From positions 1 to 33,715 of the forward strand of contig CACYHX010000024.1 in the NCBI GenBank assembly GCA_902774365.1: a stretch of DNA of 33,715 nt, in the 5' to 3' direction. Of this stretch, positions 1 to 33,715 are shown in pieces. The position numbers were made by a program, and so were the translations under genes. How positions within the stretch are numbered: position 1 is the stretch's first letter; the number at the start of each line of letters is the position of its first letter. Below the pieces are notes generated by a model that was not told the DNA's origin, did not search any database, and saw nothing but the letters and a program-made list of their open reading frames with translations. The DNA is from an uncultured Bacteroidia bacterium. GTDB lineage: Bacteria > Bacteroidota > Bacteroidia > Bacteroidales > F082.

Positions 1-1
1 G

Positions 2-301
2 TTGTTGGACAATTATCTGAACAGCAACAAAAAAGCCAATCTTCTCAAGGATTTGGAGACCTCCGTTTATGACGACAAAGACCATTGGGAAGCCATGCTT
101 GAAGTGATTGACCAACTCTATCCCGACCTTACAGCAACCCTTCAGCAGAAGTATCCCGATTTGGACGAGGACGAAAAGAAATCCTACATCCTATCGTATT
201 TCAAACTCTCGCGCCAGGAGGAGGCGGATTACCTCGGCACTACCGTCAATATGATCGACAAACTGCGCGGAAGACGTAGAAAAAAGATGGAGGAAGAGTA
301 A
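2..301 (+). CDS. C-terminal fragment of a helix-turn-helix regulator (5' end outside window)
   Basis: The frame is open to the left edge, so only the last ~99 residues are visible. The segment has the LYPDL...YPDLDEDEK pattern followed by a helix-turn-helix-like stretch (LSRQEEADYLGTTVNMIDKLRGRRRKKM). That is the usual C-terminal end of Bacteroidota regulator-like proteins, often with tetratricopeptide repeats, which finish in a sigma-region-4/LuxR-like helix-turn-helix and a basic tail. The upstream domain cannot be seen, so partner and target are unknown. The apparent TTG at base 2 is simply an internal codon. The fold type is fairly safe; any role in controlling the downstream sugar genes is not supported. 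Confidence 0.6.
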   Translation: MLDNYLNSNKKANLLKDLETSVYDDKDHWEAMLEVIDQLYPDLTATLQQKYPDLDEDEKKSYILSYFKLSRQEEADYLGTTVNMIDKLRGRRRKKMEEE

Positions 302-512
302 AAAACTTTGGACCGTTTCCAATAATTGTTTGGAATAGCTACTGATTTATCTCATTTGTTTTCAGAACAATACGTTATTCTATAATTGGAATTGTTTGGA
401 ATGACTGTCCGACCGCTTGACAAAGGCGGTAGTTTCGCAGCATCAATTCTTTCACAACGTGTACCCTAAAACACAAATCACTTATTATTCACCATCTTAA
501 AAATCTAAAGCA
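302..512. other. Intergenic region with a direct repeat and a small dyad
   Basis: This 211-bp gap holds two exact copies of AATTGTTTGGAAT (324-336 and 390-402), 66 bp apart. The first copy overlaps a dyad, TTCCAA-7 nt-TTGGAA (317-335). A second weak dyad, ACCGC...GCGGT, lies near 411-431. No tRNA or clear TAnnTTTG box was seen. The repeated half-sites could be operator sites for the DUF1573 gene or a remnant of a short repeat. Confidence 0.35.
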
Positions 513-971
513 ATGAAGAAAGTCATTTATCTGCTTGGCATCATGCTCTTTATGGCAGGAGCGGCCAAGGCGCAAGACGAAAACGTCCAGACGGGCGCTG
601 AAATTGAATTTGAAAGAGTCGTTCACGACTACGGCGATGTGCCTTACAACGGCAATGGCGAATGTGAGTTCCGTTTCACCAACACGGGCGATGCGCCCCT
701 GCTGATTCAGAAACCAAAGTCAAGTTGCGGCTGCACCATCCCGTCCTGGCCTGACAAGCCTATTTTTCCCGGTGAGTCGGAAGTCATCAAGGTGACTTAT
801 AGGACCAACCGTGCCGGTAACTTCAACAAGACAATTACGGTTACCTCTAACGCCATCAAGAACTCCACTGTGGTGCTGCACATCACAGGTCGAGTGCTTT
901 GTCAACCTACGGAAACCCTTCCTGAGAAGACGGACAAAACCAGCAAGGGCTCTCCCGTTAGCAACAACTGA
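513..971 (+). CDS. Secreted DUF1573 domain protein
   Basis: This 152-residue protein begins with a signal peptide (MKKVIYLLGIMLFMAGAAKA, cleavage near residue 20). One DUF1573 domain follows, about residues 30-130, recognised by FERVVHDYGDV, FRFTNTGDAPL, SSCGCTIPSWP and a final beta strand TVVLHITGRV. DUF1573 is an immunoglobulin-like beta-sandwich very common in exported Bacteroidota proteins; its biochemical role is not established. The SSCGCT motif is typical of the family. The tail (PTETLPEKTDKTSKG) is polar and probably disordered. A strong terminator follows, so the gene is likely its own transcription unit or the last of one. Confidence 0.85.
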   Translation: MKKVIYLLGIMLFMAGAAKAQDENVQTGAEIEFERVVHDYGDVPYNGNGECEFRFTNTGDAPLLIQKPKSSCGCTIPSWPDKPIFPGESEVIKVTYRTNRAGNFNKTITVTSNAIKNSTVVLHITGRVLCQPTETLPEKTDKTSKGSPVSNN

Positions 972-1040
972 TCTGGATGAAATTATTTAGTTATTAAAAA
1001 GCCCTGCCTGTTGGGATATTTTTGATTTCCCAACCTTACC

Positions 1041-1075
1041 AAAGCCATCGAAAGCAATTTCGGTGGCTTTTTTTG
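1041..1075 (+). terminator. Rho-independent terminator after the DUF1573 gene
   Basis: The stem AAAGCCATCGAAA pairs with TTTCGGTGGCTTT (one G-T pair) around a short GCAA loop and runs into a seven-base T tract. It separates the DUF1573 gene from the GH97-led operon. The end of the T tract also supplies the TTTG of the next promoter. Confidence 0.85.
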
Positions 1076-1103
1076 TAAAGTGCAGCAAAAATCTTTATTT
1101 TTG
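1071..1103 (+). promoter_or_regulatory. Bacteroidota-type promoter of the GH97-rha operon
   Basis: TTTTG at 1071-1075 and TATTTTTG at 1096-1103 are 20 bp apart, matching the primary sigma pattern TTTG-N19-21-TAnnTTTG. Transcription would start near 1109, leaving a leader of about 15 nt before the ATG at 1125. Confidence 0.7.
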
Positions 1104-1124
1104 CCTGCATAAAACTTTACCAGC

Positions 1125-3113
1125 ATGAAAAAACTCCTCCTCTCTGCGCTCCTTTTGCTTTGCGTGAGCGCCTTCGCCCAAAAGCAATACACCCTTCAAT
1201 CGCCCGACAAGGACATCACCGTCACCATTGAGGCGGGCGAGCAACTGACATACGCCGTCACGCATGGAAACACCTGTGTGTTAACACCTTCGTCCATCGG
1301 CATGAAACTCTCCGACGGCACCCTACTCGGCACCAAACCTGTCGTGAAAAGCGCCAAGACGCGGTCGGTCAATCAAGTCCTGCCCTCACCTTTATATAAA
1401 AAGGCGCAAATCCCTGAAGTCTACGAGGAGCTGGCCCTGACTTTCAAAGGCAACTACAAAGTCATCTTCCGAGCATACGATGCTGGTGTGGCCTATCGTT
1501 TCGAGACCGACTTCCGCAAGCCTATCATCATCGAAGACGAAACCGCTGACTTCAATTTCGATGCAGATTATCAAGCTCTTATCCCGTTTGTCTTGAGGCG
1601 TGCCGGACAAGAGGGAGCCCTTATCAGCCAGCAGTTCTACAGCTCGTTTGAAAACACTTACACCGACACTACCTTGAGCAAGATGGACCCTCAAAAACTT
1701 GCCTTCCTGCCTTTGTTGGTCGAACTCAAGGATGGCAAGAAAGCCGTCATCACCGAGGCCGACTTGGAGGACTTCCCTGGCTTGTATCTCCGCAACGCCA
1801 ATGGTAAATTCGGTCTCTCCGGCGTCCATGCCGGTTATCCCAAAGTCCGCGAACAAGGTGGCCACAACAACCTGCAATGGATGGTGAAAGAACGCGAGAA
1901 CTACATCGCCAAGACCGCTGGCAAACGCGCCTTCCCTTGGCGTATCGTCACCATCTCTGAGAGCGACAAGGAACTGGCCAACAACGACTTAGTATATCTC
2001 TTGGCCTCGCCTAACCGCATCGGTGACGTCTCTTGGATCCAGCCCGGCAAGGTGGCTTGGGACTGGTGGAACTGGTGGAACCTTTATGGCGTTGACTTCG
2101 CAGCAGGCATCAACAACGAGACTTACAAATACTTCATCGACTTCGCCAGCGAATACGGCATCGAGTATGTCATCCTCGATGAAGGCTGGGCCGTCAACAA
2201 GAAGGCCGACCTCTTCCAGGTGATACCCGAAATCGACCTCCCCGAACTCGTCAGATACGGTGCCGAGCGCAATGTGGGCCTCGTGCTTTGGGCCGGTTAC
2301 GCCGCCATGGACAAAGACATGGAACACGTATGCCAGCACTATTCCGAAATGGGCATAAAAGGCTTCAAGGTCGACTTTATGGACGGCGACGATCAGATGA
2401 TTGTCGACTTCTACTACCGCATGGCAGAGACCGCCGCCAAATACCATCTTTTCATCGACTTCCACGGTGCCTACAAACCCACGGGCCTCAACCGCACCTA
2501 TCCCAACGTGCTCAACCACGAAGGCGTGTACGGCATGGAACAGGAACGCTGGGACAGCAAGAGCGATTTCGTCACCAACGAAGTCACTATACCTTTCATC
2601 CGTATGTTGGCCGGACCTATGGACTACACCCAAGGAGCCATGAGAAATGCGGGGAAATACAGCTTTACCGCCATCTACACCGAGCCGATGAGCCAAGGCA
2701 CACGTTGCCGACAACTGGCTGAATATGTGATTTATGAGTCGCCTTTCAACATGCTATGCGACAGCCCGAGCAACTACATAAGAGAAGACGAATGCACACG
2801 GTTCATCGCCAGCGTGCCCACCACCTGGGACGAAACCATTGTCTTGGATGGCAAGGTGGGTGAATACATCGTTATTGCCCGCCGCAAGGACTTCCGTTGG
2901 TATGTGGGTGCCATCACCAACTGGGAGGAGCGCGACATTGAGCTCGACCTCTCGGTGCTGCCCAACTTCGGCGCCAAGTCGGGACGTATCTTCCACGACG
3001 GCATCAATGCCAACCGCGCCGCACGCGACTATGTGGCGGAGCAAATCCAAGTGATGGGCAACAAGGTGAAGTTCCATCTCGCCGAAGGCGGCGGTGCCGT
3101 GATGGTGTTTTAA
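1125..3113 (+). CDS. GH97 glycoside hydrolase (retaining, alpha-galactosidase-like subgroup)
   Basis: The 662-residue exported protein starts with a signal peptide ending AFAQ near residue 19. It has the GH97 layout: an N-terminal beta-sandwich to about residue 290, a (beta/alpha)8 barrel with WDWWNWWNLYG and EYVILDEGWA, and a C-terminal beta domain. The barrel motif GFKVDFMD puts Asp417 where retaining GH97 enzymes (e.g. Bacteroides BtGH97b) have their nucleophile; SusB-type inverting members have a different motif here. Glu472 in YGMEQERW fits the acid/base. From the family I infer a periplasmic alpha-galactosidase or a related retaining alpha-glycosidase. It is first in an operon: only 10 bp separate it from rhaB, suggesting its substrate carries rhamnose as well. 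Confidence 0.88.
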   Translation: MKKLLLSALLLLCVSAFAQKQYTLQSPDKDITVTIEAGEQLTYAVTHGNTCVLTPSSIGMKLSDGTLLGTKPVVKSAKTRSVNQVLPSPLYKKAQIPEVYEELALTFKGNYKVIFRAYDAGVAYRFETDFRKPIIIEDETADFNFDADYQALIPFVLRRAGQEGALISQQFYSSFENTYTDTTLSKMDPQKLAFLPLLVELKDGKKAVITEADLEDFPGLYLRNANGKFGLSGVHAGYPKVREQGGHNNLQWMVKERENYIAKTAGKRAFPWRIVTISESDKELANNDLVYLLASPNRIGDVSWIQPGKVAWDWWNWWNLYGVDFAAGINNETYKYFIDFASEYGIEYVILDEGWAVNKKADLFQVIPEIDLPELVRYGAERNVGLVLWAGYAAMDKDMEHVCQHYSEMGIKGFKVDFMDGDDQMIVDFYYRMAETAAKYHLFIDFHGAYKPTGLNRTYPNVLNHEGVYGMEQERWDSKSDFVTNEVTIPFIRMLAGPMDYTQGAMRNAGKYSFTAIYTEPMSQGTRCRQLAEYVIYESPFNMLCDSPSNYIREDECTRFIASVPTTWDETIVLDGKVGEYIVIARRKDFRWYVGAITNWEERDIELDLSVLPNFGAKSGRIFHDGINANRAARDYVAEQIQVMGNKVKFHLAEGGGAVMVF

Positions 3114-3123
3114 TCCATGAGAC

Positions 3124-4551
3124 ATGAAGAAGCAGTATCGCTTTCTCGCCTTCGATTGTGGAGCCACCAGCGGACGGGCCATCTTGGGCACCTTCACTGA
3201 CGGCAGCTTCCGCATGGAGGAGGTCTATCGTTTCCCGAACCAGACCCTCGAAATCGGAGGCAAGTACTACTGGAATGTATATAGCATCTACGAGCATCTC
3301 CTGAAATGCCTCAAGGAATTGGGCCAACGCCACATCACCCTCGACTCCATCGGCATCGACACCTGGGGCGTCGACTTCGGCTGCATCGGCCATGACGGAA
3401 CACTGCTGGGCTTGCCTCGCGCCTACCGCGACCCCTACACCGACGGCGTTCCTGAAAAGTTCTTCAAAATCGTTTCTCGTGAACAGCTTTATGCTTTGAC
3501 GGGCATCCAAATCATGAACTTCAACAGTATCTTCCAGATGTTTGCCCAAGCCGAGGAAGGCAGTGTGGCCTACCGTCACGCTAAGAAAATCCTCTTCATG
3601 CCCGACCTCCTCTCCTACCTGCTGACACGCGGCAAGGTCTGCGAATACACCATCGCTTCCACCTCTGGGCTGATAAACCCCAAGACGCAACGATTTGAAC
3701 CTTCGCTGATGGCCGCGGTAGGTCTCACCGACGACCAAATTCCTGACAGGGTACAATCTGGAGAAGTGATTGGAAAGCTACGTTTCGGCATCGCGAAAGA
3801 AACTGGGCTGGGCGAAGTGCCTGTAGTGGCAGTGGCTGGTCACGACACGGCCTCGGCTATCGTTGCTGTTCCCGCTGAGAATGAGCATTTTGCCTATCTC
3901 AGTAGCGGCACTTGGAGCCTCATGGGCATTGAGGTACCAGAACCCATCATCACCGAGCAGTCGGCACGGCTCAACTTCACCAACGAAGGCGGCATCGAAG
4001 GCACCACGCGCTTCCTGAAGAACATCACGGGGATGTGGCTCGTGGAGCAATGCCGCAAGAAATGGATAGCGCAAGGGTACGACTATACCTATGACGAGAT
4101 GACCAAGATGGCGCAATCGGCCAAAGACTACGCAGGACGCATCAACCCCGACGACCCGCGTTTTGCCAATCCCGACGACATGGAAGCGGAAATCAGCAAA
4201 GCACTGACAGAAAACGGTTATACCGCCCCGAATGGTGCTGGCGAAATGCTCAGCTGCATCTATCACAGCCTTGCAGAGCGCTATAGAGAGGTGCTGGACA
4301 TGCTGCAAGAAGTTGCGCCGTTCAAAATCGAGAAGCTGCACGTCATCGGTGGCGGCTCGGCCAACGAACTGCTCAACCAATGGACCGCCGACGCCATAGG
4401 GATGCCCGTGGTGGCGGGTCCTACCGAAGCCACCGCCCTTGGCAACCTCATGGTGCAAGCCAAGGCGGCTGGTCTTGTCAAAGACCGTTGGACCATGCGT
4501 AAGATGATAGCACAAAACTTTGAAACAAAAACATACAACCCAGCCCCGTAG
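3124..4551 (+). CDS. rhaB: Rhamnulokinase
   Basis: The protein (475 residues) is a FGGY-family sugar kinase phosphorylating L-rhamnulose to L-rhamnulose-1-phosphate in the cytoplasm. Diagnostic segments are FDCGATSGRAILG at the N-terminus (phosphate-binding loop), SIGIDTWGVDFG, YRDPYTDG, and the C-terminal ATP-site stretch HVIGGGSANELLNQWTADA. Length is normal for RhaB. Neighbours rhaA and rhaD confirm the pathway. The last residues (YNPAP) and the TAG stop lie inside a palindrome, GCCCCGTAGGGGC (4543-4555), so an intergenic repeat appears to have supplied the end of the reading frame. Confidence 0.95.
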   Translation: MKKQYRFLAFDCGATSGRAILGTFTDGSFRMEEVYRFPNQTLEIGGKYYWNVYSIYEHLLKCLKELGQRHITLDSIGIDTWGVDFGCIGHDGTLLGLPRAYRDPYTDGVPEKFFKIVSREQLYALTGIQIMNFNSIFQMFAQAEEGSVAYRHAKKILFMPDLLSYLLTRGKVCEYTIASTSGLINPKTQRFEPSLMAAVGLTDDQIPDRVQSGEVIGKLRFGIAKETGLGEVPVVAVAGHDTASAIVAVPAENEHFAYLSSGTWSLMGIEVPEPIITEQSARLNFTNEGGIEGTTRFLKNITGMWLVEQCRKKWIAQGYDYTYDEMTKMAQSAKDYAGRINPDDPRFANPDDMEAEISKALTENGYTAPNGAGEMLSCIYHSLAERYREVLDMLQEVAPFKIEKLHVIGGGSANELLNQWTADAIGMPVVAGPTEATALGNLMVQAKAAGLVKDRWTMRKMIAQNFETKTYNPAP

Positions 4552-4555
4552 GGGC
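4543..4555. repeat. Palindrome containing the rhaB stop codon
   Basis: GCCCC-GTA-GGGGC is a perfect 5-bp-stem palindrome whose centre provides the TAG stop of rhaB (4549-4551). The surrounding string looks like a short repeat rather than kinase coding sequence. Confidence 0.55.
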
Positions 4556-4564
4556 GACACATCA

Positions 4565-4637
4565 GTAAGCAGGCGACGTGAGTCCCTGCTTACACCAAGA
4601 GTCAATAGACCCATAGCAGGCGACGTGAGTCCCTGCT
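4565..4637. repeat. Two copies of a 23-bp hairpin repeat between rhaB and rhaA
   Basis: A 23-bp unit occurs exactly twice, at 4568-4590 and 4615-4637. Each unit begins AGCAGG and ends CCTGCT, so each can fold. The first copy has a longer perfect stem, GTAAGCAGG (4565-4573) with CCTGCTTAC (4585-4593). The pair fills the 102-bp gap between rhaB and rhaA. In the operon mRNA these hairpins could affect stability or the ratio of the two enzymes; no T tract follows, so they are poor terminators. Confidence 0.75.
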
Positions 4638-4653
4638 CTTAACCGCAACGCAT

Positions 4654-5904
4654 ATGAACACCACCAACATCCTCAACGCCTACACCCTCGCCAAGGAACG
4701 CTACGCCGCCCTCGGCATCGACACTGACAAAGCCATCGCCATCCTCGAGAAGGCCCCCATCTCGCTGCACTGCTGGCAGACCGACGACGTGATGGGCTTC
4801 GAGAGCAACGCCGGCCTCTCGGGTGGCATCCAGACCACGGGCAACTACCCCGGTCGCGCCCGCACGATCGATGAAGTGCGCGCCGACCTCGAGTTCGTCA
4901 ACTCGCTGCTCGCTGGCACGCAACGCGTCAACCTGCACGAGATCTACGGCGACTTCGGCGGCAAGTTCGTCGACCGCGACCAAGTGGGCGTAGAGCACTT
5001 CCAGAGCTGGATCGACTGGTGCAAAAAGGTGAATATGAAGCTTGACTTCAACTCTACCTCTTTCGGCCATCCCAAGAGCGGAGACCTCAGCCTCGCTAAC
5101 CCCGACCCCGCCATCCGCGCTTTCTGGATTGAGCATACCAAACGCTGTCGCCGCATCGCCGACGCCATGGGCAAGGCACAAGGCGACCCTTGCATCATGA
5201 ACATCTGGGTACACGACGGCCTGAAAGACCTCACCGTGGAACGCAAACGCTACCGTGAGCTGCTGGCCGAATCCTTGGATGAAATCTTGGCCGAAGACCT
5301 GCCCGACATGAAATCCTGCGTCGAGGCCAAACTCTTCGGCATCGGCTTGGAGAGCTTCACCGTCGGCTCGCACGACTTCTACGCAGGTTACTGTGCTACG
5401 CGTAAGGTCATCTACACCCTCGACACGGGCCATTACGAACCTACCGAGAACGTCTCCGACATGATTCCTTCGCTGCTCCTGTATGTGCCCGAACTGATGC
5501 TGCATGTCAGCCGTCCCATCCGTTGGGACTCCGACCATGTGACCCTCATGAACGACCAGACCCTCGACCTCTTCAAGGAAATCGTCCGCGCCGAAGCCCT
5601 CCACCGCGCCCACATCGGCCTCGACTACTTCGACGCGTCCATTAATAGAATAGGTGCCTACCTTATCGGCACCCGCGCCACACAGAAATGTCTGCTGCAA
5701 GCCCTGTTGGAGCCGCTTGATTTGCTGCGCCAATATGAGGACAAGGGACAAGGCTTTGAGAAATTAGCCTTGATGGAAGAGATGAAATCCCTGCCCTTTG
5801 GTGCCGTCTATGACTACTTCAACCTAAAGAACAATGTTCCTGTGGGTGAAGAGTTTATCGCCAAGGTACAGCAATATGAAAAAGAAGTGACGTCAAAACG
5901 ATAA
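4654..5904 (+). CDS. rhaA: L-rhamnose isomerase
   Basis: The protein (416 residues, normal length) interconverts L-rhamnose and L-rhamnulose in the cytoplasm. The signature LHCWQTDDVMGFE (38-50) and the GGIQTTGNYPGRAR stretch are characteristic. Residues Glu224, Asp257, His284, Asp292 and Asp294 line up, at a constant offset of about ten, with the metal-binding positions of E. coli RhaA. The start follows the twin hairpin repeats; no ATG lies nearer to rhaB in the frame. The MFS transporter gene begins 4 bp after the stop, so the two are transcriptionally coupled. Confidence 0.96.
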   Translation: MNTTNILNAYTLAKERYAALGIDTDKAIAILEKAPISLHCWQTDDVMGFESNAGLSGGIQTTGNYPGRARTIDEVRADLEFVNSLLAGTQRVNLHEIYGDFGGKFVDRDQVGVEHFQSWIDWCKKVNMKLDFNSTSFGHPKSGDLSLANPDPAIRAFWIEHTKRCRRIADAMGKAQGDPCIMNIWVHDGLKDLTVERKRYRELLAESLDEILAEDLPDMKSCVEAKLFGIGLESFTVGSHDFYAGYCATRKVIYTLDTGHYEPTENVSDMIPSLLLYVPELMLHVSRPIRWDSDHVTLMNDQTLDLFKEIVRAEALHRAHIGLDYFDASINRIGAYLIGTRATQKCLLQALLEPLDLLRQYEDKGQGFEKLALMEEMKSLPFGAVYDYFNLKNNVPVGEEFIAKVQQYEKEVTSKR

Positions 5905-5908
5905 AACC

Positions 5909-7252
5909 ATGAATAAAGGAAGCCTAAAAAGCACCATCGCCGTCTCGCTGACCAACTACTTGGATGCCGGTGCCATCGTCGCAGGAGCCAGTGGCCTGAC
6001 GTTGTGGCAGAAATACTTGGGCCTCACCGAGGTACATCTCGGCTGGCTCAACTTCATCAGCGCCAACTGCTTGGGTGCAGCCCTCGGTGCCATCATCGGC
6101 GGTTTCTTGGCCGACAAATACGGGCGCAAGTTCATCTACACCTACAACCTGCTCGTCTACATGGTGGGCGTGCTGCTCATCATGCTCTCCGTCAGCTTCC
6201 CGATGCTGTTGGCGGGATTCTTAGTGACAGGCATCTCAGTAGGCATCGGCGTACCGGCCTCGTGGACCTACATCTCCGAAAGCTCCGAGAACGACAAACG
6301 CGGCCGCAACATCTGCATCTCCCAGATGTCGTGGGGCTTCGGGCCGATGATCATACTATTGTTGGGCATGTTCTTCGCCCCCGATGGTTATCTGTTCGGC
6401 TGGGTCGAAAGCATTGCGCACACCTTTGGCGGCGACAGCTTGTCCACAGAGGCTGTCAACGTGTTCAGCTCGCGCATCGTCTTCTTCTCATTGCTGATTG
6501 TGGCATTCATCGCATGGAACCTGCAGCGCAAACTGGAAGAAAGCACCGAGTGGAAAGCCAGCCAAGAGGTAGCTAAGGCCAAGGGAGAAGATACTGGTCT
6601 TTGGCACGCTTTCAAGGTGTTGTTCTCCAACAAAACCGCTATCAAGACCGCGTGTTTTTTGGCAGTCATCTACCTCACCTGGAATCTGGTAGCATCGGTC
6701 TTAGGTTTCTTTCAACCGCATATCTATGAGACGGCAGGTGGCATCAGCAACGAACAAGCCAACTGGATGAACTGCATCCAATGGGCCATCATCGTGTTCG
6801 TCACCTTCCTGCTCTCCAAGGTCATCGACAGGACAAGTCATAAACTAATCTATATCTTAGGACTGCTCTTCGCCATCAGCGCTTGGGTTATCATTGTGGC
6901 CGTCGGCGTGAATGGCACCGCAGGTCTTTGGCTGTTCACCATCCTGTGGGGCATCGAAGGCGGAATGTCGGTGCAGATCTTCTACGCCTTATGGGGTTCG
7001 GAGCTGTTCCCTGCCAAGTTCCGCGCTGGCGCACAAGGACTGATGTTCTTCGTCGTCAGGGGACTTTCGGCTGTATGGGGGCTGGTGTTCGCTTTCATCT
7101 ATGGCGAAAACGGCGAAGGCTTCACCGTGGCCGCCTATTGCATGATTGGCTTGCTGCTCATCTCGTTGATTGTGGGCGTCATCGGCTGCCCCAACACCCG
7201 CGGCAAGTCGCTCTCACAACTCACCAAGGAACGCTATGGCGATAATTATTGA
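5909..7252 (+). CDS. MFS sugar transporter, probable L-rhamnose permease
   Basis: The 447-residue protein has about twelve hydrophobic segments and the MFS motif-A loop GGFLADKYGRK (64-74) between segments 2 and 3. The family is sugar-porter-like. It is not the RhaT type of permease that enterobacteria use for rhamnose. Position decides the assignment: 4 bp after rhaA, with its TGA abutting the ATG of rhaD. I infer proton-coupled import of L-rhamnose across the inner membrane; specificity is not proven by sequence. A soluble loop in the middle (about 205-235, rich in Glu/Lys) is the usual central cytoplasmic loop. Confidence 0.82.
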   Translation: MNKGSLKSTIAVSLTNYLDAGAIVAGASGLTLWQKYLGLTEVHLGWLNFISANCLGAALGAIIGGFLADKYGRKFIYTYNLLVYMVGVLLIMLSVSFPMLLAGFLVTGISVGIGVPASWTYISESSENDKRGRNICISQMSWGFGPMIILLLGMFFAPDGYLFGWVESIAHTFGGDSLSTEAVNVFSSRIVFFSLLIVAFIAWNLQRKLEESTEWKASQEVAKAKGEDTGLWHAFKVLFSNKTAIKTACFLAVIYLTWNLVASVLGFFQPHIYETAGGISNEQANWMNCIQWAIIVFVTFLLSKVIDRTSHKLIYILGLLFAISAWVIIVAVGVNGTAGLWLFTILWGIEGGMSVQIFYALWGSELFPAKFRAGAQGLMFFVVRGLSAVWGLVFAFIYGENGEGFTVAAYCMIGLLLISLIVGVIGCPNTRGKSLSQLTKERYGDNY

Positions 7253-8083
7253 ATGAATATGGAAAGCATCATAGATAACAATCCCGAACTGAAACACCAA
7301 ATCGACCAGGTGGCCGAGGTGGCTGGCTACCTTTGGCAAAAAGGCTGGGCCGAACGCAATGGCGGCAATATCGTCATCAATGTCACTGACCAACTTAACT
7401 CCCAACTTGTACGGCTGCCACAGTGTGACAGCCCTACAACCCCAATCGCCATTGGAACGACATTACCTAATCTAAAAGGCTGCTACTTCTTCTGCAAAGG
7501 CACCAACCGCCGCATGCGCGACCTCGCCCGCTGGCCCATGGACAACGGCTCCATCATCCGCATCCTCGACGACTGCGCCCATTACGAAATCATCGCCGAC
7601 AAACCTGTGATGCCCACCTCGGAGCTGCCTTCGCACCTCAGCGTCCACAATTACCTGATTGGCAAAGGCTCGCCTTACAAAGCCTCTCTCCACACCCATC
7701 CCATCGAGTTGGTGGCTATGACGCATCATCGTCCGTTCCTGGAGAAGGACCTGCTGACCCAAATCCTCTGGTCGATGATACCTGAGACACGGGCGTTCTG
7801 TCCGAAAGGATTGGGTATCGTGCCTTACCTGTTGCCTTCGAGTGTAGCGCTCGGCGAAGCCACCCTCAAAACCCTCAGCGAAGGCTACGACGTGGTGATG
7901 TGGGAGAAGCACGGCGTATTTGCCGTCGACACCGACATCATGGCGGCTTTCGACCAAGTGGATGTGCTGAACAAAGCCGCACAAATCTACATGAGTGCCC
8001 GCGGCATGGGTTTCGAGCCGGAAGGCATGAGCAAGGCGCAGATGCAGGAGTTGGCGGATGTGTTTGGATTAGCGAAACAATAA
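7253..8083 (+). CDS. rhaD: Rhamnulose-1-phosphate aldolase
   Basis: The protein (276 residues) is a zinc-dependent class II aldolase splitting L-rhamnulose-1-phosphate into dihydroxyacetone phosphate and L-lactaldehyde. GWAERNGGN (31-39) is the phosphate-binding motif. Glu124 in TSELPSH, His147 and His149 in HTHPIE, and His220 in EKHGVF match the catalytic Glu and zinc ligands of the E. coli enzyme. The ATG directly follows the transporter stop; an in-frame ATG two codons later is also possible. The loop at residues 46-66 (QLNSQLVRLPQCDSPTT) is encoded by a repeat-like run and a 31-bp imperfect palindrome, and may be a repeat-derived replacement or insertion. Confidence 0.95.
   Translation: MNMESIIDNNPELKHQIDQVAEVAGYLWQKGWAERNGGNIVINVTDQLNSQLVRLPQCDSPTTPIAIGTTLPNLKGCYFFCKGTNRRMRDLARWPMDNGSIIRILDDCAHYEIIADKPVMPTSELPSHLSVHNYLIGKGSPYKASLHTHPIELVAMTHHRPFLEKDLLTQILWSMIPETRAFCPKGLGIVPYLLPSSVALGEATLKTLSEGYDVVMWEKHGVFAVDTDIMAAFDQVDVLNKAAQIYMSARGMGFEPEGMSKAQMQELADVFGLAKQ
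7408..7438. repeat. Imperfect 31-bp palindrome inside rhaD
   Basis: Blocks TGTA-GGCTG-CACA and TGTG-CAGCC-TACA are mirror complements around a central G, interrupted by single mismatches. It is preceded at 7391-7408 by CAACTTAACTCCCAACTT, similar to the heptamer repeats found in the rhamnosidase and cysQ genes. It lies in frame in a loop upstream of the conserved GCYFFCKGTN segment. Confidence 0.5.
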
Positions 8084-8094
8084 TTGTATTTTTG
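8063..8094 (+). promoter_or_regulatory. Promoter at the 3' end of rhaD, for the 8148 gene
   Basis: TTTG (8063-8066) and TATTTTTG (8087-8094) are exactly 20 bp apart, a full match to the Bacteroidota primary promoter. The -33 box lies in the last codons of rhaD. This gives the next gene its own transcription start near 8100 and a leader of about 48 nt. Confidence 0.75.
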
Positions 8095-8147
8095 CATTCT
8101 GATAACAACAAACATTTCACACTCAACAACAAAGAAAGGAACAAACT

Positions 8148-8573
8148 ATGATTAATTTGATTGGAAAATGGAAAGTCACAGAGATGATTGACTTCGACGG
8201 AGAAAAAGGCACCATGGATTGGACCAAGGTGGAAGACATCCTTGCAAAGGACAATATCGACAAGGACACCCGCTTTTTTGCCAATATGGTGGCGGTGTTC
8301 GGCGAGGACGGCACGATAACCATGTTGACCACATTGCCCGAAGGTGTCAGCCAAGCCGAAGTGGATGCCGCCGTCAAAGCCGGCGAACTTGAATTAAGAG
8401 ACGGCATGATGTTCTTGGGAGAACAGCATTGGAAGGTCGAAGATGGCAAGAACATGACAGATATGGGTCTCGAAGGCGAATTGATGGGCGAGAAGGTCGG
8501 TCCATGGGAGAAAGTCAAGGAAATCGATGAAAACACCATCGAGTTAATGTTTTACCGTTTCAGGAAAGTATAA
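8148..8573 (+). CDS. Small cytoplasmic protein, lipocalin-like by pattern only
   Basis: This 141-residue protein has no signal peptide or membrane segment. It opens with LIGKWKVTEMI and ends with ENTIELMFYRFRKV, strands that recall lipocalin-like/calycin barrels (a first strand with a G-x-W pattern and a last strand with basic residues). The middle is acidic and helical. I do not recognise a named family. A purine-rich AGAAAGGAAC site lies shortly before the ATG. It has its own promoter overlapping the end of rhaD, so it may be expressed independently of rhamnose genes even though it sits between rhaD and the rhamnosidase. Confidence 0.7.
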   Translation: MINLIGKWKVTEMIDFDGEKGTMDWTKVEDILAKDNIDKDTRFFANMVAVFGEDGTITMLTTLPEGVSQAEVDAAVKAGELELRDGMMFLGEQHWKVEDGKNMTDMGLEGELMGEKVGPWEKVKEIDENTIELMFYRFRKV

Positions 8574-8624
8574 CCGGGTGTTAGACACTTTATTCGAAAC
8601 AGCGTATTGGGTATACATAACACC

Positions 8625-11465
8625 ATGAAACATCGACTTCTATTCTTCCTTGCGAGTGCAGCAACAGCCCTGTTTCTCTTCGCCTGTAGCAACAACATCA
8701 CCATCACCATCACCCACCCCAACGTGGAGCAACAATTCCACGAGCAGCCTTTGGCCACGGCACACCCGCGCTTTAGTTGGAATTATGAAACCACCGAAAA
8801 CGAGGTGGTGCAACAAAGTTACCGCATCATCGTGGCCTCAACCGCCGAAAACGCCCAAAATGGCCTCGGTGACCTTTGGGATTCAGGCGTGGTGCCTTCC
8901 AACCAGATGCTTTACATCCCATACGCGGGCAAGGAACTCCAAAGCCGCGACAAAGCCTATTGGAAAGTCATCACAACAGTAGCCGACAAGGGCAAAAGAG
9001 CCAAAGTGGAAAGCGAAGTCAAATCGTTTGAAATCAGCTTGTTGAACCAAGACGACTGGCAAGCCCAATGGATTGGCCATGAGTTTGAGGACGATGTGCT
9101 GGTAGGTAAAACCCGCTTGGCTGCCCGTTATCTTCGCAAAGACCTTGCACTCAAGGGCGAAGTTGCCGATGCAAGGCTATATGTCAGTGGCATGGGCGTG
9201 TATAGTGCCTACCTCAATGGACGGGAAATCGCGCCCGAGGAACTGCTGAAACCTACCCTTTCCTGGTACTCAAGTCGAGTGTACTTCAATACTTATTGTG
9301 TAACAGATTTGTTACACTTTGGAGACAACGCCATCGGCATCATCCTCGAAGGCGGTCGTTATACAAGCATCCGCTACAACGAAGCCAATCCCAACTGGGA
9401 CGGCACTAACCACGTGTTTGGCTTCGGCACACCGCGCCTACTTTTGCAACTCGAAGTGACCTACAAAGACGGCCAGAAAGAGACCATCGTCAGCGATGAG
9501 ACCTGGAAAATCACCAACCGTGGCCCTATCCGTACCGCCAACGAATGGGATGGCGAGACCTACGACGAAAACTTTGAGTTTACACCCGCATGTCATTCCG
9601 AGGATTTAATCGGCATAGATACACTCGCCTCGAAGGCTCGGTATGACATGCCGATTAAATCCGAAGCGAATCTATGCGGGTGGGCAGAATCAGGCTATGA
9701 CGACAGTGAGTGGCTCCAAGCCGAACTCGTAGAAGCCCCCGAAGGTCAGCTCTCCGCCCAGCCTAACCCCAACATCACTGTGATGGAGAAGCTGAAACCC
9801 GTCAGCCTGTTCCAAAAAGGCGACAAATGGTACCTCGACATGGGCCAAAACATGGTCGGCTTTATCGACATGAAAGCACGAGGACAACAACCTGGCGACA
9901 TCATCACCCTGCGCTTCGCCGAACTCCTGACTCCCGACAGCCTTCTCTATACCGCCAACCTACGCAGCGCGGAATGTACGGATCGATACATCGTCACTAA
10001 CAACTCTCAACTTTCAACTGACTCTAAACTCTCAACTCTAAACTCTGAACTCCACTGGCATCCGTTGTTCGTCTACCACGGCTTCCGCTACGTTGAAATC
10101 TCCGGCCTACGCGAGACGCCCGATTTGGACGACTTCGAGGGCTGGGTCATCTACGACGAGATGCCCGTGACCGGCTCGTTTGAGACCTCCAACGAAATCA
10201 TCAACGCGGTGTACCACAACGCCTACTGGGGCATCCGCGGCAACTACCGCTCCATGCCCACCGACTGCCCGCAACGCGACGAGCGTTTGGGCTGGACGGG
10301 CGACCGCACCACGGGCAACTTCGGCGAGTCGTACATCTTCGACAACCACCAACTCTACGCCAAGTGGCTCTCCGATGGCGACGACAGCCAATGGGACAAC
10401 GGCTCGCTGCCCAACATCGTCCCGCCCTACTGGCGCGGCTACACCGACAACATGACCTGGCCCGGTGCCATGGTCACCGTCACAGATATGCTTTATATCC
10501 GCTTCGGCGACACTGAACCCATTCGTCAACACTATGCGGCTTGGAAGAAGTGGATGCTTCACATGAAGAACGACTATATGAGAGCTGGCCTCATGCCTCG
10601 CGACACCTACGGCGACTGGTGCATGCCGCCCGAGAGCCTCGAACTCATCCACTCCAGCGACCCCAACCGCATCACCGAGTCGACGGTCATCTCCACGCCG
10701 TTCTACTGCTACCTCTGCGGAAAGATGGCCAAGTTTGCCGAGATTTTGGGCTTCGATGACGATGTGGCATTCTTCAACCAAGAAATCACCACTACCACCA
10801 TCGCCTTCAACGACAAGTATTTCAACCGCGTGACGGGCGTCTACGCCAACAACACCGTCACGGCTAACATCTTGCCTTTGTGGTTCGGTATGGTACCCAA
10901 AGGTTTGGAAAACAAGGTTTTGGAAAGCATCGTCGACAAGACGATGAACGAATGTGGCGGTCACGTGTCGACCGGTGTCATCGGCATCCAGCAGCTGATG
11001 CGCTGCCTGACGGAATACGGTCGTGGCGACCTCGCCCTCAAGATTGCCTCCAACGACACCTACCCAAGCTGGGGCTACATGGTTCGCAACGGCGCCACCA
11101 CCATCTGGGAGCTGTGGAACGGCAACACCGCCGACCCCGCCATGAACTCAGGCAACCACGTGATGCTGCTCGGCGACCTCATCCTCTGGGAATACGAATA
11201 CCTCGGTGGCATCCGCGCCCTTGAGCCGGGCTACAGCAAGATACAACTCAAGCCTTATCCCATTGAAGGACTGGACTTTGTCAACTGCACCTACAACTCC
11301 GTTTCAGGTCGCATCGAAAGCCACTGGAAACGTGAGGGAAACCATTTTGAATGGGACATCGTCATCCCTGCCAACACCACGGCTGAGGTCTGTCTGCCCA
11401 CGGCAAATGGCTACGAGGTCAAGACCTACGGCAGCGGAAAATACCATCTGTCGTCGGAACTGTAA
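8625..11465 (+). CDS. GH78 alpha-L-rhamnosidase lipoprotein with in-frame repeat insertions
   Basis: The enzyme (946 residues from the ATG before the lipobox LFLFAC) is predicted to be a lipoprotein hydrolysing terminal alpha-L-rhamnose. An in-frame ATG 18 bp upstream is less likely because it would delay the signal sequence. The order is N-terminal beta domains (YLNGREIAP, AIGIILEGGRY), a domain with YHGFRYVEISG, then the (alpha/alpha)6 barrel with DCPQRDERLGWTGD. Asp547, Asp552/Glu553 and Glu829 (TTIWELWNG) match the catalytic acidic residues of GH78. Two loops look foreign: residues ~320-352, encoded by a ~100-bp palindrome, and residues 459-476, encoded by AACTCTC-type heptamers. Both precede the catalytic barrel, so activity is probably retained. 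The gene links polymer breakdown to the rha operon upstream. Confidence 0.93.
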   Translation: MKHRLLFFLASAATALFLFACSNNITITITHPNVEQQFHEQPLATAHPRFSWNYETTENEVVQQSYRIIVASTAENAQNGLGDLWDSGVVPSNQMLYIPYAGKELQSRDKAYWKVITTVADKGKRAKVESEVKSFEISLLNQDDWQAQWIGHEFEDDVLVGKTRLAARYLRKDLALKGEVADARLYVSGMGVYSAYLNGREIAPEELLKPTLSWYSSRVYFNTYCVTDLLHFGDNAIGIILEGGRYTSIRYNEANPNWDGTNHVFGFGTPRLLLQLEVTYKDGQKETIVSDETWKITNRGPIRTANEWDGETYDENFEFTPACHSEDLIGIDTLASKARYDMPIKSEANLCGWAESGYDDSEWLQAELVEAPEGQLSAQPNPNITVMEKLKPVSLFQKGDKWYLDMGQNMVGFIDMKARGQQPGDIITLRFAELLTPDSLLYTANLRSAECTDRYIVTNNSQLSTDSKLSTLNSELHWHPLFVYHGFRYVEISGLRETPDLDDFEGWVIYDEMPVTGSFETSNEIINAVYHNAYWGIRGNYRSMPTDCPQRDERLGWTGDRTTGNFGESYIFDNHQLYAKWLSDGDDSQWDNGSLPNIVPPYWRGYTDNMTWPGAMVTVTDMLYIRFGDTEPIRQHYAAWKKWMLHMKNDYMRAGLMPRDTYGDWCMPPESLELIHSSDPNRITESTVISTPFYCYLCGKMAKFAEILGFDDDVAFFNQEITTTTIAFNDKYFNRVTGVYANNTVTANILPLWFGMVPKGLENKVLESIVDKTMNECGGHVSTGVIGIQQLMRCLTEYGRGDLALKIASNDTYPSWGYMVRNGATTIWELWNGNTADPAMNSGNHVMLLGDLILWEYEYLGGIRALEPGYSKIQLKPYPIEGLDFVNCTYNSVSGRIESHWKREGNHFEWDIVIPANTTAEVCLPTANGYEVKTYGSGKYHLSSEL
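9583..9682. repeat. Nested palindromic element inserted in frame in the rhamnosidase gene
   Basis: An outer perfect stem CACCCGCAT (9583-9591) pairs with ATGCGGGTG (9674-9682). An inner perfect 15-bp stem GGATTTAATCGGCAT (9602-9616) pairs with ATGCCGATTAAATCC (9648-9662), and a third small stem GCCT/AGGC sits in the loop. The ~100 bp is translated as a Cys-flanked loop (from ACHSED to EANLC) between the conserved beta-strand region and the GWAESGYDDSEW motif. Confidence 0.8.
9999..10052. repeat. AACTCTC-type heptamer repeat inside the rhamnosidase gene
   Basis: Degenerate heptamers (AACTCTC, AACTTTC, AACTCTC, AACTCTA, AACTCTG) run through 54 bp and are read in frame as residues 459-476, including QLSTDSKLSTLNSEL. 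The run sits between DRYIV and HWHPLFVYHGFRYVE, which are normally joined by a shorter turn in GH78 enzymes. Confidence 0.8.
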
Positions 11466-11485
11466 AGTTCTAAAATCCATCAAAC

Positions 11486-11537
11486 AAAAATGCCTGCCTA
11501 TAGATTCCCGAGGGAATGACATAGACAGGCATTTTTT
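11486..11537. terminator. Bidirectional terminator between rhamnosidase and DUF1232 genes
   Basis: AAATGCCTG-CTAT pairs with ATAG-CAGGCATTT and is flanked by an A run on the left and a T run on the right, so it serves both convergent genes. The loop contains a second perfect hairpin, ATTCCC-GA-GGGAAT (11503-11516). Confidence 0.85.
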
Positions 11538-11549
11538 TCACCTTTTGCA

Positions 11550-11999
11550 TTACTCAGCAGGCTCAGCAGTTGGCGCAGCTTCTTCTGGGCCGAACCACTG
11601 ATTCAAAGTCTCATCCACCTTAGCGTTGATTTCAGGGGTGATCTTATGCTGCACCTTCTTCACCACATAAAGCACGGCCAGGCCTTCGTCGAGCAGACCT
11701 AGGATTTTATGGGCTTTATAAGGTATCAAGCTGAAAGGCAAGATAGTGTAGAGGATGGCACCCACGATGAGGGCCTTCTCCAGCGTGGTGGTCTCGCCCA
11801 TAGTCAGCACATAATATAGTTGGAGTAGCGGCTTGGTGGCGACGCGACCTGCCTTTTTGGCATATGTGCCAATTTTTCCCAGCATATTGGAGGATTTCTT
11901 CTTCCAATCCACGTTTTTCAGTTTGTCGAGCAGTCCGTTGATGTCCTTGCCAGAGATGGCATAGGCCAAGATAGTGATACAGATGATGGTGATAATCAT
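11550..11999 (-). CDS. DUF1232 (YkvA-like) membrane protein
   Basis: From the ATG at 11999 the protein has 149 residues: an N-terminal hydrophobic segment (MIITIICITILAYAIS), a helical linker with LDKLKNVDWKKK, and then the DUF1232 hydrophobic motif KALIVGAILYTILPFSLIPYKAHKILGLLDEGLAVLYVV. The usual family motif is P-x-D-x-I-P-D; here it is PFSLIPYK, so the acidic residues are replaced. A longer start at 12056 would place a polar stretch before the membrane helix and is less likely. It lies 75 bp after ruvC on the same strand and may be co-transcribed. Function is unknown; the acidic Ala/Pro/Glu tail is probably disordered. Confidence 0.72.
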   Translation of the reverse strand: MIITIICITILAYAISGKDINGLLDKLKNVDWKKKSSNMLGKIGTYAKKAGRVATKPLLQLYYVLTMGETTTLEKALIVGAILYTILPFSLIPYKAHKILGLLDEGLAVLYVVKKVQHKITPEINAKVDETLNQWFGPEEAAPTAEPAE

Positions 12000-12074
12000 T
12001 TGGTTATGTTTTTTAGAATTTGGTTTTTCTTTTGAGTCTATAAGTATAAAAACCACAAAAAACGTTCCATTTCC

Positions 12075-12659
12075 TCACAGCTTCACTCTGTCAGGGTTCT
12101 CTGCGATGAACTTGCTCCAGTCGGGCTTGCGGTGGGCCTTGGCCTTCTCGGTGCTGTGCTTGGTGTAGTTGACGTCTTTGCCCTTGTCGATGGCATGGCA
12201 GAGGGCGGCACCCACGGCATCGGTGGCATCGAAAAACTCAGGGTTCTCGTCTGTCTTCAGCATGAAATGCACCATCTTGGCCACCTGTTCCTTCGAGGCG
12301 TTGCCGTTGCCCGTGATGGTCTGCTTGATGGTCTTGGGCGAATACTCGAAGATGGGAATATCGCGGTAGAGCGCAGCAGCCATCGCCACCCCTTGGGCGC
12401 GACCTAACTTCAACATCGACTGCACGTTCTTTCCAAAGAAAGGTGCCTCAATGGCCAGTTCGTCGGGATGGTATTCGTTGACGATTTCCAGCACGCGCTC
12501 GAAGATCTTCTTTAGCTTCAGCGCTTGGTTGGCCAGCTTCTTCAGGTTGATGACGCCCATCGTGAGGAGCTCCATCTGCTTGCCCTGCACACGGATGACG
12601 CCGTAGCCCATCACCATGGTGCCCGGGTCAATGCCTAATATGATTTTTTCTTCGTTCAT
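12075..12659 (-). CDS. ruvC: Crossover junction endodeoxyribonuclease RuvC
   Basis: The protein (194 residues) is the Holliday-junction resolvase working with RuvAB in homologous recombination. The RNase H-like fold is clear: GIDPG with Asp11, AIEAPFF with Glu71, and DATDAVGAALCH with Asp144 and Asp147. These are the four catalytic acids equivalent to E. coli Asp7, Glu66, Asp138 and Asp141. NVQSMLKLGRAQGVAM and SPKTIKQTITGNGNASKEQV are further family blocks. The C-terminus extends about 20 residues past the usual end with a basic segment. A TATCTTTG box lies 13 bp upstream of the start. Confidence 0.97.
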   Translation of the reverse strand: MNEEKIILGIDPGTMVMGYGVIRVQGKQMELLTMGVINLKKLANQALKLKKIFERVLEIVNEYHPDELAIEAPFFGKNVQSMLKLGRAQGVAMAAALYRDIPIFEYSPKTIKQTITGNGNASKEQVAKMVHFMLKTDENPEFFDATDAVGAALCHAIDKGKDVNYTKHSTEKAKAHRKPDWSKFIAENPDRVKL

Positions 12660-12672
12660 TCCTTATTTTTTG

Positions 12673-12680
12673 CAAAGATA
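12673..12680 (-). promoter_or_regulatory. -7 promoter box of ruvC
   Basis: TATCTTTG on the minus strand matches TAnnTTTG. The start codon lies 13 nt downstream, so the leader is only a few nucleotides. I could not see a good TTG at the -33 position. Confidence 0.5.
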
Positions 12681-12726
12681 GACATTTTCTTTTCATCAGA
12701 AGAGAGGGTTCTTGCGTGTTTTTTAC

Positions 12727-12734
12727 TACTTTTG
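12727..12734 (+). promoter_or_regulatory. -7 promoter box of the tandem-repeat protein gene
   Basis: TACTTTTG fits TAnnTTTG and would start transcription near 12740, about 26 nt before the ATG at 12766. It is back to back with the ruvC promoter. No convincing -33 box was seen. Confidence 0.45.
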
Positions 12735-12765
12735 CAGCAATCATTCACCTAAAAACATAATAGAC

Positions 12766-13182
12766 ATGAAAGCATTACGAGTATTCTTATTGGCCATAGT
12801 CCTCATTATGGCATCGGGTGCCACGGCACAAACCATTCGCAATTCCAGCGGCTCGAGTTGTGGCCAGATTGAAAGCAACGGCACCATCCGCAACAGCTCT
12901 GGATCGAGCGTCGGACGATTCGACAGCGACGGCACCATCCGCAACGGCTCAGGCTCTAGCATCGGCAAGATTGACAGCGACGGCACCATCCGCAACAGCT
13001 CTGGCTCCAGCATCGGCAAGGTGGAAAGCGACGGCACAGTGCGCAACGGCTCTGGCTCCAGCATCGGCAAGGTGGAAAGCGACGGCACGGTGCGCAACAG
13101 CTCCGGCTCCAGCATCGGCAAGGCCGAAGGCGTCAGACGAGACTGGGCGGCCGCCTATTTCTTCTTCTTCCCGTTCTATTAG
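12766..13182 (+). CDS. Secreted tandem-repeat protein, probable beta-flower type
   Basis: The 138-residue protein has a signal peptide (MKALRVFLLAIVLIMASGATAQ, 22 residues). Six tandem 17-residue units follow from residue 23, of form T-[IV]-R-N-[SG]-S-G-S-S-x-G-[KRQ]-x-[ED]-S-[DN]-G. The end is aromatic: RRDWAAAYFFFFPFY. The N-x-S-G-x-x-[IV]-G-[KR]-[IV] rhythm resembles the Bacteroidota proteins annotated as 5-fold beta-flower proteins; that match is from memory. The upstream in-frame ATG at 12712 is rejected because the signal sequence starts at 12766. The role is unknown, probably periplasmic or cell-surface. Near-identical DNA in the last four units points to recent unit duplication. Confidence 0.75.
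   Translation: MKALRVFLLAIVLIMASGATAQTIRNSSGSSCGQIESNGTIRNSSGSSVGRFDSDGTIRNGSGSSIGKIDSDGTIRNSSGSSIGKVESDGTVRNGSGSSIGKVESDGTVRNSSGSSIGKAEGVRRDWAAAYFFFFPFY
12832..13130. repeat. Six tandem 51-bp coding repeats
   Basis: Units start at 12832 and every 51 bp after, the sixth at 13087. Units 3-6 alternate between AACGGC and AACAGC at the fourth and fifth codons (N-G, N-S, N-G, N-S), which suggests duplication of a two-unit (102-bp) block. Confidence 0.85.
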
Positions 13183-13214
13183 CCTGAGATATAATTTCTT
13201 TTGAACGCAATGCG

Positions 13215-13838
13215 TCATTTTATCGCTTCGTCATAAAAATAACGCCTTTGCGTTGGGCTTACCCTGTATTTCTTGTACTGTCCCGTGAAGAGGTCGCAGT
13301 CGAACAGGGTCTGTATCTGCGAGACAAACAGTCGTGAATACAGGCGGTTTTGGAAGGCTTGCTTCTCCTGCATGAAGGCGATGGTCTGCTGGATTTGATC
13401 GAGGTCGAGGTCCTCCTTGGTGAAGACAAACAGGTCGAACTCGCGGAAATCGCCGTAGAAGCCATTATTCACCTTGTCCATCTTGATTTCGAGGATGCGC
13501 TTCAGGGGCAGAGCCAGCGACCAATATTCGTACTCGTTGCGACCGACGATGCTGCCGTCGCCCAAGCCGTAGGCATAACCCGTTTGTTTGATGTGGCGCA
13601 TGTCGTCGGCATTCACTTCTGTGACATCCTCCCCTGCCATCTCGTTCACCAAGGCATTGGCCACGTTCTTGTTCTCACGGATGGCACGGGTGACCTCGAT
13701 GCCGATGCCGGCCTCCTCGTCCTGCAAGTCGGGTCTGTCGCGGTTGACCAGATGCGCATACGGATCGCCCAGCAAGGTGGCCAGCGAGACCATGGCATAG
13801 CGCTCAAAGAAACAAGTATCGAATTTCGGGGAGAGCAT
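13215..13838 (-). CDS. Hypothetical protein, possible PD-(D/E)xK nuclease fold
   Basis: I do not recognise a named family. From the ATG at 13838 (MLSPKFDTCFFERY) it has about 207 residues; an ATG at 13856 is the alternative, and the ATG at 13913 is upstream of the likely promoter. The stretch NRDRPDLQDEEAGIGIEVTRA resembles the PD...(D/E)-x-T/K core of the restriction-endonuclease-like fold, where a Pro-Asp turn is followed by a strand with Glu and a polar residue. Later parts are YEYWSLALPLKRILEIKMDKV and FDLFVFTKEDLDLDQI, alternating strands and helices. No signal peptide or membrane segment is visible. It is convergent with the tandem-repeat gene and divergent from higBA. Nuclease activity is only a hypothesis. 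Confidence 0.55.
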   Translation of the reverse strand: MLSPKFDTCFFERYAMVSLATLLGDPYAHLVNRDRPDLQDEEAGIGIEVTRAIRENKNVANALVNEMAGEDVTEVNADDMRHIKQTGYAYGLGDGSIVGRNEYEYWSLALPLKRILEIKMDKVNNGFYGDFREFDLFVFTKEDLDLDQIQQTIAFMQEKQAFQNRLYSRLFVSQIQTLFDCDLFTGQYKKYRVSPTQRRYFYDEAIK

Positions 13839-13861
13839 TGTCGGTTTGCGTTTCATTTTTG

Positions 13862-13869
13862 CAAAAATA
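13862..13869 (-). promoter_or_regulatory. -7 promoter box of the nuclease-like gene
   Basis: TATTTTTG on the minus strand ends 5 nt before the ATG at 13856. Transcription would begin at or next to that ATG, favouring translation from 13838 or a leaderless mRNA. Confidence 0.5.
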
Positions 13870-13960
13870 GGAATTTTTCGAGGTATATTTATAAAACCTG
13901 ATGGTTTTTTCAACGAAAAATAATCATCAAAATTTCAGCTCATTACAAAATAATATCACT

Positions 13961-13996
13961 TTTTTTGCGAATATTGGATTATTTGCATTATCTTTG
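13961..13996 (+). promoter_or_regulatory. Promoter of the higBA operon
   Basis: TTTTTTG (13961-13967) and TATCTTTG (13989-13996) are 21 bp apart and match the Bacteroidota primary promoter. The toxin ATG follows 8 nt after the -7 box. HigA-type antitoxins commonly bind and repress this position. Confidence 0.7.
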
Positions 13997-14004
13997 CAGG
14001 CAAG

Positions 14005-14322
14005 ATGAAGGTAACTTTTGACAAGGAATACTTACAGAAACTGTACACCACAGGCCAGTCACCCGACAAGAAACACCGATTCCAACCCGATGTGATAAGG
14101 AGATATGTAAAAGTGATAGACATCATGGTGGAAGCGGAGAATGTCAATGTGCTTGCTTTGATTGGCGGGCTTCATTATGAGCACTTGTCTGGAGATAAAG
14201 CCGGACTTTCCTCTGTCAGGGTAAACAAAAAATACCGTGTTGAGTTTTCTGAACAAACAGAAGGAACCGAAACCGTAGCCACCATCTGCAATATTATCGA
14301 GTTGTCAAACCATTATGAATGA
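14005..14322 (+). CDS. higB: HigB-like RelE/ParE-family toxin
   Basis: The protein (105 residues) is of the plasmid-maintenance killer type: LALIGGLHYEHLSGDKAGLSSVRVNKKYRVEF is the HigB core, with basic residues on the strand that contacts the ribosome and mRNA. HigB toxins cleave mRNA during translation. Its N-terminal ~45 residues (KLYTTGQSPDKKHRFQPDVIRRYVKVIDIM) are typical of the subfamily paired with an XRE antitoxin. The order toxin-then-antitoxin with an 8-bp overlap is the higBA hallmark. It sits at the edge of what looks like an accessory island. Confidence 0.9.
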   Translation: MKVTFDKEYLQKLYTTGQSPDKKHRFQPDVIRRYVKVIDIMVEAENVNVLALIGGLHYEHLSGDKAGLSSVRVNKKYRVEFSEQTEGTETVATICNIIELSNHYE

Positions 14323-14674
14323 AGGAACCATGATACACGTTGAAGGAATTAAGGATGAAATGATTGCCAACAATCTCACTCCATTTAGGTTTACCCATCC
14401 TGGAGAGATTATCAAAGACGAATTGGAAGACCGAGGCATTTCGCAGCGCGAGTTTGCCCAAAATGTGGGTATGTCTTATTCCGTGCTCAACGAACTGCTC
14501 AATGCCCATCGCCCTCTTACCACCAACACTGCCTTGCTCTTTGAAGCGGCTCTCGGCCTGCCCGCTGAGTTGCTGATGCGTATCCAAACCAAATACAACC
14601 TTCAGACGGCTCGAAAAGACAAGGATGTCATCCGTTGGATGGCAAAGATTCGGAATGCAGCGGCGGTGCTGTAA
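14315..14674 (+). CDS. higA: HigA-like XRE antitoxin
   Basis: The protein (119 residues) has the HigA layout: TPFRFTHPGEIIKDELEDRGISQREFAQNVGMSYSVLNELLN, a helix-turn-helix whose recognition helix is around MSYSVLNELLN, followed by a dimerisation helix region (NTALLFEAALGLPAELLMRIQTKYNLQTA). It should neutralise HigB and autorepress the operon. Its start ATGAATGA overlaps the toxin stop by 8 nt, implying translational coupling; an ATG at 14330 is an alternative start. The C-terminal KIRNAAAVL is ordinary for the family. Confidence 0.92.
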   Translation: MNEGTMIHVEGIKDEMIANNLTPFRFTHPGEIIKDELEDRGISQREFAQNVGMSYSVLNELLNAHRPLTTNTALLFEAALGLPAELLMRIQTKYNLQTARKDKDVIRWMAKIRNAAAVL

Positions 14675-14767
14675 ACACTTTTGTTTGATATTAGCTAAAA
14701 ACAAAAAGCTTGTTCCTCAAAAACGATTCTTCAATTGTATTTATACATCGAAAAACAAAAGAATACT

Positions 14768-15637
14768 ATGATTACAACAAAAAAAGTCTGCTTGATTTCG
14801 GTTGTCCTGTTTTTGGTGAGTTGCTCAAATAACAATAATCAAAAAAACAAAAATAGTTATTATTATTGGTGGACAGGAGAAAGTGAAAAGTTTGGAACTA
14901 TGATTTATGATCCTATCAAAATTGAAGCAGAAAATGACTCTTTGGCTTATGTTCATGCATTAGAATTATTTGAATCCTCTCAAGAGTCTTTTGCTAATTC
15001 CGATCATCCTGAACTATTGTACAATCCTGTATCGTTTAGCCTAACAAATCAAAATGGTGATTTAATTAGTTTTCCAGAAATCGAAACACCTAGAACGAAA
15101 CAAAAGCAAAAAGAATACGAATTAGAACAAAACAAAGCTTATGCTGGAGCCGAATTTGGTATGTCTAAGAAACAAGTATTGGCTTTGGAACATTTTAATA
15201 AATGGCAAGACAATTTAACTTTTATTTCAAAGTTTGAAACCGTTGGAAATCAGGAATATATTATAAAATTAAAGTTTCTTGACGATGAGTTGTATTTAGT
15301 AACATTTGAAACGTTTAATCAAAGTGCTGTTTATATTGACACAGACATAAAGAAGGCTGTTCAAAATTTTAAAGAAGTGATTCAAGAATCTTATGGGAAC
15401 CCTTCAGAAGTATTTGGTATTCCTGATATTCTCAGATTAAAAGCGGGTTATATATCATGGGCGTATAAATGGAATATTGGTACAAAAACAATTGCGATAG
15501 GAATTGAAGAAGCGTCATGGGGGGCTGAGTATCATATGCATGCAGAAATACTAGACAATGTAAGAACTAATAGAATTATTGAGCAAAATGAAGCATTGAA
15601 AAACGAGAACATTCAAAATTCGTCTACTTTGTTTTAA
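14768..15637 (+). CDS. A+T-rich orphan lipoprotein gene
   Basis: From the ATG at 14768 the protein has 289 residues and a lipobox, VLFLVSC, after a short signal; an upstream in-frame ATG at 14735 would spoil the signal sequence. A low-complexity Asn/Lys/Tyr segment follows (NNNNQKNKNSYYYWW). The rest is mixed: GAEFGMSKKQVLALEHF recalls the 'G-M-s-x-x-e-V' motif of SmpA/BamE-like and related outer-membrane lipoproteins, but I would not assign a family. Two sampled 60-base lines have about 27-32% G+C, against about 65% in a sampled rhaA line. The gene is probably acquired. It lies between higBA and the duplicated radA tail. Confidence 0.72.
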   Translation: MITTKKVCLISVVLFLVSCSNNNNQKNKNSYYYWWTGESEKFGTMIYDPIKIEAENDSLAYVHALELFESSQESFANSDHPELLYNPVSFSLTNQNGDLISFPEIETPRTKQKQKEYELEQNKAYAGAEFGMSKKQVLALEHFNKWQDNLTFISKFETVGNQEYIIKLKFLDDELYLVTFETFNQSAVYIDTDIKKAVQNFKEVIQESYGNPSEVFGIPDILRLKAGYISWAYKWNIGTKTIAIGIEEASWGAEYHMHAEILDNVRTNRIIEQNEALKNENIQNSSTLF

Positions 15638-15679
15638 CCTCAAACTTTGCTTTTCCAAATTCTTTTAAATCCAATTTTA

Positions 15680-15725
15680 CCCAAGCAACTCCGCCCCCAA
15701 CTCATAAAACTAACACCATAGAAAA
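15680..15725 (-). pseudogene. Degraded duplicate of the radA 3' end
   Basis: The block CAACTCCGCCCCCAACTCAT plus AAA (15688-15710) repeats the 3' end of radA (15830-15852). On the minus strand it encodes the same YELGAEL, followed by LG and a stop instead of FG. Weaker similarity continues about 15-18 bp further towards the radA interior. It cannot be functional by itself and marks a duplication or displacement of the radA tail. Confidence 0.7.
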
Positions 15726-15726
15726 A

Positions 15727-15813
15727 CGCCCAAATGCACCTAGAAACCATAAATTTGGGTGAATTTCTTTAGAATATCGCCCAAATCTTGTACTTTTATA
15801 CCACATTTGGGCG
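15727..15813. repeat. Four alternating copies of CGCCCAAAT
   Basis: CGCCCAAAT occurs at 15727-15735 and 15778-15786, and its complement at 15753-15761 (ATTTGGGTG, one change) and 15805-15813 (ATTTGGGCG). The result is two adjacent hairpins between the two copies of the radA tail. Confidence 0.75.
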
Positions 15814-15819
15814 ATTTTC
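15776..15819. terminator. Hairpin terminator at the 3' end of radA
   Basis: A perfect 11-bp stem, ATCGCCCAAAT (15776-15786) with ATTTGGGCGAT (15805-15815), encloses an 18-nt loop. It ends TTTT on the plus side and follows the radA stop by 5 bp on the minus strand. It could stop transcription from both directions; the minus-strand T run is short. Confidence 0.6.
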
Positions 15820-15820
15820 C

Positions 15821-17194
15821 TTATCCAAACAACTCCGCCCCCAACTCATAAACCGAAGCCACAGGAACAATCTGTATCTTAAACCGCTTGGTATCCAATC
15901 CCTTGGCATTGTATTTCGAGACAAAAATCTTTTCAAAGCCTAATTTGTCGGCTTCGGCGATACGGGCTTCGATGCGGGTGACGGCGCGAATCTCGCCCGA
16001 AAGGCCCACTTCGGCGGCAAAGGCATAACGCGAAGAGATGGGTATATCAGCATTTGACGAAAGCACGGCAGCGATGACAGCCAAATCGATGGCAGGGTCA
16101 TCCACGTGGAGACCGCCAGCGATGTTTAGGAACACGTCTTTTATGGAAAGTCGGAATCCAGCACGTTTCTCCAACACAGCCAAGAGCATATTCATCCTTC
16201 GGATGTCAAAGCCTGTGGCGGAGCGTTGCGGCGTGCCGTAGGCCGCACTGCTCACCAAGGCCTGCGTCTCAATGAGCATAGGGCGTTGGCCTTCCATGGT
16301 GGCCGCGATGGCGATGCCGCTTACTTCCTCGTCGCGTTGTGAGAGCAGGATCTCGCTGGGGTTGGTCACCTCGCGGAGGCCCGTGGCGTTCATCTCGAAA
16401 ATGCCTAACTCGGAGGCCGAGCCGAAGCGGTTCTTGATGGTGCGCAAGATGCGGAAACCATAGTGGCGATCGCCCTCAAACTGCAACACCGTGTCGACAA
16501 TATGCTCCAAGATCTTCGGTCCGGCGATGCTGCCGTCCTTTGTGATATGGCCGATGAGGAACACCGGCACTTGATAGGCCTTGGCGATTTTGTTCATTTC
16601 GGCGGCCGTCTCACGAATCTGGGAGAGACTGCCCGCCGTTGCGTCCACGTAAGGCGATTCGAGGGTCTGTATGGAGTCGACAATCACGATGTCGGGCTGC
16701 ACGTTCTTGAAATGCTTCAGGATCTCTTGAGTGTTGGTCTCGGTGAGGATGAGGCAGTCGGTGTTGTGGATGCCGATGCGCTCTGCTCGCATCTTGATTT
16801 GGGTCTGGCTTTCCTCGCCAGAGATGTAAAGTATCTTTCTGCCCGCCAATTGCAAGGCCGTCTGCAAGAGCAAGGTCGACTTGCCGATACCAGGTTCGCC
16901 GCCCACGAGGGTGAGCGAGCCAAGCACCAAGCCGCCGCCCAACACTCGGTTGAGTTCCTCGTAAGGCAGGATGATACGTTGCTCCTTAGCATTGCCAATC
17001 TCGTTGATGGGTGCGGGAAGGCCTTTGTCCATCTCCAATCCGACGGTTTTCTTCACCGATTTGCTGTCTTTTCCCGTGACGACGGTCTCTTCCACGCAGG
17101 TGTTCCATGCACCGCAGGCGGGACATTTTCCGAACCATTTCGGCGACTCGTTTCCACATTCCTTGCAGAAAAAAGCGGTTTTTTCTTTTGCCAT
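15821..17194 (-). CDS. radA: DNA repair protein RadA (Sms)
   Basis: The protein (457 residues, normal) is the RecA-like ATPase that promotes branch migration of recombination intermediates. A four-cysteine zinc finger comes first (Cys10, Cys13, Cys24, Cys27), then Walker A GGEPGIGKST (98-107), Walker B IVIVDSIQT (169-177), the RadA signature KNRFG (254-258) and a C-terminal Lon-protease-like domain (DVFLNIAGGLHVDDPAIDLAVI). The start ATG sits about 20 bp after a TAACTTTG promoter box. Together with ruvC and recJ it makes this window rich in recombination genes, though they are not one operon. A second copy of its last codons lies just downstream. Confidence 0.97.
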   Translation of the reverse strand: MAKEKTAFFCKECGNESPKWFGKCPACGAWNTCVEETVVTGKDSKSVKKTVGLEMDKGLPAPINEIGNAKEQRIILPYEELNRVLGGGLVLGSLTLVGGEPGIGKSTLLLQTALQLAGRKILYISGEESQTQIKMRAERIGIHNTDCLILTETNTQEILKHFKNVQPDIVIVDSIQTLESPYVDATAGSLSQIRETAAEMNKIAKAYQVPVFLIGHITKDGSIAGPKILEHIVDTVLQFEGDRHYGFRILRTIKNRFGSASELGIFEMNATGLREVTNPSEILLSQRDEEVSGIAIAATMEGQRPMLIETQALVSSAAYGTPQRSATGFDIRRMNMLLAVLEKRAGFRLSIKDVFLNIAGGLHVDDPAIDLAVIAAVLSSNADIPISSRYAFAAEVGLSGEIRAVTRIEARIAEADKLGFEKIFVSKYNAKGLDTKRFKIQIVPVASVYELGAELFG

Positions 17195-17213
17195 ATTTTT
17201 TCCGTTTATGCCG

Positions 17214-17221
17214 CAAAGTTA
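17214..17221 (-). promoter_or_regulatory. -7 promoter box of radA
   Basis: TAACTTTG on the minus strand, 19 nt before the radA ATG. It faces the promoter of the next gene across a short divergent gap. Confidence 0.5.
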
Positions 17222-17254
17222 GAATAAAAACCGCAAAACCAATTATTTTTTTCC

Positions 17255-17262
17255 TACCTTTG
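17255..17262 (+). promoter_or_regulatory. -7 promoter box of the 17284 gene, within a dyad
   Basis: TACCTTTG matches TAnnTTTG and lies 21 nt before the ATG. A perfect 7-bp dyad, CTACCTT (17254-17260) with AAGGTAG (17273-17279), overlaps it, so a repressor site or leader hairpin is possible. Confidence 0.5.
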
Positions 17263-17283
17263 TCGCCTAAATAAGGTAGTTGG

Positions 17284-18003
17284 ATGAAAAAACGTCTACT
17301 CACATTACTCGTCATGGTCTTCACCTTGCCGCTGTTTGCGCAGCGGGGCGACATCGTGCTGTGTGAGGGCTTCTACAACCCCTGGCTCGAAGAGGGCTGG
17401 GAGGCGAAAGGCGACGACTGGGTGGTGTGGTACCTCTCCAACACCCGTTACGCCGGCTGCAAGGCGCGCGAGATGCAGATGTATCCCGACATGAACTTCG
17501 AAGGCACCACTCGCCTCATCACGCCCATCGTGGAGCTGGACAAATACGACTACATCTACTTCCAATTCAACCACTGCCTCGACGCCACCGAAGGCGACTT
17601 GGACGCTCGCATCGGCATCGGCATCTCACAAAACGGCGAAGATTGGGAGAGCATCTGGGAAGACACCCTTTTGGGCCCCATCATCCAAAGCAAGTACCTG
17701 CTGCTCTTCGACATGGAGGAGTGGCAGACCCGTGAGCCTCAGTTCAGCCTGTATTTTACCGGCCATGGCGCATACGTGCAGAGTTGGTATATCGACAACA
17801 TCATCATCTTTGCCGCGAAGAAGAACAAATATGGCGACATGGAGGATGCCGACATGAACGGCTTCGTCGCCTCCAAGTCCACCGTCACCCCGCTGAAAGG
17901 CCCCAGGGCGGGCAAGTCCACCCATTTCGCGAAGATGAAGAAGTCGCGCAACCGCATGTCTGGCGTGGTGGAAGGCAAGAAGAAATGGTGGAAGCGGAAG
18001 TAG
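17284..18003 (+). CDS. Secreted protein with a MAM/choice-of-anchor-J-like beta-sandwich
   Basis: The 239-residue protein has a signal peptide (MKKRLLTLLVMVFTLPLFAQ). About residues 25-180 look like the jelly-roll domain of cell-surface 'choice-of-anchor J'/MAM-like proteins: LCEGFYNP...GWEAKGDDWVVW, TTRLITPIVELDKYDYIYFQFNHCLD, IGISQNGEDWESIWED and YIDNIIIF. The C-terminal 50 residues are basic (KKSRNRMSG...KKKWWKRK) and replace the usual sorting tail, so the anchoring mode is unclear. It precedes the CotH-like gene by 16 bp and is probably co-transcribed. The domain call is by pattern only and the function is unknown. Confidence 0.65.
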   Translation: MKKRLLTLLVMVFTLPLFAQRGDIVLCEGFYNPWLEEGWEAKGDDWVVWYLSNTRYAGCKAREMQMYPDMNFEGTTRLITPIVELDKYDYIYFQFNHCLDATEGDLDARIGIGISQNGEDWESIWEDTLLGPIIQSKYLLLFDMEEWQTREPQFSLYFTGHGAYVQSWYIDNIIIFAAKKNKYGDMEDADMNGFVASKSTVTPLKGPRAGKSTHFAKMKKSRNRMSGVVEGKKKWWKRK

Positions 18004-18019
18004 TAATTCTTTGGTTTGC

Positions 18020-20059
18020 ATGAAAAAGAAAATATTGTTGGCCTTTTGGCTTCTCATGTCTTTGTCGGTCGCGGCGCAAAGCTTCACCGACAGCAATCTG
18101 CCTATTGTCGTCATCGAAACCGATGGTGGGGCCAACATCCCCGACGAGCCAAAGATTCTGGGAACGATGAAAATCATCTGGCATCAGGACGGCTCACGCA
18201 ACTACATGAGCGACATCGACAACCCCGAGTTCCTCAACTACAACGGTCGCATCGCCATCGAAATGCGCGGCAGTTCGTCGCAGACCATGCTCGACAAGAA
18301 GCCTTATGCCCTTGAAACCCGAAGAGACGATGGGGTGAGCAACAATAACGTCAGCATTTTGGGAATGCCGACCGAGAACGACTGGATTCTCAACTCGTTG
18401 GCTTTCGACCAAACAGGGATGCGCGACGTGCTGGCCTATGAACTGTCGAACCGTTTGGGACAATACGCTTCACGCAGCATGTATTGCGAAGTGGTCATCA
18501 ACGGTGACTATAAAGGGCTTTATGCTTTCATGGAGAAAATCAAACCCGACAAAAACCGAGTCGACATCGAGACGATGGACCCGACCTGCAACAACTATCC
18601 CGAGGTGACGGGAGGCTATATCACCAAGGCCGACAAGACCACTGGTGGCGACCCCGTGGCCTGGACGATGCAGGATTATGGCGGCGGCGGTTGGTGGGGA
18701 TGGAGCACCTACACCGACTTCATCCATCATTATCCCAAGCCTGCCGACATCACTAACGCGCAAGACAACTACATTCATGGCGTTTTCACCGACCTCGCCT
18801 CTGTGGCCAACCAACACAACACCTCTACCACTTCAGGCATCCCCTCCGTCATCGACATCCCTTCCTTCGTCGACTTCATGATGATGGCGGAATACACCTC
18901 TAATGTGGACGTCTATTCGCTCAGCACCTTTTTCCATAAAGACAGGATAGGCAAACTGCGGGCAGGACCCATTTGGGACTACAACCTCGCTTTTGGTTAC
19001 GACGCCTTCGGCAATCGCAGCAAGTATAATGTGTGGCAGTTCAACAACGAGGACAACAACGGCCCGAAATTCTGGAAAGACCTGTTCGACACCGACCTCT
19101 TCCGTTGTTATTTGGCCAAACGCTGGTTTGAGCTGACCGAGCCAGGCCAGCCCTTGAATTACGATTTCGTCTGCACTCGCATCGACGAAATCGATGCCTT
19201 GATCACAGAAGCCATTCCTCGCGACAACCAACGCTGGAACCAGATGCAACAGCACGCACAGTATGTGAACAATATGAAAAACTGGCTCCAGCAACGCATC
19301 AACTGGCTGAACCAAAACATTGGTTTTGATAACGGTTGTTCCGAGGTCGACCTGCCGCCTTTGGTCATCTCCAAGATCCATTACCATCCCATGGACTGGT
19401 GGAACATCGACGGCAACAAACTCGAGTTCATCGAAATCACCAACAACGGCGATGCGGAGGTGGACCTGACAGGCATCTATTTCCGTGAGCTGGGTCTCAC
19501 CTATCAATTCCCCGACGGAGCGCATCTTGCGGGTCGACAGGCCGTTATACTCTGTTCAGATTCCTTGCTCTTTAGCGAATACTATCAAGCGACTCCTTTC
19601 GGGCACTATACGCGCAAACTCGACAACAAGTCGGAAAACCTGGTCTTGGCCGACGCTTGGGGCAACATCATCGACCAAGTGCATTACTCCGACAGCCTGC
19701 CTTGGCCCATGGAAGCCGACGGCTACGGTCCCTACCTCGAACTGAAAGATCTCGACTCCGACAACAGCCTGCCCGAAAACTGGACCATCGGCAACGACTT
19801 GACAAGTATTGACAAATTCATTGAAAACCAAGATATTGCCATTTATCCCAATCCGACTTCGGGCAAGATTCGCATTGCTTTATTGGAAAATGCCACCCAT
19901 TGCCAAATCGTTGGTTTGATGGGCAATATTTTGCAAGAAACTTCGCCTTCAGGTCCTGACTTTGAGCTGGATTTGAGCGGTTTGCCTACGGGGATGTATT
20001 TGGTGAAGATGCAATTTGCTGATGGAAGGATGGCTTTCAGGAAAGTGGTTAAACAATAG
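18020..20059 (+). CDS. CotH-kinase-family secreted protein with T9SS sorting domain
   Basis: From the ATG at 18020 the protein has 679 residues: a signal peptide ending AVAAQ, then a CotH-like domain (about 25-430) with GRIAIEMRGSSSQTMLDKKPYALE, DWILNSLAFDQTGMRDVLAYELSNRLG, YKGLYAFMEKIKPDKNRVDI and GPIWDYNLAFG, where Asp320 fits the metal-binding DFG-like Asp. A lamin-tail-like domain follows (about 450-590, LPPLVISKIHYHP, NKLEFIEITNNGDAEVDLTGIYF). The end is a type A sorting domain (IAIYPNPTSGKIRI...GLPTGMYLVKMQFADG) for type IX secretion. CotH proteins in spores are protein kinases; in Bacteroidota their targets are not known. The tail predicts export through PorSS machinery encoded elsewhere. 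Confidence 0.88.
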   Translation: MKKKILLAFWLLMSLSVAAQSFTDSNLPIVVIETDGGANIPDEPKILGTMKIIWHQDGSRNYMSDIDNPEFLNYNGRIAIEMRGSSSQTMLDKKPYALETRRDDGVSNNNVSILGMPTENDWILNSLAFDQTGMRDVLAYELSNRLGQYASRSMYCEVVINGDYKGLYAFMEKIKPDKNRVDIETMDPTCNNYPEVTGGYITKADKTTGGDPVAWTMQDYGGGGWWGWSTYTDFIHHYPKPADITNAQDNYIHGVFTDLASVANQHNTSTTSGIPSVIDIPSFVDFMMMAEYTSNVDVYSLSTFFHKDRIGKLRAGPIWDYNLAFGYDAFGNRSKYNVWQFNNEDNNGPKFWKDLFDTDLFRCYLAKRWFELTEPGQPLNYDFVCTRIDEIDALITEAIPRDNQRWNQMQQHAQYVNNMKNWLQQRINWLNQNIGFDNGCSEVDLPPLVISKIHYHPMDWWNIDGNKLEFIEITNNGDAEVDLTGIYFRELGLTYQFPDGAHLAGRQAVILCSDSLLFSEYYQATPFGHYTRKLDNKSENLVLADAWGNIIDQVHYSDSLPWPMEADGYGPYLELKDLDSDNSLPENWTIGNDLTSIDKFIENQDIAIYPNPTSGKIRIALLENATHCQIVGLMGNILQETSPSGPDFELDLSGLPTGMYLVKMQFADGRMAFRKVVKQ

Positions 20060-20074
20060 AAAGCTGTTAGTGTC

Positions 20075-20158
20075 GTTCGGTAGGATTTGCAATCCGACCG
20101 TATTAAATCCATAGGTTTTTTGAAAAGTAATGCCAGCGGATGGCAAATCCGCCGGAAC
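20075..20158. repeat. Pair of inverted REP-like elements downstream of the CotH gene
   Basis: Unit 1 (20075-20100) starts GTTCGG and contains GGATTTGCAATCC. Unit 2 (20133-20158) is the same kind of element on the other strand (GGCGGATTTGCCATCCGC when reversed). Each folds on itself and the two can pair with each other. They separate convergent CotH and recJ genes and could act as a transcription barrier. Confidence 0.7.
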
Positions 20159-20181
20159 TTTTGGGAAACTTTTAGGAAATC

Positions 20182-21960
20182 TTACAGCTCCTCCGCAAAC
20201 TTAATGTCCTTCACATTAAGCTGCAAGTTGGTCTTGCCTTGCCAGGTGTTGTATTCCAAGTGATAACAAATGCTGAAAGGCTCGCCGCTGTGGATGCGGT
20301 TGAAGAGGTCGCCTTTCTGGAAGGCGATGCCAGAGAACGGCGCCACGCCTTGCTCGGCGTCGCCCACCTGCGACACGGTGAGTTTCAGGTGTTTATGACC
20401 ACCCACAGGACGGGAGCCACCCGCGTCGATGACGTTGTCGGTCCAGAACACGGGAGCCATGTTACCGGGACCAAAGGGCGCAAACTGGTTGAGGATGCGC
20501 ATGAACTTGGGCGTGATGTCGCTGAACTTGATCTTCAGGTCGACTTCCATCTCGGGGACGAAGTCCTCGTCAACCAGATGTTCGGCGACGTAGGCCTCGA
20601 AGCGGCGGCGGAACTCAGGCAGGTTCTCCGGCTTCATCGAAAGGCCGGCGGCGTATTTGTGGCCACCGAAATGCTCGAGCAGGTCGGAGCAGTTGTCGAT
20701 GGCATCGTAGATGTCGAAACTCTTGATGGAACGTGCCGAGCCTGTCACCAAGCCATTGGCGCGCGTCAGGACGATGGTCGGGCGGTAGTAATAGTCGGTG
20801 AGGCGCGAGGCCACGATACCGATGACGCCACGGTGCCAGCGTTCGTTGAAGACCACGGTGCTCTTGGCGTCGCGAAGCTCGGCGTCGGCATCAATCATGT
20901 CGAGGGCCTCTTCGGTGATGCGGTTGTCGAACTCACGGCGCTCGTCGTTGAGGTCGTTGATGGAAGTGGCCAGCTTCTCGGCGTGTTCTTTCTTGTCGGC
21001 GAGCAGCAGGCGCACCGAGTCGGAGGCTTTGGCGATACGTCCAGCGGCGTTGATACGCGGGCCGATGAGGAATACCAAGTCGCTGATGGTCAACTCTCTG
21101 GTCAGCACACTCTCGTCTTCCTCATGTTGGTCTTCATCGCGGCGGTAGATGTTGGCTTTTTGCAGGATAGCCTCGATGCCGGGACGCGGTTTCTTGTTGA
21201 GTTGCTTCAAGCCGAAATAGGCCAGCACGCGGTTCTCGCCCGTGATGGGGACGATGTCGGCGGCGATGCTCACAGCCAACAGGTCGAGCAGCTCATACAC
21301 CTCTTCGATGATGCCCAAGCCCTTCATGGAGAGGGCGGTCACCAGCTTGAAGCCCACGCCACAGCCCGAGAGTTCGTCGTAGGGATAGTTACAGTCGGGG
21401 CGCTTGGCGTCGAGCACGGCCACGGCATTGGGGATGACGTCGCCGGCACGGTGGTGGTCGCAGATGATGAAGTCAACGCCCTTGCTGTTGGCGTATTCGA
21501 TGCGTTCCACGGCCTTGATGCCACAGTCGAGGGCGATGACGAGCTTGAAGCCGTTGTCGGCCGCATAGTCTATGCCTTTGATGGAGATGCCATAGCCTTC
21601 CTCGTAGCGGTCGGGGATGTAGAACTCGATCTTCTTCTTCTTGAAAAACGGCTTCAGGTAGGTGTAGACCACCGCCACGGCCGTGGTGCCGTCCACATCA
21701 TAGTCGCCATAGATCAAGACTTTCTCGCCGTTGTTGATGGCCTGAAGCACGCGTTCGACGGCCTTGTCCATGTCTTTCATCAGGAAGGGATCGTGGAGCT
21801 GCGAGAGCGAGGGGCGGAAGAACGTTTTGGCTTCTTCGTAGTTGGTAATTCCGCGTTGGACAAGCAAAGTGGCAAGGTTCTCATCGATATTGAGCACCTT
21901 GACAATCTCTTCAACTTGCTGTTTGTCAACAGGTTGATGTAAAATCCACTTTGTTTCCAT
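20182..21960 (-). CDS. recJ: Single-stranded-DNA-specific exonuclease RecJ
   Basis: The protein (592 residues) is a 5'-3' exonuclease for recombination and mismatch repair. DHH-family motifs are visible: GDYDVDG (85-91), ALDCGIK around Asp145, and the DHH motif CDHH (Asp168, His169, His170). RPDCNYPYDELSGCGVGFKL and the DHHA1 region (FGGHKYAAGLSM) follow, then the oligonucleotide-binding-like C-terminal domain (FAPFGPGNMAPVFWTDNV). A polyglutamate/aspartate patch (DEDQHEEDES) is a loop insertion. The length is slightly above average. The divergent neighbour is purH, across a 262-bp A+T-rich gap. Confidence 0.96.
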   Translation of the reverse strand: METKWILHQPVDKQQVEEIVKVLNIDENLATLLVQRGITNYEEAKTFFRPSLSQLHDPFLMKDMDKAVERVLQAINNGEKVLIYGDYDVDGTTAVAVVYTYLKPFFKKKKIEFYIPDRYEEGYGISIKGIDYAADNGFKLVIALDCGIKAVERIEYANSKGVDFIICDHHRAGDVIPNAVAVLDAKRPDCNYPYDELSGCGVGFKLVTALSMKGLGIIEEVYELLDLLAVSIAADIVPITGENRVLAYFGLKQLNKKPRPGIEAILQKANIYRRDEDQHEEDESVLTRELTISDLVFLIGPRINAAGRIAKASDSVRLLLADKKEHAEKLATSINDLNDERREFDNRITEEALDMIDADAELRDAKSTVVFNERWHRGVIGIVASRLTDYYYRPTIVLTRANGLVTGSARSIKSFDIYDAIDNCSDLLEHFGGHKYAAGLSMKPENLPEFRRRFEAYVAEHLVDEDFVPEMEVDLKIKFSDITPKFMRILNQFAPFGPGNMAPVFWTDNVIDAGGSRPVGGHKHLKLTVSQVGDAEQGVAPFSGIAFQKGDLFNRIHSGEPFSICYHLEYNTWQGKTNLQLNVKDIKFAEEL

Positions 21961-22222
21961 TCGCCTAATTTTGAACTTGTAAAAATAAGAAGAAAAACAA
22001 TACGAAAAGTCGGATTTCGTAGTTTATAATCAATTTTTCTTTTAGAAGCTTCATTCTCAACGGATTATTTATTGCTTTTTTCGAACCATTCTACATAACG
22101 ACAAGGTTTTTGTTAAGGCTGAAATTGTTGAAATCTTTGTTCAAAAAAAAAGTATTTTGCTCTTGCGGGGTTTGTGGAAAATTGGTAATCTTGCATTTTA
22201 AAATCACCTAAACTTTCCAACA
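21961..22222. other. A+T-rich divergent region between recJ and purH
   Basis: The region holds a dyad TACGAAA (22001-22007) with TTTCGTA (22015-22021) near recJ and a candidate purH promoter, CTTG (22162-22165) 20 bp before TAATCTTG (22186-22193; one mismatch to TAnnTTTG). No tRNA or riboswitch fold was recognised. No purine-type (guanine) riboswitch core was seen by eye. Confidence 0.4.
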
Positions 22223-23740
22223 TTGAAAAAGATTAAAACTGCTTTAATATCAGTATTTTATAAAACGGGCATCGACACGATTGTCGACTTGTTGAAGCAA
22301 AACGGCGTGCAGATCTACTCCACGGGAGGCACGTACGACTTCATCAAGCCCCTCGACCCCATGGTGAAGACCGTCGAGTCGCTCACGGGCTATCCGTCCA
22401 TCCTGGGCGGTCGCGTGAAGACCTTGCATCCCAAAGTGTTCGGCGGCATCCTGGGTCGCACCCAGCTGGAGTCGGATCAACGCGAGATGCAGGAATACGA
22501 CATCCCCGCCTTCGACCTCGTCATCGTCGACCTCTATCCCTTTGAGGAGACCGTAGCCAAGACCGAAGACGCCTCAGCCATCATCGAGAAGATCGACATC
22601 GGCGGCATCTCGCTCATCCGCGCCGGCGCGAAGAACTTCAACGACGTGCTCATCGTGCCTTCGCAGAAATATTACGGCGAACTCATCCAGCTGCTCAAGG
22701 AGCAACACGGTGAGACCTCCCTCGACGACCGCCGTCGTTTTGCGGCCTACGCCTTCGGCGTCAGCTCGCACTACGACAGCGCCATCATGAACTGGTTCGT
22801 GAAAGACGACGACAGCAAGCCGTTGCGCATCACCGAAGAGGAAGGCACCCCCTTGCGTTATGGCGAGAACCCGCACCAGAAAGGCACCTTCTATGGCGAC
22901 TTGGATACGATGTTCGAGAAGCTGCACGGCAAGGAGCTGTCGTACAACAACCTGCTCGACCTCGACGCAGGCCTCAACCTCATCCGTGAGTTCGACGAGC
23001 CTACCTTCGCCATCCTCAAGCACAACAACCCCTGCGGCATCGCCTGCCGTCCCACCGTGAAAGAGGCTTACCTCGCCGCTCTGGCTGGCGACCCCGTCTC
23101 GGCCTTCGGTGGCGTGTTGGTGTGCAACCGTCCCATCGACATGGCAGCGGCTGAAGAAATCAACAAGCTCTTCATCGAAGTCATGGTGGCACCGGGCTAT
23201 GACGAGGGCGTGCTCGACCTGCTCTTCTCGAAGAAAAACCGCGTGGTGTTGCGCCTCAAGGCCGACCTCTACAGGCCTCAGACCGTGAAGACCGCCTTGA
23301 ACGGCTACCTCGTGCAAGACCGCGACCTCCACACCGAAACCGCTGACGACTTCAAGGTCATCACCACGAAGACACCCGCTGCCGACGAGGTGGACGACAT
23401 GATTTTCGCCAACAAGATCGTGAAGCACAGTCGCTCCAACGCCATCGTCCTCGCCAAAGGCAAGCAACTCTATGCCTCGGGCATCGGACAGACCTCACGC
23501 GTCGACGCCCTGCGCCAAGCCATCGAGAAGGCCCATTCATTTGACTTCGACCTCAAAGGTGCCGTGCTGGCCTCCGACGCTTTCTTCCCCTTCAAGGACT
23601 GCGTCGAGCTGGCCCACGAAGCCGGCATCACCGCCATCGTGCAGCCCGGCGGCTCGGTGCGCGACCAAGAATCCATCGACTGCTGCAACGAAAACGGCAT
23701 CGGCATGGTGTTTACAGGATTTAGACATTTTAGACATTAA
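22223..23740 (+). CDS. purH: Bifunctional AICAR formyltransferase/IMP cyclohydrolase
   Basis: The 505-residue enzyme carries out the last two steps of IMP synthesis. The N-terminal MGS-like cyclohydrolase domain shows [20 protein letters not shown] and [16 protein letters not shown]; the transformylase domain shows [21 protein letters not shown] (Lys266 and His267, the same numbers as the human catalytic pair) and the final [26 protein letters not shown]. The start must be TTG at 22223: a stop lies 22 bp upstream and the next ATG is 46 codons in, past conserved sequence. One base deletion in ACATTGAAAAAG would create ATG, so a sequencing or assembly indel is possible. purH directly upstream of mreB is the usual Bacteroidota order. 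Confidence 0.96.
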
Positions 23741-23749
23741 CGAATGATG

Positions 23750-23777
23750 GTACAGACGTAGCGCGCTACGTCTCTAC
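23750..23777. repeat. Palindrome between purH and mreB
   Basis: AGACGTAGCGCGCTACGTCT (23754-23773) is a perfect 20-bp palindrome; the outer four bases GTAC/CTAC extend it with one mismatch to 28 bp. It looks like a dispersed intergenic element. There is no T tract, so it is not an obvious terminator. Confidence 0.8.
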
Positions 23778-23787
23778 AAAGGACCAA

Positions 23788-23826
23788 TTAACTGACAACT
23801 GAACAACTGAACAACTAACAACTGAA
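23788..23826. repeat. CAACTGAA tandem repeat in the mreB leader
   Basis: CAACTGAA occurs at 23796-23803, 23804-23811 and 23819-23826, with a shortened CAACTAA at 23812-23818. The run ends 4 bp before the mreB ATG, so it replaces the normal ribosome-binding region. It is similar in style to, but not the same as, the AACTCTC heptamers elsewhere. Confidence 0.75.
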
Positions 23827-23830
23827 GAAT

Positions 23831-24853
23831 ATGGGAGTATTATCATTTTTGAACAAAGAAATCGCTATTGACTTGGGTACGGCCAATACGATTATCATAT
23901 ACAACGACAAGGTTGTCGTTGATGAGCCCTCCATCGTGGCCATGCAGCGCGACACGAAGAAAATCATCGCCGTCGGCAAGCGCGCCATGATGATGCACGG
24001 AAAGACCCACGAAAACATCAAGACCATCCGCCCCTTGCGCGACGGTGTCATTGCCGACTTCCAAGCCGCCGAGTACATGATGCGTGAGATGATCAAGATG
24101 ATTAACTTCAAGAACACCTTGTTCCCGCCCAGCCTGAAGATGGTCATCTGCATCCCTTCGGGCATCACCGAGGTGGAAGAGCGCGCCGTGAAGGACTCGG
24201 CCGAACAGGCCGGCGCCAAAGAGGTGCGTCTGATCCACGAGCCTATGGCCGCTGCCATCGGTATCGGCATCGACGTGCTTGAGCCGACAGGTAACATGAT
24301 TATCGACATCGGTGGTGGTACCTCCGAAATCGCCGTCATCGCCTTGGGTGGCATCGTCAACAACAAGTCCATCCGCATCGCTGGTGACGACTTCACCGCC
24401 GACATCGAAGAGTACATGCGCAAGCAACACAACATCATCGTGGGCGAGCGCACCGCCGAACGCATTAAGATTGAAGTCGGTGCCGCCATCCCGCAACTCG
24501 ACAACCCGCCCGATGACTATGCCGTGCAGGGCCGCGACATGCTGACAGGTATCCCGAAGGAGATCCGCGTCAACTACGCCGAAATTGCCCACTGCCTCGA
24601 CAAGAGCATCATGAAGATCGAGACCGCCGTGCTGAACGCCTTGGAGCAGACCCCGCCTGAGCTGTCGGCCGATATCTACCGCACAGGTATCTACCTCACC
24701 GGTGGTGGTGCCTTGCTGCGTGGTCTCGACAAGCGTCTCAACGCCAAGACCAAGCTGCCCATCCACGTCGCCGAAGACCCGTTGCGCGCCGTCGCCCGTG
24801 GCACCGGCATCGCCCTGAAGAACTTTGACAGATTTACGTTCCTGATCAAATAA
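23831..24853 (+). CDS. mreB: Rod shape-determining protein MreB
   Basis: The protein (340 residues) is the actin-like filament that guides lateral cell-wall synthesis. The ATPase phosphate-1 motif IDLGTANT is at 14-21, the phosphate-2 block IDIGGGTSEIAVI lies near 158-170, and the adenosine motif YLTGGGALLRGLDKRL lies near 288-303. A membrane-associating amphipathic N-terminus (MGVLSFLNKEIA) is present. Length is normal. It follows purH with a repeat-filled 90-bp gap and is followed by mreC and mreD. The cell is thus expected to be rod-shaped or ovoid. Confidence 0.97.
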   Translation: MGVLSFLNKEIAIDLGTANTIIIYNDKVVVDEPSIVAMQRDTKKIIAVGKRAMMMHGKTHENIKTIRPLRDGVIADFQAAEYMMREMIKMINFKNTLFPPSLKMVICIPSGITEVEERAVKDSAEQAGAKEVRLIHEPMAAAIGIGIDVLEPTGNMIIDIGGGTSEIAVIALGGIVNNKSIRIAGDDFTADIEEYMRKQHNIIVGERTAERIKIEVGAAIPQLDNPPDDYAVQGRDMLTGIPKEIRVNYAEIAHCLDKSIMKIETAVLNALEQTPPELSADIYRTGIYLTGGGALLRGLDKRLNAKTKLPIHVAEDPLRAVARGTGIALKNFDRFTFLIK

Positions 24854-24859
24854 TTGACG

Positions 24860-24927
24860 CGGGACTACGAGACGCGAGACTGCGGGACTTTTTGTCCCGT
24901 GTCCCGAAGTCCCGTGTCCTGAAGTCC
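24860..24927. repeat. CGGGAC/GTCCCG repeat cluster between mreB and mreC
   Basis: GTCCCGTGTCCCGAA (24894-24908) is followed by a near-identical 15-mer (24909-24923) and a partial third. Opposite-strand CGGGAC occurs at 24860-24865 and 24883-24888; CGGGAC-TTTTT-GTCCCG (24883-24899) is a perfect hairpin. The cluster fills nearly the entire 84-bp gap in the operon. Confidence 0.75.
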
Positions 24928-24937
24928 AATAATAACT

Positions 24938-25753
24938 ATGTACAACCTTCAGCGTTTCATACTGAAACATCACTTCGTCATCCTGTTCATCTTGCTCGAA
25001 GTGATTTCCATCTTGCTGCTCGCCCGTAGCCAGAACTTCCACCGCAACAGCCTGGTGAACACCTCCAACGTCGTGGTGGGCAAGATCTACGAGTGGAGCA
25101 GCGACGTGGGCAATTACTTCCGCCTCAACACCGCCAACGAACAGCTTGCCGAGGAAAACGCCATGCTCAGGCAGCAGCTGTCCATCGTGTACGACACCGC
25201 TTCGTGTGTCTACGACGTGAACGAAGGCGACACCTTGTATGAATACATCCCTGCCAAGGTCGTCAACAACAGCACCAACCAAGCTAACAACTACATTATA
25301 ATAAATAAAGGTGCAAGAGACGGCATCGAGCGCGACATGAGCGTCATCTCGACCGACGGCATCGTGGGCGTGGTGACCGACGTAAGCCGCCATTATGCCT
25401 CCATCATGAGCCTGCTCCACAGCAAGTCGGTGGTGGGCGTGCGCTTCAAAAACAACCAGGAAATCGCCAGCGTGAAATGGCAGACCAACAACTACCGCTA
25501 CGGCATCGTGGAGGACATCCCCACCCACATCGTCCTGCAACAAGGCGACACCATCCTGACCAGTTCACACTCCAAGATCTTCCCCGAAGACCTGATGGTG
25601 GGCACCGTGGAGGAGTTCTACCCCACCGCCGTCGACGCGCTCAACAAGGCCAAAATACGTTACGCCACCGACTTCTCCACCTTGCGACATGTCTATGTCA
25701 TCAAGGATTTGCACAAAGCTGAAACCGATTCACTCAAAGCCAAATTCCAATGA
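24938..25753 (+). CDS. mreC: Rod shape-determining protein MreC
   Basis: The protein (271 residues) is the periplasmic scaffold of the elongasome. A short cytoplasmic N-terminus leads to one transmembrane helix (FVILFILLEVISILLLA, about 13-29), then a coiled-coil segment (about 55-82, LNTANEQLAEENAMLRQQLS) and two beta-barrel domains with VVNNSTNQANNYIIINKGARDGIERDMSVISTDGIVGVV and a GDTILTSSHSKIFPEDLMVGTV block. Its stop overlaps the mreD start region (TGAC ATG). Confidence 0.95.
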   Translation: MYNLQRFILKHHFVILFILLEVISILLLARSQNFHRNSLVNTSNVVVGKIYEWSSDVGNYFRLNTANEQLAEENAMLRQQLSIVYDTASCVYDVNEGDTLYEYIPAKVVNNSTNQANNYIIINKGARDGIERDMSVISTDGIVGVVTDVSRHYASIMSLLHSKSVVGVRFKNNQEIASVKWQTNNYRYGIVEDIPTHIVLQQGDTILTSSHSKIFPEDLMVGTVEEFYPTAVDALNKAKIRYATDFSTLRHVYVIKDLHKAETDSLKAKFQ

Positions 25754-25754
25754 C

Positions 25755-26270
25755 ATGAACAAGACCGTCCTACAAATCATCCGCTTCGTGGTGCTCGTGC
25801 TCTTCCAGGTGCTGGTCATCAACCACATCCGTTTGGGAGGTTATGTGCATCCTTATATCTACATGCTTTTCATCATGCTGTTGCCGTTCAACACTCCCAA
25901 ATGGCAACTGTTGGTGTTGGGCTTTGCGTTGGGCTTGACTGTTGACTTGTTCACTGGGACCCCTGGACTACATGCCGGAGCCACCACCCTGATGGCCTTC
26001 TGTCGACCTTCCATCATACAACTCATTTCGGGCAACCAGAAATTCGAGAACATCCCCGAACCCAACCTCGGCCAGCTGGATGGCATGTGGTTCTTCCGTT
26101 ACGTCTTATGCCTGGTGTTCGTTCATCATTTCGCGCTGTTTTTCCTCGAGTCGTTCAGTTTCAGACTCATCGGCCAAGTGTTGCTGCGTATCCTGCTGAG
26201 CGTGCCCGTTTCCGTCTTCCTCATCATGATGATCCTATACATCTTCAAAAGGGAAAGAAAAAGAGAATAA
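25755..26270 (+). CDS. mreD: Rod shape-determining protein MreD
   Basis: From the ATG at 25755, 1 bp after the mreC stop, the protein has 171 residues with about five hydrophobic helices (IIRFVVLVLFQVLVINHI, YIYMLFIMLLPF, LLVLGFALGLTVDLF, FFRYVLCLVFVHHFALFFLE, VLLRILLSVPVSVFLIMMILYI). An upstream in-frame ATG would read through the mreC end and is rejected. It is the inner-membrane partner of MreC. The next genes are not mrdA and rodA, which usually follow in Bacteroidota. Confidence 0.92.
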   Translation: MNKTVLQIIRFVVLVLFQVLVINHIRLGGYVHPYIYMLFIMLLPFNTPKWQLLVLGFALGLTVDLFTGTPGLHAGATTLMAFCRPSIIQLISGNQKFENIPEPNLGQLDGMWFFRYVLCLVFVHHFALFFLESFSFRLIGQVLLRILLSVPVSVFLIMMILYIFKRERKRE

Positions 26271-26294
26271 ATAACGATAAATACCTGAATTACA

Positions 26295-27383
26295 ATGAAA
26301 AAACAACTTTTATTCTTTATCGCACTCGCATTATGTTTGAGTGCCTGCAACCAAAAAGGAAATGACTTCAAGGTCAATGTCAGCCTGAAAAACGGTAACG
26401 ACCAGACCGTGTATCTGCAAAAGTATGTCGACAACGCCCCCGTCACCATCGACTCAGCTGTCATTGCCAATGAGATGGCCACGCTGACGGCCCCCAAGGA
26501 CAACCCGCAAATCCTTTATTCCCTGAAAATTAAGGGCAAACGTGGTTATATACCGTTCTTTGCCGACAACAAGGATGTTGCTTTTGTGGGCGACATCAAC
26601 AACCTGAAAGATGCGGAACTTATGGCTTCGGAGACCCAAGCCGAACTGGATGCCTACAACGACCAACTCGAAGCATTTGAATCGCAAATCAGTGAGCTTT
26701 ATGCCGTCATGAACGAGGCCTTCTCCAACAACGACTCCATTATGATGGACTCGCTCAATAAGGTTGGCACCGCACTGATGGAGCAACAAGACAACTTCCG
26801 CGACGACTATATCAAGGCTCACCCTGAGAGCTTTGTCACACATTACATCCTCGATGATGTGAAGCAAGACTATCCTATCGACCAGCTAAAGGAATTGGTG
26901 GGCTCCTTCACCACCGAGTCCATCTACAAAGACGACCTCAACAACTACATCACCAAGTTGGAACGCCTCGAAGTGGGCCAGCCTTTCATCGACTTCACGC
27001 TGCAAACCAAAGACGGTGAGAATGTTACCCTTTCTGAAAAGATTGCCCAAAACAAACTCACTTTGGTTGATTTCTGGGCTTCATGGTGTGGTCCATGCCG
27101 TAAGGAAAACCCTGTCGTGAAAGCCGCTTACGAGCAGTTCCATGAACTCGGTTTCGATGTCGTTGGCGTCAGCGTCGATCAAGACGAAGCCGCTTGGCTG
27201 AAAGCCGTCGAAGACGATCAACTGCCTTGGACGCAGGTGCGCGACAGCGAGAACAAAGCCAGTGAGAGTTACATGATTTATTACATCCCGTCCAACTTCC
27301 TCTTCGACCAGGATGGCAACATGGTGGCCAAAGGCCTGAGAGGCGAGGAACTGGCGGCGAAACTGGCGGAACTATTGAAATAA
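26295..27383 (+). CDS. DUF4369-thioredoxin (TlpA-like) lipoprotein, CGPC type
   Basis: The 362-residue lipoprotein has the lipobox LSAC at residues 15-18. An N-terminal DUF4369-type beta domain (about 25-115, FKVNVSLKNGNDQTVYLQKYVDN) is followed by a helical linker (about 115-215, acidic and polar) and a TlpA/ResA-like thioredoxin domain (about 225-362). The active site is WASWCGPCRK with Cys265 and Cys268, and the cis-proline is in YYIPSNFLF. Such proteins face the periplasm and reduce or exchange disulfides, often for cytochrome c maturation or oxidative stress. It starts 24 bp after mreD and is the first of a tandem pair. Confidence 0.9.
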   Translation: MKKQLLFFIALALCLSACNQKGNDFKVNVSLKNGNDQTVYLQKYVDNAPVTIDSAVIANEMATLTAPKDNPQILYSLKIKGKRGYIPFFADNKDVAFVGDINNLKDAELMASETQAELDAYNDQLEAFESQISELYAVMNEAFSNNDSIMMDSLNKVGTALMEQQDNFRDDYIKAHPESFVTHYILDDVKQDYPIDQLKELVGSFTTESIYKDDLNNYITKLERLEVGQPFIDFTLQTKDGENVTLSEKIAQNKLTLVDFWASWCGPCRKENPVVKAAYEQFHELGFDVVGVSVDQDEAAWLKAVEDDQLPWTQVRDSENKASESYMIYYIPSNFLFDQDGNMVAKGLRGEELAAKLAELLK

Positions 27384-27437
27384 TAGACCTTCAAGCCTTA
27401 GTCGTCATATAGCATTACAATCGATTAACATCACGCT

Positions 27438-28484
27438 ATGAAAACGAAACTCTTTCTTTTGGGTGCACTTGCGTTGGGATTGTTCGCCTGTACCTCAAAG
27501 CCCGAAGTGAAGACCTTTAAGGTCAACGTCAATTTGGCCAATGCCGATGGACAGACCGTCTATCTGCAAAAGGATGGACAAGTGCTCGACTCAGCAGTGA
27601 TTGCCAACTGGGATGCCGTGTTCAACACACCCGTATGCGACGACAACGAGATGTACAGCATCATGCTGCCGGGCTGGCGCCGTGCCTTCCCCTTCTTCAC
27701 CGACAATGTGGACGTGACCCTCGAAGGTGATGCGCAGAACCCCAACGCCATTTTGGTGAAAGGCTCAGCCTCCCAAGACCGTCTCAATGCCTTCACCGAA
27801 AGCTATAATGAGCTTGAAGCCAAGTTGGAGGCCGACAGCACGATGAGTCAAGAGGACGCCGACGAAATTCTGAAGATGCACTGCTTCGACTTCGTCTGGG
27901 ACAACCCCACCGACCCCGTGGCGCATTATGTGATGTACCGCTACAAGTGGGCCTTCGGTCCCTGCGAGCTTCGCACCATGCTCGACAACATCCACGCCGC
28001 CGACAGCACCTTGGCCAACAAGAACCTGACTCTGGCCGAGGAATATGTGGAGAAACAAGAGCGCGTGCAGGCTGGCCAACCCATCATCGACTTCACCCAA
28101 AACGACCCCGAAGGCAACCCCATTACACTGAGCGAACTCGCAGCGGGCAAGCTCTTGCTCGTCGACTTCTGGGCCTCGTGGTGCCCCGACTGCCGCAAGG
28201 CCAACCCCGATGTGGTGGCCGCCTACCAGAAATACCATGACCAAGGCTTCGACGTGCTTGGCGTGTCGTTCGACACCAACAAGGAAGCCTGGCTCGCCGC
28301 CATCGAGAAGGACGGCTTGACCTGGACCCAAGTCTCCGACCTGCAAGGCTGGAACAACGCCGCTGGCGCCTTGTATGCCGTCTCGTTCATTCCACAGAAC
28401 GCCTTGATTAAGGACGGTGTGATTGTTGCACGCAACCTTGAAGGCGAGTGGCTCATGGAAGAAATAGCAAGACAATTAGAATAA
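27438..28484 (+). CDS. DUF4369-thioredoxin lipoprotein paralogue, CPDC type
   Basis: The 348-residue lipoprotein (lipobox LFAC, residues 15-18) has the same layout as its upstream neighbour and shares FKVNVxLxNxxxQTVYLQK in the N-terminal domain. The two therefore arose by duplication. Its active site is WASWCPDCRK (Cys249 and Cys252) in place of CGPC; the middle pair Pro-Asp should change the redox potential. The cis-proline is in SFIPQNALI. Compared with the first copy, the third strand insertion around YVDNAPV is shorter. No terminator lies in the 54-bp gap between the two, so they may be one transcript; a good terminator follows the second. Confidence 0.9.
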   Translation: MKTKLFLLGALALGLFACTSKPEVKTFKVNVNLANADGQTVYLQKDGQVLDSAVIANWDAVFNTPVCDDNEMYSIMLPGWRRAFPFFTDNVDVTLEGDAQNPNAILVKGSASQDRLNAFTESYNELEAKLEADSTMSQEDADEILKMHCFDFVWDNPTDPVAHYVMYRYKWAFGPCELRTMLDNIHAADSTLANKNLTLAEEYVEKQERVQAGQPIIDFTQNDPEGNPITLSELAAGKLLLVDFWASWCPDCRKANPDVVAAYQKYHDQGFDVLGVSFDTNKEAWLAAIEKDGLTWTQVSDLQGWNNAAGALYAVSFIPQNALIKDGVIVARNLEGEWLMEEIARQLE

Positions 28485-28516
28485 ATTGGAATAACTAGAG
28501 CAGATTTCGAAAACGG

Positions 28517-28550
28517 AAAATGGCACGAATGTTTTCGTGCCATTTTTGTT
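28517..28550. terminator. Terminator between the thioredoxin pair and cysQ
   Basis: A perfect 13-bp stem, AAAATGGCACGAA (28517-28529) with TTCGTGCCATTTT (28534-28546), has a 4-nt loop and U tracts possible on both strands. It ends where the cysQ stop codon begins, so it serves both converging genes. Confidence 0.88.
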
Positions 28551-29276
<726 letters not shown>

Positions 29277-29280
29277 AGTG

Positions 29281-29288
29281 CAAAAATA
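29281..29288 (-). promoter_or_regulatory. -7 promoter box of cysQ
   Basis: TATTTTTG on the minus strand leaves 4 nt before the ATG, so the transcript would start at or just beside the initiation codon. Confidence 0.55.
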
Positions 29289-29365
29289 GTGTTTTTATTG
29301 CATTGAAAACCAATTAAATAAGAATTTTTTTTCATAATTATTCCTTTCGTGCCATTTAATTCCAC

Positions 29366-29373
29366 TAATTTTG
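29366..29373 (+). promoter_or_regulatory. -7 promoter box of topA
   Basis: TAATTTTG matches TAnnTTTG, with a possible weak TTT(C) at the -33 side. It gives topA a leader of about 55-60 nt, divergent from cysQ. Confidence 0.5.
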
Positions 29374-29436
29374 CACGCGCAAATCGAAGTTGAACCAAGG
29401 GCTGCTTGAGCACCCTTAGCGTATAAAAAAGAGACT

Positions 29437-31755
29437 ATGGCAAAGAATTTAGTTATCGTGGAGTCACCGACCAAGGCCAAGACCATCGAAGGCTTTTTGG
29501 GCAAGGAATATACGGTGAAAGCAAGCGAAGGCCACGTGCGTGACCTGAACAAGAACACCTTGAGTGTCGACATTGACAACAACTTTGAACCCGAATACGA
29601 AATCCCCGACAACAAGAAGGCTCTTGTGGCCGAGTTGCGTAAACTATCGAAGGCCGCCGACACGGTGTGGCTGGCATCCGATGAGGACCGTGAGGGAGAA
29701 TCCATCTCGTGGCATCTCTATGAGGTGCTCGACCTGAAGAAAAAAGACACCAAGCGTATCGTCTTCCACGAAATCACCAAGTCGGCCATCACCAACGCCA
29801 TCGAAAACCCGCGCGAAATCAACATGGGTCTCGTCAACGCGCAGCAGGCCCGTCGTGTGCTCGACCGCCTTGTGGGCTACGAGCTGTCGCCACTGCTGTG
29901 GAAGAAGGTGAAACCCGCCCTTTCGGCTGGCCGTGTGCAGAGCGTGGCCGTGCGTCTCATCGTCGAACGCGAAGAGGAAATCAAGAACTTCGTGCAAAGC
30001 AGCGCTTACCGCGTGACGGCACTGTTCACCTTCACCAAAGACGGACAAGAGTACACCCTCTCTGCCGAGCTTCCGCATCGTTTTGAAAACGAAGAGGAAA
30101 CGAAGAAATTCCTGGAGTCGTGCATGAATGCCACCTATAAGGTCGACAACATCGAGAAAAAACCCACCGTGCGCTATCCCGCCCCGCCTTTCACCACCTC
30201 CACCTTGCAACAGGAGGCCGCCCGAAAGCTAGGCTTCTCGGTCGCCAACACCATGCGCATTGCCCAGCAACTCTACGAATCCGGTAAGATCACCTACATG
30301 CGTACCGACTCGGTCAACCTGTCGAGTCTCGCCCTCGGCATGGCCAAGAAGGAAATCGAGAAAAACTATGGCGCGGAATACGTGAAGACGCGCCAATACC
30401 ATACCAAGAGCAAAGGCGCCCAGGAGGCCCACGAAGCCATCCGTCCGACCTACCTCGACCAACACACCGTGAAGGGCACTGCCGACGAGCGCCGTCTCTA
30501 CGAGCTTATCTGGAAGCGCACCATCGCCTCACAGATGGCTGATGCCCAGATGGAACGCACTAATGTGAACATCGGCGTGTCGACCAACAAAAAGCAGTTT
30601 GTGGCCACGGGCGAAGCCATCCTCTTCGACGGCTTCCTGAAGGTGTACCGCGAGAGCTACGACGACACGACGGAAGAAGATACCGCTATCCTGCCGCCCA
30701 TCGAGGTGGGCACCCTGCTCGACATGGAGAAGATGGAAGCACAACAGCGCTACACGCGTCCGCCGTTCCGTTACAACGAAGCCAGCCTCGTCAAGAAGAT
30801 GGAAGAGCTGGGCATCGGCCGTCCTTCGACCTACGCACCCACCATCTCCACCATCCAGAAGCGTGAATATGTCACCAAGGGCGACGTGAAAGGCACTCCG
30901 CAAGAGTTCCAGATTATCACCTTGAAAAACAACAAGATAAGCGAGAAGAAAGGTAAGGAAACCATAGGCGCTGAGAAAGGCAAACTCATGCCCACCGACA
31001 TTGGAGTGCTGGTCAACAAGTTCTTGCTGCAATACTTCGAGAGCATCATCGACTACAACTTCACCGCCAACGTGGAAAAGGAGTTCGACCAGATCGAAGA
31101 AGGCCAGCGTGAGTGGAACACCATGATTTCCGATTTCTACAAGGTCTTCCACAACCAAATCATCTCCACGACTGAGAACTCTGGCAAGTTCAGCGGTGAG
31201 AAGCTCCTCGGCGTTGACCCTGCCACGGGCAAGAACGTGTACGTGAAAGTGGGACGTTTCGGTCCGGTGGCACAGATTGGCGATACCGAATCGGAGGAGA
31301 AACCCCGTTTCGCCGGCTTGAAGAAAGACATGAGCATCGAGAGCGTCACCTTGGAAGAGGTGTTGAAGCTGTTCGACTTCCCGCGCATCCTCGGTGAGTA
31401 CGAAGGCAAGGAAATCACTGTGGCTGTGGGACGTTTCGGTCCATACATCCGCCACGACAACAAGTTCTACAGCCTCGCCAAGACCGACAACCCCGCCCTC
31501 GTGGAATACGACCGCGCTATCGAAATCATCAACGAGAAACGGCAAAAGGACTTGGACAACATCATCCTCACCTTCGACAACAACCCCGACATGCGCGTGT
31601 TGAACGGCCGCTTCGGGCCTTACATCGCCTACAAGAAGACCAACTACAAGCTTCCGAAAGGCACTGAGCCTTCCACCCTGACCTACGAACAATGCCTGGC
31701 CATCGTGGAAGACCCCAAGAACGCCCCGAAGAAAAAGGCCATCAAGAAAAAATAA
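29437..31755 (+). CDS. topA: DNA topoisomerase I
   Basis: The protein (772 residues) is a type IA topoisomerase relaxing negative supercoils. The Toprim domain (VIVESPTKAKTIEGFLGKEYTV, ASEGHVRDL, ASDEDREGESISWHL) holds the Mg2+-binding acids. The active-site tyrosine is Tyr287 in KITYMRTDSVNLS, after RVQSVAVRLIVEREEEI and QQEAARKLGFS. The C-terminus has three GRFGP-type repeat units (GRFGPVAQIG, GRFGPYIRHDN, GRFGPYIAYKK) in place of the zinc ribbons of E. coli TopA. It ends in a lysine-rich tail, KKKAIKKK. Length and layout are normal for the phylum. Confidence 0.97.
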   Translation: MAKNLVIVESPTKAKTIEGFLGKEYTVKASEGHVRDLNKNTLSVDIDNNFEPEYEIPDNKKALVAELRKLSKAADTVWLASDEDREGESISWHLYEVLDLKKKDTKRIVFHEITKSAITNAIENPREINMGLVNAQQARRVLDRLVGYELSPLLWKKVKPALSAGRVQSVAVRLIVEREEEIKNFVQSSAYRVTALFTFTKDGQEYTLSAELPHRFENEEETKKFLESCMNATYKVDNIEKKPTVRYPAPPFTTSTLQQEAARKLGFSVANTMRIAQQLYESGKITYMRTDSVNLSSLALGMAKKEIEKNYGAEYVKTRQYHTKSKGAQEAHEAIRPTYLDQHTVKGTADERRLYELIWKRTIASQMADAQMERTNVNIGVSTNKKQFVATGEAILFDGFLKVYRESYDDTTEEDTAILPPIEVGTLLDMEKMEAQQRYTRPPFRYNEASLVKKMEELGIGRPSTYAPTISTIQKREYVTKGDVKGTPQEFQIITLKNNKISEKKGKETIGAEKGKLMPTDIGVLVNKFLLQYFESIIDYNFTANVEKEFDQIEEGQREWNTMISDFYKVFHNQIISTTENSGKFSGEKLLGVDPATGKNVYVKVGRFGPVAQIGDTESEEKPRFAGLKKDMSIESVTLEEVLKLFDFPRILGEYEGKEITVAVGRFGPYIRHDNKFYSLAKTDNPALVEYDRAIEIINEKRQKDLDNIILTFDNNPDMRVLNGRFGPYIAYKKTNYKLPKGTEPSTLTYEQCLAIVEDPKNAPKKKAIKKK

Positions 31756-31763
31756 AACCGATG

Positions 31764-31794
31764 AAGCGGCAGAAAAAATTCTGCCGCTTTTTTT
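31764..31794 (+). terminator. Rho-independent terminator of topA
   Basis: AAGCGGCAGAA (31764-31774) pairs perfectly with TTCTGCCGCTT (31779-31789) around AAAA and runs into a T tract. Confidence 0.9.
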
Positions 31795-31810
31795 ATTGAA
31801 GTAATATTTC

Positions 31811-31818
31811 TACTTTTG
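31811..31818 (+). promoter_or_regulatory. -7 promoter box of the EEP-fold gene
   Basis: TACTTTTG matches TAnnTTTG, 25 nt before the ATG. The only T-rich candidate for -33 lies in the topA terminator T tract (31787-31794), a similar arrangement to the GH97 promoter. Confidence 0.5.
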
Positions 31819-31843
31819 CGAGTGAATTAAAAACACCACACGT

Positions 31844-32902
31844 ATGATTTATACTTCCATCAAAAAAATCAAAGACGTTGATGAGCGCAAACGCATCATC
31901 GACAAACTCATCACCTTGCGCGCTCAACTCGATAAGGAAATCCCCGAGAAGACGGCTTCCAACAGCTTGTTGCTGGCCACGTGGAACATCCGCGAGTTTG
32001 GCGACAACCGCAAGCCTGAGAGCCTGTATTACATCGCTGAAATCATCAGCCGCTTCGACTTGGTGGCTGTCCAGGAAGTGGCGGGCAACAAGAAAGGCCT
32101 CGAAAAAGTGATGGCTATCTTGGGAAAGAACTGGAGTTATATCGCCACCGACAGCACCGAAGGCTCGGCAGGCGGACAAGAGTGCATGGCTTTCTTGTAC
32201 GACACCAACAAGGTCACCTTCAAAAACTTGGCTGGTGAAATCGTGCTTCCGAAAGACAAACTCATCGACGACCTGCAGTTTGCACGCACGCCGTTCTGCG
32301 TCTCCTTCCAGTCGGGATGGTTCAAGTTCAACCTCTCGACGGTGCATATCTATTATGGCGACACCAAGAAGATCAACGAACGCCGCCTAAAGGAAATCGA
32401 CTGCATCGCCAAGTTCCTGACCAAACGCGCCAAGAAAGAAGACTTCAACTATGTCCTGCTCGGCGACTTCAACATCCCAAAGGTGGATTGCGACTATATG
32501 AAAGCCTTGGAAAACAACGGATTCTACATCCCAAAGGCCATCAAAGAGCATCCCACAGACCTGGGACAAGTCAACCACTACGACCAGATTGCCTTCAACC
32601 TGAAGCTCACGGACTCGATGACGGTCTTCAAGGAAAAACAACAGAAGTCGGGAGCTTTCAACTTCACCAAATCGGTGTACACCGACGAAGACCAAGCCAT
32701 CTACCAGCCTCTCTTCGACAAGAAATATGTCGACAACAAGACCGAGAAGCAAATCGCCCAATACTACAAAACCAAATGGCGCACCTTCCAGATGTCGGAC
32801 CACATGCCGCTGTGGGTGGAATTGAAGGTCGACTTCAGCGAGCAATACCTTGAGGATTTGAAGAAAGGCGTGGCGGCAAACGATTTGCCGAAGATTGAAT
32901 GA
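31844..32902 (+). CDS. Endonuclease/exonuclease/phosphatase-fold protein
   Basis: The 352-residue protein has the EEP metallohydrolase motifs in order: LLATWNIREFG with Asn48, DLVAVQEVAG with the metal-binding Glu78, a histidine strand LSTVHIYYGD, LLGDFNIPK (catalytic Asp/Asn) and the terminal SDHMPLWVELK. The N-terminal ~40 residues are a charged helical extension (ERKRIIDKLITLRAQLDKEIPEK). There is no signal peptide, so it is cytoplasmic. Substrate cannot be read from sequence: families with this fold cut DNA, RNA or phosphoesters. A terminator before it and its own promoter box make it a separate unit. Confidence 0.88.
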   Translation: MIYTSIKKIKDVDERKRIIDKLITLRAQLDKEIPEKTASNSLLLATWNIREFGDNRKPESLYYIAEIISRFDLVAVQEVAGNKKGLEKVMAILGKNWSYIATDSTEGSAGGQECMAFLYDTNKVTFKNLAGEIVLPKDKLIDDLQFARTPFCVSFQSGWFKFNLSTVHIYYGDTKKINERRLKEIDCIAKFLTKRAKKEDFNYVLLGDFNIPKVDCDYMKALENNGFYIPKAIKEHPTDLGQVNHYDQIAFNLKLTDSMTVFKEKQQKSGAFNFTKSVYTDEDQAIYQPLFDKKYVDNKTEKQIAQYYKTKWRTFQMSDHMPLWVELKVDFSEQYLEDLKKGVAANDLPKIE

Positions 32903-32933
32903 CAAAAACAACGGATGAATCCAAATAAATTCC

Positions 32934-32941
32934 TATTTTTG
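32934..32941 (+). promoter_or_regulatory. -7 promoter box upstream of the repeat element and DHS-like gene
   Basis: TATTTTTG matches TAnnTTTG and would put the palindromic element at 32964-33064 into the 5' leader (about 175 nt) of the next gene. No clear -33 TTG was seen. Confidence 0.45.
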
Positions 32942-32963
32942 CGTTCTTAATTGAACGCGTTTT

Positions 32964-33064
32964 GCGTCACTGCGAGGCACGAAGCAGTCTAGACATTGAA
33001 TCTACCCTAGATTGCTTCCACCACGCTCTGCTCGTGGCAGGCTTGTTCCTCCTCGCAATGACGC
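32964..33064. mobile_element. MITE-like palindromic element, ~101 bp
   Basis: The ends are GCGTCACTGCGAGG and CCTCGCAATGACGC, 14-bp inverted repeats with one mismatch. A second inverted pair lies inside, GAAGCAGTCTAG with CTAGATTGCTTC (one mismatch), and a small CCACG/CGTGG stem. The 'GTCA-TGCGAGG...GAAGCAAT' wording is of a type widely dispersed in bacterial intergenic regions, from memory. There is no coding capacity, so any movement would need enzymes supplied elsewhere. Confidence 0.7.
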
Positions 33065-33124
33065 GAAGCGACAACAAGGAGAATCTTTAAATTTTGAATT
33101 TTAAATTTCAAATCAAATAGAACC

Positions 33125-33715
33125 ATGGAGAAAAAAGACCTACTGAAAGACGTTGTCGAACATATCGACATCAAGAAGTATGACTCAACCGAACTCATCA
33201 ACGCCATGCGCAAGATGTCGTTCACCTCGCGCGACACCGCCCGTGCCGCCGACATCCTCTGCCAGATGATTGCGGAGAAGGACTGCACCAACATCCTCAC
33301 CATCGCCGGTTCCACCTCGGCTGCCGGCTGCATGCAGGTGTATGTGGAGATGGTCAAGAACAAGATGGTTGACGCCGTCGTCAGCACGGGTGCCAGCATC
33401 ATCGACATGGACCTCTTCGAAGCCCTTGGCTACAAGCACTACATCGGCACGAAGGAGAACGTCATCCCCGACACCAAGCTGCGCGAACTCTATATCGACC
33501 GCATCTACGACACCTTCATCGACGAAGAAGAGCTGCAGGCCTGCGACCAAGCCACCTGCGACGTGGCCGACACCCTGGAGTGCCGTCCCTACAGCAGCCG
33601 CGAGTTCCTCTATGAAGTCGGCAAATGGCTGGCCAACGGTCACGGCGTGAAGAAAGAGAGCCTCATCCAGACCTGCTACGAGTGCGGCGTGCCGATCTTC
33701 TGCCCCGCCTTCAGC
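33125..33715 (+). CDS. Deoxyhypusine-synthase-like protein (3' end outside window)
   Basis: The frame is open from the ATG to the right edge, 197 codons. The protein has the NAD-dependent deoxyhypusine/homospermidine synthase pattern: MSFTSRDTARAADILCQMI, ILTIAGSTSAAGC, DAVVSTGASIIDMDLFEALGYKHYIG, IDRIYDTFIDEEEL and GVPIFCPAFS. The eukaryotic and archaeal enzyme transfers the aminobutyl group of spermidine to eIF5A; bacteria lack that substrate and homologues are thought to make or modify polyamines. The active-site lysine would lie beyond the edge, so activity cannot be checked. The upstream leader holds a MITE-like element and an A+T-rich run (AAATTTTGAATTTTAAATTT). Confidence 0.85.
   Translation, partial: MEKKDLLKDVVEHIDIKKYDSTELINAMRKMSFTSRDTARAADILCQMIAEKDCTNILTIAGSTSAAGCMQVYVEMVKNKMVDAVVSTGASIIDMDLFEALGYKHYIGTKENVIPDTKLRELYIDRIYDTFIDEEELQACDQATCDVADTLECRPYSSREFLYEVGKWLANGHGVKKESLIQTCYECGVPIFCPAFS

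Follow-up and report, generated by a model that had tools for sequence, protein, structure and literature searches.

The nested palindrome translated within a GH78 alpha-L-rhamnosidase gene of an uncultured Bacteroidales bacterium consists of one TGTC-tagged hairpin unit nested inside another. The unit, a hairpin of the form TGTC-ATNCC...GGNAT-CTA or its reverse, belongs to a dispersed family that is abundant in one subset of a rumen Bacteroidales genus. Units are inserted in frame in genes with unoccupied homologues, sit at the tips of hairpins whose arms are complementary at most units, and nest in one another; the nested composites are themselves dispersed. One and the same locus carries units in opposite orientations in different species, and arms stay complementary through change. 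These features are probably best explained by a mobile hairpin of REP type that inserts at the tips of other hairpins, often those of terminators, and whose arms are perfected by fold-back copying. Here, the window is the whole stretch of DNA that was analysed (33,715 nt), G000 is the genome it comes from, and other G-numbers denote relatives.

The features of the window that bear on this finding are as follows:

8625–11465, + strand: GH78 alpha-L-rhamnosidase, host of the in-frame element (five Pfam rhamnosidase domains; open frame).
9583–9591 and 9674–9682: outer stem, perfect 9 bp, CACCCGCAT/ATGCGGGTG (sequence).
9583–9588, no strand assigned: left locus-specific arm CACCCG, pairing with 9677–9682 (sequence, fold).
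9677–9682, no strand assigned: right locus-specific arm CGGGTG (sequence, fold).
9589–9676, + strand: 88-nt composite element in which the outer unit CATGTCATTCCGAG...GAAGCGAATCTATG encloses the inner palindrome (recurs at other loci of the genome with 85–93% identity; whole at the GH78 site in G024 and G003).
9602–9616 (left half) and 9648–9662 (right half), no strand assigned: inner stem, perfect 15 bp (inverted-repeat listing).
9614–9650, − strand: inner unit CATAGATACACTCGCC...GGCTCGGTATGACATG, in opposite orientation to the outer unit (pattern match).
11486–11536, no strand assigned: terminator-like hairpin after the GH78 gene (A-tract, GC stem, T-tract), with the minimal unit ATAGATTCCCGAGGGAATGACAT as its tip at 11500–11522 (inverted-repeat listing, fold).

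Direct reading of the sequence finds the nested palindrome at 9583–9682, where its core is a small GCCT/AGGC stem and the pattern TGTCATNCCN{2,32}GNATCTA matches the inner unit on the minus strand (9616–9648). It lies within the continuous GH78 frame and is translated as TPACHSEDLIGIDTLASKARYDMPIKSEANLCGW, with one Cys near either end. Folded together with its surroundings (140 nt in all), it has an energy of -53.9 kcal/mol, as against a mean of -33.8 (sd 3.7) for shuffled sequences (z -5.4), and none of 200 dinucleotide shuffles reaches as low. Sequence, fold and open frame thus bear out the preliminary description, which had reported a 9-bp outer stem, a 15-bp inner stem, a small core and a Cys-flanked loop in a continuous frame; the nesting of two like units, the hairpin-tip position and the second unit in the window (11500–11522) had escaped it. 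Upstream of the gene lies a rhamnose-utilisation cluster (GH97, FGGY kinase, RhaA, MFS transporter and class II aldolase).

Comparison with homologues identifies the segment as an insertion. Among 100 relatives searched, 57 genomes have a GH78 match, and same-genus matches mostly break at residues 325 and 356. In an alignment of 30 loci (the window gene and 29 same-genus homologues), 26 of the 29 homologues lack the segment and therefore do not align through it without a gap. The other three carry it in some form: the full element is found in G024 and G003, and a short form, CATGTCATTCCGATGGGAATCTATG, occupies the same site in G007. Between a shared F and W, the insert measures 31 residues in the window gene and 11 in G007. 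The predicted structure of the protein (mean pLDDT 51.7) is too poor to draw on; in the solved GH78 structure 6i60, one match ends at chain residue 309 and the next begins at 311. With one residue between them, the insert sits in a minimal connection, just where GH78 proteins had been said to have a short one. The element itself has changed little: over 102 nt, it shows no difference in G024 and one in G003, as against 273 and 443 differences in the remaining 2703 nt of the gene (10% and 16% divergence, respectively).

Dispersal, which had been raised as a possibility, is confirmed. A search of G000 with the 100-nt palindrome returns 61 matches at E up to 10 (a count that includes the window's own match and two overlapping pairs), 31 of them below 0.001, and 82 units match the pattern in the same genome; a GH78-specific or single-copy oddity is rejected on these counts. 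An assembly artefact is likewise rejected, because several genomes hold the same inserts at identical sites. In the aligned copies, an outer unit surrounds a variable stem and an inner unit, CATAGATACACTC...CGGTATGACATG, which is usually in the opposite orientation. At an E cut-off of 1e-10, the 88-nt form turns up in 10 of 100 relatives, and all ten belong to the same genus. The minimal form, ATAGATTCCCnnGGGAATGACAT, stands alone at some sites, once in the window (11500–11522), and a scan of a species-genome collection (possibly without the window's own genome) finds it in 73 stretches, every one from a record titled Bacteroidales or Bacteroidia bacterium or 'bacterium F082'. Rumen or abomasum appears in several of these titles. 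By pattern, G024 holds 84 units, G000 82, G019 81, G021 78 and G031 76; 0 to 5 units are counted in 40 of the 60 genomes of this genus and in each of the 40 from other genera, and the maximum among other genomes in a phylum sample of 296 is 19. A reversed control pattern gives no match in G000 and at most two per strand in any genome counted.

All 82 units carry the TGTC tag, which the pattern demands and which is also seen independently in the copies from the 100-nt search; the stems of these aligned copies start AT...AT. At the next stem position (N in the pattern), the two bases pair in 80 of 81 units, and all four pair types occur. The minimal unit, ATTCCC-nn-GGGAAT, has a 6-bp stem and a 2-nt loop, while larger units span 29–42 nt with imperfect stems. 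The CTA tail is in part set by the search pattern. CA directly precedes TGTC in 66 of 81 units, with flanks varying further out. Close inverted pairs of units are also observed in G000.

In-frame units are not confined to the rhamnosidase. In G000, 27 of 81 placed units fall within mechanical reading frames of at least 150 residues, and 14 Pfam-recognised genes host them in frame: GH78, GH77, alpha-amylase, aroA (two exact units and one degenerate unit), HemN, biotin ligase, ArsP_2 permease, ABC transporter, FAD-linked oxidase, UvrA, PrmC, a radical-SAM protein, an HsdR N-terminal domain and the C-terminal end of a GHMP kinase. This count leaves out L022, whose DUF6395 match is below cut-off, and N-terminal cases in aroB and aroC that are possibly upstream of the true start. 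The host genes read the unit in more than one frame and from either strand (IDTL, MSYR, CHSE, HVIP). When nine other inserts were searched in ten same-genus genomes, taking a break of the homologue match around the unit to mean that the insert is missing, seven were missing in at least one homologue (GH77, biotin ligase, ABC, UvrA, PrmC, radical SAM and HemN). For the FAD oxidase, the match breaks in G025 only; the ArsP_2 insert (8 residues) gives no match break in these ten genomes. The amylase insert is present in G000 and has no counterpart in G024, G019, G031 and G007, so this insertion looks recent.

Most units are flanked by arms, that is, complementary flanks 8 bp or longer with no more than one mismatch. 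Such arms are present at 70 of 81 units in G000, compared with 5.8% after re-pairing flanks among units, and comprise 61 distinct pairs; the remaining 11 units have shorter arms or, in the case of the third aroA unit, none. Among distinct minimal units from many species, 68 of 70 have arms (9.7% when re-paired), with a median perfect arm of 11 bp. The units are partly non-independent, as the stems of inner units are related to one another and there are orthologues among the minimal units. None of 46 TGTC units from other genomes, hand-picked from listed places (11 from G035 and 35 from other Bacteroidota), is armed, and the arms thus belong with the unit type of this genus. Some arms recur (GAAGG/CCTTC, GCCTCCC/GGGAGGC and the stem around inner units), indicating that arms partly travel with units. 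At minimal units, many arms consist of an A-tract, a GC stem and a T-tract, resembling bidirectional terminators.

The same sites are found occupied, empty, nested or reversed in related genomes, and since these states stand side by side within one genus, insertion and arm formation can be read stepwise. At the GH78 site, G007 has the arrangement GACCTCGTTTCACCTG-unit-CAGGTGGAACGAGGTC, where 15 of the 16 left-arm positions agree with an inverted copy of the right flank. In the unoccupied site of G021 and G031, GACCTCG is followed directly by GCGATTGG, and that of G033 reads GATTTAGGCAGATGGAACGAGGTC, like the right flank in G007. By this comparison, an old right flank and a largely new left arm seem to be joined at a short pre-existing inverted repeat. 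Similarly, at site L019, CCTTCA is already present in the unoccupied G007 and the left GAAGG looks new. Site L015 is a bare hairpin of at least 17 bp with a 3-nt loop in G024 and G019, and this loop holds a minimal unit in G021 and a nested unit in G000. At the GH77 site, which is coding DNA, arms vary between species yet remain complementary. Orientation also changes: at L002, G024 carries the whole element in the orientation opposite to that in G000 and G019; at L013 (in G003) and L020 (in G024), the inner unit is flipped; and a terminator unit points one way in G021 and the other way in G042. The reversed copies at these four sites could be independent insertions in the other orientation.

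Elements change about four times more slowly than their flanks. Leaving out three reversed pairs, the pooled differences are 20 in 1282 positions for elements and 216 in 3191 for flanks (G024, 16/923 vs 107/2191; G003, 4/235 vs 82/600; G019, 0/124 vs 27/400). Together with the covarying stem pair, this points to constraint on, or correction of, folded DNA or RNA. Slow change of the elements could alternatively stem from recent transfer or from exchange among copies.

As to the insertion mechanism and machinery of the units, we infer that they would enter, or be copied into, the loops of hairpins formed in single-stranded DNA. Such target hairpins may be those of terminators, of inverted repeats that arose by chance in genes, or of older units, and the last would give rise to nesting. 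One flank would then template the other by fold-back (quasipalindrome) synthesis, producing perfect arms, while in genes, selection would keep those copies that preserve the frame in tolerant loops. The 11 units with shorter arms and the recurrent arms count against this explanation, as do several sites (L010, L003) where both arms look new or are of indeterminable polarity, as if brought in with the unit. A more specific version, which we consider possible and put forward tentatively, is a mobile element that has no dedicated transposase. Here, the hairpin unit would be copied into other hairpin tips during lagging-strand synthesis or repair, via fold-back template switching; as each copy provides the next tip, palindromes would grow inwards by nesting and outwards by templated arms, reverse in place, and be translated where they happen to be in frame.

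A rather doubtful alternative is that a Y1 transposase (RAYT or IS200-like) recognises the hairpin and moves the units, as REPs, in trans, with hairpin tips serving as its single-stranded targets. Y1 transposase genes are present in G000, and Y1 matches are found in all 14 unit-rich genomes as against 14 of 21 unit-poor genomes of the same genus (Fisher p 0.027, two-sided, with G035 left out and uncorrected for relatedness or completeness). We keep Y1 as a rival on account of this weak association. However, the 14 unit-poor genomes carry Y1 as well, and G035 has 13 units of classical type and no Y1 match in a genome that is 76% complete. At the 22 Y1 loci examined, of which six are in unit-rich genomes, the 1.5 kb to either side holds no unit; published CGTC repeats also stand without an adjacent transposase, according to the parts covered of PMC3733652.

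It is unlikely that the hairpin is instead kept as an RNA structure, either a terminator tip or an mRNA-stabilising REP, with arms that are selected terminators and gene copies that are by-products. The terminator-like arms and the covariation of the stem pair (80 of 81 complementary, four pair types) would fit such a role, as would the stems that follow the GH78 gene in several relatives, which hold units with differing loops. Yet G010 and G029 manage with plain terminators at this site, the 46 units chosen from other genomes are unarmed, and armed units also lie inside genes, where a terminator would harm (GH77, the first aroA unit, ArsP_2 and ABC). Finally, a purely local quasipalindrome correction that built the GH78 palindrome in place, with no mobile sequence, is highly improbable: arms look locally templated at some sites and the amylase gene of G007 has a perfect 14-bp palindrome that holds no unit, but the same 88 nt recur at other loci and the amylase unit of G000 is absent from its near relative G024. 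Local correction is thereby refuted as the origin of the unit itself and stays, for the arms, part of the favoured explanation of a mobile hairpin entering hairpin tips.

A unit inside sbcD as the cause of split sbcD matches is rejected for the 13 sequences examined, none of which holds one (the G030 sequence is a neighbouring frame and uninformative). An sbcD gene above the curated cut-off is missing from 10 of 19 unit-rich and 10 of 40 unit-poor same-genus genomes (Fisher p 0.045, with unit-rich set post hoc at 10 or more units, G035 left out for its classical units, relatedness uncorrected and genomes incomplete). Loss of SbcD as the reason why palindromes are tolerated is a lead only.

The closest known relatives of the unit are the CGTC repeats. 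In the parts covered of their description (Di Nocera 2013, PMC3733652), these have a CGTC, TGTC or CCTC tag, stems of 8–9 bp starting with AT, loops of 4–5 nt and an unpaired tail that is mostly CCA or similar, and they occur mainly as head-to-head dimers. Copies within genes include uvrA of other species, no transposase is encoded or adjacent, and their movement was left open in 2013. Some REPs are described there within palindromes, in few families, each with a family consensus. The present unit shares with them the TGTC tag, the AT stem start, a short tail, the hairpin, the many copies, some of them in genes, and the lack of an adjacent transposase (at the 22 Y1 loci examined here). Unlike them, so far as that source is covered, it has a minimal stem of 6 bp, a loop of 2 nt and a tail read as CTA rather than CCA under a pattern that partly sets it, forms nested composites, and has arms that are mostly locus-specific. 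Because the minimal stem and loop are shorter than published, we do not file the unit in the four CGTC families; it works like CGTC/TGTC REPs and probably arose as a derivative of them within this genus.

The same parts of PMC3733652 count RPE-4 and RPE-6 of Rickettsia among the CGTC repeats and name Bacteroidetes among the phyla that carry such repeats. In-gene palindromes of this kind are hence not new in principle, and the earlier suggestions of a new family of coding palindromes, and of none described in this phylum, do not hold as worded. Like RPE, the units are palindromes translated in frame within unrelated genes, the link to RPE being made via the superfamily in that paper only. The host phylum differs from that of RPE. 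To our knowledge, neither nesting nor a hairpin-tip position is known for RPE. GTAG REPs with RAYT are likewise short dispersed hairpins, some in genes; the units differ from these in having no GTAG tag and in that none is near the 22 examined Y1 loci. Palindromic repeats inserted into one another occur in Volvox organelles (PMC2670323) and long palindromes within coding genes in Nematomorpha mitochondria (PMC6649704); in the parts of these papers covered, both cases are organellar, unlike the bacterial element here, and the nematomorph repeats are apparently not a dispersed sequence family.

In the parts covered of a 2025 REP survey (PMC12306157), no nested or in-gene cases were seen. Mostly at the level of titles and abstracts, we found no description of palindromic elements in this genus, nor one of unit nesting with joint change of both arms for such units. 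In literature mostly outside subscription papers, we found no report of reversal, none of these host genes, and none of arms that are specific to the locus at the majority of units. The units extend coding palindromes to many housekeeping genes in Bacteroidota, and they are a possible cause of unexpected extra residues in protein predictions from rumen metagenomes.

The aroA gene of the window's own genome (G000) carries three hairpins (site L016), and its orthologues in related genomes (L139-L145) differ in their occupancy: G003, G031, G019 and G021 have differing unit forms at roughly the same position, and G056 and G007 are without hairpin units. In the amylase gene of G007 (L122), the position of the G000 insert is taken by a unit-free palindrome, whose 14-bp stem is perfect and encloses a loop of 3 nt.

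Within their outer half-unit, the elements at the GH77 gene and at L003 (sites L007 and L003) carry a 24-nt mini-insert, AAATGCTTTGCATTCG.CG.AG.C, in certain species but not in others (loci L007, L003, L137, L138, L175 and L176).

A second composite type in G000 consists of 38-42 nt units arranged as close inverted pairs, in which recurring arms are GCCTCCC/GGGAGGC, together with forms like CAGAAAGCA/TGCTTTCTG.

Close inverted pairs of 38-42 nt units in G000 (contig, positions)
C1, 17876-18565
C3, 32418-32668
C9, 17990-18093
C30, 64745-64864
C51, 10690-10818

Besides the units, the GH78 gene contains a second in-frame repetitive stretch, NNSQLSTDSKLSTLNSEL (window positions 10002-10044), of a length that varies among homologues, and a similar stretch in UvrA, SQLNNSKLNNSQLNNSKLSTLNSQL, stands after the unit. 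These repetitive stretches of GH78 and UvrA may represent another in-frame repeat class.

Among same-genus genomes (G035 left out), absence of sbcD above the cut-off was commoner in the unit-rich genomes (10 or more units, a threshold set after the data were seen), at 10 of 19, than in the unit-poor ones, at 10 of 40 (p 0.045, uncorrected for relatedness).
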